From: Candidatus Kaiserbacteria bacterium
GTDB lineage: Bacteria > Patescibacteriota > Minisyncoccia > Phycocordibacterales > UBA2100
Direction: 5' to 3'
Length of the DNA stretch: 36,386 nt
Assembly: GCA_016214605.1 (NCBI GenBank)
Contig: JACROD010000007.1
Location: 1-36,386 of the forward strand
Part shown: positions 1-36,386 of the stretch, piece by piece
Numbering within the stretch: position 1 is the stretch's first letter
Layout of the letters: each line of letters begins with the position of its first letter
Position numbers and translations under genes: made by a program
Notes under the pieces: model-generated
Database searches by the model: none
Seen by the model: the letters and a program-made list of their open reading frames with translations, nothing else
What the model was told of the DNA's origin: nothing

Positions 1-96
1 CGCCACAGGAAGCGTGGGATATCGAGATCGCAAAGTGGAAGAAACGAGAGGAGAAAAAACAGAAACGTGCTATCTTAAAGGCATTACCAGCATCGA

Positions 97-726
97 TTAT
101 TCAAAAAAGTCGGTGTTCGGCTTGAGGGGTTTTTGTAGGACATTCACACCGTCGCACAATACGATTACCGAAAGCTCGTATCCTTGGAGACGATCTTCGA
201 TCAAGATATGGGATCCTCGGCTCAATGCTTCTCGAGCCGCCTCGATCGCTTCGTCTTCTGTATCCGCGACCACGACACCTTTTCCGCCGCAGAGGCCGTC
301 GTATTTGATCACGCGGAATCCGGTCTTCTTGATGATGTATTCCGCGCTCGCGGCATTATCGGCGATCTCGAAGTCCGCAGTAGGAATGCGCCAGAGTCTG
401 CACCGTGTCTTGGTATAGATCTTGCTTCCTTCGAGCTGTGCCGCTTGCGCAGTCGGCCCGAAAGCCGCGATCCCTGCCTGATGCAAACGATCCACCAAAC
501 CACCGACCAGCGGTGCTTCGGGACCGACAATCACTAGATCAACACACTCGCGCTGCGCGAGCGCCACGAGGCCTTCAATATCATCGGTCTTTACCGCGCG
601 ACGATACTGCGACAAGATACCGGCATTGCCGGGCGCAACGATCACGCGTCTCACAAGCGGACTTTGTCGGATCTTATTGTACAACGCGTGTCCGCGTCCC
701 CCACCATCTATGACAAGTACTTTCAT
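97..726 (-). pseudogene. purD: PurD-like (GAR synthetase) N-terminal half, 209 aa
   Basis: PurD (phosphoribosylamine-glycine ligase) joins glycine to phosphoribosylamine in purine synthesis. The protein carries the PurD N-terminal domain (start MKVLVIDGGGRGHAL, then IVGPEAPLVGGLVDRL at about residues 66-81) and the first part of the ATP-grasp fold (FGPTAQAAQLEGSK, then IKYDGLCGGKGVVVA at about 140-154). Full PurD proteins are about 420 residues. This one stops after KPLKPNTDFFE, just where the conserved DHKR and GPNTGGMG segment should begin, so the catalytic C-terminal half is absent. A GAGGAG-like ribosome site lies upstream of the ATG at 724-726. Translating bases 1-96 in other frames does not recover PurD sequence, so a simple one-base frameshift is not obvious. 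It may be a broken gene or a short stand-alone ATP-grasp fragment. The family is clear; loss of activity is inference. Confidence 0.75.
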
Positions 727-813
727 GCTCTGGTACTCCTCTTTGTTTGCCCATGTTTAGAAGAACGATTCTTGCAGAACAATACAACAAAACGTGTGCC
801 GATTCCATCACCG

Positions 814-840
814 CGAAGGCCGCCCTACGGGCGGCCTTCG
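814..840. terminator. Strong GC hairpin between giant-protein gene and purD-like gene
   Basis: A perfect 12-bp stem (814-825 pairs with 829-840, loop TAC) lies just downstream of the stop codon of the 2324-residue protein. It has no clear T-run on either side. It could end that transcript or protect its 3' end. Confidence 0.5.
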
Positions 841-872
841 TTGCATGTCCATTGAGACCTCAAGAGACTTGC

Positions 873-3800
873 CTATTGTCCGCTCGTCGTACTGGATGCT
901 GTGACACTGACCGTCGTAGTAGTGGTGGTGGTTGTCGCCATCACCGATGAAGCGGAGGTAGTCGTAGCTGTCGTGGTCGAAGCAACGGGTACTGCATTCA
1001 TCATGGTAGCAGCCACAACGTTTGCCTGATCGCGCGCCTCGCGCAAGATCGCGTTTAGCTTCGCGCGTGTCTTAGGGCCAAGGGTACCGAAACCATCCGC
1101 GTCCGGCTTGGCGATCCCCCATTTCACTTGGAATTTCTGAATCGCCTTGATCGTGAGCCGACCGACTTTCATCGTCTCAAACCCGAGACTCCCGTCGCCG
1201 GATGCGGCAAGCTGCGTATCTGGATCGCCATTGAGGACGGTTTGGAGAAGCTTCACATCATCACCTGTCATACCCACGGCGAGCGAGCGCGTAAAGGTGC
1301 CGACACTCATTGCCGCATTCCCGCTTTGCATTTGCCCCTGCAATGAAGCGTTTGACGATGCGACACCGGAACCAAACACTTCCTCGATCCTGGCTCGCGT
1401 CTTGGGACCAAGCTGACCGAATCCGTCCTGACCCTTTTTCGCGACGCCATGCTTGATCTGGAAATCCTGGATCGCCTGCGCAGTCTTGGGGCCAAAGTAG
1501 CCAGTCGCTTCGATTCCAAGAAGACTCTGTAGACGCGAGACGTCGGCGCCGCGAGACCCCTGCTTGAGCGAAGCTAAGAAGCGCGCCGAGACGAACGCTC
1601 CCACATGAATATCCTGTATGGTCGGCCTGGTCGTCTTCGAAAGAGAGGAAGGTGCTTCCGCCGCTACACCACTCATTTGATCCAAGTACTCGATCCGACC
1701 ATCAGGATAAATAATCTGCGCACGTGGTTTGACGACGACCCCAACCCCACCACCACCGCTTACCGGCGCACCATTGCCACTTGCTGCCGCAGGTGCGGCA
1801 GTCGAACTACTCGGTGTGGAAGATTGTGCAGGAGCGATCGGTGCAAAGTCGGAGAAGTGGGAGACTGTCGCAGTGAGCGTGTTGTTCGTCGTATCGACAG
1901 TCGTCGAGAGAATATCGTATGCTTGCGACGCATCATTCCACACACCGAGCTGGAGATCGGATTCCGTCTTGCCCGAGGGGATATCGCTTTCGGTGTAAGG
2001 CACGACGACCGTCACACTATCGTTGAGATTTTTGACCGGTTGACCAGAAGAGTCGACCGCGCTGATCGAGATGCCGTTCTTGGCAAGCACTGTGCCGTTG
2101 GCGACGTTCGGTAGCGCAGTATTGGCCTGTGTCTTCACCGTACCCGCATTCGAGCCGGTACCGAGAGCATTGGCAGGGATGTTGAGTTTGAAGGCATCCC
2201 CAATATCGGAATTTGTGAGAAGACCGCCGGCGGTCGGGGTGACGGTTTCCTGACGCTCCGCTTTCACGGTGAATCCGGTGATCGCCGAGAGCGTGATCGT
2301 CTGCCCGGTCGCTCCTGCAGATATTCCGGAGAGCGAGCCTGTATAACCGATGGAATGTGCGGTGAGTGTCCACGTCCCGGAAGAGACCGGCAACGAGTAT
2401 GTCCCCGAGGAATCAGTTTGTGCAACAGAGAATCCGCCGCTGCCGTTGGTCGCATCAACGAAGGCACCCGAAACACCCGAACCAGAAAGAGTTACGGTGC
2501 CGGTGATCGTTTGTGAGGCGGTCGTGAGCGAAATGTTTATGCCCGAGGTATCGCCGGAGACGGTGACCGCAGAAGGCGCGGAAGAGATGTAACCGGGTTT
2601 GTCGGCACGAATCTGGTAGCTGCCTGCAGGGATCGAGATCGAGTACGCACCATTCGCATCCGCCTGTGCGCCGACAACGATGGTATTGGATTGACCCGTA
2701 GGAATGCCTGTGAGCGACACCCACGCACCCGAGATGGAACTACCCGAAACTGAGACACTGCCCGTGACTGTGTAAAGCCGGGACGAAGTATAGATGATCG
2801 TCTGTGTAGTCGAGACACTCCCCGTCGAACCAATAGGGCCAAATGCGGGCGAACCGGCGCGGACGGTGTAGGTGCCCGGAGAGAGACTCAGTGTGTAGAC
2901 ACCATAGATGCCGGATACAGTGTTGGCACCCGTGCCATTACCGCGCCCGGTCGAGGTGCGCGCGTCGACAAACGCATTCGTGATCGGATTCGTGCCATCA
3001 GTGAGCTTCACGGTGACAGCGATCGGTGCAGCGAGTGCACAATTCTGACCAGTGGTGGTACCGCCATCAGTGACCGTGACGCCCGAGGTCGGCGTCGAAT
3101 CACCGACTCCCGGGAATACGCAGGTGAGTGTATAGGAACCGGCGGGAACCTTGAGAGTATACGAGCCATTCGCGTCAGAGATCGCCGTATTGGCGCCGCT
3201 GGATCCTTCCGCACGAATGATCACACCTTGGATACCGACGGAGGCCTGCGTCGTTGATCCGGTGATCGTACCGAGCGCAAGCGTCTGAGCCGAGAAGTCC
3301 TGACCCGAGAGCGATGAACCGGAGACGGTCACCGTCTTGCTTCCGAGCTTGCCGAATCCCGGTGCATAGCTTTCGATCTGCCAGATGCCGTTGGTCACAT
3401 AGAGTGTATAAGCGCCATTGGCATCCGTCGGACCGCCGACGAAGTTGCCCTGACCGCCGCCGATCGGGGTCGTATCGGATGTCGAGGTGATCTTGCGGCC
3501 GGAAACACCGGCGTACGGAATAGCGTTGCCACTGTTGTCCTTCACCGTACCGGAGATCGTGAGTGATGAACCGACACCGAGCTTGAACGTGAGCGAAGTG
3601 GGACTATTCGATCCGCTCGAAGGCACGACGATCTGCTGATCGGGGACCGATGGCATGCCCGGCTTGAAGACACCGACGAGATAAGTACCTGGAGTCACAT
3701 TGAGTGTAAATGCACCCGATGTATTGGTTTGTCCGCCGGTGCCGAAGCCGTTGGCATCGCTTGCAGTCGAGGTGGCGACAGGTCGCGCGAAGACACCCGC

Positions 3801-6800
3801 ATTGGAGACAGCGCTTCCGTTGGCATCAAGTACGCTTCCGGTGATGGTCTTGCTCGTCGCCGAGAGAGTAAAATTCTTGGCTGAGACTGAGGTCGTACCC
3901 ACAATGACGGTCAAGGGAGGCGGCGGCATGAAGGTGAAGGTCGGTGGGGGAGGTGGTGGGGCACCCGGTATAAACGCGGCATCGGGCATCGCAGGACCAA
4001 CACCAACATTGTATGTCGTATTCATTTGGACGGAGAGTGAGTACGCATCCGCGCCGCCGGTGAGCGCGACCGTCTTCTTGGAGAATCCACTCGGACTTCC
4101 GGCGAAGATGTCGACAGAAGTACCCGCCGGTCCCGTGACACTGCCGGATATGGTCACCGTACTACCCGCACCGGAGACGATGACGTTTTTGGTGAGATTC
4201 GTCGATGATACGGTGAACGGTTGCGGAGTGCCGTTGTACGTGACGGTCGAAGAAGCAGTCGCAAGCGATCCCGGATCAATACCGATCATATAATCACCAT
4301 CGGCAAGCGAGGTAAAGGTCCCGACACCTGAAGCACTGGTCGTCGTCGCTTGTCCGCCGGAGGAGGGCGAGAAGAGGAAGACTTTTACGTTTGCAATGCC
4401 TTCGCCCGCGTTGACGGCGCTGTTGCTGTTGAAGTCATTGAACACATTGACGGCGAGTGTACGGCTTCCCGCGGCGCCAAGGAAGAACGGTGCCGCGGTC
4501 TTCGTCTCGAGGAGCGCACGGTTGTTGCCGGCCGTGTCACGCGTCTTGATGTCGACTTGATACCCTGTCGACGAAGGAACCGTTGAATTGACGACACCCG
4601 AAAGATCCATGCAAAGGAACGCATTGGCTCCCGTCGAAGCACCCGCGATCGTGAGCGTAACGGAAACCGCATTCGCATCGTTCGTGACATTCAGGATGTA
4701 TGGCGCGCCGCTGCCAGGGCCATTGATGTCTGTATTGCAGAATGATGCACTACTCGATGTGGAGACCATAGCGGCGTTCGTCACATCAAAACCTGAAGGG
4801 AATGTGAGTACGACCTGTCCGCCGACCGGGACTGACGTTGAAACGGGAAACTGCACTTGGTAGTTGGACGCGATACCTGTCATGCGCGTCTGCGGCGTCA
4901 CCCGAATCGGATTCATCCCCTGCTGTCCCTGATCGATCGTACCGCCCCCAGGACCCAGTGATCCGCCGGTATCGCTAGAGCTCTGCACAGTCCCATATGC
5001 GAGATTGCCCGCAGGTGTGCCGGACGTCGAGATACCATTGCCTGCGAGGTCCTGCACCGGCGTGGCGATCGTCACTTTGAAGGTATTGCCGTTTTGAAGC
5101 GACAGGCCGGAGATGCGTGCCGTACGTGTACCCGGATCATAGGTGACCGTCTTGCCGCCGAGTGATATGGAAGTGCCGGTAGGACTCTCGATCGTATAGT
5201 TGGCGATATTGTCGACCGCATTGGGGCTACCGCCGGTTCTCATCGTCTCCGAGAAGGAGATCGCTACGCCGAAGTTGTCCGCGTTGGCAAACGTCACCGT
5301 CGGCGCGCTTGTATCCGCCGTCGGGGTCGTCGTGGCATAGGTCGTCGAGGTAGCAGTGAGGCGGTTACCGGCAATGTCCGCCGGTCCGGTGAGCCCTGCG
5401 CCGATTTGCAGCTTATACCCCGTCGCCGTCGAAAGCACCGTCGAAGGTGCGAAGTTTATGGAACGGCTTTGAGGGTTATATGAGACACTGCCCGCGACCG
5501 ATGCTCCACCGGCTTGTGCAAGCAATTTGACCGTCGAACCGGAGATCGTCGAAGGATCCATGTCTTTTGAGAAGCCGGAGGTAAAGACCTGCGATACGGA
5601 TATATTGGTCGAGCCGTTCGCCGGATTTACGCCAAGTACGGTCGGTGCGGTCGTATCGAGCGCAGCCGCTGTGCGGAAGTAGAGACGATATTCACCAGGC
5701 AAGGATGTGCCGTTTGAACTGCGTGCGGCCGTGGTTACTTGCACTACATAATCTGTGTTCACCGATAAATTCGCCGAAGGGGTGATCGTTACCGTATTGG
5801 TCGAGGAATCATATGCGTTCGTAGCCGTAACGGCACTGCCCGGTTGGCCGTTGCTCGCCGTCGAGAGCTTGACGACTGTCGTAGTATCTACAGCATTGGC
5901 GCCACCATCGGCAAGCATGGCGACACTGAACGTGAGCTTGATCTTGCCGTTGGGCGCAAACTGCTGATTGCCCGACTGTGGCTGCGATGATTGCACATAT
6001 GGCGGCGTGGTGTTGGTCCCGCCCGTGGCACCCGTTGTGAAAGAGATCGCAGCGGAAGAGGCAAGCGAATTGCCAGCGGAATCTTTGACGCCTGTGCCCG
6101 CCGTCACTGTATAAGCGGTCGATGGAATGAGATTGGAAGCGCTGTTGTCGAACCGCAATGAGGTCGAGGTCGCCCCTGTCGCACCATTAGAGACGAGGTG
6201 GAACGCATAGGAACCGGTGTTGCCTGCATTGGCCGTCGCCTTTGCAAAGACAAGATCACCGAACGAAAATGATGTTGCGTCTTGCGTACCCGTATCTACC
6301 GCACCCTGCGCACTCGTTGTGAGTTTGGCAACGACAGAGCTTGCCGCAAACGTCGGTGAACCGCCATCAAACGACACTGTCCCGCCGCCAGCCTGGGGTC
6401 CAAGGATACCCGCTCCGGTCACGGCCGTAACGAGATGCCATGCGTATGCATTGAGATTATCGCCTCCCGCAGTGAGCTTGGCGAAGACCAGATTACCTAC
6501 CGCAAAGGTGGTCGATGCGGTGAGAACGCCCGATCCGTCGACCGTTGACGTTGCCGTCGGCATCAAGCGACTAAACGTAGTGGTGGCGTAGGTGGGTGCC
6601 GCACTCGCGCCATCTAGGCGCAAGCTTGCGTTGTTTACAGCCGCAGCGGTCGTGACAATATGCCAATTGTATTTGAAGTCCGACGGGTTGGCCGATGTGT
6701 TTACAAGGAGCATATCACCCACACCAGTCGAAGCGCCGCCCGAGACATTGCCCGTCGCTGTTGCTGAGGCAAATTTGGTGAGCTGGAGCGGGCGGAACAA

Positions 6801-7847
6801 GGCGAAGCCATTGACAGCAAACGTGCCCGATGTGAGAGTCGCGTCGGTCACAATACCGACTTCGGGAGGGAATGTATCCATCTGCATATAGACGATATCC
6901 CCCGCGGTAGGCGCCGAATAGGATCCTTGCGGGAAGATCTGATTCGTGCCATTGATCTGGAGAAAAGCTGAGCCTCCCGTCGAAGCCTTGGCGAAACGCG
7001 AACCGCTCGCATACGTGGGAGGATTGGAAACGATTATATCGAACCCATTGGGAAACGGCCTGATCGCGGTACCGATGGTTGTCGTTGAGGTCGTCAATGT
7101 AACATTCGAAGAATTGAGGGTGGTCTGATCGAGGTTTTCACTAAAACCAAAATGGATGAACGTGGAGATCGGCACGCCCGTGGAGCCATTCTGAGGACCG
7201 GTCATATTGACATTGAGGGTCGGCGCGACCGTATCGATCGTCACTGTATTGGTCGTGATCGCCGACGGACCCGCTGGCTGAGCACCCGTCCATCCATTAG
7301 ACCCGGGGTAGATACTCGCGGTAAAGGCGTGACTGTTGGTTGCGCCTGCGGTGGTTTGAATGACTATGAAATAGTCGGCACCGGCATTGCCGCCCGTGTC
7401 ATTGGCAGGCACTATCTCAGGCGTGGCAAATGTGAGCGTTGTCGTCGAGCCATTCCATGAGGTGGACGCCATCAGGAGTGGTACGACCACATCCCCCGCA
7501 TCAAACGATCCCGGCGTACCGGAACCCTTGATATCACGATAGACGGCGACACCCGACGATGTCGCGTTTGCAAGTATTGCAAGATCGGTCGTCGTAGAGA
7601 AGCCGCCCGATCCCGTAAACGCGATCGACGTGGAGGCGAGTGTCTGATCGCCCGCAAGGTTGAGTGAGATGATCGCCACCGGTGTGGACGAAGCCTTAAT
7701 CGTCTGATTCTGAGTCGTCAGACTTGCCGCGACATTGGATGAGACGGCAGCCCTTGCGCGCGAAACGAAGCCGAAGACCGCGGCAAGCGCGAGAATTATC
7801 GTGAATAAAAGGGTACTGATTTGCAGCGCACGAGATGGTGTAACCAT
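873..7847 (-). CDS. Giant secreted multidomain wall protein with two C-terminal peptidoglycan-binding domains
   Basis: The 2324-residue protein opens with a signal peptide (residues 1-33, cleavage near RARA-AVSS). Residues about 35-1100 hold several bacterial Ig-like domains of the SbsA/Big_5 type, recognisable by phrases such as NGSTGVPISTFIHFGFSENL and NPANGSTNISV. A threefold repeat with the core GDLVFAK..N..YAFHLVS lies at about 375-570. An SdrD-B-like segment (NVFNDFNSNSAVNAGEGI) is near 1130. About 1230-1850 is a run of carboxypeptidase-regulatory-like beta domains (ITGSV..GSAVSNAGV type), interrupted by a proline-rich linker at about 1296-1312. A ZU5-like region is near 1860-2010. Two PG_binding_1 domains (GYFGPKTAQAIQDFQ and GFGTLGPKTRAKL) occupy about 2096-2152 and 2186-2266, followed by a Thr/Ser tail. 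It probably anchors non-covalently to peptidoglycan and works as an adhesin or surface-layer component; the role is inference. There is no sortase motif. The start ATG is at 7845-7847. Confidence 0.9.
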   Translation of the reverse strand: MVTPSRALQISTLLFTIILALAAVFGFVSRARAAVSSNVAASLTTQNQTIKASSTPVAIISLNLAGDQTLASTSIAFTGSGGFSTTTDLAILANATSSGVAVYRDIKGSGTPGSFDAGDVVVPLLMASTSWNGSTTTLTFATPEIVPANDTGGNAGADYFIVIQTTAGATNSHAFTASIYPGSNGWTGAQPAGPSAITTNTVTIDTVAPTLNVNMTGPQNGSTGVPISTFIHFGFSENLDQTTLNSSNVTLTTSTTTIGTAIRPFPNGFDIIVSNPPTYASGSRFAKASTGGSAFLQINGTNQIFPQGSYSAPTAGDIVYMQMDTFPPEVGIVTDATLTSGTFAVNGFALFRPLQLTKFASATATGNVSGGASTGVGDMLLVNTSANPSDFKYNWHIVTTAAAVNNASLRLDGASAAPTYATTTFSRLMPTATSTVDGSGVLTASTTFAVGNLVFAKLTAGGDNLNAYAWHLVTAVTGAGILGPQAGGGTVSFDGGSPTFAASSVVAKLTTSAQGAVDTGTQDATSFSFGDLVFAKATANAGNTGSYAFHLVSNGATGATSTSLRFDNSASNLIPSTAYTVTAGTGVKDSAGNSLASSAAISFTTGATGGTNTTPPYVQSSQPQSGNQQFAPNGKIKLTFSVAMLADGGANAVDTTTVVKLSTASNGQPGSAVTATNAYDSSTNTVTITPSANLSVNTDYVVQVTTAARSSNGTSLPGEYRLYFRTAAALDTTAPTVLGVNPANGSTNISVSQVFTSGFSKDMDPSTISGSTVKLLAQAGGASVAGSVSYNPQSRSINFAPSTVLSTATGYKLQIGAGLTGPADIAGNRLTATSTTYATTTPTADTSAPTVTFANADNFGVAISFSETMRTGGSPNAVDNIANYTIESPTGTSISLGGKTVTYDPGTRTARISGLSLQNGNTFKVTIATPVQDLAGNGISTSGTPAGNLAYGTVQSSSDTGGSLGPGGGTIDQGQQGMNPIRVTPQTRMTGIASNYQVQFPVSTSVPVGGQVVLTFPSGFDVTNAAMVSTSSSASFCNTDINGPGSGAPYILNVTNDANAVSVTLTIAGASTGANAFLCMDLSGVVNSTVPSSTGYQVDIKTRDTAGNNRALLETKTAAPFFLGAAGSRTLAVNVFNDFNSNSAVNAGEGIANVKVFLFSPSSGGQATTTSASGVGTFTSLADGDYMIGIDPGSLATASSTVTYNGTPQPFTVSSTNLTKNVIVSGAGSTVTISGSVTGPAGTSVDIFAGSPSGFSKKTVALTGGADAYSLSVQMNTTYNVGVGPAMPDAAFIPGAPPPPPPTFTFMPPPPLTVIVGTTSVSAKNFTLSATSKTITGSVLDANGSAVSNAGVFARPVATSTASDANGFGTGGQTNTSGAFTLNVTPGTYLVGVFKPGMPSVPDQQIVVPSSGSNSPTSLTFKLGVGSSLTISGTVKDNSGNAIPYAGVSGRKITSTSDTTPIGGGQGNFVGGPTDANGAYTLYVTNGIWQIESYAPGFGKLGSKTVTVSGSSLSGQDFSAQTLALGTITGSTTQASVGIQGVIIRAEGSSGANTAISDANGSYTLKVPAGSYTLTCVFPGVGDSTPTSGVTVTDGGTTTGQNCALAAPIAVTVKLTDGTNPITNAFVDARTSTGRGNGTGANTVSGIYGVYTLSLSPGTYTVRAGSPAFGPIGSTGSVSTTQTIIYTSSRLYTVTGSVSVSGSSISGAWVSLTGIPTGQSNTIVVGAQADANGAYSISIPAGSYQIRADKPGYISSAPSAVTVSGDTSGINISLTTASQTITGTVTLSGSGVSGAFVDATNGSGGFSVAQTDSSGTYSLPVSSGTWTLTAHSIGYTGSLSGISAGATGQTITLSAITGFTVKAERQETVTPTAGGLLTNSDIGDAFKLNIPANALGTGSNAGTVKTQANTALPNVANGTVLAKNGISISAVDSSGQPVKNLNDSVTVVVPYTESDIPSGKTESDLQLGVWNDASQAYDILSTTVDTTNNTLTATVSHFSDFAPIAPAQSSTPSSSTAAPAAASGNGAPVSGGGGVGVVVKPRAQIIYPDGRIEYLDQMSGVAAEAPSSLSKTTRPTIQDIHVGAFVSARFLASLKQGSRGADVSRLQSLLGIEATGYFGPKTAQAIQDFQIKHGVAKKGQDGFGQLGPKTRARIEEVFGSGVASSNASLQGQMQSGNAAMSVGTFTRSLAVGMTGDDVKLLQTVLNGDPDTQLAASGDGSLGFETMKVGRLTIKAIQKFQVKWGIAKPDADGFGTLGPKTRAKLNAILREARDQANVVAATMMNAVPVASTTTATTTSASSVMATTTTTTTTVSVTASSTTSGQ

Positions 7848-7854
7848 ATACGGT

Positions 7855-7899
7855 GATAAAATAAGACACTCGAGGTGTCCTTATCGATAAAATGAGACA
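7855..7899. repeat. 14-bp direct repeats bracketing a palindrome upstream of the giant gene
   Basis: GATAAAATAAGACA (7855-7868) and GATAAAATGAGACA (7886-7899) are direct repeats 31 bp apart, about three helical turns. Between them is the palindrome GACAC-TCGAG-GTGTC. This is the promoter and leader region of the giant surface-protein gene, so a dimeric regulator site is possible. A remnant of mobile-element termini is the alternative. Confidence 0.6.
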
Positions 7900-7980
7900 T
7901 AGCGAGTTTCATTCTAACAACACCTTGCGCAACCTTCGCACATCACATATCGTTTCGTGTGGATAAGTCGGTGAATACTC

Positions 7981-9768
7981 CTACTCCTCCTCCTCTTGGA
8001 TGAATCCCCCCGCCTGAATACTCCAAAGCTTCTGATAGAGACCACCCTCTTTGATGAGCTTATCGTGCGCACCTTGGGCGACTACATGGCCGCCCTGCAG
8101 GACGACGATGCGATCCATGCTCATGATGGTCGAGAGGCGGTGCGCAATCACGAGCACGGTCTTGCCTTGCATGAGGATCTTGAGCGAATCCTGGATGAGC
8201 GACTCGGATTCGGAGTCGAGACTCGACGTGGCTTCGTCGAGCACGAGGATCGGCGCATTTTTGAGGATCGCACGCGCGATCGCTACGCGCTGGCGCTCGC
8301 CGCCCGAGAGCTTGACCCCCCGCTCACCGACAAACGTATCGTACCCTTGGGCGAGTCCCTGGATGAATTCATGACAGTGCGCTTTTTTGGCGGCTTCGAT
8401 CACCTCTTCGTCGGTCGCGTCGCGCTTGCCATAGCGGATGTTTTCCATAAGCGAGCGGTGAAAGAGCACCGGCTCCTGCGGCACGAAACCGATCGAATCA
8501 CGCAAACTATCCTGCGTGACCTGCGCGATGTTTTGGCCGTCGATCAGGATCGCTCCCTCGGTCACGTCGTACATGCGCAAGAGCAGCTTGGTGATGGTCG
8601 ATTTGCCCGCACCCGACGGCCCCACGAGCGCGACCTTCTCGCCGGGACGGATCGAGAGGTCGAGGTGTTCGAGAATTGATCGTTCTTCCTGAAAACGGAA
8701 GGTGATGTCTTTGAAATCGATCGCACCGTTTGATACCGTGAGCGGCGGCGCATTCGGTACATCTTGTATCTGATGCGGCTCTTCAAGGAGCGCGACCATT
8801 TCTTCCGCATCAGCAATGGAATCATAAAAACGCCTAAGTTGAATGGAGACATTGTGAAGCATTTCGAATGTACCAACGAGATACGTCTGGATGAGAATAA
8901 AGTCTCCAATAGTCAGTTCGCCATGCTGCCAAAAATACATCGCACCATATAAAAGCGCGACGTTGATCACGATCATAAGAAACCCCTGTATACCGAGCGC
9001 GTATTCATAGAAATGCCATCCCTTCAGTCGCGCAGCACGCAGATTGTCGGTGAATTGTCCGAGACGTTCGTGTTCGTATCCAACACCAGAAGACAGCATA
9101 ATGGCGTTATGGTTACCTATTGCATCAGCGATCGCACCGCCTAATTTGCTTTCCAACTCCGCACGGGACACACGCAAGGGTCTGTGCATGCGCGAGAGAT
9201 ATACTTGCACTATCACAAAAAGAATCGACCAAAACCCAAGCATGGCACCGAGTACGTGATTATGTGCAAATAAAACCACTATCGCGCCGACAACAAAAAA
9301 AGCGGCCGGAAAGAAACTCATTATTATTGAGTCAAATGCAAGCTCGAAGGCACGTGCGTATTGATTGACTCGACGAGTGAGCGTACCGGCAAATTGCGAT
9401 GCAAAAAAATGATGTGAGTGACGTATGAGATATTCAAACGAAGAGAGCGTGAGATTCGACATGATACGTATCTCCAAAAAGGAAAGACTCCACATTTCAA
9501 TACGGGAAAAGACCCATCTCAACAACATAACGATACCAATGACACCAATCGTGATCGACAAACTATGTACCACCAAAGGACCCCGATCTCCTGAAGCAAG
9601 TGTGTTCAATAATTGCCGCATGTAGATCGGAATAACAAGACTCCCCACCTGTGCACCAATTGCGCCACTGATAATCAAAAATAGGGTGAACGGCTGCCGC
9701 AACACTTCATTGCCATATATACGAAAAACAGAACCAGCGCTCGCCATTTTCTTATGAGTAGGTTCCAT
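7981..9768 (-). CDS. ABC exporter, MsbA/MdlB-like half-transporter
   Basis: A 595-residue fused ABC exporter that would dimerise in the membrane and use ATP to export lipids, drugs or peptides. Residues about 20-320 form the six-helix transmembrane domain. The nucleotide-binding domain (about 345-585) has Walker A GPSGAGKST near 383, the Q-loop phrase FVPQEPVLF, the signature LSGGERQR near 486, Walker B ILVLDEATSSLD and the H-loop VIAHRLST near 540. All catalytic motifs look intact. The ATG at 9766-9768 is preceded on the minus strand by CATAAT and 8 nt, suggesting a leaderless or nearly leaderless mRNA; an internal Met at residue 8 is an alternative start. It is divergent from tsaD, 30 bp away. 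The substrate cannot be told from sequence. Confidence 0.95.
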   Translation of the reverse strand: MEPTHKKMASAGSVFRIYGNEVLRQPFTLFLIISGAIGAQVGSLVIPIYMRQLLNTLASGDRGPLVVHSLSITIGVIGIVMLLRWVFSRIEMWSLSFLEIRIMSNLTLSSFEYLIRHSHHFFASQFAGTLTRRVNQYARAFELAFDSIIMSFFPAAFFVVGAIVVLFAHNHVLGAMLGFWSILFVIVQVYLSRMHRPLRVSRAELESKLGGAIADAIGNHNAIMLSSGVGYEHERLGQFTDNLRAARLKGWHFYEYALGIQGFLMIVINVALLYGAMYFWQHGELTIGDFILIQTYLVGTFEMLHNVSIQLRRFYDSIADAEEMVALLEEPHQIQDVPNAPPLTVSNGAIDFKDITFRFQEERSILEHLDLSIRPGEKVALVGPSGAGKSTITKLLLRMYDVTEGAILIDGQNIAQVTQDSLRDSIGFVPQEPVLFHRSLMENIRYGKRDATDEEVIEAAKKAHCHEFIQGLAQGYDTFVGERGVKLSGGERQRVAIARAILKNAPILVLDEATSSLDSESESLIQDSLKILMQGKTVLVIAHRLSTIMSMDRIVVLQGGHVVAQGAHDKLIKEGGLYQKLWSIQAGGFIQEEEE

Positions 9769-9785
9769 AAGTGGTCATTATGCGC

Positions 9786-9798
9786 TATAAATTGGTAT
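9786..9798 (+). promoter_or_regulatory. -10 box of leaderless tsaD mRNA
   Basis: TATAAA (9786-9791) ends 7 nt before the tsaD ATG at 9799 and there is no Shine-Dalgarno sequence, which fits transcription starting at the start codon. Confidence 0.55.
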
Positions 9799-11022
9799 AT
9801 GAAAATCCTAGGAATCGAGACTTCTTGCGATGAGACGGCAGTGTGTCTGATCAAAGCTTCCGGTACCGGTCCGGAGGATTTTACCTACAAGGTCCTTGGC
9901 AATGCGCTCTATTCGCAGGTCGCCATCCACGCACCATACGGCGGCGTTTTCCCCAATCTCGCCAAACGCGAACACGCCAAAAATCTCGTCCCTCTCCTAA
10001 CACAAGCATTACAGCAAAGTGGACTGCTGTTGGAAGGTCTGACCTTCCAGTACTCTGGAAGGTCAGACCTTCCAACCCTCCTTGTACGAGAACCGGAGCT
10101 TCTGGAACAACTCACGGAATTTCTTGCGCAATACGGCAAACCCGACATCGATGCGATCGCGGTCACGGCAGGGCCCGGGCTTGAGCCGGCACTATGGGTG
10201 GGGGTTAACTTTGCTCGCGCATTGTCGCTCGTGTGGGATATCCCGATCGTCGCCGTCAATCACATGGAAGGGCACGTCATGATGTCGATGGCTCAATGTG
10301 AAGTTGACAGTGAACAGTTGACAGTGGACAGAAGAGAAATCGCGAGCAATCCTTCTGTAAACTGTAAACTGTCAACTGTGGACTTCCCTCTCCTCTCTCT
10401 CCTCATCTCCGGCGGACATACCGAGCTCGTACTATCTACCGAGTGGATGAAGTATCAACGCATCGGCGAGACGCGCGACGATGCAGTGGGCGAAGCCTTC
10501 GACAAGGTCGCGCGCATGCTCGGCCTCCCCTATCCTGGTGGCCCCGAGATATCACGACTCGCCGCATCCGCGCACGCAGAAGGTATCACGGAAGTATTTG
10601 CCCTCCCGCGCCCGATGATCGGCGAAGATAATTATGATTTCTCTTTTTCGGGATTGAAGACCGCAGTCAAGCGCCTCGCCGAAGCGCACCCGGACATGTC
10701 CGATGACGAGAAAAAGGATCTGGCGCGCGAATTCGAAGACGCCGCCGCCGACGTCCTCGTCGCCAAGACCCTGCGTGCCGCAGAAGAATACGGCGCACAG
10801 ACCGTACTCGTCGGCGGCGGTGTCTCCGCCAATACCTACATCCGCCAGCGCCTCGCCGAAGCCACGGCAGGGGCGGGACACATTCAGCTCCTCGTCCCCC
10901 CGCCGGAGCTCGCGACCGACAATGCACTCATGATCGCACTCCCGGGATATTTCCGTGCCCTCAAAAAAGAATTCGCCGATCTCACCACCCTGCGGGCCAA
11001 CGGCAATTTACGGCTTTCATAG
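9799..11022 (+). CDS. tsaD: tRNA N6-threonylcarbamoyladenosine transferase TsaD, with two in-frame palindrome insertions
   Basis: TsaD, with TsaB and TsaE, transfers the threonylcarbamoyl group to A37 of ANN-decoding tRNAs. The 407-residue protein starts MKILGIETSCDETAV and carries the metal-binding HMEGH motif at residues 155-159, the ALLISGGHT-like nucleotide-binding stretch (LLISGGHTEL, near 205) and a C-terminal VGGGVSANTYIR motif. The start is set at 9799 because the TsaD family begins at this Met; an upstream in-frame ATG at 9754 would add unrelated residues and overlap the divergent promoter. Two stretches are foreign to the family: about residues 78-92 (encoded by a 44-bp palindrome) and about 168-196 (encoded by an inverted array of 7-bp repeats). 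Both keep the reading frame and fall in presumed surface loops. No tsaB or tsaE is in the window. The last 60 nt are echoed at 12315-12374. Confidence 0.97.
   Translation: MKILGIETSCDETAVCLIKASGTGPEDFTYKVLGNALYSQVAIHAPYGGVFPNLAKREHAKNLVPLLTQALQQSGLLLEGLTFQYSGRSDLPTLLVREPELLEQLTEFLAQYGKPDIDAIAVTAGPGLEPALWVGVNFARALSLVWDIPIVAVNHMEGHVMMSMAQCEVDSEQLTVDRREIASNPSVNCKLSTVDFPLLSLLISGGHTELVLSTEWMKYQRIGETRDDAVGEAFDKVARMLGLPYPGGPEISRLAASAHAEGITEVFALPRPMIGEDNYDFSFSGLKTAVKRLAEAHPDMSDDEKKDLAREFEDAAADVLVAKTLRAAEEYGAQTVLVGGGVSANTYIRQRLAEATAGAGHIQLLVPPPELATDNALMIALPGYFRALKKEFADLTTLRANGNLRLS
10031..10074. repeat. 44-bp REP/BIME-like palindrome inside tsaD
   Basis: TGGAAGGTCTGACCTTCCAG (10031-10050), a 4-nt spacer TACT and the exact reverse complement (10055-10074). 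Each half is itself a palindrome, GGAAGGTC-T-GACCTTCC and GGAAGGTC-A-GACCTTCC. It is therefore a head-to-head pair, as in BIMEs, and it is translated in frame as part of TsaD. Confidence 0.9.
10301..10385. repeat. Inverted array of 7-bp ACAGTTG-type repeats inside tsaD
   Basis: The left arm (10301-10334) and right arm (10352-10385) are inverted repeats matching at 27 of 34 positions. Each arm is built from heptamers of the form ACAGTNN. The 85-bp element stays in frame within tsaD, between the HMEGH motif and the SGGHT segment. Confidence 0.85.
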
Positions 11023-11124
11023 ACAAAAGTTGGATACGGACACCGTGTGGATAAGTATATCCGAATCATAATAGATTGGATACAATGATAGACGATACAT
11101 TACTAATGAGTTATTCTATTTGCA

Positions 11125-11130
11125 TATTAT
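11125..11130 (+). promoter_or_regulatory. -10 box 6 nt before the start of the Cys-rich secreted protein
   Basis: TATTAT (11125-11130) is followed by 6 nt and then the ATG at 11137, with no Shine-Dalgarno, so the mRNA is probably leaderless. Confidence 0.5.
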
Positions 11131-11136
11131 TTTGGT

Positions 11137-12249
11137 ATGAACATTCTAAAACCAATCTCTACGCTCGCGGTCGTAGGGGCATTATTGGTCGGCAGTGTCG
11201 CATTTGCGGACACTACCCTCAGCTCTGCCCAACAAACATTAATAAGCTGCGTAACATCAACCACTGATGTGAATGCTTTGGCGTCCTGCAGGAACGCCTA
11301 CCTGACGTCGTTGCAGTCCATACAACAAAACACGACTTCAACTATCTCGTCAAATACTTCGGCCTTGCAGTCGTCTATCACGAATGCTGCAACCACGCTT
11401 AAATCGTGCTTACAAAGCGCTGGCAACAACTCTGCCACCATTGAAGCTTGTGTTAACCCCTTCGTTTCCACCGTCACATCAGAGGCCAATTCTTTCGCTT
11501 CCAACTTGACTTCGTCTATTACTATTCCATCCGTAGCCGTAGGCGGCTCCACCTCGCCGGCAGCAGTATCTGCCATCGGACAAGACGCCACTACACTCCA
11601 GACATGTCTTCAAAACGCCATCCAAAGCAGTATAACTAGCGCCGGATCAGGTACGACGCCAAACGTCAATACATCCGCAATAAACACCTGCAGGGACACA
11701 TTTACCACTTCATTGAACCAAAACATCGGCTCGATCGTCAGTGGCGCAACGAGCGGCCTTTCGAATATCTCTGGTACGCCAAACACCAGCGCAATGATGC
11801 AATCAATCCAAAGCCAGATCACAGGCCTCCTCACACAGATCGCGCAGCTTACCAAACAAAACCTACAACAGGGTGACCTTGGCTCATTACTCTCTTCATC
11901 GAACAGTCTCTTGGGAGGTAATTCAGCAGGCAACTCATCGACCAATTCTGCTATGAACTCCGGCACAATGGGGATACTGGGATCCATATTCGACCACAAT
12001 CTCTCATTCGGCTCATCAGGCGACCAAGTGTCCAGACTCCAGTCATGCCTTGCCAAGCTGGATCCTTCCAACTTCTCGATGGACAACATCACCGGATTCT
12101 TCGGTAACATCACACAGCAGGCTCTGCAAAACTGGCAATCGCAAAACAACATCGTCGCAAGCGGAACGCCCGACACTACCGGTTTTGGATTCTTTGGACC
12201 CAAGACCCGCACGGCAATGCAAGGCGCCTGTGGCGAAGGCAACAACTAA
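11137..12249 (+). CDS. Secreted Cys-paired protein with C-terminal peptidoglycan-binding domain
   Basis: The 370-residue protein has a signal peptide (MNILKPISTLAVVGALLVGS, cleavage near AFA-DTT). The mature part is rich in Ser, Thr and Asn. It has three loosely repeated units, each with a Cys pair about 15-35 residues apart (ISC..ASCRNAY, KSC..EACVNPF, QTC..NTCRDTF), which could form disulfides outside the cell. A helical segment LLTQIAQLTKQ leads to a PG_binding_1 domain at about residues 287-366 (GDQVSRLQSCL, GFFGPKTRTAMQ), which itself has a Cys pair. It would attach to the wall; any further function is unknown. It lies between tsaD and a detached diverged copy of the tsaD 3' end, so it may be cargo of an insertion. 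Confidence 0.85.
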   Translation: MNILKPISTLAVVGALLVGSVAFADTTLSSAQQTLISCVTSTTDVNALASCRNAYLTSLQSIQQNTTSTISSNTSALQSSITNAATTLKSCLQSAGNNSATIEACVNPFVSTVTSEANSFASNLTSSITIPSVAVGGSTSPAAVSAIGQDATTLQTCLQNAIQSSITSAGSGTTPNVNTSAINTCRDTFTTSLNQNIGSIVSGATSGLSNISGTPNTSAMMQSIQSQITGLLTQIAQLTKQNLQQGDLGSLLSSSNSLLGGNSAGNSSTNSAMNSGTMGILGSIFDHNLSFGSSGDQVSRLQSCLAKLDPSNFSMDNITGFFGNITQQALQNWQSQNNIVASGTPDTTGFGFFGPKTRTAMQGACGEGNN

Positions 12250-12274
12250 CATCGCAATAGTTCTCATCAAGGCC

Positions 12275-12297
12275 CCCGCGGATGTTATATCCGCGGG
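12275..12297 (+). terminator. Hairpin after the Cys-rich secreted protein gene
   Basis: CCCGCGGAT (12275-12283) pairs with ATCCGCGGG (12289-12297), loop GTTAT, followed by CGCTTTGTC. The T-run is short, so termination may be partial. Confidence 0.6.
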
Positions 12298-12314
12298 CGC
12301 TTTGTCATTGCGAT

Positions 12315-12374
12315 AAAAAAGAATTCACCGACGCAGATACACTGCGGGCAAATGGGAATTTGCGGTTGGGATAA
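12315..12374 (+). pseudogene. Detached, diverged copy of the tsaD 3' end
   Basis: In frame from AAA AAA GAA TTC, this stretch encodes KKEFTDADTLRANGNLRLG and a TAA stop; TsaD ends KKEFADLTTLRANGNLRLS. Over the final 54 nt I count 36 matching bases, with most changes silent or conservative. There is no start codon or ribosome site. It is a foreign or displaced tsaD tail placed after the secreted-protein gene. Confidence 0.85.
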
Positions 12375-12557
12375 AAATTAAAGGCCAAGGAATAGTGCAG
12401 TATCCTTGGCCTGAAAACTTTTTTCCTGAAGCGTTTGGCTCCGACTCAATCAGCAAGACGCCTCATGAATCGAATTCTGGCCACCAGCACATGGCCATCC
12501 AAAAGTCCGGTGAAGTCCCTCCGTCGAGGGGCTAAGGGCACCCGGCACCCTCAAGCT
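12370..12557 (-). ncRNA. Probable small RNA with own promoter and terminator
   Basis: A consensus-like promoter (-35 TTGACA, 16-bp spacer, -10 TATACT) on the minus strand would start a transcript near 12557. It would end at a 12-bp terminator hairpin (12382-12412) followed by a T-rich run, giving about 185 nt. No frame in it gives a convincing protein. The RNA can form several stems, for example CCCTC/GAGGG around 12523 and a TGGCCA/TGGCCA hairpin around 12495. I do not recognise 6S RNA, tmRNA, SRP RNA or RNase P RNA from conserved motifs. The ends show only weak complementarity, and a divergent 6S-like RNA is not excluded. Confidence 0.55.
12382..12412. terminator. Bidirectional intrinsic terminator
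   Basis: AGGCCAAGGAATA (12382-12394) pairs with TATCCTTGGCCT (12401-12412). On the minus strand it is followed by TTTAATTTTT, ending the small RNA. On the plus strand it is followed by GAAAACTTTTTT, ending read-through from the secreted-protein gene. Confidence 0.85.
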
Positions 12558-12563
12558 ATAGCA

Positions 12564-12591
12564 AGTATACATCCGCCAATATTTTTGTCAA
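12564..12591 (-). promoter_or_regulatory. Sigma-70 promoter of the small RNA
   Basis: On the minus strand, TTGACA (12591-12586) and TATACT (12569-12564) are separated by 16 bp. Its -35 box overlaps that of the divergent valS promoter. Confidence 0.75.
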
Positions 12592-12613
12592 GTCCCCCGC
12601 CTCATGCTACCAT
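12585..12613 (+). promoter_or_regulatory. valS promoter, leaderless mRNA
   Basis: TTGTCA (12585-12590), 17-bp spacer ending in TGC, and TACCAT (12608-12613). The ATG at 12620 follows after 6 nt with no Shine-Dalgarno. The -35 boxes of this promoter and the opposing small-RNA promoter overlap by 5 bp, so the two probably compete. Confidence 0.6.
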
Positions 12614-12619
12614 GCTGAA

Positions 12620-14920
12620 ATGCTAAAAGACGGCTCATTTCCTACTATTCCTGAGGTTTTCCTCAAACCCTACAACTCCGTCGAACGGGAGCCTTGGGTC
12701 AATATGCTTTGGGATCAAAAGGGCTACGCCAATCCCGATATCTGCATCAAGCTCGGCATCACCGCGCCGGATGCGCCGACCTACTCTATAGTATTGCCCC
12801 CGCCCAATGTCACCGGCACTTTGCACATGGGCCACGCCTCGATGCTCGCGATCCAGGACATCCTCATCCGTTATCACCGCATGCGAGGATACCGGACGCT
12901 TTGGCTCCCCGGCACCGATCATGCCGCGATCGCCACACAGTCGGTAGTGGAGAAAAAGGTAATGAAAGAAGAAAAGCTCTCGCGCCATGATCTCGGTCGC
13001 GACGAGCTCCTGCGACGCATCCAACAGTTTGCAACCGAAAGCCACGACATGATCGTCGGTCAGATACGCGCGATGGGGGCATCGGTGGATTGGACGCGCG
13101 AAGCCTTTACTCTCGATGCCAAGCGCAACCACGCCGTGAATACTGCCTTCAAACGCATGTACGACGCGGGGCTCATTTACCGCGGCAATCGCATCGTGAA
13201 TTGGGACCCCAAAGGTCAGACCACGATCTCCGACGACGAGATCGTCTATGAAGAACGCGATGCCAAGATGTACACATTTAGATATTCAAAAGACTTCCCT
13301 ATCAGTATCTCGACCACACGCCCCGAGACCAAGGTCGGCGATACCGCTGTGGCCGTGCATCCGGAAGACGAGCGATATCAGCAGTACATCGGCAAAGAAT
13401 ACACCGTCGTCTTTTGCGATGTGCCGCTCCACATCCGCATCATCGCCGACAAGAGCGTAGAGAAGGACTTTGGCACCGGAGCGCTCGGCGTCACTCCGGC
13501 ACATAGCAACATCGACTGGGAGATCGCGGATCGGCATGATCTGCCACGCCCGCAGGTGATCAACGAGTACGCCAAGATGACCGTCCCCGGCCCGCTCGAA
13601 GGCAAGAAGGTCACCGAGGCGCGCGAGATGGTAGTGGAATGGCTCCACTCGCAAGACCTACTCGAAGGCGAAGTATTGATCAAACAAAACGTCTCGACCG
13701 CCGAGCGCACCGGCGGCATTGTCGAGCCATTGCCCAAGCTGCAGTGGTTTGTAAGCGTGGACAAACCATTCGTGATCCCTCATTCAGAAATACCCGGCAT
13801 CCCGAGCGGCGCCTCGACTACTCTCAAAGCACTGATGCACGCCGCAGTCGGCGCGGGCACCGAAGGTACGATCAAGATCGTCCCCGAGCGTTTTGAGCGC
13901 GTCTACAACAATTGGATCGACAATCTCCGTCCGTGGTGCATCTCGCGCCAGATATGGTACGGGCATCGTATTCCGGTGTGGTATCACGAGCCTAAATGCA
14001 TACCCAAGCCCGGCCGCGAAGAAGAGGTTGCACAATGCGAAATGGTTGTCGTGTCAGGCACGGAGCCCATATGCGAACACTGCGATGCAAAATACTTCCA
14101 AGACGCCGATACGCTCGACACGTGGTTCTCCTCGGGGCTCTGGACATTTTCCACTCTCGGCTGGCCCGACGATACCGCCGACCTACGCGATTATCATCCG
14201 ACATCCGTACTCGAGACCGGCTACGACATTATCTTCTTCTGGGTGGCACGCATGATCCTGATGAGTGCATTTCACCTCGGCACGATTCCCTTTAAAAACG
14301 TCTACCTGCACGGGCTCGTCCGCGACGCGCAAGGCCGCAAGATGAGCAAGTCACTCGGCAACATACTGAACCCCCTCGAAATGATCGAGAAGTACGGCGC
14401 CGATGCCACGCGCCTCTCGCTGATCGTGGGTGCCAGCCCCGGCAATGACCTGAAGCTTTCCGAAGATCGCGTCCGCGGATACAAACACTTTGCCAACAAG
14501 GTCTGGAACGTCGCACGCTTCGTCCTCGAAAGCGCCGACACGTACAACGACGCAACACCATACGTCACCGAAGACGCAGAGATCATGCGCGAGGTACACC
14601 GCCTCGCCGAAGAAGTATCCCAGCAGATCGACTCCTATCGCATCGATCTCGCGGCCGATCTGGTCTACCACTTTATCTGGCATCGTTTTGCCGACGAGAT
14701 CATCGAACAATCCAAACTCATCATTAAAGCCGGTGCAGAGGAGGCGGCCATTGCCTCCAAACAGCGCATGCTCCGTGAAGTCCTCGTGACTCTCCTCAAA
14801 CTCCTCCACCCCTTTATGCCTTTCGTGACCGAGACCATCTGGCAGAATCTGCCGGAGAAGGAGAGTGATCTCCTCATGGTCGCCCCGTGGCCCTCTTCAT
14901 CCGCGACAAACAACTCATAG
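12620..14920 (+). CDS. valS: Valine-tRNA ligase
   Basis: ValRS charges tRNA-Val with valine and edits threonine. The HIGH-type motif PNVTGTLHMGHA lies at about residues 62-73 and the KMSKS motif GRKMSKSLGN at about 571-581. The CP1 editing domain lies between them (about 190-330). A CEHC pair at about residues 484-487 may bind zinc. The 766 residues are well short of the usual 880-950. The protein ends soon after the anticodon-binding domain (FMPFVTETIWQNLP) and lacks the C-terminal coiled coil that contacts tRNA, a reduction common in CPR bacteria. The start at 12620 is chosen because the nearby upstream ATG runs into a stop at once. Its promoter is back-to-back with that of a small RNA. Confidence 0.97.
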   Translation: MLKDGSFPTIPEVFLKPYNSVEREPWVNMLWDQKGYANPDICIKLGITAPDAPTYSIVLPPPNVTGTLHMGHASMLAIQDILIRYHRMRGYRTLWLPGTDHAAIATQSVVEKKVMKEEKLSRHDLGRDELLRRIQQFATESHDMIVGQIRAMGASVDWTREAFTLDAKRNHAVNTAFKRMYDAGLIYRGNRIVNWDPKGQTTISDDEIVYEERDAKMYTFRYSKDFPISISTTRPETKVGDTAVAVHPEDERYQQYIGKEYTVVFCDVPLHIRIIADKSVEKDFGTGALGVTPAHSNIDWEIADRHDLPRPQVINEYAKMTVPGPLEGKKVTEAREMVVEWLHSQDLLEGEVLIKQNVSTAERTGGIVEPLPKLQWFVSVDKPFVIPHSEIPGIPSGASTTLKALMHAAVGAGTEGTIKIVPERFERVYNNWIDNLRPWCISRQIWYGHRIPVWYHEPKCIPKPGREEEVAQCEMVVVSGTEPICEHCDAKYFQDADTLDTWFSSGLWTFSTLGWPDDTADLRDYHPTSVLETGYDIIFFWVARMILMSAFHLGTIPFKNVYLHGLVRDAQGRKMSKSLGNILNPLEMIEKYGADATRLSLIVGASPGNDLKLSEDRVRGYKHFANKVWNVARFVLESADTYNDATPYVTEDAEIMREVHRLAEEVSQQIDSYRIDLAADLVYHFIWHRFADEIIEQSKLIIKAGAEEAAIASKQRMLREVLVTLLKLLHPFMPFVTETIWQNLPEKESDLLMVAPWPSSSATNNS

Positions 14921-14931
14921 AGCCATAGTCA

Positions 14932-14959
14932 TTGACGCATTGATGGTTAAGTGTTAGAT
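14932..14959 (+). promoter_or_regulatory. Promoter of the small membrane-protein gene after valS
   Basis: TTGACG (14932-14937), 16-bp spacer, TTAGAT (14954-14959), starting 11 bp after the valS stop codon. Confidence 0.55.
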
Positions 14960-14993
14960 TGTTCTCAGTCAATCTCTCAGATTGGAGGTATCC

Positions 14994-15335
14994 ATGCTCA
15001 TTATAGTGGGTCATGTGATCATGGTTCTTGGGTACTTGATCCAAGGATCTCTCGTATATATTGCACTACTCCCCGGTCGGTATAACCTACTTTTACTTCC
15101 CCTGACACTTCTGGCACCGCAGTTGTCTCGGATAATCTTCGGCGGATGCGTGTTTATGCAGCTGTCGAATGTTCTGTTCAAGATGGCCGGACATCGGAGA
15201 TATGGTCTATCATTTGGATGGCTCGCTTCAATGGTTGGCAGACGGTACGCCACTCCTCTCCATTATGGAGTATTGCTCCTCGCACCGGCGCTCATCGCTG
15301 ATACACAAACGATCATAATGACACTCATGGGGTAG
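14994..15335 (+). CDS. Small multi-pass membrane protein, unknown function
   Basis: A 113-residue hydrophobic protein with about three or four membrane segments (IIVGHVIMVLGYLIQGSLVY, then LLLLPLTLLAPQL, then a C-terminal YGVLLLAPALIADTQTIIM). I do not recognise the family. The start is fixed by a GGAGG ribosome site at 14984-14988, five bases before the ATG at 14994; an in-frame ATG at 14982 would put that site inside the gene. It has its own promoter and a weak terminator, so it is an autonomous small transcription unit between valS and the PrsW-like gene. Confidence 0.75.
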   Translation: MLIIVGHVIMVLGYLIQGSLVYIALLPGRYNLLLLPLTLLAPQLSRIIFGGCVFMQLSNVLFKMAGHRRYGLSFGWLASMVGRRYATPLHYGVLLLAPALIADTQTIIMTLMG

Positions 15336-15354
15336 CCTATTCGCAGGCTGCCCT
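15334..15354 (+). terminator. Weak intrinsic terminator
   Basis: AGCCT pairs with AGGCT across ATTCGC (about 15335-15350), followed by GCCCTCTTTTCTTG. The stem is short. Confidence 0.4.
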
Positions 15355-15387
15355 CTTTTCTTGTCCCACCAAACATATTCAGCATTG

Positions 15388-15393
15388 TATAAT
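15388..15393 (+). promoter_or_regulatory. Consensus -10 box for leaderless PrsW-like mRNA
   Basis: A perfect TATAAT ends 6 nt before the GTG start codon at 15400, so transcription should start at or next to the GTG. No Shine-Dalgarno is present. Confidence 0.7.
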
Positions 15394-15399
15394 AGATAG

Positions 15400-16104
15400 G
15401 TGCTCAACGAACTCTTACACGTCCTCGCGGCTGCGGCAGGCGGCATATTGCCCGCCCTCGCCTGGCTTTGGTTTTGGCTGCGCGAGGATTCCAAACATCC
15501 CGAACCACGCCAATTGATCGCGTTGGCATTCTTGGCCGGCATGGCGACGGTCGCGGTCGTGATCCCTGTTGAAAACTACGTGGGGACCTTCATCCAAGAT
15601 CAGACGATCCTCTTCACCGCCTGGTCAGCCATCGAAGAGCTGACTAAGTATCTCGTCGCCCTTTCGACCGTGCTCTGGCGACACGAAGATGATGAACCAG
15701 TCGACGTGGTGATCTATATGATCATCGTGGCACTCGGCTTTGCAGCAGCGGAAAACTCACTCTTCCTCCTCTCTCCGCTCGCCGGTCATACTGTCTATGA
15801 GACGATCATTACCGGTAATCTGCGCTTTATCGGCGCCACGCTCCTGCATGTGCTTTCCTCGGCCATGGTCGGCGTCGTACTCGCGCTCTCATTCTATAGC
15901 TCCCGCATCGACAAGTTCTATCACGCGGTGACCGGAGTTATCCTCGCCATTGTTTTGCACTCTCTCTTCAATTTCTTTATACTGAATGAACCGGAAGAGA
16001 GTGTGTTGCGCACCTTCGGATTCGTATGGCTCGGCGTCATCGCGCTTTTGGCCGTACTAGAATTCATCAAGCGTATTCGTCCGAAAAGAGCATACGCTCA
16101 ATAA
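15400..16104 (+). CDS. PrsW-family intramembrane metalloprotease
   Basis: A 234-residue protein with about seven or eight membrane helices, matching the PrsW/CPBP-like glutamic intramembrane proteases. The diagnostic residues are in place: EExxK (E79, E80, K83 in AIEELTKY), the EN pair in GFAAAENS (E118), H150 in ATLLHVLSS, and H187 with N191 in VLHSLFNF. In Bacillus, PrsW cleaves an anti-sigma factor; here the substrate is unknown. Translation most likely starts at the GTG at 15400, six bases after a consensus -10 box. Hsp20 follows 34 bp downstream on the same strand, so co-transcription and a shared stress role are plausible. Confidence 0.88.
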   Translation: MLNELLHVLAAAAGGILPALAWLWFWLREDSKHPEPRQLIALAFLAGMATVAVVIPVENYVGTFIQDQTILFTAWSAIEELTKYLVALSTVLWRHEDDEPVDVVIYMIIVALGFAAAENSLFLLSPLAGHTVYETIITGNLRFIGATLLHVLSSAMVGVVLALSFYSSRIDKFYHAVTGVILAIVLHSLFNFFILNEPEESVLRTFGFVWLGVIALLAVLEFIKRIRPKRAYAQ

Positions 16105-16138
16105 AATAAACATTTTTTATTAATCAACAAACATACTC

Positions 16139-16648
16139 ATGACAAAAAAACCCTCACTACTCTCTCGCATTATGGGGACCGGCAACAACTCCTACGAGGA
16201 CGACAACTACTTCGGCGATCCGGTGCCAGGCGATGCACATTTTGAGGGCACGAGCGAAGAGCGCCATCTACGCACCGATCTGCGCGGCTCCAGTAAACCT
16301 GCTCCCCAAGAAGAGCCTGAGGGAGAACTTTCCGTCGACGTCTACCAGACTCCTGATTCGATCGTGATCAAGACCCTCGTGGCAGGCGTACAACCCGCGA
16401 GCGTCGACGTGTCGCTCACACGCGAGATGATCACCATCTCCGGGACGCGCGTGGATGACCGCGAGGCCGATGAGGAGGACTATTTTTTCCGCGAGCTCTA
16501 CTGGGGCGCTTTCTCTCGCTCGATCATCCTCCCCGAAGAAGTCGACGTCGACGCTGCCGAAGCGAGCGAAAAGCACGGCGTCCTCATGATCCGCCTCCCC
16601 AAGGTCAACAAAAACCGCCAGACCAAGCTCAAGGTCCGGGCGCGATAG
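16139..16648 (+). CDS. Small heat-shock protein, Hsp20/alpha-crystallin family
   Basis: A 169-residue ATP-independent chaperone. The N-terminal 60 residues are polar and probably disordered. The alpha-crystallin domain runs from about residue 61 (LSVDVYQTPDSIVIKTLVAG) to about 165, with the typical ITISGTRV strand, the insert FFRELYWGAFSRSIILPEEV and the closing GVLMIRLPK. The C-terminal extension carries no clear IXI motif. The gene follows the PrsW-like gene by 34 bp. Its last 52 bp are repeated almost exactly at 17791-17842. Confidence 0.95.
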   Translation: MTKKPSLLSRIMGTGNNSYEDDNYFGDPVPGDAHFEGTSEERHLRTDLRGSSKPAPQEEPEGELSVDVYQTPDSIVIKTLVAGVQPASVDVSLTREMITISGTRVDDREADEEDYFFRELYWGAFSRSIILPEEVDVDAAEASEKHGVLMIRLPKVNKNRQTKLKVRAR

Positions 16649-16666
16649 TTTTTTCCAAAAAAGAAA

Positions 16667-16709
16667 CGCCGCACCCAGAAGGAAACGGCATTCCTAAATT
16701 GGTGCGGCG
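16667..16709 (-). terminator. Intrinsic terminator of the secreted 113-residue protein gene
   Basis: On the minus strand CGCCGCACC (16709-16701) pairs with GGTGCGGCG (near 16675-16667), and TTTCTTTTTT follows. The loop holds a smaller AGGAA/TTCCT hairpin. Confidence 0.8.
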
Positions 16710-16723
16710 ATATATGTGTGCGC

Positions 16724-17065
16724 CTATTTTTTGTCTTCGAAAATGGGCGCAAGGAACTCCTTCGGGACAAGTTCTAAGTCGATCTTATGATTTTTCCAAC
16801 CGTCAGATTCTGGAAACTTCTGTTTTGCAAAATCCATTCCAAGTCTTTGTGCTTCTTCCAAGCTATGTGCCCTAGAATAAGCATGTCCATTACCCCAGCA
16901 TGTTGCGGTAACTTTTATATCTCCAAGACTTGGTAATGCAACCTGCGTTTCCCTTTCAGCACTGATATTGCCAACATAGAGACTAAGTGGACCTTCTTTT
17001 GCCTGCGATGTGCTGACAAACGTACACACAAACAGTACGGAGAGGATGATTGCACGAATTCTCAT
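16724..17065 (-). CDS. Small secreted protein, unknown function
   Basis: A 113-residue protein with a clear signal peptide (MRIRAIILSVLFVCTFVSTS, cleavage near SQA-KEG). The mature domain of about 90 residues has one Cys and an Ala/Glu-rich helix (RAHSLEEAQRLGMDFAKQKF). I do not recognise the family. It has its own promoter (TTGACA at 17120-17125) and a strong terminator, and lies between hsp20 and a detached copy of the uvrD-like 3' end. The ribosome site is modest (AGGATTAGG before the ATG at 17063-17065). Confidence 0.75.
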   Translation of the reverse strand: MRIRAIILSVLFVCTFVSTSQAKEGPLSLYVGNISAERETQVALPSLGDIKVTATCWGNGHAYSRAHSLEEAQRLGMDFAKQKFPESDGWKNHKIDLELVPKEFLAPIFEDKK

Positions 17066-17097
17066 TGACCTAATCCTCGGCTGATTAACTAAATATA

Positions 17098-17125
17098 TTG
17101 ATACGCGATTTTATATAAATGTCAA
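17098..17125 (-). promoter_or_regulatory. Promoter of the secreted 113-residue protein gene
   Basis: On the minus strand TTGACA (17125-17120), 16 bp, then TATCAA (17103-17098), beginning only 8 bp after the end of the uvrD-like tail copy. Confidence 0.65.
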
Positions 17126-17133
17126 TACCTTCT

Positions 17134-17208
17134 CTAGGAAGTTCGACTTCGGTCATTGTTTGAGTCCATCAGCCCTCGCAAAGCACAATACTCGCAATCT
17201 TTCGTCAT
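17134..17208 (-). pseudogene. Detached copy of the uvrD-like 3' end, possibly a micro-ORF
   Basis: On the minus strand this encodes MTKDCEYCALRGLMDSNNDR and a few more residues. The helicase-nuclease ends TEDCEYCTLRGLMI, so ten of the eleven residues from DCEYC to GLM match, with several silent base changes. The copy begins at an ATG (17206-17208) with GGAG eight bases upstream, so it could be translated as a 24-residue peptide. The alternative is simply a displaced gene end. The homologous part is about 17167-17205. Confidence 0.75.
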
Positions 17209-17246
17209 GACTGACACTCCTTCATCTGATCTTAAGGGTCTTTGCA

Positions 17247-17252
17247 TATACT
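17247..17252 (+). promoter_or_regulatory. Probable -10 box for the 93-residue gene
   Basis: TATACT at 17247-17252, preceded by TGCA, without a convincing -35 box. Confidence 0.35.
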
Positions 17253-17261
17253 GGTAACAGT

Positions 17262-17666
17262 GGAGAGGGTTCTGCTCAGTCAGCATAGCAACAAAACAAA
17301 CAGAGGAAACAAGACCATGATCACTAGTGAGAATCTCAACAAGACCGGCGCTCTTCAAGTAGCGGGATGCCAAGACTTGGCGCTTGCTCTCAGTGGCGAA
17401 GAAGGCAGGTTCGTTGTCACCACGCCCGACGGCACTACTTTGATCGCCGATGTGGCGGCCGGCCATTCTATCACCGGCCTCCGTATCCTTCCGAAGATGC
17501 CGTCCCTGACAACCTTCAGCTTCGTCAAGGTTGGCGAGATGCAAAAAGAAGCTTACGAGATATCCGGGCAACCCGGATCAGAATCCGAGCAGAGTTAGAG
17601 AAGCTCCCAGAAATAGACTTTCGTACGTATTCTGAACGAGCAGCAATCTGACACAGAACCCTCTCC
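17262..17666. repeat. 13-bp inverted repeats flanking the 93-residue gene
   Basis: GGAGAGGGTTCTG (17262-17274) and its exact reverse complement (17654-17666) lie in the 5' and 3' untranslated regions of the same gene. They could be ends of a mobile cassette, or let the mRNA ends pair. Confidence 0.7.
17317..17598 (+). CDS. Small cytoplasmic protein of unknown function, 93 aa
   Basis: A small soluble protein without a signal peptide, with a beta-rich central part (GRFVVTTPDGTTLIADVAAG) and a polar C-terminal tail. I do not recognise the family. The start at 17317 is chosen because AGAGGAAAC lies about ten bases upstream; an in-frame ATG at 17242 would start before the likely -10 box. It has its own terminator (17705-17738) and is enclosed by 13-bp inverted repeats. 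It lies between the detached uvrD-like tail and the detached hsp20 tail, so it is probably imported cargo. Confidence 0.65.
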   Translation: MITSENLNKTGALQVAGCQDLALALSGEEGRFVVTTPDGTTLIADVAAGHSITGLRILPKMPSLTTFSFVKVGEMQKEAYEISGQPGSESEQS

Positions 17667-17704
17667 AACTACAAAGTTCTGTAGCGCTTATACGTGCGAC
17701 CACT

Positions 17705-17738
17705 CGAGCCATGTCATATCACACATGGCTCGTTTTTT
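17705..17738 (+). terminator. Strong intrinsic terminator of the 93-residue gene
   Basis: CGAGCCATGT (17705-17714) pairs with ACATGGCTCG (17723-17732), followed by TTTTTT. Confidence 0.9.
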
Positions 17739-17761
17739 GCGGTGATGCGGACATCGGGTAT

Positions 17762-17790
17762 AAATGTAGGACATCCGATGTCCTACATTT
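17762..17790. repeat. 29-bp palindrome abutting the hsp20 tail copy
   Basis: AAATGTAGGACAT (17762-17774), loop CCG, and the exact reverse complement (17778-17790). The last base is immediately followed by the first base of the hsp20 tail copy. Confidence 0.85.
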
Positions 17791-17842
17791 CCCCAAGGTC
17801 AACAAAAACCGCCAGACCAAACTCAAGGTCCGAGCGCGATAG
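17791..17842 (+). pseudogene. Detached near-identical copy of the hsp20 3' end
   Basis: These 52 bp match hsp20 16597-16648 at 50 positions and encode PKVNKNRQTKLKVRAR and the TAG stop. The two differences (AAG to AAA, CGG to CGA) are both silent. Homology begins exactly at the palindrome edge and ends at the stop codon. Confidence 0.95.
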
Positions 17843-17854
17843 ATAAAAAGAAGG

Positions 17855-17879
17855 GGGCGACTCCCCTGAAGAGTCGCCC
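17855..17879 (-). terminator. Intrinsic terminator of the 62-residue membrane-protein gene
   Basis: GGGCGACTC (17855-17863) pairs with GAGTCGCCC (17871-17879). On the minus strand it is followed by CCTTCTTTTTATC. Confidence 0.85.
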
Positions 17880-17884
17880 GAATG

Positions 17885-18073
17885 CTAGCGTTGCTGCTTA
17901 AAATTATAGTAGACCATAAGGCCGATTAACACCGTCATGAACAAGGCAAGGACTGTCGCCACAGGGCTGCCGACCATGTAAAAGATGTGGACCATCTTGA
18001 GAGCGAGGACCATCGCCACGCAATATGCGGTCTGCAAGGCGATATATCCCCAGTTTTTCCGGTTACCAGACAT
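17885..18073 (-). CDS. Small two-helix membrane protein, unknown function
   Basis: A 62-residue protein with two membrane helices (IALQTAYCVAMVLALKMVHI and SPVATVLALFMTVLIGLMVY) and a basic C-terminus (NFKQQR). No family recognised. AGGAGG lies five bases before the ATG at 18071-18073. It has a strong terminator, and its likely promoter is embedded in the end of the upstream helicase-nuclease gene, whose stop codon is 28 bp before this start. Confidence 0.75.
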   Translation of the reverse strand: MSGNRKNWGYIALQTAYCVAMVLALKMVHIFYMVGSPVATVLALFMTVLIGLMVYYNFKQQR

Positions 18074-18100
18074 TGAATCCTCCTATCTCATTCCGACGAG

Positions 18101-18129
18101 ACTATATCATCAGCCCCCGAAGGGTACAA
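18101..18129 (-). promoter_or_regulatory. Promoter embedded in the 3' end of the uvrD-like gene
   Basis: On the minus strand TTGTAC (18129-18124), 17 bp, then TATAGT (18106-18101). The -35 box lies in codons for the CEYCTL stretch, and the -10 box overlaps the TAG stop codon of the helicase gene. Confidence 0.55.
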
Positions 18130-21098
18130 TATTCGCAATCCTCCGTGTCGCACTTTTTGTCCCAAAAGGCGAGGGTGTAGATCTCCCCTGCCACGCGCTC
18201 GATCGTCTCCTTCAATGCTTTGACCATATCCGCATCGTAGAGGAATGTATGTACGGCGGTGTTGCCTTTCGCGTCCGGCTCGATGAATTCGAGCGTGAGC
18301 CGCGCGGGCCGCTCCATCTGGCCGAGCTCCAGCAAGATACAATAAAAGTCGAGCTGGCGCTTGTAATCCCCCGTCGCATTCTTGGTGCCGCCTTCGAGTT
18401 CGTTGCGGGATTTGTGTTTGCCGGTCTTGTAGTCGATCACGTGCACCGAGCCGTCGATGTTGAATTCGATCACATCGATCAGACCGCGGAGCAAAACCTG
18501 TACTGGCGCACCACCCGAAAGAGGCATATATACCTCGAATTTCTTTTCACAGAGGACGCGGAATTGATAATCTGCCTTGTTGCGCTCGTACCAATCCGTG
18601 AGCGCACGTGTACCCTTTTTCTGCGCGTCGGCATACGAGGTCGGAGTGAAGCCTTGTTGGTCGATCGACACTTGCAGGTATTCGAGTAGGAGTGAGAGCG
18701 GCTGATACTGCTGCGACGAAGCGCACATATCGCGAAAGAGTCGGAGCGCATTGTGCAGGGCATTGCCATAGAGCGAGCTTGGCGTCGGCTTCTCGGGGAT
18801 ACGTACGAGATTGCGGTAAAAGTACTTCCACGGACAATCAAGGTAATTATTGAGCGCGGTCGCCGAGAGTCCCTGCTCCACAAATGCATCTATTAGAAAT
18901 TGTTGATCGCTCAATGAATGCTCCGCGGCGGGCTTCATGGCAAACATGGCCTCGGGTGCGACCGTCGCCTCAAAAGCACCCGTGTCGACTCGTGCGATCA
19001 GCGCAGGATCGATCTCCATCATGAATTGCGCGATGGTGCTCTCCTTGGATCGCGCACTCGAGGTGACGCCGTATGAGACAGATACATAAAGCTTGGCACG
19101 CGTGAGCGCTACATAGAATAGGCGGCGTTCGTCTTCGGTATCGGTGTCGGGTACCGCGGCCAGTGTCGAAAGCGGGAGTGTGTTGCGCGACGTGCGATTG
19201 CCCCATTTGCCATCGCGTGCGTGGATGATATAGACATATTCGTATTCGAGGCCCTTGCTGCGATGCGCGGTCACAAGATGTACGGCGTTGGTGCGCTCTT
19301 TGGGCTGGGTGTCGGGCTCGATCTCGATACCATACTCCTCATAGAGCCCGAGATCGCGGACAAAATCACGACCGGTGTAGAGCGCCTGTGTAGAGCTCAG
19401 GGTCTCGAGCGTATTGGCCAATCCGCGTATGGCATTGAGGATCGTGATCGAATCCGGCCGTGAGAGGACATGTGTGAGTAAGCCACTCTCGTGAAGTACA
19501 TGATCGAAAAAGTCGCGGGCGGATTCTTCCTGGGCGATCTTGGCGAGCCTCTGAACAGTCTGCGCGACCTCGTGCGCTTTTTCTGCATGGTAGACCTTCG
19601 CTTCTTTGAGGTGATCCTTGGAAGAGATTACTTCGAGATACGGCAAGCGCTTCTTTTGGGCATAGATCAAGACCTTGTACGTGTCGCGCGCGTCGATCCC
19701 CACCCAAGAGAAATGCAATACATGTGCCAACAGCTCGTCGCTGCCGATATGCGTACACAGACGCAGGTACGTGACCAGCTGCATGATCGCATGATTGGTA
19801 AAGATGTTGCTTTTGGAATCAAGGGTGTGGAGGATACCAAGGTGTGAGAGTGCGCGCGAGATCGGGAGCGCGTCGGCATTGGTGCGATAGATGATCGCGA
19901 TATCGCCAGGACTCACACCTTCAGATATTCGCTCCTGAATATTTTGTGCGACCCACGCGATCTCCATTTCTTCGCTCGTGAAGGTGCGTTCTTCGAGCAC
20001 CGCGAGATGCGGCTCGGCGAGCTTGCTCAAGAGCCACGGATGGCGCTCTGCAGGTATGGATTCTCGCATGAGCGAATGCGCCGCATCGAGCAGTACTGAC
20101 CCCGAGCGATATGAATCGACGAGCGGGATGAGCTTGGCCGTGGGAAACTTCTCGTGAAAATACGCGAAACTATCGAGCGACGCGCCCTGAAACCGAAAGA
20201 TCGCCTGCTTCTCGTCGCCAACGATAAAAAGATTGGGCGATGGATCATATGAAGTGAGCAATTCGAGCAGTGTATTCTGTGCACCATTGGCGTCTTGGTG
20301 TTCGTCCGCGAGAATGTAGAGATACTTTTCCTGCACGACGAGCAAAAATTCGCTGTCGGTCTGTAGTGCACGCACGACCTCGCCGATCATGTCCTCAAAG
20401 TCGAATTTCTTTTTCTCGGTGAGCTTTGCTTCGTACCACTCAAATACCAGACCAAGCTCGCGCTCTTTTTTGAGCCGATCGATCTGCGTCTGCACGGCGC
20501 CTTTCATCTTGCCTTTGTGCGCGCCTTTTTCATGGAATGACTCAGGGTCTTTTTCCAGTTTCTCGATAAGCTCTTGGGTCTTCGCGAGCACTTCGGCCGG
20601 GACCTTGTGCTCGCGCTTGAGCGTACTGATCGCAGAGCGCGCGGTCTGCACATAAAAATACGGATCGCCAAAAGGCTTGAGCTTCTCGAGCGGGAGCGAC
20701 TCGATCGCTTCGCGGATATAGATGATCGATTCGATGTCGGTGAGGGCCTTGGAGCTGATGATGCGGGGAAAATATTCCGGATGCGAATGAATGATGTCAT
20801 TGCAAAATCCATGAAAGGTGTAGATCTTGACCTTGTATGCGGTGGGGCCAATGAGCTTGAGGAGGCGCTGCTTCATGGCGTCGACCCCCGCCTCGGTAAA
20901 GGTGAGTGCCAGGATCCCATCGGGAGGCGTATCGGTCTGCGTGAGGATATTGGCGATGCGTAGGGCGAGGATATGGGTCTTGCCGGTGCCGGGGCCTGCC
21001 ACCACCATCACCGGGCCGTTTATTGCGTCTACGGCCTGTTTTTGGGCATTATTGAGGCCTTTGTAGGCCGTATTGAAGATCGGATGCACCTTGGTCAT
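18102..21098 (-). CDS. UvrD/Rep-type helicase fused to an Fe-S PD-(D/E)XK nuclease (AddB/Cas4-like)
   Basis: A 998-residue superfamily 1A helicase, probably acting on double-strand breaks in the manner of AddAB/RecBCD. Walker A VAGPGTGKT is at about residues 33-41, followed by GILALTFTEAG (motif Ia region). Walker B reads ILADEHQDA near 264, where most relatives have DEFQD. Later motifs include FVVGDEKQAIFRFQGA-like FIVGDEKQAIFRFQG, VHLVTAHRSKGLEY and RLFYVALTRAK. The C-terminal nuclease domain has C755 in DCPWKYFYRNL, the catalytic core VIDYKTGK near 888, and the closing Cys triad in KKCDTEDCEYC near 980-989; these four Cys would hold a 4Fe-4S cluster. I chose the Met at 21098 because TACAAT with an upstream TGC lies 7 nt before it, giving a leaderless mRNA; in-frame upstream Met codons add non-conserved residues. 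Confidence 0.93.
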   Translation of the reverse strand: MTKVHPIFNTAYKGLNNAQKQAVDAINGPVMVVAGPGTGKTHILALRIANILTQTDTPPDGILALTFTEAGVDAMKQRLLKLIGPTAYKVKIYTFHGFCNDIIHSHPEYFPRIISSKALTDIESIIYIREAIESLPLEKLKPFGDPYFYVQTARSAISTLKREHKVPAEVLAKTQELIEKLEKDPESFHEKGAHKGKMKGAVQTQIDRLKKERELGLVFEWYEAKLTEKKKFDFEDMIGEVVRALQTDSEFLLVVQEKYLYILADEHQDANGAQNTLLELLTSYDPSPNLFIVGDEKQAIFRFQGASLDSFAYFHEKFPTAKLIPLVDSYRSGSVLLDAAHSLMRESIPAERHPWLLSKLAEPHLAVLEERTFTSEEMEIAWVAQNIQERISEGVSPGDIAIIYRTNADALPISRALSHLGILHTLDSKSNIFTNHAIMQLVTYLRLCTHIGSDELLAHVLHFSWVGIDARDTYKVLIYAQKKRLPYLEVISSKDHLKEAKVYHAEKAHEVAQTVQRLAKIAQEESARDFFDHVLHESGLLTHVLSRPDSITILNAIRGLANTLETLSSTQALYTGRDFVRDLGLYEEYGIEIEPDTQPKERTNAVHLVTAHRSKGLEYEYVYIIHARDGKWGNRTSRNTLPLSTLAAVPDTDTEDERRLFYVALTRAKLYVSVSYGVTSSARSKESTIAQFMMEIDPALIARVDTGAFEATVAPEAMFAMKPAAEHSLSDQQFLIDAFVEQGLSATALNNYLDCPWKYFYRNLVRIPEKPTPSSLYGNALHNALRLFRDMCASSQQYQPLSLLLEYLQVSIDQQGFTPTSYADAQKKGTRALTDWYERNKADYQFRVLCEKKFEVYMPLSGGAPVQVLLRGLIDVIEFNIDGSVHVIDYKTGKHKSRNELEGGTKNATGDYKRQLDFYCILLELGQMERPARLTLEFIEPDAKGNTAVHTFLYDADMVKALKETIERVAGEIYTLAFWDKKCDTEDCEYCTLRGLMI

Positions 21099-21138
21099 GG
21101 GGATGATTGTAGCATTTGTCATCCGGCAACCCGGGTAC

Positions 21139-21166
21139 TTGCAAATATAATTGCATGTGTTAAAAT
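21139..21166 (+). promoter_or_regulatory. Promoter of the 54-residue membrane-protein gene
   Basis: TTGCAA (21139-21144), 16 bp, then TAAAAT (21161-21166), 27 bp before the ATG. Confidence 0.55.
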
Positions 21167-21193
21167 AAACATCGGAAACTCGGAGGACCGACA

Positions 21194-21358
21194 ATGATCG
21201 CCAAAATTGAACGCGAATTCGCCAAGTTCGCGAAAATCCCGGAAGATCAGCAGAACCATCATTTCAGTGACTTTGAACACCGTGTGATAGGCCGGTTGGC
21301 AGGCCTTGCAGCGGCCGCCATCATCCTTTTCGTTATCGGCGACGGGATATTCTCATAA
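21194..21358 (+). CDS. Micro-protein, 54 aa, one C-terminal membrane helix
   Basis: Reads MIAKIEREFAKFAKIPEDQQ, then a charged stretch, then a membrane helix (GLAAAAIILFVIGDGIF) ending at a TAA. GGAGG at 21182-21186 lies seven bases before the ATG. The gene is bracketed by its own promoter and a strong terminator, so it looks real despite its size. It is a tail-anchored-like protein of unknown function, divergent from the helicase-nuclease gene. Confidence 0.75.
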   Translation: MIAKIEREFAKFAKIPEDQQNHHFSDFEHRVIGRLAGLAAAAIILFVIGDGIFS

Positions 21359-21365
21359 TAGCCAT

Positions 21366-21400
21366 ACGGCCGGAACGCAAGTGTCCGGCCGTTTGATTTT
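21366..21400 (+). terminator. Intrinsic terminator of the 54-residue gene
   Basis: ACGGCCGGA (21366-21374) pairs with TCCGGCCGT (21384-21392), followed by TTGATTTT. Confidence 0.85.
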
Positions 21401-21440
21401 GATGCATTTTGGCTGTGCACAACCCCTTGCCTTTCCCAAT

Positions 21441-21462
21441 AGGAGGAGTACTATCTCTCCTC
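21441..21462 (+). promoter_or_regulatory. Leader hairpin upstream of the kinase-like gene
   Basis: AGGAGG-AGTACTATCT-CTCCT can fold in the 5' leader of the 236-residue gene, about 50 bp before its start. Whether it regulates anything is unknown. Confidence 0.3.
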
Positions 21463-21513
21463 GGTGGCTTAAGAAATGCCAATTTTTCCGAAACCGAAAC
21501 AGGGAGTAAATAC

Positions 21514-22221
21514 ATGTCGCCTACGAAAAAAGCTCTTTTTATTGCTGTTGGCGGTCTTCCCAGTACGGGCAACGAGACCCTCTTTCAGGAACTTGGATCT
21601 TCGCTCGCGGATACATATCCGGATCGAACAATTGAGCTTCTGCGTGGTCCACTCGACTTCTATCCTCCGCCGTTTATGCTCGGCGAGGAAGAACGTCTCG
21701 AACCAGCTATCTCTAAAATGGACCGGTACTGGGAGATTGGCGCCGCCTACGCTAGGGAGACTATATTGCCTGCGTTGTGTCGCAGCGATATTGTTCTCGT
21801 CAAAAGCTTCGGCTTGGCGATAGCGACGCGTGCGACCGCATACAATCTGGGACCGGACGACCTCGCAGAGGCACTCCGGAAACATCACGATGAAAAAATA
21901 CCTAAATTCGTCACCTTCGGTCCGCCGACCTACGTGATTCCCACGACACCTTGCATGGATGCAGGTATTGAACAAGTGCTCGCTTATATGCGCAAAAGGC
22001 GTCCCGGGGAATTAAAGAGAGTTCCGGAAGAAGAGTTGAGAAGATATCTCCTGCATCAGGTGTATATTTTTAATCACTACTTCCAAGGCACCGACCAGAA
22101 GAAACCAATCTTCTTGGACGCCAGGGACAGTCATTCGACAATGGTCGAACAGGCACTCGACATACTTGTTCCGATGGCCGATAAGCACTTCGCTATCATG
22201 CGGTGCAAAGCGGTCGCTTAA
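21514..22221 (+). CDS. Thymidylate-kinase-like P-loop protein with degenerate Walker A
   Basis: A 236-residue protein whose layout resembles small nucleotide or deoxynucleoside kinases. An N-terminal strand runs into a glycine-rich loop (FIAVGGLPSTGNETLFQELG). A later segment YWEIGAAYARETILPALCRS resembles the lid-side helix before the DRY region of thymidylate kinase, and there is a VLVKSFGLAIATR strand. The Walker A Lys is absent (TGNET where GKST/GKTT is expected), so ATP use is doubtful. The assignment rests on pattern only. The start at 21514 follows GGGAG; an in-frame ATG at 21409 lies before the leader hairpin. Convergent with the hyf operon. Confidence 0.5.
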   Translation: MSPTKKALFIAVGGLPSTGNETLFQELGSSLADTYPDRTIELLRGPLDFYPPPFMLGEEERLEPAISKMDRYWEIGAAYARETILPALCRSDIVLVKSFGLAIATRATAYNLGPDDLAEALRKHHDEKIPKFVTFGPPTYVIPTTPCMDAGIEQVLAYMRKRRPGELKRVPEEELRRYLLHQVYIFNHYFQGTDQKKPIFLDARDSHSTMVEQALDILVPMADKHFAIMRCKAVA

Positions 22222-22240
22222 GATCGCTTGTAAAGCAAAA

Positions 22241-22275
22241 AGACCCGAGAGCTATTCGCTCCCGGGTCTTAATCT
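22241..22275. terminator. Bidirectional terminator between the kinase-like gene and hyfG
   Basis: AGACCCGAGAGC (from 22241) pairs with GCTCCCGGGTCT (to 22269), then TAATCTTTTTAT on the plus strand. A-rich sequence before the stem gives a T-run on the minus strand. Confidence 0.85.
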
Positions 22276-22291
22276 TTTTATGTTTTATCTG

Positions 22292-23833
22292 TTAGAGATC
22301 CGTGCCCGAGTATGAGAGATTGAGGCTTTTGTTACACAGCGGGAAGTCCGGCACGATGTTGCCCGGGCCGATCTCGCCAAAAAGCGCCCAGTTCATAAAT
22401 GACGGATCGGAAATCGCGCAACGGTCGATGCGGCCGCCTTCGTCGAGGCGCACCCAATCAATGATCGCGCCACGCCAGCTCTCGGCCCACCCGAGAGCTT
22501 CGCCTTCACGCACTACCACCGCCGTCTGTGCTTCACCCTCCGGAAGCTTTTCGAGGCACGAACGGATGATGCGGAGCGATTCCGCGACCTCTCGCGCACG
22601 CACCTTGAATCGCGCGGCGACGTCACCCGAGGATTCTGTCGCGACCAAGACACCGAGGTCGGCATAGCCCGCATATGGATGATCGCGGCGCATGTCGATG
22701 CCGACGCCGGAGGCGCGCGCGGCCACGCCGCGCGCGCCATAGTCGATCGCCGCCTCTCGCGAGAGAACCCCGGTCGTCTCAAAACGCTCCATCAAGCCGT
22801 CGCTCGCAAATGCGATGTCGAGGATCGCCTGCAGATCTTTTTCGGTCTTTTTGAGGCTGTTCAAAATATCCATCACTGCTTCCGCAGATATATCATGTGC
22901 TCCACCCAGCGTGATCGCGCCGCGCAAAAAGCGGTGCCCCGTGAGCGAATCATGCAGGCGACGCAGTTCTTCGACCATACGGAAACCTTGTGCCGCCATA
23001 AAGGTGAATCCCGTGCCGTTGCCGGCGATATTGCCGATATCGAAGATATGCATCGTGATGCGCTCAAGCTCGCTCCACACGACACGCAGTGCACGCGCAC
23101 GCTTAGGCACCACCGTGCGGCACGCACGCTCCACCGCCTCGGCAAAAGCGAGCGTATGAGCGACCGGCATATCGCCGGAAATACGCTCAATGAATGGGAG
23201 TGCCTGCGCAGGCAGTTTGCCTTCTACCAGCTTTTCGATACCCTTGTGTGTGAAAAAGAGTTTGCCTTCGAGCGAGAGGATACGCTCGCCGCGCACATTG
23301 AATCGGAAATGTCCCGGCTCGATGATACCCGCATGAATAGGGCCGACCGGAATCTCATAGATGCCAGTGCCCTCGACCGCGTGCATCGGATACGGCACCT
23401 GTGCATGTGCGAGCTGAGTATCGACCGCAAAATCCTTGCGGAGCGGATAGGTACCCTCGGGGATGTTTTCGTGATGAATGAGTCGGCGCCAATCCGGATG
23501 TCCCTGCGCCACGATGCCAAACTGATCGTGCATGAGACGCTCATACCAATGTGCCGCCATGATCGTGCGTGTGAGCGACGGATACGTGCGATCCTCGGCA
23601 GATACGTCGCATTTGAGCGTGAGGAATCCTGAGACCGCCACCGAGAAGACCGCGTGCACTCCATAGGTCTTGTGTGCTGCACGCTCATCGGTCGCGTACA
23701 TGAAGACGAGCGGTGCGCCCGCGGCCACGCATTGGTGCGCCATATCCGCGAAGCTCGCCACAGGCACCAGCACAGCCGCCTCCCCCGTCGCGCTTGTCAA
23801 ACCGATATCTGAAAGTAGTGATCGTATGTCCAT
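22292..23833 (-). CDS. hyfG: HyfG/HycE-like large subunit (NuoC-NuoD fusion) lacking NiFe ligands
   Basis: A 513-residue subunit of a group-4 hydrogenase-like or complex I-like enzyme. Residues about 20-135 are the NuoC-like domain (HWYERLMHDQFGI, GHPDWRRLIHHE, PLRKDF). The NuoD-like domain follows, with VGPIHAGIIEPGHFRFNV and FFTHKGIEKL. Real NiFe subunits bind the metals by two CxxC motifs. Here the first site reads ERISGDMPVAH (216-226) and the second reads DPSFMN (476-481) in place of DPCxxC, so no Cys ligand remains. It ends VPDFPLCNKSLNLSYSGTDL, a conserved-looking C-terminus for this subfamily. Last gene of the operon, 3 bp after hyfF. It fits the energy-converting-hydrogenase-related (Ehr) type better than a working hydrogenase. 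No Hyp maturation genes are in the window. Confidence 0.9.
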   Translation of the reverse strand: MDIRSLLSDIGLTSATGEAAVLVPVASFADMAHQCVAAGAPLVFMYATDERAAHKTYGVHAVFSVAVSGFLTLKCDVSAEDRTYPSLTRTIMAAHWYERLMHDQFGIVAQGHPDWRRLIHHENIPEGTYPLRKDFAVDTQLAHAQVPYPMHAVEGTGIYEIPVGPIHAGIIEPGHFRFNVRGERILSLEGKLFFTHKGIEKLVEGKLPAQALPFIERISGDMPVAHTLAFAEAVERACRTVVPKRARALRVVWSELERITMHIFDIGNIAGNGTGFTFMAAQGFRMVEELRRLHDSLTGHRFLRGAITLGGAHDISAEAVMDILNSLKKTEKDLQAILDIAFASDGLMERFETTGVLSREAAIDYGARGVAARASGVGIDMRRDHPYAGYADLGVLVATESSGDVAARFKVRAREVAESLRIIRSCLEKLPEGEAQTAVVVREGEALGWAESWRGAIIDWVRLDEGGRIDRCAISDPSFMNWALFGEIGPGNIVPDFPLCNKSLNLSYSGTDL

Positions 23834-23836
23834 AGA

Positions 23837-25315
23837 TTATGTGATGACCGCCGCTAAATGTTGGAGGAGCTCTTTGCCGGGTGCGGTCCACAGGGACACG
23901 CCGACCGCGAGGATAAGTACCACGTGGAGCAAGAACGCCGTATGCGAGATACCCCAATGTTCACCGACCTCTTCGGGCTCGATCGCATTGCCCTTGAGGT
24001 ATTCACGCGAGAAGAGCATCGGCATAAAGAGCCGCACGAATCCAGCCAAGATGATCGTGAGCGCTACAAGGACCAGCACCATGGCGATAGGATGATCCAC
24101 AATACCGGTCGAGATGATGAGATATTCACTGAGGAAAAGCGGCGACGGTGGCACAGCGAGCAGAGCCAATATACCGATCAGGAAGAACGCGCCCGAGTAC
24201 GGCATGATGCGCATGACATCACCCACCCGCTCGAATTTGGTGCTCTTGAAACGCAGGAGAATATTGCCCGCATCGAAGAAGAGCATCGACTTGATCAGTG
24301 CATGACCGATCATATGGATCGCTCCGGCGATCACGCCCACGCCGCCGAGCCCGATCGAAAAAGCCATGAGCCCCATGTGCTCGATACTCGAGTATGCGAG
24401 GAGGCGCTTGTAGTCGGTCTGCAAGAGGATGAACGCGGCCGGCACAAGGACCGAAAGCACGCCAAACCACAGCAAGAGATCGTTGGTCCAGACATTTGAT
24501 CCCATTGATCCGTCCACGAGCGCCTTGTAGCGAAGGATCGCGAAGAGCGCGGCATTCAAAAGCACGCCCGAGAGGATGCCCGAGATCGGCGATGGCGCAC
24601 GACTGTGCGCATCCGGAAGCCATGCGTGCATCGGGACGAGACCGACCTTGGTGCCGTATCCGATGAGGATAAAGGCAAACGCCACACGCAAGAGATCAGG
24701 CGAGAGCGTCGGCGCGATCGAGAAGAGGTGCGTCCATTCGATAGCCTTGAGTCCCTCGACGACGTCGACCGCCGAGGCGGCATAGTACACACACAAGAGC
24801 CCCATGAGCCCGAGCGAGATGCCAGTCGAGCAGAGGATCAGATATTTCCATGCGGCTTCAAGCGAGCCCTGACGCGCGTAGAATGCCACCAAAAATGCCG
24901 TCGCGAGGGTGGTCGCTTCGAGCGCGACCCACATGAATCCGAGATTATTGGAGACGACCGTGGCGAGCATGGAGAGGACGAAGAGCCCGAGCAGTGCAAA
25001 GTATCGTCGCAACATCGGCACCGACACGGCGTTTTCTTCCACCTCTTCCTTGAGATACGACATGCTCGAGATGGTCGCCGTCCACTGGACAAAAGAGATC
25101 AAGAGCACCATCAAGCTCGAAAGCGAATCGAGATACCAGAGCCCGCCGGAGAGTACGACCGATGAACCGAGGAGTGTCGGCCACGCCGCATACACGCCCA
25201 TCGCGAAGACGAGCGTACTCACGGCGACAGCACTCGTCGAGATCGCGCGCGCAGAGCTGCCGATGAACGGCACGATCGCCATGATGAGACAAAGTATGAG
25301 AAGAAGTGTGATCAT
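23837..25315 (-). CDS. hyfF: HyfF-like proton/cation-translocating membrane subunit (NuoM/N family)
   Basis: A 492-residue Mrp-antiporter-like subunit with about 14 membrane helices; E. coli HyfF is about 526 residues. Ion-path residues are kept: the Glu in FMWVALEATTLATAF, the Lys in GYGTKVGLVPMHAWLPDAHS, and the Lys in GHALIKSMLFF. LLAYSSIEHMG is also typical. It ends 3 bp before hyfG and begins 6 bp after hyfE, so translation is likely coupled. Confidence 0.93.
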   Translation of the reverse strand: MITLLLILCLIMAIVPFIGSSARAISTSAVAVSTLVFAMGVYAAWPTLLGSSVVLSGGLWYLDSLSSLMVLLISFVQWTATISSMSYLKEEVEENAVSVPMLRRYFALLGLFVLSMLATVVSNNLGFMWVALEATTLATAFLVAFYARQGSLEAAWKYLILCSTGISLGLMGLLCVYYAASAVDVVEGLKAIEWTHLFSIAPTLSPDLLRVAFAFILIGYGTKVGLVPMHAWLPDAHSRAPSPISGILSGVLLNAALFAILRYKALVDGSMGSNVWTNDLLLWFGVLSVLVPAAFILLQTDYKRLLAYSSIEHMGLMAFSIGLGGVGVIAGAIHMIGHALIKSMLFFDAGNILLRFKSTKFERVGDVMRIMPYSGAFFLIGILALLAVPPSPLFLSEYLIISTGIVDHPIAMVLVLVALTIILAGFVRLFMPMLFSREYLKGNAIEPEEVGEHWGISHTAFLLHVVLILAVGVSLWTAPGKELLQHLAAVIT

Positions 25316-25321
25316 AAGTCC

Positions 25322-25969
25322 TTAGTCGATGAGTTCGCGCAAATAATCGGTCGTGAGTGATGCATATTCGCCGTGCACGCGACGCACGAGCCCCATCATG
25401 AGCACAAAAAGTGCGAGGAGATCAAACATCACGCCGATCTCGACGAAGAACGGTGTCCCGCCGGTGAGTGCCAGACCGAATACGAAAATACCGTTTTCCA
25501 TCACGAGGAATCCCATCCCCTGCCCAAAGAGGTCTTTGCGCGTAATGAGAAGCAAGAGGCCGAGGATCACCATCGAGAATGATACGCCGACGATCAGATA
25601 ATTGGTCCCGCCCCAGAGCGCCGCCTGCGCCGCGAGAAATGCACCGAGCACGAGCACTGCGCCGATGAATGAGAGCGTGGTCGGACGCAAATACGCCTCC
25701 AAGCGATGGGAAGCGCCGGTCGTACGCGCGATATGCAGGAAGAGTGTCGGGATCAGAATAGCTTTCAATATGATTACGAGCGCCGCGACGATGAGCAGGT
25801 GTACTTCATTGAGACGCACGGCGATGTCGAGCGCATAGAGACCGAGGAGGATCGCCTGGATACGGAAAAGCCCGACAAGCGACGCGAGGCGCATGCGACT
25901 CACCATGAGCAATGCTGTGAGGAGCATTCCCCCGACAAGAAACGACAAAATGATGGCTGGTGATGGCAT
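25322..25969 (-). CDS. hyfE: HyfE-like membrane subunit
   Basis: A 215-residue hydrophobic protein, the same length as E. coli HyfE (216). It has about six membrane helices and the characteristic stretch GFLVMENGIFVFGLALTGGT followed by EIGVMFDLL, which resembles a NuoK-like Glu-bearing helix. In hydrogenase-4-type enzymes it helps join the antiporter subunits to the NuoH-like subunit. Four bases separate it from hyfC upstream. Confidence 0.9.
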   Translation of the reverse strand: MPSPAIILSFLVGGMLLTALLMVSRMRLASLVGLFRIQAILLGLYALDIAVRLNEVHLLIVAALVIILKAILIPTLFLHIARTTGASHRLEAYLRPTTLSFIGAVLVLGAFLAAQAALWGGTNYLIVGVSFSMVILGLLLLITRKDLFGQGMGFLVMENGIFVFGLALTGGTPFFVEIGVMFDLLALFVLMMGLVRRVHGEYASLTTDYLRELID

Positions 25970-25973
25970 ATGT

Positions 25974-26921
25974 CTATAGTGTGTGACCGATCAATACAAG
26001 GATAAATCCGATGAGCGCTCCGATAGCGGCGACCGACATATACTCCTGCATGCGATAAAATCGCATCTTCACGATTGTCGATTCGATGGTGGCCACGAGC
26101 AATCCCCCGAGCGTGAGCTTGGCCACGAAGACCATGAGTGCGACAGGGATCAAAGCCAGGCCAAACGCGGGATGCAAAAGGCCAAATGGAAGGACGAGAT
26201 TCATGAACAACACGAGCATGACCGTGAGCTTGATCGCAGCGGCATATTCGAGCATCGCGAGATACGGACCCGAATATTCGAGTATCATCGCTTCGTGCAC
26301 CATCGTGAGCTCGAGATGTGTGGCGGGATTGTCTACCGGGTAGCGCGCATTTTCGGCCAAGATCACTGCAAGCAGCGCGAGCAGTGTAATACTCGCGACC
26401 GGTACGACCGCGCTCCACGGCGACATCGCAAAATACCCGACGATCCCGTCGAGACTCCATACACCCGCCAAGAGCCCGAGCGTGGAGAGGACGAGATAAA
26501 AAGCGGGCTCGACGAGCGCAGCGAGCGTCATCTCGCGGCTCGATCCCATATGGCCAAATGTGCTCGAAGTATCCATACCACCAAGGACCAAAAATACCGA
26601 GCCGAGCGCCGCAATCGCGCCGATCAAGAAAATATTGCTGGCTGCATGCGGCAGTATCCCATAGGCGATCGAAGGTACGAGGAGCGCCAGACACACGGCG
26701 GTCGCGAGTACGACAAAAGGCACCACACGGAAGACCCATGAGCTGTGACGCGTGATCGTCATCTCTTTGCGCATCAAAGAAAGGATCGTCCAGTACGGAA
26801 GCAAGATCGAAGCGCCTTCGCGATTTTGGTAGTGCGCTTTCATCTTGCGCACGATACCGACCGTGAGCGGGGCGAGCGCGAGCACACATATCCATTGCAA
26901 GAAAATAAGTACGTACATCAT
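25974..26921 (-). CDS. hyfC: HyfC-like membrane anchor subunit (NuoH family)
   Basis: A 315-residue membrane protein, the same length as E. coli HyfC. NuoH-type subunits connect the peripheral arm to the ion-pumping arm. The signature AENARYPVDNPATHLELT (about residues 190-207) and MVHEAMILEYSG follow the family closely, including the acidic residues of the presumed ion channel. The start is the ATG at 26919-26921, which overlaps the hyfB stop in ATGA; a longer reading would run far back into hyfB in another frame. A second ATG follows at once and is an alternative. Confidence 0.93.
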   Translation of the reverse strand: MMYVLIFLQWICVLALAPLTVGIVRKMKAHYQNREGASILLPYWTILSLMRKEMTITRHSSWVFRVVPFVVLATAVCLALLVPSIAYGILPHAASNIFLIGAIAALGSVFLVLGGMDTSSTFGHMGSSREMTLAALVEPAFYLVLSTLGLLAGVWSLDGIVGYFAMSPWSAVVPVASITLLALLAVILAENARYPVDNPATHLELTMVHEAMILEYSGPYLAMLEYAAAIKLTVMLVLFMNLVLPFGLLHPAFGLALIPVALMVFVAKLTLGGLLVATIESTIVKMRFYRMQEYMSVAAIGALIGFILVLIGHTL

Positions 26922-28900
26922 AGGGCAATGATCATGACGACCGCTAATGCACACACGACGAAGAGCAGGTACAGCTGGATCACGCCGCTCTGAAGACGCT
27001 TCGTCCAAGTCGAAGCACGCATGACCCAATACGCGATCGGCATATAGAGCGTGTGTTCCCAGAGCGAGCCTATGGTCGAATCCAGCCGGCGACGCGCGAT
27101 CCACGGATTCCCCGCTGCAATCGGCTCTTTGATCAGGTCTTTGCGCGACACCAAGACACTACGGAAGAAAAAGCGTATCGGTGCGGCAAAGCCGGTCGCC
27201 GTGTATTGCATGCGCGGAGTGAGCGGTGTACCACAATCCCATGTATCAGTGATGCGCACGGGCGCGACATTGGTGAATGCGCGTCGGATCAGATACACAC
27301 CGATAATGACCAACGCAAAAAGCGCAAAGACGAACCATACATTGATCGACGCGCCGGGCATGACCGAGAGACTCGCGACCCGCCCGATTGCGTCTTGCAT
27401 CGCCACATCCGAAAACACCGACCCCGCCGATACCGCCACCAGCAGTGACCCGACGACGCACAAAAGCGGCGACCACAGGAGTGTGCCGAACATGCGGGTC
27501 GTGACTTCGGCGTGATCCGATCGAGCACGACCGAGAAAGACGAGTGCAAAAAGCTTGACGAAGGTGAAGATCGCCAATCCACCGATCAAGGCAAGTACGA
27601 CCATGATGAGCGCTGAGGCGACGGCAAAAGAAGTCGGCAATACAGACATCGCGACCGCGAGCGATTGCAGATACATCCACTCGCCAAAGAATGTGCCGAG
27701 TGGCGGGAGTGCTGCGGCCGCGAGCGCAAGTGTCAAGAAGACCCCCGAGAAGAGCGGCCATGCGCGCGCGAGGCCGCCGAGCAGATCGAGGTCGCGCGTA
27801 TGCGTCGCCGAGGCGACCGCGCCGACGGCCAAGAAGAGTCCCGTCTTGAAGAAGAAGTGATTGACCGTGTGCAAGACGACAAAGATACTCATCGTGCCCG
27901 CGAGCGACCAAGCGACCGGCGAATCAGGAAGCGTGCGCAAGACGAGCACGATGCCGACACCCGAAAAGATGAGTCCCATGTTTTCGACACTGCTCCATGC
28001 CAAGAGCCGCTTGGCATCACGCTCGACCGCTGCATGCAGTGCACCGAAGAATCCCGATCCGAGTCCGACGACGATCACGACAAGCGCCCACCACATCGGA
28101 ATAAATGGGAACAAGAAAAGCGACTGAATGAATCCAAAAAGCGCGACCTTGAGCATCGTGCCCGAGAGCAATGCCGAGCTGTGGCTGGGCGCTTGCGGGT
28201 GCGCATACGGAAGCCACTGATGCAGGGGCACGAGCCCTGCCTTGGAGCCGAATCCGGCCAGGAGAAGGAGGAACGCCACCGAAAGCATCTGGGGTGAGAT
28301 GAGAAATGCGCCGAGCGCGACATCGCTCCAAGTCGCAAAGACATTACCCTGCGCCAAGAGCAAGAATCCGGAAGCGAGACACACGAAACCGATATGTGTC
28401 ATGAGAAAATACAAAAATCCCGCACGCAGCGAATCATCGGTGCGATCCGCGATCACCAAGAAGTACGCCGCGATCGACATGACTTCCCACGCGATAAGGA
28501 ACGCAACGACCGAGCCGGACATGATCGTCGCCTGCATGCCGAGTATGAAAAGAGCCGACGTGACATTGAGCCATGGAATTGAATATATCTTTTTGTAGTG
28601 ACGCAGACCTTGGATCGCATAGATCGAGGTCAAGAATGTGCCCAGATACACGAGCGCCAAGAAGAACGCCGCGAGCGGTGTCACCGTGAATCCCGAGATG
28701 ACCTGGATCGCCACATTTCCCTGACCGGATACAAAATATCCCGCTATGCCGATCGTGCCGACCACGCCGGAAGCTGCGAACAAAAACTGTGTCGCCGTAT
28801 TGGCTCCGTGCACGCGATACAATACGAGCGCGAGAATCGCGCCGACCAGCGGAAGCACAAACGCCGCTTCGATCAAATACAGGTAGAGAGAGGTAGGCAT
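26918..28900 (-). CDS. hyfB: HyfB-like antiporter subunit (NuoL/M family)
   Basis: A 660-residue membrane protein, near the 672 of E. coli HyfB. Ion-translocation residues are conserved: Glu in LIAWEVMSIAAYFLV, Lys in GFGSKAGLVPLHQWLPYAHP, Lys in ERDAKRLLAWSSVENMG, and Lys in NHFFFKTGLFLAVG. The C-terminal part has the HyfB-specific soluble loop (ITDTWDCGTPLTPRMQYTATG) and a last helix. It starts 10 bp after hyfI and overlaps hyfC by 4 bp. Confidence 0.94.
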   Translation of the reverse strand: MPTSLYLYLIEAAFVLPLVGAILALVLYRVHGANTATQFLFAASGVVGTIGIAGYFVSGQGNVAIQVISGFTVTPLAAFFLALVYLGTFLTSIYAIQGLRHYKKIYSIPWLNVTSALFILGMQATIMSGSVVAFLIAWEVMSIAAYFLVIADRTDDSLRAGFLYFLMTHIGFVCLASGFLLLAQGNVFATWSDVALGAFLISPQMLSVAFLLLLAGFGSKAGLVPLHQWLPYAHPQAPSHSSALLSGTMLKVALFGFIQSLFLFPFIPMWWALVVIVVGLGSGFFGALHAAVERDAKRLLAWSSVENMGLIFSGVGIVLVLRTLPDSPVAWSLAGTMSIFVVLHTVNHFFFKTGLFLAVGAVASATHTRDLDLLGGLARAWPLFSGVFLTLALAAAALPPLGTFFGEWMYLQSLAVAMSVLPTSFAVASALIMVVLALIGGLAIFTFVKLFALVFLGRARSDHAEVTTRMFGTLLWSPLLCVVGSLLVAVSAGSVFSDVAMQDAIGRVASLSVMPGASINVWFVFALFALVIIGVYLIRRAFTNVAPVRITDTWDCGTPLTPRMQYTATGFAAPIRFFFRSVLVSRKDLIKEPIAAGNPWIARRRLDSTIGSLWEHTLYMPIAYWVMRASTWTKRLQSGVIQLYLLFVVCALAVVMIIAL

Positions 28901-28910
28901 ACTATATATA

Positions 28911-29432
28911 TTAGGCGCGCGCCTGTTCTATCGCCTTTAAAAGTCCGCGGATGATATCGGCGGGCGCAGGCGGGTCACCCGGGATCTGCCAGTCGACCGG
29001 TATCACATCGGCGACACTACCGACGACTGCATAGGATCCTTTCCAAATACCGCCCGTGCAGGCACCGTCGCCCACCGCGACCACGATACGCGGCTCGGGC
29101 GTCATCTCGTAGGCGACCTTGAGCGCATGCTCCATGTTGCGTGTGACCGGGCCCGAGACCGTGAGGATGTCCGCATGGCGCGGCGAAGCGACAAAAGAAA
29201 GCCCAAAACGCTCCACATCGTAGTAGGCGTTGCCGAGCGCGGTCATCTCGTATTCCTCGCCATTGTTGGACCCCGCATCGATATGGCGGATGCGCAGAGA
29301 GCGGCCACCGTAGAGTCGGCCGATCGTGGCCTTGAGATTGCGCCCCGCCTCGACAAAAGCCGCGTCTTCGAGAGAGGGCGCGGGCTCGGTAATACGGCCG
29401 GTCTTGATGATCTTGGAAAGCAGAGAAAGCAT
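28911..29432 (-). CDS. hyfI: HyfI/NuoB-like small subunit lacking all four Fe-S cysteines
   Basis: A 173-residue member of the NuoB/HycG/HyfI family, which normally holds the proximal 4Fe-4S cluster (N2 in complex I). The fold is well conserved (YYDVERFGLSFVASPRHADI, TVSGPVTRNMEHAL, GSYAVVGSVADVIPVD). Each cluster ligand is replaced: the GCNGC-type pair reads SNNGE (N56 and E59), GDCAC reads GDGAC (G123), and PGCPP reads PGDPP (D153). The only nearby Cys, C125, is not a ligand position in relatives. It is first in the operon and shorter than E. coli HyfI (252). The subunit probably survives as a structural link between the HyfG-like subunit and the membrane arm. Confidence 0.92.
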   Translation of the reverse strand: MLSLLSKIIKTGRITEPAPSLEDAAFVEAGRNLKATIGRLYGGRSLRIRHIDAGSNNGEEYEMTALGNAYYDVERFGLSFVASPRHADILTVSGPVTRNMEHALKVAYEMTPEPRIVVAVGDGACTGGIWKGSYAVVGSVADVIPVDWQIPGDPPAPADIIRGLLKAIEQARA

Positions 29433-29451
29433 AGGCGAAACAATGCTGTCT

Positions 29452-29479
29452 ACTGTATTCCTTTCATAAAAAATGTCTA
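29452..29479 (-). promoter_or_regulatory. Possible promoter of the hyf operon
   Basis: On the minus strand TAGACA (29479-29474), 16 bp, then TACAGT (29457-29452), 19 bp before the hyfI ATG. No Shine-Dalgarno follows. Confidence 0.4.
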
Positions 29480-29527
29480 GTCCGGGGCATAAAATGGCGG
29501 ATTTCGTCGTTTTGGTGATTTAAATGA

Positions 29528-29551
29528 CCCGCTCGGTTTTCGCCGAGCGGG
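29528..29551 (-). terminator. Terminator hairpin after the 88-residue gene
   Basis: CCCGCTCGG (29528-29536) pairs with CCGAGCGGG (29543-29551). On the minus strand it is followed by TCATTTAAATC, a poor T-run. Confidence 0.6.
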
Positions 29552-29576
29552 ATTTGAATGGGGCTGATAGATTACA

Positions 29577-29843
29577 TCAGAACAAACGCTCCAAAGTCAC
29601 TCTAGGTCTTGCTTTTTGGGCCAAAGCCAAGAGATTCTCTTCAAAAAGTTCTTGAGAGATTAAAGAGCGATTCACCCATCCATCTTCAAGCGGGTGTTCT
29701 TTTCTCTCTAGACGTAACATCTCGTCCTCGGCTTCCCGTGAAGAGGTCGCCGGAATGATGGCTTCGCTCTTGTAAATCTCAAACTCCCACGGCCTGGTAG
29801 GGCTAGGACGTGTGCACGCAGAACCAACCAAAAATACCGACAT
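29577..29843 (-). CDS. Small soluble protein of unknown function, 88 aa
   Basis: Begins MSVFLVGSACTRPSPTRPWE and has an acidic helical centre (SSREAEDEMLRLERKEHPLEDG) ending ARPRVTLERLF. The first residues resemble a short nucleoside 2-deoxyribosyltransferase-like or TIR-like strand (VFLVGSA), but too little remains for a call. AGGAGG lies five bases before the ATG at 29841-29843. It has its own strong promoter, whose -35 box overlaps the stop codon of a detached rpoD tail. Confidence 0.65.
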   Translation of the reverse strand: MSVFLVGSACTRPSPTRPWEFEIYKSEAIIPATSSREAEDEMLRLERKEHPLEDGWVNRSLISQELFEENLLALAQKARPRVTLERLF

Positions 29844-29878
29844 TTTCGCCTCCTAGATGGTCGTTTATTTCTCAATGA

Positions 29879-29907
29879 AAGATAGAACAACTATGTCCTT
29901 GTGTCAA
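29879..29907 (-). promoter_or_regulatory. Consensus promoter of the 88-residue gene
   Basis: On the minus strand TTGACA (29907-29902), 17 bp, then TATCTT (29884-29879). The TGA inside TTGACA is the stop codon of rpoD tail copy A. Confidence 0.75.
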
Positions 29908-29974
29908 TAGCTCCTCAAATGCTTTGCTTGCTCGTGGAAGCCCTGCCTGCCGGCAGGCAGGGGATGCGCTTTAA
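29904..29974 (-). pseudogene. rpoD 3'-end fragment A, split by a palindrome
   Basis: On the minus strand 29974-29963 encodes LKRI. A GC-rich palindrome then intervenes, and 29939-29904 encodes FHEQAKHLRSY and TGA. Together this is the end of sigma-70 region 4.2 (native gene: [16 protein letters not shown]), interrupted between the two parts. Confidence 0.85.
29941..29962. repeat. 22-bp GC-rich palindrome inside rpoD fragment A
   Basis: Perfect self-complementary 22-mer: arm CCCTGCCTGCC (29941-29951) followed by its reverse complement (29952-29962), inserted in the sigma-factor tail fragment. Confidence 0.9.
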
Positions 29975-29980
29975 TGAATC

Positions 29981-30103
29981 CTAGTATGATCGCAAGTGCC
30001 TTGCTCTTTCATGGAACCTAATTCTTTCCAAGGCTTTTGCCTCAATTTGTCTAATGCGCTCGCGAGTGACGCCGAATTCGCGACTGACTTCTTCGCGAGA
30101 GGG
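29981..30103 (-). pseudogene. rpoD 3'-end fragment B (intact region 4.2 helix-turn-helix, no start)
   Basis: On the minus strand from 30094 to the TAG at 29981-29983 the frame encodes [37 protein letters not shown], then stop. That is 35 of 37 residues identical to the end of the rpoD gene at 31500, with many silent base differences. Upstream the homology ends near a 23-bp palindrome, and an in-frame stop lies just beyond. There is no start codon, so it is a detached gene end from another rpoD allele. Confidence 0.93.
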
Positions 30104-30126
30104 TGGCGCAAGTCGGACTTACGCCA
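30104..30126. repeat. REP-like palindrome 1 (3' side of transposase gene)
   Basis: TGGCGCAAGTC-G-GACTTACGCCA, one mismatch between arms. It abuts rpoD fragment B and lies 12 bp beyond the transposase stop codon. Confidence 0.9.
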
Positions 30127-30138
30127 TTTACAAGCTCC

Positions 30139-30873
30139 CTACCATTGCTCCAACAGAAGCGAGGAGAAGATGTCGTCATGCGCCTGTATAAAATGCAACA
30201 ATGCTTCTTTTGCTTCACGTTTGAATGCTATCGTTGCGTAAGTCCGACTTGCGCCATTCGATACATTAAGCAACCCAAGATCATTCAAGGCTTCCTCGTC
30301 GACAATGAGGGAATGCTCACCAAGTGCACAAACACGCAAGCTTGAATATTTGTATGACAACGCCCATTCCCATGCACGATCAAAATCTTTAAGAGCAGCC
30401 TTCAGGCCGCCCGGATACAATTCCAATACATTTTTTACGAGAATATAAAAAACGAGGTGTCGCAGATATGTGTCTTGCTCAACCAACTTCCCCTTATACC
30501 CACCTTGAAAGATACTCCCCTGCTCACTGTACTTCGCATTGAAACAAAGTGTCATGCTTCCACCGAGACGTTGCATAAACGTGGCAATTCCGCCTTCGTG
30601 TATTTCTCTGAGCAACAGGTGGAAGTGATTTGGCATTAGCGTCCACGCAAGTATCGATACAAGTGGCCTTCGGTCGGGCCAGTGACCGGGGCGTTCCAAT
30701 GACAACGTCTGTGTATCACGGAGCCAATGATCATCACTATATTCATCATTCAAGAAATAGAGTGACTTCAGAAAACGCTCGCGATCGTTCTCATCGAGCA
30801 CTATTTCTGCACCGCGCGCGCCACGCTTTATGACATGCAGCACAGAATCGACCCCATGTTTCTCGACCCTCAT
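30139..30873 (-). CDS. REP-associated tyrosine transposase (RAYT, Y1/HUH family)
   Basis: A 244-residue Y1 transposase of the kind that mobilises REP palindromes as single-stranded DNA. The HUH metal motif is in WTLMPNHFHLLLRE (H83, H85), and the likely nucleophile Tyr is in HLVFYILVKNVLELYP (Y143). GSIFQGGYKGKL is also typical of the family. The C-terminus (about residues 206-213, GASRTYA) is encoded by one of its own palindromes, in inverse orientation. Two further copies lie upstream of the gene and one downstream. All catalytic residues seem present, so it may be active. The ATG is at 30871-30873; no good Shine-Dalgarno. Confidence 0.9.
   Translation of the reverse strand: MRVEKHGVDSVLHVIKRGARGAEIVLDENDRERFLKSLYFLNDEYSDDHWLRDTQTLSLERPGHWPDRRPLVSILAWTLMPNHFHLLLREIHEGGIATFMQRLGGSMTLCFNAKYSEQGSIFQGGYKGKLVEQDTYLRHLVFYILVKNVLELYPGGLKAALKDFDRAWEWALSYKYSSLRVCALGEHSLIVDEEALNDLGLLNVSNGASRTYATIAFKREAKEALLHFIQAHDDIFSSLLLEQW
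30235..30256. repeat. REP-like palindrome 2, inside the transposase gene, inverted
   Basis: TGCGTAAGTC-C-GACTTGCGCCA, the same family as the copies at 30104, 30890 and 30962 but with the central base complemented (C instead of G), so in the opposite orientation. It is read in frame by the transposase gene. Confidence 0.85.
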
Positions 30874-30889
30874 AATGGTAACCAGTGTA

Positions 30890-30911
30890 TGCGCAAGTCG
30901 GACTTACGCCA
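30890..30911. repeat. REP-like palindrome 3 (5' side of transposase gene)
   Basis: TGCGCAAGTC-G-GACTTACGCCA, 17 bp upstream of the transposase start. Confidence 0.88.
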
Positions 30912-30961
30912 AGTGATTTCTGTGGTATATCGTACATACGTAACAACAAACTGCGTACAAG

Positions 30962-30984
30962 TGGCGTAAGTCGGACTTACGCCA
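30962..30984. repeat. REP-like palindrome 4 (perfect copy)
   Basis: TGGCGTAAGTC-G-GACTTACGCCA, a perfect 11-bp-arm palindrome between the transposase gene and the 152-residue membrane-protein gene. Confidence 0.92.
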
Positions 30985-31020
30985 TTCTTATTTGGGAAAT
31001 GATCTGACGTTGCCTTTCTC

Positions 31021-31479
31021 TTAAGATCCCCGACCCTGCATCAAACCAAATAACCCTGTAATGATGGGAAATATTAGAACAACTAATATCACGGGCATGA
31101 AGCTCTGCTCAAACGTCCACCCAAAACCACGGACAACATCATATATTGATGTGATCAGATCAAGGATTATTCCGAGCAGAACCAGGCCAATACCCATAAC
31201 CCCTCCGAGCATAATTCCGTTCGGGAGATTCGGTCTGACTTCGAGGAAATACCACTTCACAGAGAAGTACCAGGCCCCCATTAAAACAATGAACAAGCTG
31301 GTTAGAACAGCAGTAGTTATTGTTTGAGATACCGATATAACATGCTCACGTGCGAGAAAGTTTAGAACCGGAGTAATTACCCACCCCAAAACGACCCCTA
31401 ATCCGAAGACCATGGCAATAAATGTGATAGCAGATTGAATCGCTCTCTTTATATTAAAAGATGCCATGATTTTCATCAT
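31021..31479 (-). CDS. Four-helix membrane protein downstream of rpoD
   Basis: A protein of about 150 residues with four membrane segments (AITFIAMVFGLGVVLGWVIT, AVLTSLFIVLMGAWYFSV, GVMGIGLVLLGIILDLI, FMPVILVVLIFPIITGLFGL). It resembles DUF-type small integral membrane proteins common in CPR genomes; no function can be named. It begins 20 bp after the rpoD stop codon on the same strand. GAGGTG sits two bases before the first ATG and five before the second (31476), so the second may be the true start. It lies between rpoD and the transposase plus detached rpoD tails. Confidence 0.75.
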   Translation of the reverse strand: MMKIMASFNIKRAIQSAITFIAMVFGLGVVLGWVITPVLNFLAREHVISVSQTITTAVLTSLFIVLMGAWYFSVKWYFLEVRPNLPNGIMLGGVMGIGLVLLGIILDLITSIYDVVRGFGWTFEQSFMPVILVVLIFPIITGLFGLMQGRGS

Positions 31480-31499
31480 AGCACCTCATTTCGTACCTA

Positions 31500-32870
31500 T
31501 TAGTAGCTACGCAAGTGCTTGGCTCTCTCGTGGAAGCGGATGCGCTCGAGGGCTTTGGCTTCGATCTGGCGGATGCGCTCGCGGGTGACGCCGAATTCGC
31601 GGCCAACTTCTTCGAGGGTATAGCACACGCCGTCGTCGGTGAGGCCATTGCGCATTTCGAGGATCTTGCGCTCTTTGGGTGAAAGCTCTTCAAGGATCGT
31701 GATCATCTGCTCGCCGAGGATACGGCGTGAGGCGTCTTGATCTGGGCTCGCGATCGAGTCATCGGCGATGAAGCTACCGAGGGTCGAGCGCTCATCATCG
31801 TCTTCGCCTACTGGCGACTCGAGTGAGACGGTGTCCTGATTGATCTTTTGTATCGTGTAAATCTTGTCGATCTCGATACCCATTTCGGTGGCGATCTCTT
31901 CGGGCAATGGGTCGCGGCCAAGGTGCTGTGAGAGCTCGCGGACCTTCTGCTTGTACTTGGCGATGGTCTCCACCATGTGCACGGGGATGCGGATCGTGCG
32001 GGATTGATCGGCGAGCGCGCGTGTGATCGCCTGACGGATCCACCACGTCGCGTAGGTCGAGAATTTGTAGCCTTTGGTATGGTCGAATTTGTCGACCGCT
32101 TTGAAAAGACCGAGATTGCCCTCTTGGATCAGGTCGAGGAGTGTGAGATCGGGGCTGCGATTCACATACTTTTTGGCGATAGACACCACGAGGCGAAGGT
32201 TGGAGCGGGCGAGGATACTGCGCGCCTCGTCGTCGCCGGCGATAATCCGCTTGGCGAGGTCTTTCTCCTGTTCGCCATTCAAGAGCGGGTACTGACCGAT
32301 CTCGCGCAGATACATCTGCACGGAGTCGAAGCCTGCGTCGACACGTCGATGTTGGAGCTTCTTGCGTTCGAGGATCTCGTCGATCTTCACGTCTTCGAGC
32401 ATGCCACCACCTTCGAGCACGTCGATGCCGGCGGTGCTGAAGGTGTCGTACATGTCTTCGAGGAGCGAGACATTTTCCTCGATCGTCGGGAATTCGCGGA
32501 GGATCTCATCGTAGGTGATGTAACCGCGCTCGCGACCGAGGCGGGTCAGTACGTCTACCTTGTGCTGTTGTTTGTGCGCGAGCGATCCGGCCTTTGCGGC
32601 AGGGCCCTTCTTGGCATGCATATCGCGCAATGGGCGCGGGCCGGTCTTGGTGGCTACAGGTATCGGCTTATGAGGTCGACGTGAAGCGCGCGCAGTCGCG
32701 GAGGTGCGCTTGCGTGCGGCAGCGGCGGTGCGACGCGAAATAGCCTCGATCGTGCGCTTGGCCGCGGTCGCCTTCTTGTCTGCCGTGTGGGCAGATTTCT
32801 TCGCGTGGACCTTCTTGGTCTTCGCGGTCTTCACGCTCTTTTTGGTTTTTTTAGGAGTTGATTTGGCCAT
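31500..32870 (-). CDS. rpoD: Primary RNA polymerase sigma factor RpoD/SigA
   Basis: A 456-residue group 1 sigma-70 factor. Residues 1-95 are a Lys/Ala/Arg-rich tail ([14 protein letters not shown]) of the sort often seen on CPR DNA-binding proteins. Region 1.1 follows ([17 protein letters not shown]). Region 1.2 begins [16 protein letters not shown], region 2 carries [13 protein letters not shown] and the -10 recognition helix ([20 protein letters not shown]), region 3 is next, and region 4 closes with [20 protein letters not shown] for -35 recognition. It follows dnaG by 153 bp in the classical dnaG-rpoD order. Two detached copies of its 3' end lie at 29904-30103. Confidence 0.97.
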
Positions 32871-33023
32871 ATATAATTAGCGAAAAGCACCCACCCCCAT
32901 TACTTCTGGGAGGAAGGATTCTACTTTGTCTTACGGTTTTGAGCCATTATTTATTTCAAAATAGGGCGCCGAATGAAACGGCTGGGACCTATATAGGGGC
33001 TCGTAAGACCTATGCAGAGCACT

Positions 33024-34748
33024 CTACACTGATATATGCAGTTGCGCAATGCGGCTTGTTAACACCTTGCTCTCGGCAGTGAGGCGCGCCTCTTCGGCTT
33101 CATCTCCCCTACTCTCGGCGGCATCGCGCGCGGCACCCACCCGTGCGAGCTCAGCCGCAAGGCGCTCTTGGAGTATCCGACGCACCAGCATCGCGCCCTC
33201 GGTCTTGAGAGAGCCGCTATTGCCATGCGCATGCTCGGCGGAGAAGCGCAGGGACTCTTTTTCTTTGTCGGGGAGCGCACGCAACATCTCAAACGCTTCA
33301 GCCCCGATCGCTTCTTGGAGATCGTGTCCAAAAACAGCGACATCAATAGAAGGCTTCGCGAGAGATTCTTGCCAGAGCAAAAGCGAAAATGCCTGCTGTA
33401 CACGATCGGCAGTCTTCTGCGGATTGGGCGGCTGGGGTGATGCAGGTACCGCGTGCTCTGCGGGAGATCGTGGCGCTAGGGGCACCTTGGCGACGGCTTC
33501 GGCGACGGCCTTCTCGGAGACACCGAGTCGCTGCGATATTTCGCGCGTGTATTGTTCGCGCGCGATCGGGCTTTGGACATCGACGAGGAATGGAAGGACG
33601 ACGAGCTCCACCGAGCGGCGAAATTTGTCTTGTTGTGGTGTATGCTTTTGCAACACATCGAGTAAAAAAGTAATAATGTCTTTGGCATCGCGGATCGTCG
33701 CGCGCCAGGCGTCGGCGCCCTGTGCCTTGATCAGATCGGCAGGGTCTTTGCCATCACTTATCTGCGCGACTTTGACATTGAGACCTCCCGCAAGCGCTTC
33801 GCGGGCGGCGCGACCAGCGGCTTTGATCCCTGCCTCATCGGCGTCGAGCGCGAGCACGATATTGTCGGTCATGCGTTTGATGAGTCCCGCGTGCTCGGCG
33901 GTAAATGCCGTACCGGATACCGCGACGGTATTGGCCCAGCCCGCCTGATGCGACATGAGCAGATCCATCTGGCCTTCTACGAGGACCGCACAATTGAGCT
34001 TGCGCATAGAGAGCTTGGCCTTGTCGAAACCATAGAGGACGCGGGATTTGTGGAAGAGCGGCGTCTCGGGACTATTGAGGTATTTAGGTGCTTCGGGTGA
34101 AGCGTCGGCCCCGAAGATGCGTCCAGAAAAAGCGACCACTCGACCGGCACTGTCGTTGATTGGAAACATGATGCGATTGCGGAATTTGTCGGTGAGCCCT
34201 CCCCGCTCGTTCTTCTTGGCCAATCCCGCTTCAAGGATCTCTGCCTCGGAGAACCCTTTAGTCTTCAAGTGCTCTGAGAGCTCACTCCACGCATTGCCCG
34301 CGAACCCGAGGCGAAATGTCCGAGCCGTGACATCTTCCAAGCCGCGATCCTTGAGATATTTCTTGGCTTCGTCGCTGAATCGCGATACGTAATAGATCGT
34401 CGCCGCTTCCATCACCTCGAAGAGCCGGTCGCGAGAATCCTTTTTCTCCCGGCCGCCTCCTTGATAAACGATCTCGACGCCAGCACGATCCGCGAGCATC
34501 TTGAGCGCGCCTTTGAAATCCACCCCTTCGATCGCTTCGACAAATGAAAAAATATCTCCGCCGACATTACACCCGAAGCAATGGTACGTGCCACGATCAG
34601 GCGACACGAAAAAAGACGGCGACTTTTCAGCATGAAAAGGGCAGCGCGCGCGCAAGGCACCGCCCGCACGATCGAGTTTCAGATAGGTCGAGACCACATC
34701 GACGATAGAGAGCCTGTCTTTTATTTGCTGGACGGTGTCGGAGGACAT
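33024..34748 (-). CDS. dnaG: DNA primase DnaG
   Basis: A 574-residue primase that makes RNA primers at the replication fork. The CHC2 zinc finger is complete (C36, H39, C57, C60 in CPFHAEKS and YHCFGCNVGGD). The TOPRIM core has VLVEGQMDLLM and LALDADEAG. The C-terminal part, about 150 residues, is the helicase-interacting domain and includes a Glu/Ala-rich helical end. On the minus strand CATAAT lies 6 nt before the ATG, suggesting a leaderless mRNA. It heads the dnaG-rpoD pair. Confidence 0.97.
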   Translation of the reverse strand: MSSDTVQQIKDRLSIVDVVSTYLKLDRAGGALRARCPFHAEKSPSFFVSPDRGTYHCFGCNVGGDIFSFVEAIEGVDFKGALKMLADRAGVEIVYQGGGREKKDSRDRLFEVMEAATIYYVSRFSDEAKKYLKDRGLEDVTARTFRLGFAGNAWSELSEHLKTKGFSEAEILEAGLAKKNERGGLTDKFRNRIMFPINDSAGRVVAFSGRIFGADASPEAPKYLNSPETPLFHKSRVLYGFDKAKLSMRKLNCAVLVEGQMDLLMSHQAGWANTVAVSGTAFTAEHAGLIKRMTDNIVLALDADEAGIKAAGRAAREALAGGLNVKVAQISDGKDPADLIKAQGADAWRATIRDAKDIITFLLDVLQKHTPQQDKFRRSVELVVLPFLVDVQSPIAREQYTREISQRLGVSEKAVAEAVAKVPLAPRSPAEHAVPASPQPPNPQKTADRVQQAFSLLLWQESLAKPSIDVAVFGHDLQEAIGAEAFEMLRALPDKEKESLRFSAEHAHGNSGSLKTEGAMLVRRILQERLAAELARVGAARDAAESRGDEAEEARLTAESKVLTSRIAQLHISV

Positions 34749-34754
34749 GTCGTC

Positions 34755-34760
34755 ATTATG
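34755..34760 (-). promoter_or_regulatory. -10 box of leaderless dnaG mRNA
   Basis: On the minus strand GCG-CATAAT-GACGAC-ATG. Nearly the same string (GCGCATAATGACCAC) precedes the ABC exporter gene at 9769-9783. Confidence 0.55.
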
Positions 34761-34781
34761 CGCTGATTACCTCAAAAAGTG

Positions 34782-34808
34782 AAAGCCCGACAATCTTTGC
34801 CAGGCTTT
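34782..34808 (-). terminator. Terminator of the 50-residue gene
   Basis: On the minus strand AAAGCCTGGC pairs with GTCGGGCTTT over ten pairs including G-U, followed by CACTTTTTG. Confidence 0.7.
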
Positions 34809-34817
34809 AATTTCCGC

Positions 34818-34970
34818 TCAGAACGAGAACGGGTTATACCCCTCGGTAACACCTCGTTCGAATTCGCAGGCACATTTGCGCGCAGGAGTCACTACGGAGT
34901 AGACTACCCACACAAGACCTGTGATGATCGCAAAAACCGCGATGACCCTGATGACGTCCTCTCGAGACAT
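34818..34970 (-). CDS. Micro-membrane protein, 50 aa
   Basis: Starts MSREDVIRVIAVFAIITGLV, has one membrane helix and then a short exposed tail with a CAC motif (ARKCACEFERG). GGAGG lies five bases before the ATG at 34968-34970; an in-frame ATG at 35006 would put that site inside the gene. Unknown function. It is separated by terminators from both neighbours. Confidence 0.65.
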   Translation of the reverse strand: MSREDVIRVIAVFAIITGLVWVVYSVVTPARKCACEFERGVTEGYNPFSF

Positions 34971-35031
34971 GCCGACCTCCCTCAATCTCCGAATACATAA
35001 TGCCACATATATACAAAAAGTAAAATCCCGG

Positions 35032-35054
35032 CGGTTTTTGTCCGCCGGGCTTTC
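35032..35054 (-). terminator. Terminator of the 47-residue gene
   Basis: CCCGGCGG (35032-35039) pairs with CCGCCGGG (35047-35054). On the minus strand it is followed by ATTTTACTTTTTG. Confidence 0.8.
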
Positions 35055-35085
35055 GAGATACAGAGATCATTTTTAGAGAGCGCGC

Positions 35086-35229
35086 TTATCTCCCCATGAA
35101 GAGCCCGATGCTGGGCCCCACCACGAATTTGCCGATATATGCCGCCGCCATGATCAATCCCATGACGATGAATGTCCCGTTTCGCCTGTCGTAGAGAACG
35201 CGCCCCAGTATTTCTAGCAGCCTTTCCAT
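35086..35229 (-). CDS. Micro-membrane protein, 47 aa
   Basis: Starts MERLLEILGRVLYDRRNGTF and continues into one membrane helix (IVMGLIMAAAYIGKFVVG). AGGAG lies seven bases before the ATG at 35227-35229; longer readings start before the likely promoter. Unknown function; possibly a small regulator of a membrane complex. Confidence 0.65.
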   Translation of the reverse strand: MERLLEILGRVLYDRRNGTFIVMGLIMAAAYIGKFVVGPSIGLFMGR

Positions 35230-35270
35230 ATCCCATCTCCTGTTTCCGCTTTCCCACATTATCCAAAACC

Positions 35271-35298
35271 AACATATCATGTTCATTTGAATCGTCAA
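35271..35298 (-). promoter_or_regulatory. Promoter of the 47-residue gene
   Basis: On the minus strand TTGACG (35298-35293), 16 bp, then TATGTT (35276-35271). The -35 box overlaps the foot of the upstream terminator hairpin. Confidence 0.55.
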
Positions 35299-35323
35299 TA
35301 GCCGCCCTTGCGGGCGGCTATTG
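35296..35323. terminator. Bidirectional terminator hairpin
   Basis: CAATAGCCGCCC (35296-35307) pairs with GGGCGGCTATTG (35312-35323), loop TTGC. The T-run is weak on both sides. Confidence 0.7.
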
Positions 35324-35343
35324 AGGTCTTATTTGTAAGTTTG

Positions 35344-35451
35344 TTAGGCCTTCATCTGTTCGACTTCGGCTTCCTCCGCTACTCCCTTTCTACTTTGGAG
35401 CCCCATCGACGCAAACCCACTAACCTCCCCAATCCCAACCAAGTTTATAAC
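35344..35451 (-). pseudogene. Orphan coding tail abutting a palindrome
   Basis: On the minus strand the open frame reads VINLVGIGEVSGFASMGLQS, RKGVAEEAEVEQMKA, then TAA, with an in-frame stop just upstream inside the palindrome at 35441-35474. It looks like the 3' end of a gene without its body, by analogy with the other detached tails here. No matching gene is in the window. A 20-residue peptide from the internal ATG is an alternative. Confidence 0.4.
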
Positions 35452-35474
35452 TTACGACCGTGAGTTATAAACTT
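35441..35474. repeat. 34-bp palindromic repeat, copy 1 (downstream of PaaX-like gene)
   Basis: AAGTTTATAACT (35441-35452), a 10-nt core TACGACCGTG, and AGTTATAAACTT (35463-35474). An inverted copy lies at 36153-36186. Confidence 0.9.
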
Positions 35475-35526
35475 GCCTCAATTCACATTATTGTATTATT
35501 GTAGTTAGATCTCATCCACACATAAC

Positions 35527-36117
35527 TTAGTCGCGCGGTAAGTCGAATTGCTCTCGCAAATGCTTATCATACTCGATGGCGTCGGCAATTATATACAGTA
35601 GGTCCTTGCCGATATGGAGCTCCGCCTTTAGGAGTGCGATGATCTCTTCACAGTCGTACGGATACGCCCATACGCTCTGTTGCAAGCGCACAAAACCGAG
35701 ACGTATCATGATCGCCCGGGCTCGGTCACGTTGTGTGCGATGTTTCTCGGGAATATCAAAGATAACAAGTCGCCATTTATGATCCCACCGCTTTGGCCTG
35801 CGAAGCGCCTCTGAAGAATACGCCAGAGAGGACAATTCATTCCGCCCCTTGTCGGTGATTCGCAGATATACACGATCACCTTGCTGCACAAACTCTATCA
35901 ATCCCTTTTTCTTGAGGCGATTGGAGGCTTCGCGGATGCGCTGCCTGGGATCAGTTTTCCGGATCCTGTCGAGATCTACATACTTCAACAATTTTAGTGT
36001 ATTGGGAGCGGCCATGGCCACGAGCCCGATACCGGCCAGAGCGAGCGTCGAAAGCAGTGCCGTCTCAATCTGCCCGCGCCGCGTGCGCTTCTTTGAAGCA
36101 TCTTCCATGACCCCCAT
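35527..36117 (-). CDS. PaaX-like regulator with Cas2-like C-terminal fold
   Basis: A 196-residue protein. Residues about 1-45 hold a basic start and one hydrophobic helix (ALLSTLALAGIGLVAMAA), possibly a membrane anchor. Residues about 50-100 resemble a winged helix (IREASNRLKKKGLIEFVQQG, then VYLRITDKGR). The C-terminal part WRLVIFDIPEKHRTQRDRAR, LGFVRLQQSVWAYPYD and so on to RDLLYI-like KDLLYIIAD matches the ferredoxin-like Cas2 fold of PaaX proteins. PaaX family members are DNA-binding repressors; here the target is unknown and no phenylacetate genes are near. It is flanked on both sides by inverted copies of a 34-bp palindrome. The start is at 36117 or at the Met at 36108. Confidence 0.8.
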   Translation of the reverse strand: MGVMEDASKKRTRRGQIETALLSTLALAGIGLVAMAAPNTLKLLKYVDLDRIRKTDPRQRIREASNRLKKKGLIEFVQQGDRVYLRITDKGRNELSSLAYSSEALRRPKRWDHKWRLVIFDIPEKHRTQRDRARAIMIRLGFVRLQQSVWAYPYDCEEIIALLKAELHIGKDLLYIIADAIEYDKHLREQFDLPRD

Positions 36118-36152
36118 ATACCGATATGGTACCAGACATACGTTTTGAGAGT

Positions 36153-36186
36153 AAGTTTATATCTCACGGTCGTATGTTATAAACTT
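36153..36186. repeat. 34-bp palindromic repeat, copy 2 (upstream of PaaX-like gene, inverted)
   Basis: The reverse complement of this stretch matches copy 1 at 32 of 34 positions. It lies 36 bp before the PaaX-like start, in the promoter region, so it could be an operator. Confidence 0.9.
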
Positions 36187-36216
36187 ACGATACGAGCAAG
36201 ATAATCTTGGAAGCAG

Positions 36217-36263
36217 GGGGTTAACCGATCCATGAATGAAAGAACCCCCGATGCAAAGCATCG
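36217..36263 (-). terminator. Pair of hairpins after the truncated gene at the window end
   Basis: GGGGGTT (36217-36223) pairs with AACCCCC (near 36241-36247), and CGATGC (36249-36254) pairs with GCATCG (36258-36263). On the minus strand the second is followed by GGGGGTTCTTTC. Either could end the transcript from the right. Confidence 0.45.
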
Positions 36264-36286
36264 AGGTATCGTGTGGTTGAGTAGCG

Positions 36287-36386
36287 TTACTCGAACAAAG
36301 AGAGCGTTTGATGGTGTAGTTGCGTGTAGTCTTTGCGGCCTTGTTTCTTTACGTAGTTTTGCAGCATGGCGAGATTGCCGTACTGA
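36287..36386 (-). CDS. C-terminal end of a gene cut by the window edge
   Basis: On the minus strand an open frame enters from the right, reading QYGNLAMLQNYVKKQGRKDY and TQLHHQTLSLFE, then TAA. Thirty-two codons are visible, not enough to name the family. It looks coding (no stops, balanced composition) and is followed by hairpins. Confidence 0.5.
   Translation of the reverse strand, partial: QYGNLAMLQNYVKKQGRKDYTQLHHQTLSLFE

Follow-up and report, generated by a model that had tools for sequence, protein, structure and literature searches.

An intact gene followed by an insert and a displaced copy of its own tail is the classic product of integrase elements that act at gene 3' ends. Palindromes located behind genes bring a second system, REP/RAYT (REPtron), into consideration. 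REPs are known behind and inside genes (PMC3733652), perfect-palindrome REPs have been described (PMC8266576), and REPtrons are said not to transpose as units (PMC6006769). As for foreign DNA, Patescibacteria have been reported to be naturally competent (PMC12455944), and one-sided homologous integration is known (PMC3240628). Here we analysed a window of 36,386 nucleotides from a Candidatus Kaiserbacteria genome (contig JACROD010000007.1, positions 1 to 36,386), in which a copied hsp20 tail adjoins a palindrome.

Results

Structure of the hsp20 locus

The locus between hsp20 and a convergent helicase gene contains the following features.

16139..16648, + strand: hsp20 small heat-shock gene, intact, 169 aa (ORF; orthologs in 47 of the 52 genus genomes)
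16596..16648, + strand: hsp20 3' tail, copy 1, within the intact gene (direct repeat D1)
16724..17065, - strand: ORF of 113 aa within the insert; its N-terminus resembles a signal peptide; no Pfam match
17167..17205, - strand: tail copy of the downstream UvrD/PD-(D/E)XK helicase, covering the end that encodes the C-terminus (repeat D2, 79% to 18108-18146)
17320..17598, + strand: ORF of 92 aa in the inserted segment (118 aa if from the upstream TTG at 17242); no Pfam match
17705..17732, + strand: intrinsic terminator-like hairpin, then T6
17762..17790, no strand: REP-like palindrome, 29 bp, 14-bp arms (same core in 5 of the 52 genus genomes)
17790..17842, + strand: hsp20 3' tail, copy 2, adjoining the palindrome and ending at TAG (direct repeat)
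18102..21194, - strand: UvrD-like helicase with PD-(D/E)XK nuclease (Pfam), convergent with hsp20

The final 53 bp of hsp20 (16596-16648) recur at 17790-17842 with 51 of the 53 positions identical and both differences silent, and on both sides the identity ends at TAG. This is the strongest direct repeat in the window (blastn E 5e-18), and the only 25-mers occurring twice on the + strand lie within it. A sequence-only reading had reported 50 of 52 identical positions over 17791-17842, silent differences and an end at the stop codon, all of which were confirmed; the start can be placed at 17790 or 17791, as one T is common to the palindrome end and the copy. Its palindrome length of 29 bp was likewise correct, and its 13-bp arms had to be extended to 14 bp. 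Judged by eye, possible microhomology at the joint amounts to 1 bp here and to 3-4 bp at hsp20 of the relative G028. The helicase-tail copy at 17167-17205, which the same reading had passed over, differs from the helicase by 5 synonymous and 3 nonsynonymous changes.

An Rfam search gave no match, and no tRNA genes were found in the window; tRNA-anchored integration was rejected on the latter ground. The palindrome at 17762-17790 was also dismissed as a terminator, because no T-run stands behind it and a separate terminator lies at 17705-17732. A long target-site duplication by a RAYT was discarded as well, since the first tail is followed by neither a palindrome nor a shared end and the copies stop at stop codons.

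The palindrome and its transposase

The palindrome reads AAATGTAGGACATC-C-GATGTCCTACATTT, with one central base and 28 of its 29 positions self-complementary. The genome that carries the window has two copies of the 23-bp core, TGTAGGACATC-S-GATGTCCTACA (contigs C6 and C15). Among 84,980 species genomes, exact matches of the core were found only in Kaiserbacteria-titled records and one uncultured bin. When up to 2 mismatches were allowed, 5 of the 52 genus genomes contained the core; it was intact in 4 of them at 2-10 copies each, from the two copies of the present genome up to the ten of G025. In the variants of G025 both arms are altered, and the palindrome is thereby kept. A GTAG foot is present (TGTAGG...CCTACA), on both strands since the palindrome is perfect.

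In G028 and G047, palindromes stand on both sides of a Y1 HUH transposase gene. The two transposases are 74% identical and carry an HYH motif; PF01797 scored above its cut-off in G028 and just below it in G047. Furthermore, a 69% homolog in G025 adjoins the variant palindromes, and at most of 60 sampled transposase loci the gene has its own palindromes, about 21-49 bp long, on its flanks. The palindrome with its flanked Y1 transposase is a REP/RAYT (TnpA-REP) arrangement; because the copy number is low, we file the palindrome as REP-like and not as a typical REP family. The copy at 17.8 kb of the window is an orphan, with no Y1 transposase gene beside it, and the genome has no close homolog of the G028/G047 RAYT (best E 7e-25 vs 6e-118 in G047).

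Copies of the TGTAGG palindrome also lie within open reading frames, several of them of housekeeping genes, namely pheT, leuS, argS and a carbamoyl-phosphate synthase gene. In pheT the palindrome lies within the reading frame in three genomes (L102 955-977, L111 4003-4025 and L120 4087-4109). Its position is similar in the present genome and G028, between the CLM and FDX-ACB domains, and is near the N-terminus in G047.

The hsp20/helicase locus in relatives

Among 41 genomes mapped, the helicase was found near hsp20 only in the present genome, G028 and G047, all of which carry the palindrome. The order in G028 is hsp20, helicase-tail copy, palindrome, gene, palindrome, RAYT, palindrome, hsp20-tail copy, 27 bp and helicase. 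That in G047 is hsp20, another gene, helicase-tail copy, palindrome, RAYT, palindrome, a second helicase-tail copy, gene and helicase. These gene orders indicate that one palindrome family repeatedly abuts truncated tails at one convergent gene pair. The truncation points of hsp20 differ between the present genome and G028.

Two further observations concern G047. The RAYT reading frame continues through the palindrome into the helicase-tail copy (L063 1913-2665), and on contig C47 (L118 3335-4272) a Maf-like gene separates an RND transporter gene from a copy of its tail that stands directly against a TGTAGG palindrome.

Tail copies across genomes

We counted a tail copy when it lay downstream of the gene, on the same strand and outside called genes. 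The sampled part of the present genome (520 kb, 509 genes) gave 8 tail copies, one of them a tRNA artefact, and 2 head copies upstream of genes; the artefact, at C25 7169-7561, resembles tRNA sequence and was dropped. The G028 sample (391 genes) gave 8 tail copies, some of the hits being reciprocal, and 0 head copies; together the two samples contain about 15 tail copies. A further 78 genus loci, picked for hsp20 or RAYT genes and not at random, gave 7 tail copies vs 0 head copies. Tail copies are thus polar, lying behind genes and not ahead of them. None was found for 270 genes in 300 kb of E. coli K-12 or for 203 genes in 200 kb of G026. Inserts measure about 0.03-2.3 kb, and the targets are many unrelated genes. 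Identity usually ends at the stop codon, and some copies in G028 run on unchanged past it. The anchor is on one side only: tail homology lies at the gene, and the other side meets unrelated DNA or a palindrome.

At G043:C44 (L172 2675-6083), one surface-protein-like gene has several tail copies, with a RAYT and a pair of small genes, toxin-antitoxin-like by eye, between them.

In the present genome 3 of the 8 tail copies abut a palindrome, and these palindromes belong to three different families (p 0.0005 vs random positions; p 0.004 vs positions behind stops). In G028 a palindrome was found at 1 of 7 tail copies, which is not significant. Added cases are the hsp20 and helicase copies of G028, the helicase and RND transporter copies of G047 and a RAYT copy in G014; since they were reached via palindromes or RAYT genes, they do not test the association independently. 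The earlier suggestion of a recombination or insertion point marked by the palindrome holds in part. In G028 and G047, palindromes of the TGTAGG family stand directly against copies of the hsp20, helicase and RND-transporter tails, and sigma-70, a gene on C24 and a RAYT have tail copies that meet palindromes of other REP families. About 23 of 28 copies of the TGTAGG palindrome, however, abut no tail copy, and a palindrome is absent from many tail copies, so it does not act as the insertion signal everywhere. Among unselected cases, the joint is a REP palindrome in a minority, where it may play a causal part.

Other tail copies and palindromes in the window

9754..11022, + strand: tsaD, intact, tail also copied
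12318..12374, + strand: tsaD tail copy, adjoining the conserved neighbour valS
29984..30095, - strand: sigma-70 (rpoD) tail copy, 75.7% nt and 94.6% aa identity to the gene at 31500-32870
30103..30128, no strand: second REP palindrome, unrelated, TGGCGYAAGTC-G-GACTTACGCCA, abutting the sigma-70 tail copy
30139..30873, - strand: Y1 HUH transposase gene, RAYT-like, between second-family palindromes (PF01797 above cut-off; HFH motif)

The tsaD copy had been recognised before and is indeed present, with 70.6% nucleotide identity to the tsaD tail. An ORF at 11137-12249 lies between tsaD and the copy. As valS is the downstream neighbour of tsaD in 27 of the 29 relatives examined, and the insert and tail copy stand between the two here, the insert has split a conserved pair.

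The sigma-70 tail copy is new relative to the earlier reading. Its GC content is 48% vs 61% in the gene, and it is nearest to another genus member. Further palindromes of the second family lie near 30235, 30893 and 30961. In the interval 29984-31614 the copy abuts the RAYT with four second-family palindromes around it.

Inside tsaD, a 48-bp double palindrome (TTGGAAGGTCTGACCTTCCA...) lies in frame at 10029-10076, and a second, imperfect inverted repeat at 10300-10386. The former belongs to a family whose palindromes also surround a Y1 transposase gene at G000:C27 (L152); another member adjoins the C24 tail copy (L233). A 42-bp inverted repeat, one arm of which is itself palindromic, occupies 35440-35481 and 36145-36186. 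The 24.6/28.2-kb repeat was left uncounted as a tail copy; it lies in ORFs next to a gene for a Complex I subunit and appears to reflect paralogy.

Divergence of the copies

Pooled over 17 tail pairs, differences were found at 164 of 303 synonymous and 91 of 1041 nonsynonymous sites (pN/pS 0.16). The pattern of purifying selection (pN/pS < 0.25) was observed in 16 of the 17 pairs, the exception being one pair of the present genome (C25, pN/pS 2.4). The RND transporter pair, with 91.5% nucleotide identity, has 14 synonymous differences and 1 nonsynonymous difference (p 7e-8); p was 1e-7 for rpoD, 2e-9 for rpoD of G038 and 3e-6 for the C31 gene. Detection by tblastn is biased toward conserved copies; despite this bias, RND-type pairs would remain detectable with many more replacements. 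Most pairs show the divergence pattern of two functional lineages: their mainly synonymous differences indicate that the copies mostly diverged inside working genes of different lineages and are not decaying local duplicates. The prevalence of synonymous changes, together with a shift in GC content, in several pairs would fit inserts derived from another strain; no donor genome was identified.

For the hsp20 pair alone, the test against neutrality gave p 0.06 from two differences only; two silent changes are no proof of divergence in separate working genes, and a foreign origin would be argued by analogy. The hsp20 pairs of the present genome and of G028 are each about 95-96% identical, and the two copies cluster by genome. 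This clustering bears on the earlier proposal that the copies are recent or homogenised: the copies of the two genomes are not unchanged descendants of one ancestral duplication. A duplication common to both genomes, which would need gene conversion, was accordingly rejected.

Discussion

On a slight balance of probability, the 1.2-kb block that separates the two hsp20 tails is the footprint of imported DNA that recombined in a conserved gene 3' end. Donor DNA from a related lineage, presumably imported from outside the cell, would have carried an hsp20 3' end, a convergent helicase 3' end and small cassette genes. Recombination, the presumed joining step, would have engaged resident hsp20 via the conserved 3' coding end, and a REP palindrome belonging to a RAYT (TnpA-REP) element, at the opposite edge of the donor DNA, would have been joined non-homologously into the tail. 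The outcome would be an intact hsp20 and a second tail behind the palindrome. The hairpin or the RAYT may have been active in this process, for example as a cleaved or fragile end. An insertion behind the stop leaves promoter and gene intact, so that the polarity is explicable by selection. That the genome has only two palindromes and no close cognate RAYT fits arrival of the palindrome with imported DNA; loss of the RAYT is equally compatible. One difficulty for import from a close donor is that the coding copies are 96% identical, yet beyond the stop codon they have nothing in common.

The hsp20 pair of the present genome, with its two differences, and the clustering of the hsp20 copies by genome would also fit a recent local duplication, in which slippage or RAYT activity copied the neighbouring tail in the same genome and drift followed, and the G028 copies that extend unchanged past the stop point the same way. 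We regard this as rather unlikely, because the differences in most pairs are mainly synonymous, an unexpected outcome for a drifting non-functional fragment, the GC content of the rpoD copy is unlike that of its gene, and identity usually ends at the stop codon. It is doubtful, too, that two processes merely coincided, the tails deriving from ordinary gene transfer and REPs being inserted later at or near the joints as neutral DNA. The palindrome at only 1 of 7 unselected G028 copies, the many TGTAGG copies that abut no tail and the preference of REPs for sites downstream of genes, also inside genes (PMC3733652), are in line with such a coincidence; however, several palindrome families lie within 0-10 bp of truncated ends in the present genome, G028, G047 and G014, and exact insertion at a pre-existing joint would need repeating.

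Tails representing attL and attR of an integrase-type element that enters gene 3' ends and restores the frame would be very unlikely: despite the matching layout, no recombinase was recognised among the hsp20-insert ORFs, and the small inserts, the many unrelated genes, the variable hsp20 truncation and the lack of a fixed attachment core speak against it. Misassembly is extremely improbable. Repeats can mislead assemblers, but related, non-identical structures appear in three independent assemblies, and the copies differ in sequence.

Within the import reading, a more specific and unlikely version is that RAYT/REP hairpins supply the non-homologous end: single-stranded segments from a REP to a gene 3' end, possibly circular, would be captured and, in another cell, would recombine homologously into the same gene. 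If so, REPtrons would have a means of spreading, and cassettes in Patescibacteria would have their sites at convergent gene pairs and at gene ends. Under the import reading in general, displaced tails would record the import of DNA by uncultured Patescibacteria in the form of readable scars, countable in any genome and told from decay products by their polarity and silent divergence, and the tails at REP palindromes bear on the question of how REPtrons move between genomes.

Comparison with known systems

The locus shares with integrative elements that restore gene 3' ends the intact gene, the insert and the displaced tail, and differs from them in its many unrelated targets, its variable truncation points and the absence of any integrase found. 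It resembles REP/RAYT in the short perfect palindrome with a GTAG foot, the cognate palindromes around a Y1 HUH transposase gene, the copies behind and inside genes, and the joint variation of transposase and palindrome. In contrast, there are 2-10 copies per genome, not the hundreds of a high-copy family, and copies of gene tails abut the palindrome; our search of the RAYT literature found no description of gene tails abutting REP palindromes. Homology-facilitated illegitimate recombination, or insertion-duplication in natural transformation, likewise combines one homologous anchor with one non-homologous joint, doubles the homologous stretch and adds foreign DNA, as is proposed for the present inserts. 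Here, however, the process is deduced from genomes only, a subset of the joints lies at a REP palindrome, and gene 3' ends are strongly preferred as anchors.

Follow-up and report, generated by a model that had tools for sequence, protein, structure and literature searches.

An Ehr-type complex of Patescibacteria lacking the ligands of its known redox centres and often encoded near F1Fo ATP synthase genes

Ehr complexes devoid of NiFe ligands are already known, also in CPR bacteria, where they form a monophyletic clade in which the metal-binding Cys residues are missing (Jaffe et al., 2020; PMC7304191); in the accessible text of that article, the loss is reported for the large-subunit Cys only. 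The complex described here shares with those Ehr complexes, as they appear in that text, a group 4-derived large subunit without NiFe Cys and the antiporter-type subunits B, C, E, and F, but its small subunit has also lost the cluster, ferredoxin input is absent, and a link with the ATP synthase operon exists. Its subunit set (B, C, E, F, G, and I) is that of E. coli hydrogenase 4 and formate hydrogenlyase (HyfG, HyfI; HycE 7z0s), and the predicted folds are closely alike; in contrast to these enzymes, it has neither NiFe nor cluster ligands, HyfH, HyfA, and HyfD are missing from its operon, and the genome is devoid of HypD. With complex I (NuoB/NuoCD/NuoH/L/M/K) it has in common the fold, the coupling subunit, the pump residues, and the absence of NiFe ligands, whereas the ligands of cluster N2, an NADH module in the operon, and the quinone-site His and Tyr are found only in complex I. 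DAB2 (DabA/DabB) and Mrp also possess complex I-type ion-conducting subunits and perform no redox chemistry (PMC13144422); DAB, however, contains a beta-carbonic anhydrase subunit and misses HyfG, HyfI, and HyfC. Within the searchable literature, no description appears to exist of the redox-free form, of how widely it is spread, or of its link with ATP synthase, Marreiros et al. (2013) lying outside that search.

The window, i.e., the whole stretch of 36,386 nucleotides that was analysed, belongs to a Kaiserbacteria-like member of the Patescibacteria and harbors a tight operon with the order hyfI-B-C-E-F-G (Table 1), in which the start of hyfC and the stop of hyfB overlap (ATGA). A first-pass annotation of this DNA had reported the lack of HyfH, FDH, and Hyp genes, and this holds for the operon in the case of HyfH (HyfA and HyfD homologues are missing from it as well) and for the scanned window genes in the case of Hyp and FDH, the latter being a suggested coupling partner of the Ehr complexes of Margulisbacteria, Saganbacteria, and Geobacter (PMC6349859, PMC7894505). 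Moreover, HypD is missing from the whole genome, no flavin or nucleotide domain was disclosed in the operon by profile matches, and none of the inspected loci has a ferredoxin-type subunit next to the operon.

Table 1. Genes and former ligand sites of the operon, with their positions in the window.
Feature	Coordinates	Strand	Evidence
hyfI-like small subunit, NuoB/EhrS fold, 173 aa	28911..29432	-	PF01058 E 9.6e-26; alignments; AF2
hyfB-like antiporter-type subunit	26918..28900	-	PF00361, NF005086; E139, K220, K251, K297, K352, E407 kept
hyfC-like NuoH-type subunit	25974..26921	-	PF00146 E 1.8e-31
hyfE-like membrane subunit, NuoK-containing	25322..25969	-	NF008556 E 5e-18; E158, E177, K69 kept
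hyfF-like antiporter-type subunit	23837..25315	-	PF00361, NF005044 E 2e-121; E133, K223, K303, K342 kept
hyfG-like large subunit, NuoC+NuoD type, 513 aa	22292..23833	-	PF00346/PF00329; alignments; AF2
Former cluster Cys 1 and 2, codons for N56 and E59, GSNNGEE for GSCNGCE	29256..29267	-	alignments
Former cluster Cys 3, codon for G123, VGDGA for VGDCA	29064..29066	-	alignments
Former cluster Cys 4, codon for D153, GDPP for GCPP	28974..28976	-	alignments
Former L1 CxxC, codons S219 to M222, RISGDM	23168..23179	-	S219 42/42; position 222 = M/S/T/A
DPSFMN (residues 476-481), conserved, no Ni-ligand motif	22391..22408	-	alignment
True former L2 CxxC, codons S507 to G510, NLSYSG	22304..22315	-	S507 40/40, G510 40/40

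The alignment of HyfI with E. coli HyfI and with two CPR relatives retaining the cluster Cys revealed that N56, E59, G123, and D153 occupy the four positions where HyfI/NuoB-type proteins carry cluster Cys (CCCC in the hydrogenase-type relatives), in agreement with the first reading of the sequence. Neither the tandem-Cys N2 cluster motif of complex I NuoB nor the proximal [4Fe-4S] ligands of group 4 [NiFe] hydrogenases are present in HyfI. The same four Cys are missing in all five same-genus relatives having the gene, and at least three of them wherever the gene is readable in a clade of about 50 loci. Most of these loci are devoid of all four; a minority retain the second Cys only, the third and fourth being mostly replaced by Asp. 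Since the loss is shared by the five same-genus relatives and by most of the roughly 50 loci, chance can be excluded. The AF2 model of HyfI (pLDDT 90.8) matches NuoB, MbhJ, and HycG with Z of about 19.

In HyfG, both the L1 and the L2 CxxC motifs of group 4 [NiFe] hydrogenases are missing. L1 reads ERISGDMPVAH, as previously noticed, with Ser219 and Met222 in place of Cys. The loss of four Ni ligands claimed in the first-pass annotation is confirmed, but its choice of DPSFMN as L2 has to be discarded, that motif pairing with RAATYANW in E. coli HyfG and RTPSFAHL in NuoCD, i.e., with a non-ligand motif; the real L2 is the C-terminal SLNLSYSGTDL, opposite SLDPCYSCTDR, with Ser507 and Gly510 in place of Cys. 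The AF2 model (pLDDT 88.9) reaches Z 46.8 to HycE (7z0s_E), and conservation peaks around the emptied active site, the mean column conservation being 0.87, 0.74, 0.80, and 0.92 in the segments flanking the cleft versus 0.51-0.55 elsewhere. At the positions of the His of HPxxH and of the Tyr, the quinone-site residues of NuoD, the alignment places Ile171 and Gly220; the absence of these residues, together with that of UbiA in 10 of the 14 carriers of the complex, speaks against quinone reduction.

As for the membrane arm, the Glu and Lys residues of the antiporter-type subunits are present at the sequence level, and those of the pumps in HyfB and HyfF are near-invariant across relatives, so that the retention of the proton path originally reported is borne out. 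Of the acidic signature attributed to HyfC, only a part is retained: E141, D200, and E207 do not vary, but Ala and His stand where NuoH has E216 and E218.

The operon was found at 47 further loci and is complete wherever the contig permits. Values of dN/dS, whose calculation had been suggested in the first-pass annotation, are far below one in all six subunits (about 0.03-0.13 overall, with medians of 0.086-0.106). No relatives were found on viral contigs. The gene set is patchy, being present in only 6 of 52 same-genus genomes, and the complex is therefore accessory.

A HyfG without NiFe-binding Cys and akin to group 4 is in keeping with the Ehr-type nature of the complex, as first assigned. 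In the HyfG tree, the protein falls with the other NiFe-free large subunits, a set of 55 rows split from the true hydrogenases (L125 and L126) with an SH-aLRT of 98, the branching inside the NiFe-free group being weakly resolved. HyfI, in turn, is devoid of the four [4Fe-4S] Cys typical of the examined Acidobacteriota Ehr, a trait lying outside the published definition of Ehr as given in the accessible text. Since these Acidobacteriota relatives keep the four Cys of the proximal cluster together with the same HyfG pocket motifs, cluster loss is, on the sequences compared, a derived step, and the cleft is independent of the cluster, the large-subunit site being alike with or without it. These sequences suggest a stepwise stripping, in which NiFe was lost, ferredoxin input is absent, and the proximal cluster was lost last, with the pocket motifs retained. 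Genome reduction as the sole cause is weakened by two Acidobacteriota MAGs (3.8 and 4.8 Mb) that harbor cluster-free copies, the contigs concerned having a GC content in line with that of the genome. The monophyly of all cluster-free forms has a support of 26, and thus one or two losses are possible, besides an independent one in genome G274.

A recurrent neighbor of the operon, which the first-pass annotation had proposed to look for in related genomes, is the F1Fo ATP synthase operon, which immediately precedes it in the same orientation in 14 loci, whose HyfG can be as little as 56% identical. The two operons adjoin in another arrangement in a clade A genome (G286), and in G330 the distance to atpB is no more than about 7 kb; the operon of the window has no ATP synthase genes beside it. 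In a sample of 380 genomes, 54% of which have ATP synthase, it occurs in 11/11 carriers and in 193/369 others (Fisher p 0.0011); the linkage could partly be inherited synteny within clade B. HypD and heme-copper oxidase are each missing in 13 of 14 carriers. In the window's own genome, unlike those of its relatives, a heme-copper oxidase is encoded, with a UbiA-family gene next to it.

The loss of eight Cys ligands, the predicted intact folds, the purifying selection, the invariant pump residues, the conserved cleft, and the ATP synthase linkage form the basis of our main interpretation, to which we attribute an even chance, i.e., that this is an Ehr-type member of the complex I/group 4 family whose known redox centres are gone, and whose ion arm, NuoH-type subunit, and cleft are under selection for a ligand or acid-base coupling that involves no electrons. 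From homology, the cleft would be lined by the conserved Ser219, Asp221, His226, Glu172, and Ser507, and might host either ligand binding or a protonation/acid-base step; via HyfC, this event would be coupled to the movement of protons (or of cations and protons) in HyfB and HyfF. The complex and the F1Fo ATPase might share one ion circuit, in which case electrons would not be needed. As to direction, we lean slightly towards the complex spending the proton-motive force of a reverse-running ATPase, as DAB complexes do; generation of force for ATP synthesis would be the less favored direction.

More broadly, and with somewhat less than an even chance, several Patescibacteria lineages and the Acidobacteriota MAGs may harbor a redox-free branch of the complex I superfamily, in which a non-redox ligand or acid-base step in the peripheral arm is coupled over a long range to proton movement. 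Its genes and those of F1Fo ATP synthase would then make up one chemiosmotic unit that needs no electrons. Since all electron-carrying metal sites are replaced in an intact, strongly selected complex often encoded beside ATP synthase, in many ultra-small bacteria the complex is likely to work without electrons, either driving ion flow or using it. A question in complex I research is how events in the peripheral-arm cavity drive distant membrane pumps, and whether the electron itself is required; if the interpretation is correct, nature would offer the arm, the coupling subunit, and the pumps of complex I without any redox centre, so that conformational or electrostatic coupling could be told apart from electron transfer. 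Such a complex would also bear on the use of ATP synthase by Patescibacteria without electron transport chains.

It is unlikely that the complex is still redox-active, HyfG directly binding an organic carrier of two electrons (NAD(P)H, flavin, quinone, or thiol/persulfide) and transferring hydride without Fe-S, with complex I-like pumping. The strongly conserved cleft could accommodate an unrecognised organic cofactor (flavin, nicotinamide, or quinone), complex I itself retains a redox substrate without a NiFe site, and the window's own genome has the oxidase and the UbiA-family gene. The group 4 relatives MBX and MBS also function without NiFe. MBX is a ferredoxin:NADP oxidoreductase (PMC6349859). 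Redox activity is opposed by Ile171 and Gly220 at the quinone site, by the scarcity of UbiA among carriers, by an operon without flavin or nucleotide domains, and by the loss of the proximal cluster, via which characterised relatives pass electrons.

A Mrp-like cation/proton antiporter, of which HyfG, HyfI, and HyfC would be structural or regulatory remnants only, is rather improbable too. It would be consistent with the disappearance of all redox centres and with the key residues kept in HyfB, HyfF, and the NuoK part of HyfE; however, Mrp complexes, whose antiporter subunits come without NuoH, NuoD, and NuoB homologues, do not have HyfC, HyfG, and HyfI, which are all present in every locus with a complete operon, and HyfG conservation is not random, peaking at the old cleft.

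There is little probability that the complex, in a DAB-like manner, uses the gradient to power CO2 hydration or another inorganic-carbon acid-base step, with a CsoSCA-like carbonic anhydrase alongside in some lineages. DAB2, for which PMF-driven operation is established, includes a complex I-type subunit (PMC13144422), and a CsoSCA-family protein (Pfam E 1.4e-7; PDB 2fgy E 7.5e-11) is encoded in the flanks of 9 of the 47 loci, as well as of G330, despite the occurrence of the family in only 9/380 genomes of the phylum. Yet the family is not enriched in carriers (1/11 versus 8/369 others, p 0.23) and is missing from the window's own genome, which rules out carbonic anhydrase as an obligate partner, and the operon includes no DabA beta-carbonic anhydrase-like partner. 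In two genomes without the complex (G357 and G462), the CsoSCA-like gene lies near atp genes, so that its tie may be to ATP synthase.

Finally, the possibility of a pseudo-complex in decay or of an assembly artefact, to which the patchy presence might point, is negligible, being refuted (barring one systematic error common to the MAG set) by open frames, by dN/dS of about 0.1, by sister-genome homologues that also lack the Cys, and by conservation across about 50 independent contigs, one of which is a complete chromosome.

The window is contig 6 of its source genome, a MAG of 1.09 Mb (96.8% complete), and all six genes of its hyf operon match homologues of group 4 hydrogenases or complex I in Pfam and NCBIfam (6/6), with an ATGA overlap at the hyfB/hyfC junction. 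The alignment of HyfI with its E. coli counterpart and with two CPR relatives retaining the Cys confirmed the first-pass annotation, which had read the four cluster sites as N56, E59, G123 and D153. The same annotation had both CxxC motifs of HyfG missing, and this part stands: L1 reads RISGDM, with S219 and M222 at the Cys positions, and the true L2 is the C-terminal NLSYSGTDL, with S507 and G510 in their place. DPSFMN, which had been taken for L2, lines up instead with a motif in HyfG and NuoCD that contributes no ligand. Since four HyfI and four HyfG residues are replaced, all eight Cys are gone despite the one misplaced motif.

Features of the window and of related loci
Feature	Location	Strand	Basis
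hyfI-B-C-E-F-G, six tightly spaced genes	window, 29432 to 22292	minus	gene calls, Pfam and NCBIfam
Protein of ~250 aa	window, 21409-22221
IS200-like Y1 transposase domain protein	window, 30139-30873
PaaX-type regulator match	window, 35527-36117
Heme-copper oxidase (COX1), UbiA-family gene 2 kb away	window's genome (G000), contig C20, 64427-68587
CsoSCA-like gene near hyf operon, conserved C, D, R, H, C	L024:8846-9865; L138:10930-12597
CsoSCA-like gene near hyf, further loci	L028, L035, L043, L037, L041, L019, L020, L047
HyfC/HyfE apparent fusion	L024:12440-14119; also L028, L033, L034, L035, L037, L039, L041, L043
Ehr small subunit with fused ferredoxin domain	L134:7659-8411 (G274); also L070

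Decay of the complex is ruled out by purifying selection, by the kept pump residues and by confident predicted folds. Pairwise dN/dS (NG86, rough where dS > 1) was ~0.03-0.13 where dS was usable, with medians of 0.086-0.106 across all six subunits; these values, far below 1, bear out the earlier argument from the conservation of the remaining sequence. The Glu and Lys residues of the antiporter subunits are near-invariant, as are HyfC E141, D200 and E207. The AlphaFold2 models are confident (pLDDT 90.8 for HyfI and 88.9 for HyfG), the predicted HyfI fold matching NuoB/MbhJ/HycG (Z ~19, rmsd ~2 angstroms) and that of HyfG matching HycE (Z 46.8 over 507 residues). Column conservation in HyfG is 0.87, 0.74, 0.80 and 0.92 (segment means) around the former active site and 0.51-0.55 in the NuoC part and the rest; S219, S507 and G510 are invariant wherever readable.

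Within the genus, the gene is present in 5 of the 51 other genomes of the sample, and the four cluster Cys are absent in all five carriers. A profile search of the phylum sample was positive in 15/380 genomes, 11 of them with the window's cluster-free kind, three with forms keeping all four Cys and one with a different Ehr (DADN). The scan of 84,980 species genomes yielded 47 loci, mostly of Kaiser-, Moran-, Uhr- and other Patescibacteria, a number that gives no measure of how common Cys-containing forms are, since the patterns were built from cluster-free sequences. The whole operon is kept at every one of these loci that is long enough. The usual states at positions 56/59/123/153 are T/S/N, E, G and D; a sister set keeps the second Cys alone, usually with D123 and D153.

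Two kinds of Ehr were found in Acidobacteriota. In the first, the small subunit carries an N-terminal dicluster ferredoxin and all four Cys; the second keeps the four Cys without the ferredoxin part, in a gene order mostly as in the window. Both already lack the NiFe Cys, and the same cleft motifs recur in each: SGD or AGD...H, DPSF/DPS.NW and N.SYSG/AG. The form in the window resembles the second kind with its cluster removed, and the electron path may have been stripped stepwise while the cleft was retained, the order of the steps resting on these intermediates rather than on a rooted tree. The cluster may have been lost either once or twice across the two cluster-free clades; a separate loss occurred in G274, within the ferredoxin-fused kind. 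The Ehr lineage of G274 has a partly eroded ferredoxin domain, and its small-subunit Cys are changed to D, A, D and N. Two Acidobacteriota MAGs, L131 (G475) and L132 (G476), have cluster-free copies too, branching basally in the window's clade; both MAGs hold an ordinary NuoB as well. The GC of the contigs with these copies (0.72 and 0.68) fits the values for other contigs in the respective MAGs (0.73 and 0.67). This makes misbinning less likely, short of disproving it, and suggests a transfer between phyla.

The proposed search of related genomes for a co-located extra gene pointed to the ATP synthase operon, which lies upstream of the hyf operon on the same strand in 14/47 loci (L031 and G401, both a 35,077-bp contig, being counted once), with the order atpI-B-E-F-H-A-G-D-C where complete and with HyfG identity as low as 56%. 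Most gaps between the last called atp gene and the hyf operon are 74-1,433 bp; two, of 2.0-3.3 kb, contain an uncalled atp gene or another gene. Genome G286 of clade A, a single contig, has the hyf operon between atpC and atpD on the opposite strand, and in G330 atpB is ~7 kb away. The F1Fo a subunit is present in 11/11 carriers vs 193/369 other genomes of the 380-genome sample (p 0.0011, uncorrected for shared ancestry). Gln in the c subunit marks Na+-type rings; its absence from the c subunits makes a proton ring likely, judging from sequence.

No known redox ligand is left, the pump, the coupling subunit and the cleft are conserved, and the operon shows genomic linkage to ATP synthase. On the favoured reading, the complex would couple ion movement to an event in the HyfG cleft that involves no redox chemistry. 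DAB2, which uses a complex I-type subunit to power non-redox chemistry, is the nearest functional precedent (PMC13144422). In CPR, the large subunits of Ehr were reported to be monophyletic and without metal-binding Cys, and were inferred to carry out no H2 chemistry (Jaffe et al., PMC7304191); Ehr function in comammox Nitrospira is described as unknown (PMC10284858), and in Geobacter grown on formate Ehr proteins were abundant (PMC7894505). Neither the loss of the small-subunit cluster nor the link to ATP synthase was mentioned in the literature searched, the 2013 Ehr survey lying outside it.

A CsoSCA-like carbonic anhydrase family occurs in the flanks of nine loci and of G330. Carriers show no enrichment of it, the window's own genome lacks it, and it also occurs near atp genes in genomes without the complex (G357, G462). 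It is taken here as a pointer to a possible DAB-like function rather than as evidence for one. Among 14 carriers, HypD and heme-copper oxidase are each absent in 13 and UbiA in 10. The genome of the window departs from this pattern in having COX1 and, nearby, a UbiA-family gene that probably encodes a heme O synthase; both are missing from the five same-genus carriers.

The ~250-aa protein next to hyfG, without a Pfam match, belongs to a family found beside or near the operon in seven other loci. The transposase gene lies upstream of hyfI, between hyfI and rpoD, and the PaaX-type protein also matches Cas2, just above the cut-off. In many Moranbacteria-type loci the HyfC and HyfE matches share one continuous open frame, and in clade A Moranbacteria a VTT/DedA-family membrane protein gene lies upstream of hyfI (L045, L046, L048, L049, L051, L055).
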